From the NCBI GenBank assembly GCA_021014945.1, contig MU266697.1, positions 1-21,249 on the forward strand: a stretch of 21,249 nucleotides of DNA, given 5' to 3'. This DNA is from Leucogyrophana mollusca. Taxonomy: Eukaryota > Basidiomycota > Agaricomycetes > Boletales. Of this stretch, positions 1 to 21,249 are shown in pieces. How positions within the stretch are numbered: position 1 is the first letter of the stretch; each line of letters opens with the position of its first letter. Position numbers and translations under genes: made by a program. Under the pieces are notes generated by a model. It worked only from the letters and a program-made list of their open reading frames with translations. It did no database searches and had not been told where the DNA came from.

Positions 1-65
1 AGTGAATATATGAGCTGTCACCCTAAAAGGGTAACAGCCCCTTACAGGGCGGCTCAGATGAATAA

Positions 66-215
66 AATGATTTTGAGGGACAGAGTGATGAAGAAGGGTC
101 AGATGGCCTGGGGGAAGATGATGGATATGAGGAGGATCCAGATTGCATGGTAGCACAAGACGGTGAGGAGCTGGATGACAACGTGCTGGATGAGGAGGGG
201 TATGGCATGCTGTAG
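66..215 (+). pseudogene. C-terminal tail of an unknown acidic protein
   Basis: An open frame of 49 codons ends at a TAG at 213-215. It is rich in Asp and Glu and finishes with the residues LDEEGYGML. A TAA at 63-65 closes the frame upstream, and I see no splice acceptor between that stop and the acidic run, so the piece looks like a broken 3' end. Acidic C-terminal tails are common in fungal transposon proteins, but nothing here identifies a family. It could also be chance coding. Confidence 0.25.
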
Positions 216-662
216 TGGTATTGCACAATGAGCTGTTGACAAGCTGTGATTCGACCTGGTATTGGTGGGCTTAAATGGTGGGTTGGTAATGGCATGGCAT
301 GGTGTTGGATAGTGTTGCCACAGTTCCAGCCACTAACCGACTAAAACCGTAACCATTGATTGGTTATAGCGGAACCAATTCCCGGCTCAGTCACCGAAGC
401 AACTGGCTTTTGGTCCAGTAGTTTACCGGTTAATTAACTGCAGTTACAGCCATGAAACCAGTCATAATATTTCAAAGTACTTAAATGTGAGTAAAAATCT
501 CCAATATGAAGTGGGATACAGGCCAAATGAAGTTACAGACTACAGTTAGGCAGCAATAACAAAATAAGTATAGGAATCATAGCAAATCATAGTGTTAATG
601 AATCCACAAACGAAAAATGGTGATACCAGTAGGAACAAATCACAACAAATAGGAGCACACCT
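216..662. other. Stretch without recognisable gene
   Basis: Both strands contain frequent stops. The left end of the decayed FunK1 kinase (its stop codon on the minus strand) lies just to the right at 663. I see no tRNA, tandem repeat or LTR in this stretch. Confidence 0.5.
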
Positions 663-672
663 TCAAGACAAT

Positions 673-1452
673 TGTCAAATCCAGTTCCTCCGGGACTTTC
701 CAGGGAACTCCGGACGAGGAGTAAGCATAGGGGACTTAGTAAATGTAAGAACAAACTGTTCTGGAGTCAGAATGGAACCTTTAGCTTCAGCGTATGTGCT
801 GCACCCTTGTCCGAGGTCAGTTCTGGATTTTGGAGATACGACGGAGGGAGTTGGAGACTTAGGGAGAATGTAAGAACAGAGAGAACTCTTAATGAAAGAG
901 TCCAAAGAGAATAATCGGAGGGCAGGGACTTAGAGGTAGAAAGAAACAGGAGGTGATAAAGCTGATATTTGAACTAAGGAAAAGAGCATACATCGGAGCA
1001 ATATTTATACTACGGAGTTGGGCTGTGCTATGGAATGTAGGTGGGTACAGTATCCGGAAACTGGTGCAATGAAAAAAATAGGGAGGATATAGGAGGAATG
1101 GCTCCGGAGGGTGGAGTGGGTCCAGAACTTGGAGGAGGCTGTGTAGATCAGACAGGCATAGGATTAGTGTGACAAGCGGAAGATAAATAATAACTAAGTA
1201 GAGGCAGTGCACAGACAGAACTATAATGAAGAGGAACATATGAAAAGGGAATGAGGCAGTGTTCGGTCTGATGGACCTGTGGAGGGTCTGGAGGACTGGA
1301 GGACTGGAGGACTGGAGGACCAGAGATGGAGCAACAAGTCTAGAAAATGCTAAGTCCAATGTTTGTTAGATGGAAGGGTCAGAGGGACATGGAAATGTGT
1401 GGAAGGGAACCAGAGTGGGATATGAGGGTGTGTGGCTGCATGGGATATGACA
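673..1452 (-). mobile_element. Solo LTR 1 of the TGTCA/TGACA family
   Basis: On the minus strand it starts TGTCATATCC and ends GGATTTGACA. It is 780 bp and contains a TATA-like stretch and the family's conserved sequence near the 3' end. It is flanked by a perfect 5-bp duplication, ACAAT, at 668-672 and 1453-1457, so it inserted once and then lost its internal region by LTR-LTR recombination. Open frames inside it are fortuitous. It sits in the last codons of the kinase. Confidence 0.95.
1288..1319. repeat. Four 8-bp tandem repeats inside solo LTR 1
   Basis: The unit CTGGAGGA occurs four times in a row. The corresponding part of the other LTRs has only one or two related CCGGTCCTCCGGA-like units, so this is a local expansion in this copy. 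Confidence 0.8.
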
Positions 1453-2490
1453 ACAATACAGTGTTGGGTTTGGGTGGCAGTTGGGCAGCCACACGAGCTC
1501 TTTTCGTCATACTTGGCTTTGCGTTTGAATCTTTGCAGTTGGAAATACAAGCCTGCAGCTCTGTTTGTGTGCTCTTCCTCAATTTCTGATCAATGGTGGG
1601 CTCGACAAACTTCTGCTCTATTGCATGGTTGGCCTTTGGCCAACAGGTTCTGTCAGTGAGAGATGCGTCAAAGAGTGCAAGTATATCGTCGTGCGACTCC
1701 ATTGCTGCAAGGTTTTTGTAGTACTTGGCAATGGTGTGCTTGGCAGCAGCATCTCAGAGTTCAACCAAAGGCAAGTCTTTCCAGTCTTCCTTGGAGGGAG
1801 ACGTGTAACGTGCTCTGAAAATCTCACCCAGGCCCCTGACGAGCCCATCCAGAGCAGGTCGCTCGGGAAATGATATCTTCTCAACTCTGTGGCTTGTGAG
1901 GAAGTTGGTTTTGGCTACCCCCCCTGTTGCCGTTTGTTCCCCAGAGACGTACTGCTGACAATTGAAGGTGGTCGTGAAGAATGCTGATAGGGTCGAAGAA
2001 GACTGTGGGAGTGATGATTCAGAATATTTTAATGATGTCCACAGGATGACGTATAGCGCCAACTTGAGGTCATCTGGCAGCCCCTGATTTGCTGTTCAGG
2101 GCAGCCAACATGAATTGCCATGTTCCCTGTTTGGTAATGTCAGTATATCTTTGAATGGTTTTCATATGTAACTTACCGTACACATACAACACCTCACTAT
2201 AGTATCCACAAGCAGATTGCCATTGATCACCTTGCAGAGATCCCAATCAATGAGAAGCCCTCCGCTGTCGATGATTAAGATGTTTCCCATGCTGACATCA
2301 TGATGCAGAATACCCGCTGCAACTGCTTGTTTATGTGCTGAATGTGATGTGTTAGTGTAAGACACCAGACATAACAGGTAACGAGAACATTCCTTTGAGT
2401 GCATCTCGCACCGCCCTAATTATCTTGTACGTTGATGTGAACTCAATCAAAGACCTTCCAATCGTGTCTAGTATGATGCAATAGTGACAA

Positions 2491-2679
2491 TTTAGGTCCG
2501 AGCCCCCAAGGACCTAGCACAATGGGCTGGGCTAAGGGCATAATGGGAAGTTGTGGCCCATGGGAGTTCCATTGAAGCGGAGTTTGAAGCCCTTTTAAAA
2601 TCTGGTTGCCCCGCTGAGACTTGCCTCAAAAATTCTTAACATCCAACCACAACCACCACCCGCTCAAAAAGTTTTAATC
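2491..2679 (+). promoter_or_regulatory. Conserved 5' leader of antisense gene, copy 1
   Basis: It starts with an inverted repeat, TAGGTCC (2493-2499) and GGACCTA (2510-2516), around a C-rich loop. A TATA-like TTTTAAAA lies at 2593-2600, and an A/C-rich leader runs up to the ATG at 2680. The order and most bases match 15615-15802. Several CpG sites of that copy are TpG or CpA here. Promoter function is inferred only from position and conservation. Confidence 0.5.
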
Positions 2680-2922
2680 ATGTCCACTACCAGCACCCCC
2701 GTTCCCACCAACACTACTGCTGACGGTCCTTCCAATGCCATCGTGATTCCGTCGAGTCCAGTCAATGTCATGGACAACGATGCCAAGCTCTGGGAGATGA
2801 AAAGGCAGCAGGACGAGGAGTTCAAGAGGAAGAGGCAGCAGTTGTGCAAGAAGCAGAGGAAGGAGGTGGAGGAGCAGAAGGCGTGTGAGGCAGAGGAGAG
2901 AAGGGGGCTGCACAAGATATGA
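2680..2922 (+). pseudogene. Truncated N-terminus of the antisense coiled-coil/Zn2Cys6 protein (copy 1)
   Basis: The ATG at 2680 opens an 80-codon frame. About 33 Ser/Thr/Pro-rich residues are followed by a highly charged helix of Lys, Arg, Glu and Gln, beginning near LWEMKRQQDEEFKRKRQQ. Similarity to the fuller copy (from 15803) stops at about 2905. The last six or so codons are LTR sequence, ending in TGA at 2920-2922, so the zinc cluster is missing. Unlike the fuller copy, the first 75 codons are intact here, which shows where translation of the ancestral gene began. Confidence 0.8.
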
Positions 2923-2947
2923 CACTGTGGGAGAACTTCGTATTCAA

Positions 2948-3388
2948 TCAGACGTTGCTGAACAGCAAGTACTGTGTGAAGTTCAGCAATAAATTGTGTA
3001 GGCAATGGTAGTATCCGGGATTAGTGTTGCCATCAAAAAGAACTGTTTGCTGGTTGAAGACTAGATATGGAGCAGTTTCTTCAAAACAAGTCCAAGGACA
3101 AGTGTCCTGATATCCAGGTAGAGATTCTGTAATATCACCAGGGAAAGGGAAAGCTCCCAAAGTATGAAGAACAGGAGTGTTAGCACTGGCTATATAAGGA
3201 GGTGGATTTGGACGGGATGTGAGGCAATGATTGAGAGAGTACCGAACGTTAAGCCAATGTTCTGTCAAATCAGATTCAGACAGGATGCATTCAACTGCTT
3301 CTGCATTGACTGAGTGTAGATGTCGCTGTTCTTGACAAGTGCAATGAGTGAAGAAGAAGAGATGCGTGGTTTGAGCAAGAAGATCCAC
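2948..3388 (-). other. Unrecognised open frame (146 codons)
   Basis: A long minus-strand frame with an ordinary amino-acid mix, including NPPPYIASANTPVLHTLGAF. It lies immediately upstream of the kinase and overlaps its first recognised segment (2925-3005) in another frame. It does not resemble the usual FunK1 N-terminal region as I know it. It may be a remnant of another gene or chance coding. Confidence 0.25.
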
Positions 3389-3395
3389 AATGAAT

Positions 3396-3457
3396 AGAGT
3401 GATGTAGTTAGAGCACGGGGCTCATAACCTGTCGAAGATATGAGTGATAAATCTTAG
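3396..3457 (+). tRNA. tRNA-Met(CAT)-like relic, probably a pseudogene
   Basis: The run GTTAGAGCACGGGGCTCATAACC resembles the D-arm end and anticodon arm of an elongator tRNA-Met, with loop CTCATAA and anticodon CAT at 3423-3425. About eight bases of the D loop are missing. The T arm (TGAGTGATAAATC) departs from the GGTTCGA consensus, and no pairing acceptor stem is visible. It is a decayed gene or the head of a tRNA-derived SINE. Confidence 0.3.
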
Positions 3458-4640
3458 TATATTCGACTATAACTACAAAGTATACATAGTGAATGAGATA
3501 TGGTGCACAGATCATGTAAACATATATGTACGAGTTGTTGTACTACATATGGAAAGCATGAAAGGAATCTATCCAAGTATAACTATGATACTAGAATGTT
3601 CCAGTAGTCTGTACCGGCTATGATAAGTTGTATACTAACATGTGATAAAGAGAATCATATTCTACATGTTCAACAGGGTGATGAGACACTTGTATGTTAC
3701 TGTGAAATAGGTATGGTACACTGTAAAATAGGTACGGTACACTGTGAAATGGGAGCGGTACACTGTAGAAATGCTGTGGATCACTGTGGGGATCTGTAGC
3801 ACTCTGTAGCGCTGCTGTGGTCCAGCTATGGTCTGCTGGGGGGTTGTGTGGCTGTGGGAAAGTTCGGAGTGTGCTGATGTCCCATAGAAAATCTGCTCTC
3901 AATCTTTGGGATCTAAGGGTTCAAGTCACGTACACCTCACTGAAACTCAACCTTTTGAAGTCCCAGACGGGTTTCTACAGTACAACTCTGTATGAGGTGG
4001 TACATCAGTAAGGATCTACTACAGTCAGTTCCATTGGCTGTTGTTTTCCTGATGCTGACTGGTCTATTGACCTGAGGTTTGCTGTTACATAAAAAGGGCC
4101 TAGATAGCCTCCATTCCAACGAGCTACTTGGCCATGAATAGGTTCCCTCAACACATGAGTGTTCGGGTTCACACATCTGCACACTTCTAGGCTGGAGCCC
4201 ATCACCAAACTGCATCAGCAAAACACCCAGGTTTTCACTTATCATCAAAGAAGTTGACAAGGTTCATGAAGTGTGCTGTAAGGTGATGGGATTCTCCGAT
4301 TGGTGGAGATGCCTGGGGACAAGCAGACGGAAGCACTACTTAGATATCTGAATGGATGGCCATCTTATTGGACAACTTTATGTCAGGATCAAATCTAACA
4401 TCTTATCCTGATGGTTTTGGCGGTTTTACATCACGTGCCCCCTCAGCCACTCCCAGCGCACCCCACCTGCATCCACAGGGTGAGGTGTGCTCGATGGTGG
4501 CAGCGTCGTGGGGGCATGGCAGGATTGCTCAATGAAAACAATTTCCTGGGGTGCCCAAGATGCCCCCTGACCTGTTGGGTGAGGTTTTGGAGCTGGGGGC
4601 CAACAGAACATTTGTTGACAATTCAATCTTTGAAGTACAT
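3458..4640. other. Stretch without assigned gene
   Basis: Apart from the 21-bp repeats at 3699-3782, I recognise nothing firm. A minus-strand frame at 4005-4208 has protein-like composition, with ARWNGGYLGPFYVTANLRSI, but no family I can name. The left end of the Plavaka-type DNA transposon should lie here or further left. I could not find a convincing terminal inverted repeat by eye. Confidence 0.4.
3699..3782. repeat. Minisatellite, four 21-bp units
   Basis: Units start at 3699, 3720, 3741 and 3762 with the pattern ACTGTGAAATAGGTACGGTAC. The first three are close copies and the fourth is decayed. Shorter ACTGTGG or ACTCTGTAG echoes follow to about 3815. Confidence 0.85.
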
Positions 4641-4647
4641 GTGTCTA

Positions 4648-7600
4648 CTAGTACATAAAATCTACATAAACGTCATCAACAAAATCTGCATCCATGTAAG
4701 TGGCATGATAGAGTTCTTTGTCCGAGTAAGTATTCAGGTGGTAGCAGTCATACCTCCTGGGACAAGGCTGTGCTTGCATCCCACGGAATCTTCTCTCCAT
4801 ATGCTGGTATGAGCTCCACAGGATGAGTGATATCAGTGAGGGGGAGGACTTCACCATACCAGATGCATCCTTGAGGTGTAGTAGTGTACAGCCTCTCAAC
4901 AGTGTACATTGCAATATACAGCTAGTGGTCCAGGGTTGCTGTGTATCAGATATATTGCACATAGACCAGAGGTTGTAAGAGACACGGTGGAAGTGGAGGG
5001 TCTTGTGTTCCAATTTTTGGCTGGAAAACTACACGAACTTGTGCAATGAGGCTAACTAAAGGATATAACTAACTCAGTGTCATACTAGTATCAAGTACAA
5101 AATGAATAGGCACTTACCACTGCCGCCACCATCTCTTACAAGGACAGTATCACAATTGCCATGAGGAAATGCTTCAGAAGGAGGGAAAATCTGCATGAGC
5201 TGGTTGGGCAAGACAGTTTGTGCTCTCAGACATGAGCGGAGCTGAAGACAGAATTTGTACCAGACTTTGAGGGACCCGTGTTGAATGGTCCGGTTGCTAG
5301 GCGTACTCTGAGGCTTATTCTCCTCATGCTGGATGTAGTGGATGAATGTGACTCGGAAGTCATGGATCTTGTACTCAGACTGGATCATGCCAGCCATCAT
5401 CCTCGAATGATCAGCGGCTGAGGTGATACACTGTCCAAGCACCGTCTGAAAGGATTCCCTTGAAGAAGTGATTGTGAACTGTCCGGGGTGCCTCAATGCA
5501 GGAGCTAAGAGAGGGAAGGATGCGGTCAATCCACGCAAGCACTTGGGCAGTCTCGACTATGTGTCTGTCTTCATCCATGACAGTGTTGATGAGAGGGGCG
5601 CCCTCGGGGCGCGGAGGTGCGTATAATTCAAAGAGTCATGCCGTTTCAGCTCGGTTGAGGATTTGAACCACCTGATCTGTAAAATCCTTGAGCTGTTGGC
5701 TGGTGTTTCAAACGGATTCTTGCAATGGGTTATGAGGAGGCGTTCTGGTACATCAGCAGTATATTGCATGAGACCACCTGACTGTTTGACTACTTGAGCA
5801 AATCCTTGCATCAGCTCAAGTTTGGGTATGTTGAAGTTCTCTGTCATATTCCGTGCAACCACGCGCCCGTATATCCCATTCTGGTTCTCTTCCACCCCTT
5901 TCCGTACACCTCCAATCCCTCCGTCTAACATATGTTGGACTTAATGTTTTTCAGACTCGTCACTCCGCCTCCAGTCCTCTGGACTCTCCGCCGGTCCCTC
6001 GGACCGAACACCGCCTCGTCGGATCTTCAGTATGTTGTCACTTATAGTTTCCATATTATTATGCATTGCCTTTTGTTAGCCTCCATATTAACTCTATTAT
6101 TTATCCTCCGTCTGTCACACTAATCCTATGTACATAGCCTCCTCCGTTCTCCGGACCCACTCTGTACTCCGGAGCTATTCCTTTAGTTGTTTCTTATTGT
6201 TCTCATTGCACCGGTTTCCAGTTACTATACTCTGTAGCATAGCCTGACTCCATAGTATAAATACTGCTCCGATGTATGTTCCTACTCCTTAGTTCGAATA
6301 TCAATTAAATCACCTCCTGATCTTTCTGCCTCTAAGTCTCCACTCCTCCGATTATTCTCTCTGGAATCTTTCATTAAGATTCCTCTTATTCTTGTGTCCT
6401 CCTTAGTTCTCCGACTTCCCTCCGACCCCTCCGAAATCCGGAACTGACCTCGGACAAGGGCGCAGCACATACACTGAAGCCAAAGGTTCCATTCTGACTC
6501 CGGAAACAGTTTGTTCCTAAATACTCTAAGTTCCTATGCTCACTCCTAGTCCGGAGTTCCCCGGAAAGCACTGGAGGAACCGGATTTGACATTCTCCATA
6601 GTTCCCTTCTTTCCTCTATGAGCCTCCACCTCCAAGATAATGTTCTTGTGTTGATGAAACTCGGCAAGGGCTTCCACCATTTTCTTGATCGTGGTTGGTG
6701 TGTGGACATGCTTTTGTGCGAGGTATATGAAATCAATCATTGCCCAGACAGCGCGTACGAATTCGCCGGGGGCGGCACCTGCGATTACGGCCACAATGGT
6801 GCACTGGACATCCCGATGCTCTCAAACAGTCATTTGTTTCACATGTGAAACACCTTTGCTGAAGTGGCGAGTACCTACCTGTTTGTGTTGGCTTTGATAC
6901 CGTACATTGAGCTTGTCATGGCCAAGAAGCTCTTTGCACCATATGAGTACATGGTTGAAGAAGAACTTTAGGCAGACGTGGAGTATCTCAGGTGTGAGGA
7001 ATATTGATGGACATGCAAATCACCAATTGTGATAAAACAGTTGAAGAACCCCATATAGATAAACCTGCTTTGAAGCCTTCTGGAACCTGTCGAGATCCCA
7101 GGGATCGATGTTTTGGGTATGTATGAGGTCATAGATGAGGGTTAGGATGTATCCGCCCGCGCACGGGGGGTGAGCGAGTGAGTCGCCAAATTGTTGAAGC
7201 GTGGCCATAGACACCACGGATGCATTCTTTGAAACACCGGACAACAGCTGCTGTTCAGGGAGGTCTGCGATGTATGCAGCAAGCGGTGTGAATTTATAGC
7301 GTAAATCCCCACAGGGATCAGGGAAAAACTGCCCAATATGCGCTGCAACTTTGCAGTTGGCAAAAACTATATCCATACACTTATGGAAGACACATGCGGA
7401 TAGGATGGTTTAATAGTCAGAATGGGCATTGAAGGTGGGGATAGGCATGTACACAATGCAGCACCATGTGTGTGATGTAGCCCTCATCTGGACATCAGCT
7501 TGGATGTTTCCAAGAGTGATGAAAATGGGATGCAACTCAAGATTGCCAGTATGCCTGGTGACGGGGGTTTTGTCTGAGGCTGCAATGATAGGAACAATGG

Positions 7601-8456
7601 TGGCACCTTCAGGGAGCGCATTCTGTCAAATTTTGAGCCGAGCTAATATAAAATATTGTGCATGAACACACCTGGATGGACCATGCCTGATCTCCTGTCA
7701 TCCATTCACCAAATTTGCGCTCCAAGCCATTGTGCACAATGTGAGGATCATAGGATATGTTCTGAGCAAAGATGGGGTTTCCAAAGAGATCTCAGGCAAC
7801 CTCAAGAGCATCTCTCCAAATTAACTTGATGGGATGCATTGTTGGATAACTGTCAACTTGCAAAGTTGTTGTCTTCATTTGGGACCGGTTGGCAGAATGT
7901 CCATGAATCCAACCAGTTGATCTTTTGACATGAATGACAGTGCTTCTCTCTTCTCAATCTGTGGGGGGGGTATTGGTGTCAGTCAAAGTATCACAACACA
8001 AAAACTCACCCAATTCAGCTTCAAAAACTTTTCAGTTTGTGAGTGATTCATTGTCTCAATGAGAAACTTACCAAGCTCCCAGTCTGCCCGATCTTTGAAG
8101 GGCCAGTAAGAATTATTTGTACAATATTTTTCATACTGGTCCCCTTCTAACTGCTGGAGAATGTTCAAGGCCTTCCCAAATGTATATCCAGATTTTGGGT
8201 GATAGCTAATGTCCACAGGGTTCCCGCCTCGTCCTATGTGTGCACAATAAAGCCCAGGGGGTACCGGAATTGGGCCACATACAAACTCAGAGCAGCACTG
8301 TTGGCTCGTGTCATTGAGATGGTCCACAAGGATCTTTGGGGAGGTGAAGCCTTGGGAACATATTGGACATTTTGCTGGTGGAGGCCTGGTAGGTGTGAGT
8401 GAGTAGAGAACCTGACACAGCTGGACATTACTGACAGAACACCGCTGTTGTACCAT
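4648..8456 (-). pseudogene. Plavaka-type DNA transposase, near full length but dead
   Basis: Segments in family order, right to left: an N-terminal zinc-finger-like CPICSQGFTSPK...HLND...C; then DRADWELGKFL; GLERKFGEWMTGDQAW; GATIVPIIAASDKTPVTR; FTPLAAYIADLPEQQLL; ATLQQFGDSLAHP; GVSHVKQMT; AGAAPGEFVRAVWAMIDFIY; FNIPKLELMQ; QYTADVPERLLITHCKNP; VWYKFCLQLRS; FPPSEAFPHGNCDTVLV; and a C-terminus with LNTYSDKELYHATY, ending at 4648. These match Plavaka transposases of Agaricomycetes. Introns are at 7959-8009, 7623-7671 and 5056-5117. Damage includes TGA at 7792-7794, 6822-6824 and 5636-5638, TAA at 7410-7412, frameshifts near 7890 and 5690, several further stops in the C-terminal exon, and the LTR at 5842-6591. 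The true start may lie above 8456. Confidence 0.88.
5842..6591 (+). mobile_element. Solo LTR 2 of the TGTCA/TGACA family
   Basis: It is 750 bp, from TGTCATATTC to GGATTTGACA, with GTATAAATAC near 6255. The perfect 5-bp duplication TTCTC lies at 5837-5841 and 6592-6596. It splits the transposase between the KKGTMEN and FNIPKLEL segments; removing the LTR and one duplication rejoins the frame exactly. Confidence 0.95.
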
Positions 8457-9435
8457 CTCTCCTGCTCACTACTCTGTGCCTACATTGTGCAGCAGCATCA
8501 AACACGGAATCTTGCACAAGTCTTTCAGACTCCGCTTACTGTACGTTCCTTACCTCCTCACTGTCATCATCAATACTAAAGCTTCAAGATATCATGCAGT
8601 GTTCCTCTGTAACCCCTCCTTCATCACCTATTCCAAGTCATCTTTCCCACTCTTGTACATCATCATACCCACCATCTAGTCCCACTTCAAGCTCACTGAC
8701 TCAATTTGAGTCAATCCCTGACGACTCCCTCAAATTGAGCAACCTTGTGACTGTGCATGCACCCCAACCACCACCTTCTGGTTGAATTCAATCTCTTCGA
8801 TCCAAAATGTGTGCCAACTACAAGCCATATCTGTGGCATCGTGGTGTCCCCCTCCCAGAGGTTCATTTTGCACACTGCTAACTCAGTCACACTTCGCACA
8901 CAGCCTTTACGATGGATGAAATGCAGTCGGTAAGCTGATTATACCCTTTTTGAATGGTGATCCTGATGGATCAATTTTTAGGGTCAAAATCTCTATGTAC
9001 AAAATCTACAGTGTTTGCCAGATGACGTCCTCCACAATGCTGCAATGGCAAAGCATGCCACAAGGTTCTCCTAACTGTGTGGGAGATTGAAGAGGCCGAA
9101 CATCATATCATTCTCCTTAAGGATACCCAAAGATTCAATATTGGTGCATTTTGTCTTGCAGAGTGCAAGCTTGATGTTTTCAGATCACTTCTCAGTCATT
9201 GTAGCCTCCCTCGACTTGAGGATGACATTGACTTCCTTCGTTGGAACAGCAAGCATCAGCGCACCCAGAACTTCCCTGGTATGCCCTGATTCACATCTTT
9301 GTTCTCACAAATCATGCGCTGTTGTATTACTTTACCTTTGTTCTCAAATGTCTTACTTATGACTATGGTTTCATCGACCGGATTCGATACGAACAAGAGC
9401 AATCTTCGATACTTAGTCTCTGTGATTATACTTGC
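8457..9435 (+). other. Weak plus-strand coding remnants, unassigned
   Basis: Three pieces are protein-like. 8594-8785 is a Ser/Pro-rich frame. An ATG near 8911 is followed by a GTAAGC donor and, about 50 bases on, a TTTTTAG acceptor. 9077-9289 is a 70-codon frame including NIGAFCLAECKLDVFRSL. Frames do not join cleanly, and a stop at about 9072 separates the last two. They could be exons of one decayed gene. No family was recognised. Confidence 0.3.
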
Positions 9436-9441
9436 CCCCCT

Positions 9442-9604
9442 CAGATGTTGCTTCTATGTGCACAACAACTGAGGTGGGTATTCAGTCTTACATTCACACG
9501 AAACACTTACTTATCATACTATAGTATTGCTGTTGTCTACAGGTGAATATACTTCAGACGTTGCTTCTACATGCGTGACGACTGAGTATTGCTGTTGTCT
9601 ACAG
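9442..9604. repeat. Interleaved direct repeats before solo LTR 3
   Basis: A 32-bp element at 9442-9473 recurs at 9555-9586 with six differences. A perfect 20-bp repeat, AGTATTGCTGTTGTCTACAG, occurs at 9523-9542 and 9585-9604. This suggests a local duplication; the copies end in an intron-acceptor-like CTACAG. Confidence 0.75.
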
Positions 9605-9619
9605 TCTACAGCCCCATGC

Positions 9620-10376
9620 TGTCATATCCCGTGCAGCCACGCGCCCTCATATCCCATTCCGGTTCCATTCCGCACGTTTCCGCATCCCTCCGATCCTTCC
9701 ATCTAACAATTGTTGGACTTAGCATTTTTCTAGACTCGTCGTTCCGCCTCCGGTCCTCCGGACCCTTCCGCCGGTCCATTGGACCGAACACTGCCCCTTT
9801 TCCTTTTGTATGTTTTCCTCTCCATTATGGTTCTGTCTACGCACCGCCTTTACTTAGTTTTTATTTATCTTCCACTTGTCACACTAATCCTATGCCTGTC
9901 CAATCTACATAGCCCCTCCGAGTTCCGGACCCACTCCACCCTCCGGAACCATTCCTCCTTTATCCTTCTTATTGTTTCGCTGCACCGGTTTCCGGTTACT
10001 GTACCCACCCACATTCCGTAGCACAGCCCGACTCCGTAGTATAAATATTGCTCCGATGTATGCTCCTGTTCTTTAGTTTGAATATCATCTAAATCACCTC
10101 CTCATCCTTTCCGCCTCTAAGTCTTTCTCCCTCCGATTATTCTCTCTGGAGTCTTTTCTTAAGACTCCTCTTGTCTCTGTATTCTTCCTAAGCCTCCGAC
10201 TCCATTCCGACTTATCCGAAATCCGGAACTGACCTAGGACAAGGGCGCAGCACATACGCTGAAGCCAAAGGTTCCATTCCGACTCTGGAAACAGTTCGTC
10301 TCTACATCCTCTAAGTTCCTACGCTCACTCCTAGTCCGGAGTTCCCCGGAAAGTACCGGAGGAACCGGATTTGACA
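9620..10376 (+). mobile_element. Solo LTR 3 of the TGTCA/TGACA family
   Basis: It is 757 bp, from TGTCATATCC to GGATTTGACA, with GTATAAATAT near 10040. The perfect duplication CATGC lies at 9615-9619 and 10377-10381. Confidence 0.95.
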
Positions 10377-10425
10377 CATGCACTTGCCTTATTCTTACAT
10401 CCTTCACGTTGTCTATGAAGAACAG

Positions 10426-11052
10426 TGTCATATCCTGTGAATATGCGCACATCTCCAGTCCTCTGTCTTCATCTCTGGTCCTCCAACTTGTAATACTTTC
10501 TCTGTATGTTTTCTTATTGTCTATTTCCTTATATGATATGCTCTGTCTCTGTACTACTTATTGTCTCTATTGTTCTGCATGACAGCTGTCAACCTATTGT
10601 TTCAACTTACAATAATCTCCATTTTCTCCGAGCTCCGGCTCCATTCCTCTATGCTCCGCTGACATATTCTTTTGTTATACGATTCATACTATACTCAGTT
10701 TGTGTTGGCTATCCACACCTTGTTCCAATTCACTTGTAGTATAAAAGCCTGTACTTTACATCATTTGTACTCAGTTCAAATATCAACTAAGATTGATTCT
10801 CTTGCTCATCCTCTGTACTTCCACGTGTTCCAATCTCCGGACACAACTCTGCCCTTTTCCTCTTTGATGCTTTGTCTCATCCTCTCTATAAACCTCTTGT
10901 TCTCCGCCTTTCTGAAATATTGGGACAAGTCCACAGAAGGGCACAGTGTACTAACTGAAGCCAAGTCTCTTCTGTCTTTGTTATATCATTACACTTATTC
11001 TCATTGCAATCTCTGGAGCTAGCTCCGGAACCTTGGAATCGTGTACTTGACA
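10426..11052 (+). mobile_element. Divergent solo LTR related to the same family
   Basis: It is 627 bp, beginning TGTCATATCCTGTG and ending TTGACA. It has a TATA box (AGTATAAAAGC near 10738), the downstream TTCAAATATCAACTAA block and the GGACAAG...CTGAAGCCAA block in the order seen in the other LTRs, but the overall sequence is much diverged and shorter. The perfect duplication AACAG at 10421-10425 and 11053-11057 confirms the borders. Confidence 0.85.
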
Positions 11053-11156
11053 AACAGCAACTGATCTTTACACTTGCCAAGCAAGCCATCTCCCTCATTG
11101 AAAGTGTTTCCGTGGACTGGGGATTAGCTGATTGTGATATAGAGAGAGCGGATTAA

Positions 11157-11603
11157 GAACAATCAGACAGCTGATCAGGCACATATGCGAGTTCTGTTGT
11201 CAGTGGGCAATTCTCTGACAGTGTAAATGTCTGCCAGCCTGACACAGACAACATGAAGCCTTGACTTGAGCATCATCCAGTAGCTGTGTAATGGGCGAGT
11301 TGTATTGCCATCTATATCTCACATTCACTCCCCTATCTGTCACCATGCCCCATTCCATTTGTAACCCCCGGTCTCTTGCTGTAGGCACTTCACATACATT
11401 CCAGTCATGTTCCTATATACTGTCAAACAATTGCTATTGTTCCTTGCTTGGTGTAAGTGAGTCACAATTGCGTTGAAGATTGCTTGATGCAGATGTGTCA
11501 CTCACCAAGCACTCATATTGAATAACCCTCATGGCCCCCCAGCATCACATTTCATGCTCAAGTGCTCAAGGCTCATTGTGGGCAGGTTTCGATTGATTGT
11601 ATC
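11157..11603. other. Stretch without recognisable gene
   Basis: No convincing coding on either strand. The only structure seen is an inverted repeat, TGCTTGGTG (11445-11453) and CACCAAGCA (11503-11511), with further partial pairing inside. It could be a small hairpin or miniature-element scar. Confidence 0.45.
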
Positions 11604-12344
11604 TGTCATATCCCGTGCAGCCACGCGCCCTCATATACCATTCCGGTCTCATCCCGCATGTTTCTGCATCACTCCGATCCTTCCGTCTAACATTTGTTGG
11701 ACTTAGCATTTTTCTAGATTCGTCACTCCGCCTCCGGTCCTCCAGATGCTCCGCTGGTCCATCGGACCGAATACCGCTTCCGGACCTTTTGTATGTCTCT
11801 CCATTATAGTTCTGTCTATGCACTGCCCCTACTTAGTTTTCATTATTAACCCGACCATTTATCCTCCGCTTGTCATACTAATCCTATGTACAAAGCCCCC
11901 TCCATTCTCCGGATCCACTCTGTACTCCGGAGCTATACCTTTAGTTGTTTCTTATTGTTCTCCTTGCACCGGTTTCCGGTTATTGTACTCCGAAGCACAG
12001 CCCGACTCCGTACTACAAATACTGCTCCGATGTATCTATGTACTTCAGTTCGAATATCATCTAAATTACCTCCTCTGTTTTCCGCCTCTGATCCCCTCTC
12101 CGATTCCCCGCCCTAAGTCTAATCTAAGACTTCCTCAGTTTTCCCTTATCCTCTGTATCACTCCGACTTCTTCCGACTTATCTCCGAAATCCGGAACTGA
12201 ACTCGAGCAAAGGCGCAGCACATAAGCTGAAGCCAACGTTCCATTCTGAACTCCGGAATCAGTTTGTCAATCCCTACCTATATTCCTACACTTACTCCTT
12301 CATCCAGAGTTCCCTGGAAAGCACCGGAGGAACCAGATTTGACA
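11604..12344 (+). mobile_element. Solo LTR 4 of the TGTCA/TGACA family
   Basis: It is 741 bp, from TGTCATATCC to AGATTTGACA. The perfect duplication GTATC lies at 11599-11603 and 12345-12349. It lies just upstream of the decayed gene that begins near 12402, possibly in its 5' region. Confidence 0.95.
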
Positions 12345-12401
12345 GTATCAATAAGGAATGTGTATATCATGGCAACCACACTGTGTTAGAGGTGAGTTAC
12401 C

Positions 12402-14099
12402 CCATGTCCCAGCCCTCCCAGCCAGCTCCTGACCCCTCTAGTCAATCCCTTGCAACAATCACTGCCCCATCAGTTGGTCCCCAGTGTAGAAACAAAAAGA
12501 GAAACCCAAAGGTATACCACTCAATGCCTATTCTCCATATAAATTACCTGCGTTCAGCGGTTCAGCAAACACAACTGTGACTTGACAGTTAATGCCGCGG
12601 GCTTCCCAGTAGCTTCACAACTGAACTGCTCTTCTGAGCTCCCAGAAGTCCCAGCTGCTGTAAGGATGAACAAGTCCCCTCCCTATCATGTCCCCCCTTC
12701 ATCATACCATCCATATATTCATGAACACAACAATCACTCTCAAGAGTATCAGCAAGCCGGACACCAACACCAGCACAACGAGGAGTGGCAGCCCACTTAC
12801 CAACACCAGCAGCTCCTTTGCCCTTGAGGAGCAACAATGTCGCACTTATGAGGAGCAACAATGTCATGCTTATGAGGAACAACAACATCGCACTTATGAG
12901 GAGCAACAATGTTGCACTTATGAGGAGCACCTGCACCAGGCCCACAAAGAGCACCAACATCACACTTATGAGGAGCACCAGCGCCTGGCTCATGAGCAGC
13001 GGCAGCATGCAGGTCATGACCCACTGTTACAGTTCGTTGCCCCAGGCCCACGCTCAGTACAACAGCATCACAAGGTGGCATGCAGGGACTCCAGTCTGTT
13101 GGAAGTATCCCACTGTGTGGAGTGGGTGTACAACTAATCGCAGCGTACACAACTGAACGCCCACTAGGAGGTGCTGCTAACCCTGGACGTTCACAAGCCA
13201 GCTTAGACACAGAACCGCAACTAGGACAATACAGAGACGGTGTAATCAGTGTCTGTCCTTCATCACCATTCCTCATAATACATATCATTCACAATGCACA
13301 TGATACTTTACAGGTCACAGAAACACACTCCACCACTGACCAGACCACCTCCCGGTGTGTATCACTACCATTCCCACAAGAAACCATTGCCTCTCCCACT
13401 CCTCAGGCTTCTGAACCCGTTCCAACCCCATCTACCAGCCAGCTCCTAGTCCCCTCAGCCACTCAGCGCAGTACAATGACTGCTTGGAAAGTTGCCATAC
13501 CACCAACACTTTTACCTGAAGATGTGTTCAATAATGCAAAGGAAAAGCTCAAAACTTGGACCTTGAACGTCTCTGGCTTCGCAACGCCAGCAGGGAGAGC
13601 CTCCCGCATCACAGAAATGCTTCAAGAAGTTGCAGCTGAGGCTGGACTCAGTAAGTGTGTTCTCAGCCTTGTTGCCTTGTTGCGAACTCACCACATTTAG
13701 ATCCACCATACAAATGGGCACATGTATTTAGCCATGTAGCCAAGCTTTGCAACAATTTCAAGGACATCGCACACTGTTTGGTCATGCTTGGGTGCTGCCT
13801 TCAGCTGCCCATATGTGACATGGACTCTGAGTACAAGCACAAAAAAACAATGGTTCTGCAGCTTATTGAACAATTGCAGTTGCTCAATGTGTATGAGGTA
13901 TGTATGATTCTGCTCTGATATCTAAGTTCTGACCGAATTTCTCACAGGCTGAACCCGACTCCAACAATGTATTTGTCTGTTATCTCAAAAATAATGTTCT
14001 AGCATGTCTTATCCTTGATGTTGCCTGGCTAGGCGGTTGTTCCAGTATCATTGACCCTTCAAATATGGACAAGATCTTTGCATTGGCTGGTACTGCGAT
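12402..14099 (+). pseudogene. Intron-containing hypothetical gene, decayed and cut off by the retroelement
   Basis: A possible first exon, MSQPSQPAPDPSSQS... with basic RNKKRNPK, is followed by His/Gln-rich coding, a 24-bp repeat (12826-13017) shifted by one frame, then a Ser/Thr/Pro-rich linker and a more ordered domain. That domain runs across two clear 50-bp introns, 13651-13700 (GTAAGT...TTTAG) and 13898-13947 (GTATGT...CACAG), with frames joining exactly. The last exon ends in IFALAGTAI at 14099, where the LTR begins. A low-complexity N-terminus followed by such a domain recalls the Agaricomycete DUF6532-type proteins, but this is a weak guess. The remainder should lie beyond the right edge of the window. 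Confidence 0.6.
12826..13017 (+). repeat. 24-bp coding minisatellite, eight units
   Basis: Units begin at 12826 and every 24 bases after, with the pattern GAGGAGCAACAATGTCGCAC plus TTAT. They encode EEQQCRTY-like octapeptides. The first four are close copies; the last four are diverged to EEHxxxAH types. One frame is open through the array, but it is out of frame with the flanking coding on the left. Confidence 0.85.
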
Positions 14100-15604
14100 T
14101 GTTAAATCCGGTTCCTCCGGTACTTTCCAGGGAACTCTGGACTAGGGAGTGAGCTTAGGGACATAGATAAGGAAGGATGGACTGATTCCAGAGTTTGGAA
14201 TGGAATGTCGGCTTCAGCTTATGTGCTGCGCCTTTGTGTCAAATCCGGTTCCTCCGGTGTGATTCCAGGGAACTCCGGACTAAGGAGTAAGAGTAGGAAT
14301 GTAGATAATGGGGGACGAACTGATTCTGGAGTTTTGGAATGGAACATTGGCTTCAGCTTATGTGCTGTGCCTCTGTCCAAGTTCAGTTCCGTATTTCAGA
14401 AGTAGGTCAGAAGGGGTCAGAGATCAAGGGAGACAGAGGAAGTCTTAGGGAAAGACTTAGAGGAGATAATCAGAGTGAGGATCAGAAGCGGAATACAATG
14501 GAGGTGATTAAGATGATATTTGAACTGAAGTGCATGGTTACATTGGAGCAGTATTTATAGTATGGAGTCGGGCTGTGTAATGGAACATGTGTGGGTACAG
14601 TAACCGGAAACCAGTGCAAAGAAACAATAAGTAAAATCAAAGGGGAATAGATCCAGAGAACGGAGTGGGTCCGGAAAATGGAGGGGGCTATGTACATAGG
14701 TTTAGTATGACAGACGGAGGATAAATAATAAAGTTATTATAGAGACTAGCAAAAGGCAATGCATAATAAAAATGAAACTATAAGTGATAACATACTGAAG
14801 ATCCAATGAGGCAGTGCTCGGTCCAAAGGACCAGCGGAGAGTCCGGAGGGCCAGAGGCGGAACTGTGAATCTAGAAATTGCTAAGTCCAACAACTATTAG
14901 ATGGAGAAAGCGGAGTAGTGCAGAAATGTCCGGAAAGGACTCAGAGTGGCATATGCGGGCGCGTGGCTGCATGGGATATGACACTTTGCTCGAGTTCATT
15001 TCTGTATTTCAGAGTAAGTCAGAAGGAGTTGGAGAGGTGCAGAGGGTAAGGGAAACTGAGGAAGCCTTAAAGAAAGACTTAGAGAGAATATTCGGAGGGA
15101 GATCGGAGATGGAAAGTAAAGGAGGTGATTAAGATGATATTTGAACTGAAGTACATAGATACATCAGAGCAGTATTTATAGTACGGAGTTGGGCTGTGTT
15201 ACGGAGCGTGTGTGGGTACAGTAACCGGAAACCAGTGCAATGAAACAATAAGTAAAACAACTAAGGAATAGCTGTGGAGTGCAGAGTGGGTCCGGAAAAC
15301 AGAGGGTGCTATGTACATATGATTAGTATGACAGACAGAGGATAAATAATAGAGTTAATATGGAGACTAGCAAAAGGCAATGCATAATAAAACGAAACTA
15401 TAAATGACAACATACTGAAAGATCCGGTGAGGTGGTGTTCAGTCCAAGGGACCAGCAGAGAGTCCGGAGGGCCAGAGGCAGAACGACGAGTCTAGAAATC
15501 GTTAAGTCCAACATCTGTTAGACAGAGAGGTTCGAGTGGTGCAGAAACATCCAGAAGGGACTTGGAGTGGTATATGCAGGCGCATGGCTGCATGGGATAT
15601 GACA
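14100..15604 (-). mobile_element. 3' LTR of the chromovirus, split by a nested LTR
   Basis: On the minus strand it starts TGTCATATCC at 15604 and ends GGATTTAACA at 14100. The parts 14100-14236 and 14989-15604 add up to 753 bp, the family length. The final TGACA has become TAACA. It contains a TATA-like TATAAATACT near 15177. Confidence 0.9.
14237..14983 (-). mobile_element. Nested solo LTR inside the 3' LTR
   Basis: It is 747 bp, TGTCAAATCC to GATATGACA on the plus strand, so minus orientation. The perfect duplication CTTTG at 14232-14236 and 14984-14988 shows it inserted into the older LTR. Both are of the same family and orientation. Confidence 0.95.
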
Positions 15605-15617
15605 GTATCCCCCCTTT
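15605..15617 (-). other. Polypurine tract of the chromovirus
   Basis: The minus strand reads AAAGGGGGGATAC directly before TGTCATATCC of the 3' LTR, the position where LTR retroelements prime plus-strand DNA synthesis. No other LTR in the window has such a tract beside it. Confidence 0.8.
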
Positions 15618-15802
15618 AGGTCCGAGCCCCCGAGGACCTAGAACAATGGGCCGGGCTAAGGGCATAATGGAAGACTTGTGGCCCGTGGGAGTTCCGTTGA
15701 AGCGGAGTTTGAAGCCCTGTTAAAAATCCAGATTTCCCGCTAGGACTTGCCTCAAAAATCTTAACTCATAACCACCACCACTTTGCTGCGGAAAAACTTA
15801 TC
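15615..15802 (+). promoter_or_regulatory. Conserved 5' leader and likely promoter of the antisense gene, copy 2
   Basis: The inverted repeat TAGGTCC (15617-15623) and GGACCTA (15634-15640) encloses a C-rich loop and overlaps the polypurine tract by one or more bases. GTTAAAAATCC near 15719 is TATA-like. An A/C-rich leader precedes the ATG at 15803. It is strongly similar to 2491-2679. Promoter role is inferred. Confidence 0.5.
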
Positions 15803-16733
15803 ATGTCCGCTCACAGCAGCACCCGTTCCTGCCAACACCTCTGCCGGCACTGCCAACAATGCCATTGAAGTCCTGTGAAGCCCCGTCAACCTTCTGGATG
15901 ATGACACTGAGTTCCGGGAGATGAAGCACAAGCAGGATGAGGAGTGGGAGTACAAGAAGAAGCAGCTGGGTGAGAAGCGGAGGAAGGAGGCGGAGGAGCA
16001 GAAGGCGCGGGAGGCGGAGGAGAGAAGGGAGCGGGAGCGGAAGGAGGCAGAGGAGGTGGAGCACCAGAAGAAGGCGGCGGAGGAGGAGAGAGCGCGGGCG
16101 GAGGCGGAGGCCGCAAAGCAGAAGCAGGCGGGGAGCGTGAGTGGAAGCACAGTGGGGAGTACAAGGTTGAGTGGGAAAGGGAAGGGGAAGGTGATGGAGG
16201 GTGTGGGGCAGACACTGGAGGAGCTGGATGTGATGATGGAGGAGGAGGAGCTGGTGGTAATGGTGAAGAAGTGTCAGGAGTGCGAGACGAAGAAGAAGGA
16301 CTGCTGGGTGGTCATATGGGGCGGCAAGCCGATGGCTTGCGACACCTGTCGCAAGTCAAAGGCGAAGTGTTCACTGCTCCCAGAGTCAGAGCAGAAGCGG
16401 GAATGGGCCGGAATGGTGGCATCACCACGCGGAGGAGAAAAGAGGAAGAAGAACAAGATCGCGGCAGCAATAGCGGCGGGGGAAAATCAGTGGGACTCAG
16501 ACAGAGAACATCAGGGCAACCGGGACATGCTGGGAGGACTGTCCCAGAGCATGATGGGGCTGACGGAGGAGGTCCACAAGCTCCGGATGGACATACATCG
16601 TGGACTCCGGCTTTTCGACCAGATTGCCATCGCCGTGGAGTGCATGGCCAACATCGAGCCAGTGTCCCCTAACACCTACACCACAGATGAAGAGGAGGAG
16701 GGTCCGGTTGCTAGCGGAAGTGGCCGGAAATAG
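15803..16733 (+). pseudogene. Antisense cargo gene: coiled-coil protein with Zn2Cys6-type cluster (copy 2)
   Basis: The ancestral ATG (15803, by comparison with copy 1) is out of frame because of one extra base in the first 25. The correct frame then has TGA at 15876-15878. An intact 270-codon frame starts at the Met at 15921. Residues 1-70 of that frame are a charged coiled coil. Cysteines 118, 121, 128, 140, 143 and 150 give C-X2-C-X6-C-X11-C-X2-C-X6-C, the spacing of fungal Zn2Cys6 clusters, with CDTCRKSKAKC as the second half. A basic EKRKKNK follows, then a helical stretch and an acidic TDEEEEG tail. Family proteins of this type may bind DNA; that is not shown here. It faces pol tail to tail, about 116 bp apart once the solo LTR is removed. 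A shorter protein from 15921 could still be made. Confidence 0.75.
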
Positions 16734-16761
16734 ATTAGTTGTATTTGTCTTTGTTGCATAG

Positions 16762-17506
16762 TGTCATATCCCGTGCAGCCGCGTGCCTGCATATGCTACT
16801 CCGAGTCCCTTCCAGATGTTCCCATACCACTCCACCCTCTCCGTCTAACAGTTGTTGGACTTAACAATTTCTAGACTCATTGTTCTGTCTCTGGTCCTCC
16901 GGACTGTCCGCCGGTCCCTCAGACCGAACGTCGCCTCATCAGATCTTTCAGTATGTTGTCACTTATAGTTTCCATTTTATTATGCATTGCCTTTGTTAGC
17001 CTCCATATTAACTCTATTATTTATCCTCCGTCTGTCACACTAATCCTATGTACATAGCCCCCTCCGTTTTCCAGACCCACTCCATACTCCGCAGCTATTC
17101 CTTAGTTGTTTTACTTATTGTTTCGTTGCACCGGTTTCCGGTTACTGTACTCTGTAGCACAGCCTGACTCCATGCTATAAATATTGCCCCGATGTAACTA
17201 TGTACTTCAGTTTGAATATCATCTTAATCACCTCCTCTGCATTCCGCTCCTAATCTCCTATCCAATTATTTTCTCTAAGTCTTTCTTTAAGACTTCCTCT
17301 GTCTTCCTTACCCTCCATACCCCTCCAACCTCTTCCGACCTATTCCGAAATACGGAACTGAACTCGGACAAAGGCGCAGCACATACGCTGAAGCCAATGT
17401 TCCACTCTGCACTCCGGAATTCAGTTCGTCCTCCATTATCTATGTTCCTACCCTTACTTCCTAGTCCGGAGTTCCCCGGAAGGCACCGGAGGAACCGGAT
17501 TTGACA
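16762..17506 (+). mobile_element. Solo LTR 5 of the TGTCA/TGACA family, inside the chromovirus
   Basis: It is 745 bp, from TGTCATATCC to GGATTTGACA, with GCTATAAATATT near 17175. The perfect duplication CATAG lies at 16757-16761 and 17507-17511. It lies 28 bases past the stop of the antisense gene. Its orientation is opposite to the host element, so it is not one of that element's own LTRs. Confidence 0.95.
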
Positions 17507-17598
17507 CATAGTGTAAGAAAATGAATGGCATTGTCTGGCAGAGACCAGAGTGACCGGAAAAATGAGTGGAATGATTCAGGAAAGGACTTTAGAAGAAT

Positions 17599-17931
17599 CT
17601 AAGGGATATAGGGACCGGGTTTGCCTGGGTTTTTGGCATGGAAGTCTGTGACTAGGTCTGATGTGTGGTCTAATTCTGTGGCTAGGAGCCAGGAGGTTTC
17701 CTCATCAGTACCCTTGTATCCAAGCCAGCGCACCAAATATAATAGTCCGCAAGGCTTCCGTCTCTGGTCAACTTTGGAGTCTAAGATCTCAGAAATTTCA
17801 TACTCTGCTTCACCGTCGACTTCAATAGGAGGCAGAGGTGGTTGGATGTGGTTTGGAATGGTGTTCGGAGTGGCGGGCTCAAGTTGGGATACATGGAAGA
17901 TGGGATGTACGGAGCGCATGGTGTTGGGAAG
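17599..17931 (-). pseudogene. Chromodomain at the C-terminus of pol
   Basis: HPIFHVSQLEP is followed by YEISEILDSK, YLVRWLGYKGTDEETSW and DLVTDFHAKNPGKPGP, the standard chromodomain layout with its aromatic residues (Tyr, Trp). In related elements this domain targets integration to marked chromatin. Confidence 0.9.
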
Positions 17932-17934
17932 TCA

Positions 17935-19045
17935 GACTGTGAAGGATAGGGGTCCAGCTGGGGTAATGATGGGGAAAGGTCTGCTGTTCTTGTCAGAGAG
18001 TTTCTTAGATGGGTGGGTGGAGTGGAAAAACTTGGCTTTGATGAAAACAGAATCTCCTACTTTGAATTCCAGAGCTGGAGCTTGTCGGGCATCTGCAGGA
18101 CCTTGATAACGCTTCTGGGCTTCAGCCACTTCCGTCCGGGGAAATTCATGGAGGTCATCTAAATCGACTACAAAGTTGCGGGCATGGGCGGAGGTAAGGT
18201 CATGTTCTGGGTACACTGTGAAATTAGGATGATAGCCTTTATTCGCAAAGAAAGGAGATACTCCAGTCATAGCACTCGGAGCATTATTGTAAGTGAATTC
18301 CGCTAAAGGCAGGAGATCGGACCAAATGTCTTGCTGGTAATTGCAGTAGATTCAGAGGTACTGCTCTAGCGTCTGGTTAGCACGCTGGGTCTGTCCGTCA
18401 CCTTCCGGATGATACCCGGAGGTAAAATGGAGACGCATGTTGAGGGCTTGTCAAGAGACTGGAAGAAGTGGGAGACGAACTCTGAACCTCAGTCTGAGGT
18501 TACGTGTGCCAGAACACCATGCTTGGAGAAGACATTGATGAGGAAGAGTTGAGCGAGGTTGGCGGAAGATATGGTGTTGTGGGTGGGGATGAATATAGCT
18601 TGCTTAGACAGTCGGTCAATGACTACAAGTATGGCAGTGAATCCAGAGGACAATGGAAGTTGTTCTATGAAATCCATGGAGATTGAATTCCAAGGTCGTT
18701 CCAGAACCAGGAGTTGCTTGAGCAATCTGTAGGGGCAGTGATGCGGAGTCTTAGTGTGGGCACAAGTGGTGCAGGACTTGACATAATCCTTGACATAGGT
18801 GCGGATGCCAGGCCAGGTGTATTCATGTCGGATCAGCTCTAAGGTACGATTCTGACCAAAATGTCCAGCGAGGGGATGATCATGGAAATGCTGGAGCACT
18901 TGGAGGCGCAAGTTGTTGGCTTCCAGGACATATATCCGGTTGTCAAGCCGGAGGAATCCATCGGAATCCTTGGACCAGTGTGGGTCTGGGAGGGTGGAAG
19001 ACTTGGCAATAGCCAGAGAGTCAGATGGGAGAGCGGAAAGGATGT
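17935..19045 (-). pseudogene. Integrase domain of pol, broken
   Basis: The zinc-binding HHCC region includes HDHPLAGHFGQNRTLELI and KSCTTC. The DDE core has SMDFIEQLP and HVTSD, with the Glu expected in a following NQTLEQYL segment in another frame. The C-terminal part has FKVGDSVFIKAKFF. TGA codons at 18489 and 18352 and a frameshift near 18448 separate the pieces. Confidence 0.9.
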
Positions 19046-19065
19046 TGGAGTGGAGCTTCTTGATG

Positions 19066-20451
19066 TCAAGGAGTGCGGAGGCGCGGAGGACAGGGGTATG
19101 TCTTGGAGGTGGAGAAATATTCTAAGTTCTTGTGGTCCATGACCACAACTACCAGAGTTCTGGAACCTTTGAGGTAGTGCCTCCAGGTCCAGAAGGCTTT
19201 GTGGATGGCAAGGAGCTCTTTGTCGTGCATGTCATAGTTCAACTCCGCGGCAGTAAGGGTGTGGGAGAAGAACATGACAGGATGGAGCTCTCCATCGGAG
19301 CAGTGGATGGAGAGAATGGTGGTGATTGCGTAGTTGGAGGCGTCAGTCTTGACTGTAAGTGGAGCATCCAGAACCCAATGGGTGAGGACTGGAGCAGACG
19401 TAAAAGGCTTGAAGGACTTCCTACAATTGTCGGAGAAGTTCCACGGAGCATCCTTGCGGGTAAGACAAGTGAGTGGGACGACAATATCAGAATAATTATG
19501 GATAAATCGCCTGTAGAGATTAGTGAGGCCTGGGAAGGACTGGATGTCCTTGACTTTCCGAGGTTCCGGCCAATCAATGATGGTCTGGATTTTGTTGGAG
19601 GCCATGGAGAGGCCTTCCAGTGCGAGGACATAGCCAAGATACTCTACAGTATCAGTGTGGAACTCGCACTTCTTGGGGTTGGCGTAGAGGCCATGTTTCT
19701 GGAGTCTGCGGAGAACTTCCTGGACATGGGAACAATGAGAGTCCAGGTTGTCGGAATAGACAAGGATATCGTTGAGGTATACCACCACATGGACATCCAG
19801 CATGTTGCTGAATATCATATTGATGAACTGTTGGAAAGCTGCTGGGGCGTTGGTCAGGCCAAAAGGCATGACCATCCACTCGTAGGACCCATAGCGTGTG
19901 TGGAAAGTGGTCTTCCACTCATCTCTGATGGCGACACGGACTAGGTGATAGGTGTGCCGGAGATCAGTCTTAGTGTAGACTTTGGCATGGGAAGGGGAAT
20001 CCAGGAGGTCGGAAATGCGGGGGAGTGGGTAGCAGTCTTTCTTGGTGATCTTATTGAGACCTCGGAAATCGACGCAGGGGCAGAGAGAGCTATCCTTCTT
20101 CTTGACGAAGAGCATTGGAGTGGCATAAGGGGAAGAGGAAGGGCAGATGAACCCATAGTTGAGGTTCTTGTCCAGGAACTCGCGGAGCGCCTGGAGTTCC
20201 GAAGGGGAAATGGAATAGAGTCTGCCTAGCGGAGGAGTGGCGCCATCCTCGAGCTCGATCTTGAGGTCGAAATCCCAATGCTCCTGGAGGTGAGAGGCTT
20301 TAGCCTTGCTAAAGACATCCACAAACTCGTGGTACTCCAGAGGGACAGAGTCGAGATTCATGGAGTCATTGGTGGGAGCAGAGGTGGAGGTGGAGCGAGC
20401 TTTAAGGCCAGGATCTTCGAGGGAAAGGGTGAACTGCTGGGAGCCCTCCAT
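19066..20451 (-). pseudogene. Reverse transcriptase and partial RNase H of pol
   Basis: RT motifs are present: PYATPMLFVKKKD, CVDFRGLNKITKKDCYPLP, KTDLRHTYH (first catalytic Asp) and MPFGLTNAPAAFQ. The YxDD box reads YLND: codon 19771-19773 is AAC, so the first Asp of the pair is Asn. RNase H keeps VKTDASNY, a Glu in DKELLAIHKA, and the Asp of DHKNLEYF. The rest is lost to the deletion after STSK, and the frame then ends at 19066. Confidence 0.93.
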
Positions 20452-20640
20452 TCAACAAGTGCGCTGATAGGCGACAGCATTGATGAAGGAGATGTGGGGC
20501 TTCTGGAGTTCAGGGGCGCCTGGCGAGTTGGGCGGAGGAGAATCCAGAGGTGGAGGAATAGGGGATGGGGTCTCCAGAACGGAGGGTGATGTTGGGGGCG
20601 CTGGCATTCCCAGTGGCAGAGTCCAGAACATGATACTGCT

Positions 20641-20989
20641 CTATACCCAATCAATCAATGGATTATAGCGGGTGAGCCAGTTGTGTCCTAAGACTGCGGC
20701 GCAGGAGGAATCCAACAGAGTGACATAAAATGTCACGGAGGTGACATCGCCAGAAGGAAACAGTACAGACAGATCTACAGCTTCAGAAATGTAAGTATTA
20801 CAAGAACCATCAAAGAGAGAGAGCGGGATAGGAGGTACGGAATACGTCAGAATCTGGTTTTTTGTGATATAAGAAGAGTCTATAAAACAATGGCTAGAGC
20901 CGGAATCAATCAATGCAGGAATCAGAGGAAAATCATAGGTAAGGAAAGTGACTGTGGGCATAAGGGAATTGGGATCAGAAGGAGCAGAC
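20641..20989 (-). pseudogene. Retroviral-type aspartic protease domain of pol
   Basis: ALIDSGSSHCFID carries the catalytic D-S-G, and the flap and C-terminal part reach AAVLGHNWLTRYNPLIDW before the TAG. The frame is open upstream only to the inverted-repeat segment that starts at 20988. It would cut the Gag-Pol polyprotein. Confidence 0.85.
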
Positions 20990-21153
20990 TGTAAGGCACA
21001 GCCACATCAGTGGCATATAAATAGTGATTAAGTAATTATATACAACATCTTTTACACTACATACATACACCATTGGAATAGACACTGGGTCACGTTCCTC
21101 GGTGTGAAGTAAGTAGAGAGTCAATTGACTCTACAGTAAGAGAACCTTACAGT
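20988..21153. repeat. 166-bp segment bounded by 9-bp inverted repeats
   Basis: It starts ACTGTAAGG and ends CCTTACAGT. Inside are a plus-strand CATATAAATAG (TATA-like) and a perfect 16-bp palindrome, AGAGTCAATTGACTCT, at 21117-21132. TGTAAGG...CCTTACA ends with TATA resemble a very short LTR. No target duplication is visible (CAGAC left, GTTTT right). It interrupts the pol frame just upstream of the protease. Confidence 0.5.
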
Positions 21154-21249
21154 TTTTTGAACGCCCACAAAAGTGCGCTAAACCAATCAGTATGTCCAAT
21201 ACACAGACATTGAGGCCTTTGGCAAAAAGAGGCCCAGTGCCTCTGGGTG
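21154..21249. other. Window end, unassigned
   Basis: Gag would be expected here on the minus strand, but no zinc knuckle (C-X2-C-X4-H-X4-C) can be read and stops occur in all three frames. It may be decayed gag or different DNA. Confidence 0.35.

Follow-up and report, generated by a model that had tools for sequence, protein, structure and literature searches.

An antisense gene encoding a coiled-coil protein with a Zn2Cys6-like motif in a chromodomain Ty3/gypsy family of Leucogyrophana mollusca

Some LTR retrotransposons carry an additional gene (aORF) in antisense orientation between pol and the 3′ LTR. In fungi, a described example is Boty/BcGypsy1 of Botrytis cinerea, in which the antisense gene brtn occupies the interval between pol and the 3′ LTR (available text of PMC7264820, PMC8365987, and PMC4227169, citing Zhao 2011). 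In plants, the aORF product of Grande is nuclear and a domain of the Retand aORF is predicted to bind DNA, and the role of such genes is debated in plants and fungi alike (available text of PMC7264820 and PMC11963269). A preliminary description of the locus analyzed here knew of no such arrangement described in fungi; the position of brtn in Boty does not bear out that it is unknown there (PMC7264820). In the records returned by our literature searches on L. mollusca and basidiomycetes, which covered few subscription journals, this gene is not reported. As far as these searches show, what is new here is the host phylum, the zinc-type module, and an excess of a short motif in the LTRs.

Leucogyrophana mollusca is a wood-decay mushroom of the Boletales. 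The window, by which we mean the whole stretch of DNA analyzed, is contig C371 (21,249 bases), and we searched the 32.3 Mb assembly of this species for related loci. Pfam domains, the junction of the polypurine tract (PPT) with the LTR, and the LTR alignment all place pol, the PPT, and the 3′ LTR on the minus strand, as the preliminary description had claimed (Table 1). Its assignment of the element to Ty3/gypsy was borne out as well: protease, reverse transcriptase (RT), RNase H, integrase, and chromodomain follow one another in order, with RVP_2, RVT_1, RT_RNaseH, Integrase_H2C2, and Chromo scoring above the Pfam cut-off on the minus strand and the rve core falling below it on a short integrase frame. 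The PR-RT-RH-IN order with a C-terminal chromodomain is that of a Ty3/gypsy chromovirus. LTR/PPT junctions resembling that of the window are also present on C263, C386, and C92. We place gag outside the window because homology to the elements on C313, C400, and C519 ends around 20984-20989, and over the following 248 bases no match was found in either C313 or C519; C313 has a gag frame behind the 5′ LTR, with a knuckle of the CCHC type read by eye. Past the protease, positions 21002-21151 are 91% identical to the end of C437 (about 16004-16155) and are unmatched in the loci on C313 and C519. The window holds four more LTRs of this family, at 670-1451 (minus), 5842-6591 (plus), 9617-10376 (plus), and 11604-12344 (plus), and at least 43 matched stretches were found genome-wide with 40 of 103 candidates scored. 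A tandem 24-base repeat at 12825-13016 is in frame with a plus-strand ORF and encodes YEEQQ-type repeats. A structured RNA hairpin at the PPT was ruled out, the folding being worse than that of shuffled sequences (z +1.87).

Table 1. Coordinates of the element, the antisense unit, and inserted LTRs in the window.
Feature	Position	Strand	Remarks
pol	17599-20961	minus	ORFs and Pfam; several separate frames in the window copy
protease	20641-20961	minus	part of pol
RT and RNase H	19066-20451	minus	part of pol
integrase	18489-18911	minus	part of pol
chromodomain	17599-17919	minus	C-terminal part of pol
PPT CCTAAAGGGGGGATAC	15605-15620	minus	adjoins LTR start TGTCATATCC at 15604
3′ LTR	15604-14984, resumed 14237-14100	minus	pieces match LTR positions 1-612 and 607-745
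LTR nested in 3′ LTR, same family	14237-14983	minus	LTR 1-745 at 81%; flanks CTTTG
leader of antisense gene	15605-15802	plus	TTAAAA at 15720; CA-rich stretch ahead of ATG 15803
antisense gene	15803-16733	plus	coiled coil and CX2CX6CX11CX2CX6C; stop TAG 16731-16733
solo LTR between antisense gene and pol	16762-17506	plus	TSD CATAG (16757-16761 / 17507-17511)
rest of spacer between tail-to-tail genes	17507-17598		recognizable in 5 elements
second, partial copy of the unit	2491-2908	plus	leader and 5′ part of gene, without pol

Tail to tail with pol, the preliminary description had recognized a plus-strand gene with its own leader that starts at the PPT, and we recovered this unit from the PPT through the stop codon. 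The position of the gene between pol and the PPT stands, but the layout is less simple than first drawn, since a solo LTR in plus orientation separates the gene from pol. In the window copy, the frame changes immediately past the ATG and one in-frame TGA follows, so that the frame is open only from 15921 (15921-16733, 270 aa). The leader, a candidate promoter or 5′ UTR, matches three places in the genome, with gene sequence on every one of these contigs; the window leader is 86% identical to each of the two others, and a leader is joined to PPT and LTR at two of the three places (the window and C263). Remnants of the leader-PPT-LTR junction persist as 23 nt in C386 and about 16 nt in C92. A sigma-70-type promoter scan, whose model is not suited to a fungus, found no promoters. 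A second copy of the unit in the window (first given as 2491-2905) does exist; its reported joining to an end of the same LTR family is weak, consisting of 19 nt at 2906-2924 that resemble an LTR end at 16 of 19 positions. This copy begins inside the PPT and has no LTR directly upstream. What decides that the unit belongs to the element is the pol/gene junction common to five contigs, described next.

To determine whether the gene belongs to the element, we used the 3′ end of pol as a DNA query against the genome (all 6 of 6 candidates were scored; a search by DNA can overlook members that have diverged further). The query was found on five contigs (C371, C437, C313, C400, and C263), and each of them shows, on the same strands and in sequence, the final codons of the antisense gene, a short recognizable spacer, and the end of pol. 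C519 was left out of this count because the contig is without a pol 3′ end. The preliminary description had argued that the association is not a one-off insertion, and had named intact copies lacking the gene, with the gene family mainly at unlinked sites, as what would speak against it. To the extent that the assembly permits, this test did not refute the claim: the junction proved common to five of five pol 3′ ends, each carrying the gene, with none of the five elements fully intact. The position, strand, and presence in most copies that characterize LTR elements whose aORF lies antisense between pol and 3′ LTR were all found here. Truncations or interruptions affect the gene in C313, C437, C263, and C400, with only end pieces retained in C400 and about 2.6 kb separating leader from gene in C263. 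No minus-oriented 3′ LTR was detected within 11000-15197 of C313, where a plus-oriented LTR lies at 11415-12157, and gene searches gave no match on C170, a more distant pol contig. The LTRs that entered the spacer in the window (next to 16734-16761) and in C437 (L002:656-1412) are inserted at different points, about 16 bases apart, and in opposite orientation relative to the gene; a preference of LTR insertion for the spacer between the tail-to-tail genes is possible.

Among the other gypsy elements tested, the nearest are C73 and C288 (RT 47% and 46%). They have pol frames that end about 20 bases ahead of a similar purine tract, leaving no space for an antisense gene; their matching end stretches are 99% identical over 164 bases and 96% identical over 197 bases, respectively. 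These relatives without the gene, together with the several inserted LTRs in the window, would fit a history in which an unrelated gene or mobile element had nested once in the 3′ flank of pol. We regard this as exceedingly improbable, because the same junction and a recognizable common spacer occur in five elements at different places and the leader is joined to PPT and LTR at two places. The shared junctions refute a one-off event, and an insertion in an ancestor of the family would account for where the gene came from rather than compete as an explanation. Because C73 and C288 are without the gene and the junctions are shared by five contigs, acquisition by one family, with retention there, is most likely. 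On these sequence comparisons, we conclude that this family of chromodomain Ty3/gypsy elements in L. mollusca includes the plus-strand gene as an integral accessory gene.

We carried out the dN/dS check suggested for this cargo gene and found purifying selection at the protein level. Pairwise dN/dS in the gene frame of the window against C437, C263, and C313 was 0.32, 0.22, and 0.42 (bootstrap upper bounds 0.48, 0.35, and 0.63), while the other five reading frames gave 0.77-1.58, except frame −2 (0.57, 0.49, and 0.50), which is low because its third positions face those of the gene, and whose intervals overlap the gene-frame intervals for C437 and C313 and touch them for C263. This per-frame control ruled out a chance ORF behind a sense gene. 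Judged by its substitution pattern, the antisense gene is selected as a protein. If instead the antisense RNA mattered, convergent transcripts would form double-stranded RNA that damps the element, a role that the tail-to-tail layout would allow and that the available text of a review proposes for plant aORFs (PMC7264820); purifying selection on the protein, frame-specific constraint, and invariant cysteines make this very unlikely.

The gene also diverges faster than RT (dN 0.28-0.41 versus 0.07-0.08; dS 0.97-1.25 versus 0.38-0.48; RT dN/dS 0.16-0.21), a contrast drawn from three comparisons each, with only C313 in both sets and some alignment noise in the coiled coil; a fourth comparison for the gene, with C400, was excluded as too short (22 codons, dN 0.20, dS 0.68). 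Such fast evolution might reflect an arms race in which the protein counters a layer of host control or a competing element. However, dS is raised along with dN, which points to an older split, to exchange between elements, or to noise in the alignment and not to positive selection, and no gene-frame pairwise dN/dS exceeds 1; we consider an arms race improbable.

The protein encoded by the antisense gene is rich in lysine and arginine, and the Zn2Cys6-like motif and coiled coil first noted in it are supported. Cysteines 118, 121, 128, 140, 143, and 150 of the window protein follow a CX2CX6C-CX2CX6C spacing, the canonical Zn2Cys6 spacing of proteins such as HAP1 and Gal4, and all six are invariant across seven proteins, six of them database records. 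Matches to the Zn_clus profile (PF00172) were weaker: the window copy scored 18.2, below the cut-off of 21, one of six region-holding proteins scanned (the window copy and P0002-P0006; P0007 not included) exceeded the curated cut-off, and four of the five database proteins scanned gave no match at E 0.1. The start of the profile matches the second cysteine triad, not the first. A structural model built from seven sequences (pTM 0.25) gave a weak match to HAP1, in a range that the tool rates as common, and only three matches, all weak, came from searching the sequences of solved structures with a profile. Protein searches that scored about 8,000 best word-sharing candidates each, and in another case all 485 candidates, returned the window protein itself and six proteins of L. 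mollusca, with no homologue beyond this species. Elsewhere in the genome, a single-copy gene at C334:4947-5825 (L075:1369-2250) encodes a 293-aa coiled-coil protein with a similar cysteine pattern (only 27% identity over 166 columns, hhalign probability 63.5); it may have a relationship to whatever gave rise to the cargo gene.

The usual contact of Zn2Cys6 proteins is CGG. The solo LTR at 16762-17506 contains nine CCGG sites against 1.6 expected, and CCGG was in excess in all 10 LTR stretches tested, a level reached by at most 2 of 300 shuffles (the C519 stretch, at 1051 bases, includes a part that does not align to the LTR). Counts elsewhere were nearer to expectation, with 10 versus 7.2 in pol and 4, 4, and 2 versus 2.9, 2.9, and 1.4 in three other stretches of the window. 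When eight LTRs (of the 43 matched stretches genome-wide) were pooled and 5-mers with fewer than 30 occurrences dropped, TCCGG/CCGGA was the most over-represented 5-mer, at 84 versus 8.1 expected. Its excess was milder in the gene (7 versus 1.8, 2 of 300 shuffles) and in pol (10 versus 4.7, 11 of 300 shuffles), the leader of the antisense gene had no motif excess, and CGG/CCG reached 34 versus 24.5 expected in 3000-5800 (3 of 300 shuffles). Near the U5 end of the solo LTR, four sites are spaced at intervals of 10, 10, and 9 bases. Four to six of eight aligned LTRs have CCGG at any one of these sites, and the 5′ LTR of C313 has it at none of the four. The motif was absent from the control LTRs of C73 and C288, although these are only two and short (164 and 197 bp) and give little power. 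The richness in CCGG may have a cause other than protein binding, and as a correlation the TCCGG excess fits an element that regulates itself. The excess lends indirect support to the suggestion in the preliminary description that the product could act on the element's own LTR.

We postulate that the antisense gene would be transcribed towards pol, either from a promoter in the conserved leader or from an adjacent LTR, and that its product would pair through the long coiled coil and bind CGG-containing sites through the Zn2Cys6-like module. In the nucleus, the product could then act on its own family's CCGG-rich LTRs and set transcription of the element, an idea that draws on the plant antisense genes of Grande and Retand and on antisense transcription in HTLV as analogies. 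Taken whole, from integral gene to control of its own LTR, this self-encoded regulator has in our judgment an even chance of being correct. The protein could alternatively be a replication accessory that binds element cDNA or RNA and helps in entering the nucleus, assembling particles, or selecting the site of integration. Its coiled coil, basic composition, and zinc-type module, and the integral and selected status of the gene, would suit such roles, which the available text of a review discusses for aORF products (PMC7264820), but they leave the TCCGG richness of the LTRs unexplained, and C73 and C288 evidently spread without the gene (the C73 LTR stretches are 99% identical); we hold this to be unlikely, though less so than an arms race.

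If the self-encoded regulator is correct, LTRs left over in the host genome would distribute sites to which a factor encoded by the element binds. A more specific form, in which the Zn2Cys6-type regulator and a matching LTR operator (TCCGGA, partly in an array phased at about one helical turn) make up a self-contained feedback circuit, with every LTR remaining in the host genome (at least about 40 matched) as a further target, is tentative, and we lean somewhat against it. One family offers both a module of the DNA-binding type and, in its own LTRs, a candidate target motif, and because the module is recognizable and the motif defined, function is directly testable.

Compared with HAP1 and Gal4, the L. 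mollusca protein shares the six cysteines and the coiled coil, with a weak structural match to HAP1, but differs in that its second triad fits the start of the Pfam profile, its Pfam scores are weak, and it is encoded by a retroelement. The host of Boty, Botrytis cinerea, is an ascomycete, whereas L. mollusca is a basidiomycete, and the likeness to brtn is one of position and strand. The antisense product of HTLV is a protein of a different type, and we draw an analogy of working only, claiming no relationship. Both retroelements have LTRs and, towards the 3′ end, an antisense gene, which in HTLV is transcribed from the 3′ LTR; the product is regulatory, by proposal in the case of L. mollusca (available text of PMC7264820 and PMC11963269). 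The aORFs of maize Grande (gene23), rice RIRE2, and Silene Retand (TRP28) resemble the L. mollusca gene in position, strand, and presence in most copies (PMC7264820, PMC11963269, in the text available). Unlike the L. mollusca chromovirus, these are plant elements, Retand is a non-chromovirus (available text of PMC11963269), and the accessible portions of both sources name no Zn2Cys6-like motif in plant aORFs. As in Boty/BcGypsy1, to the extent of the text available for it, a fungal Ty3/gypsy element with a chromodomain here has pol and 3′ LTR set apart by an additional gene in antisense.
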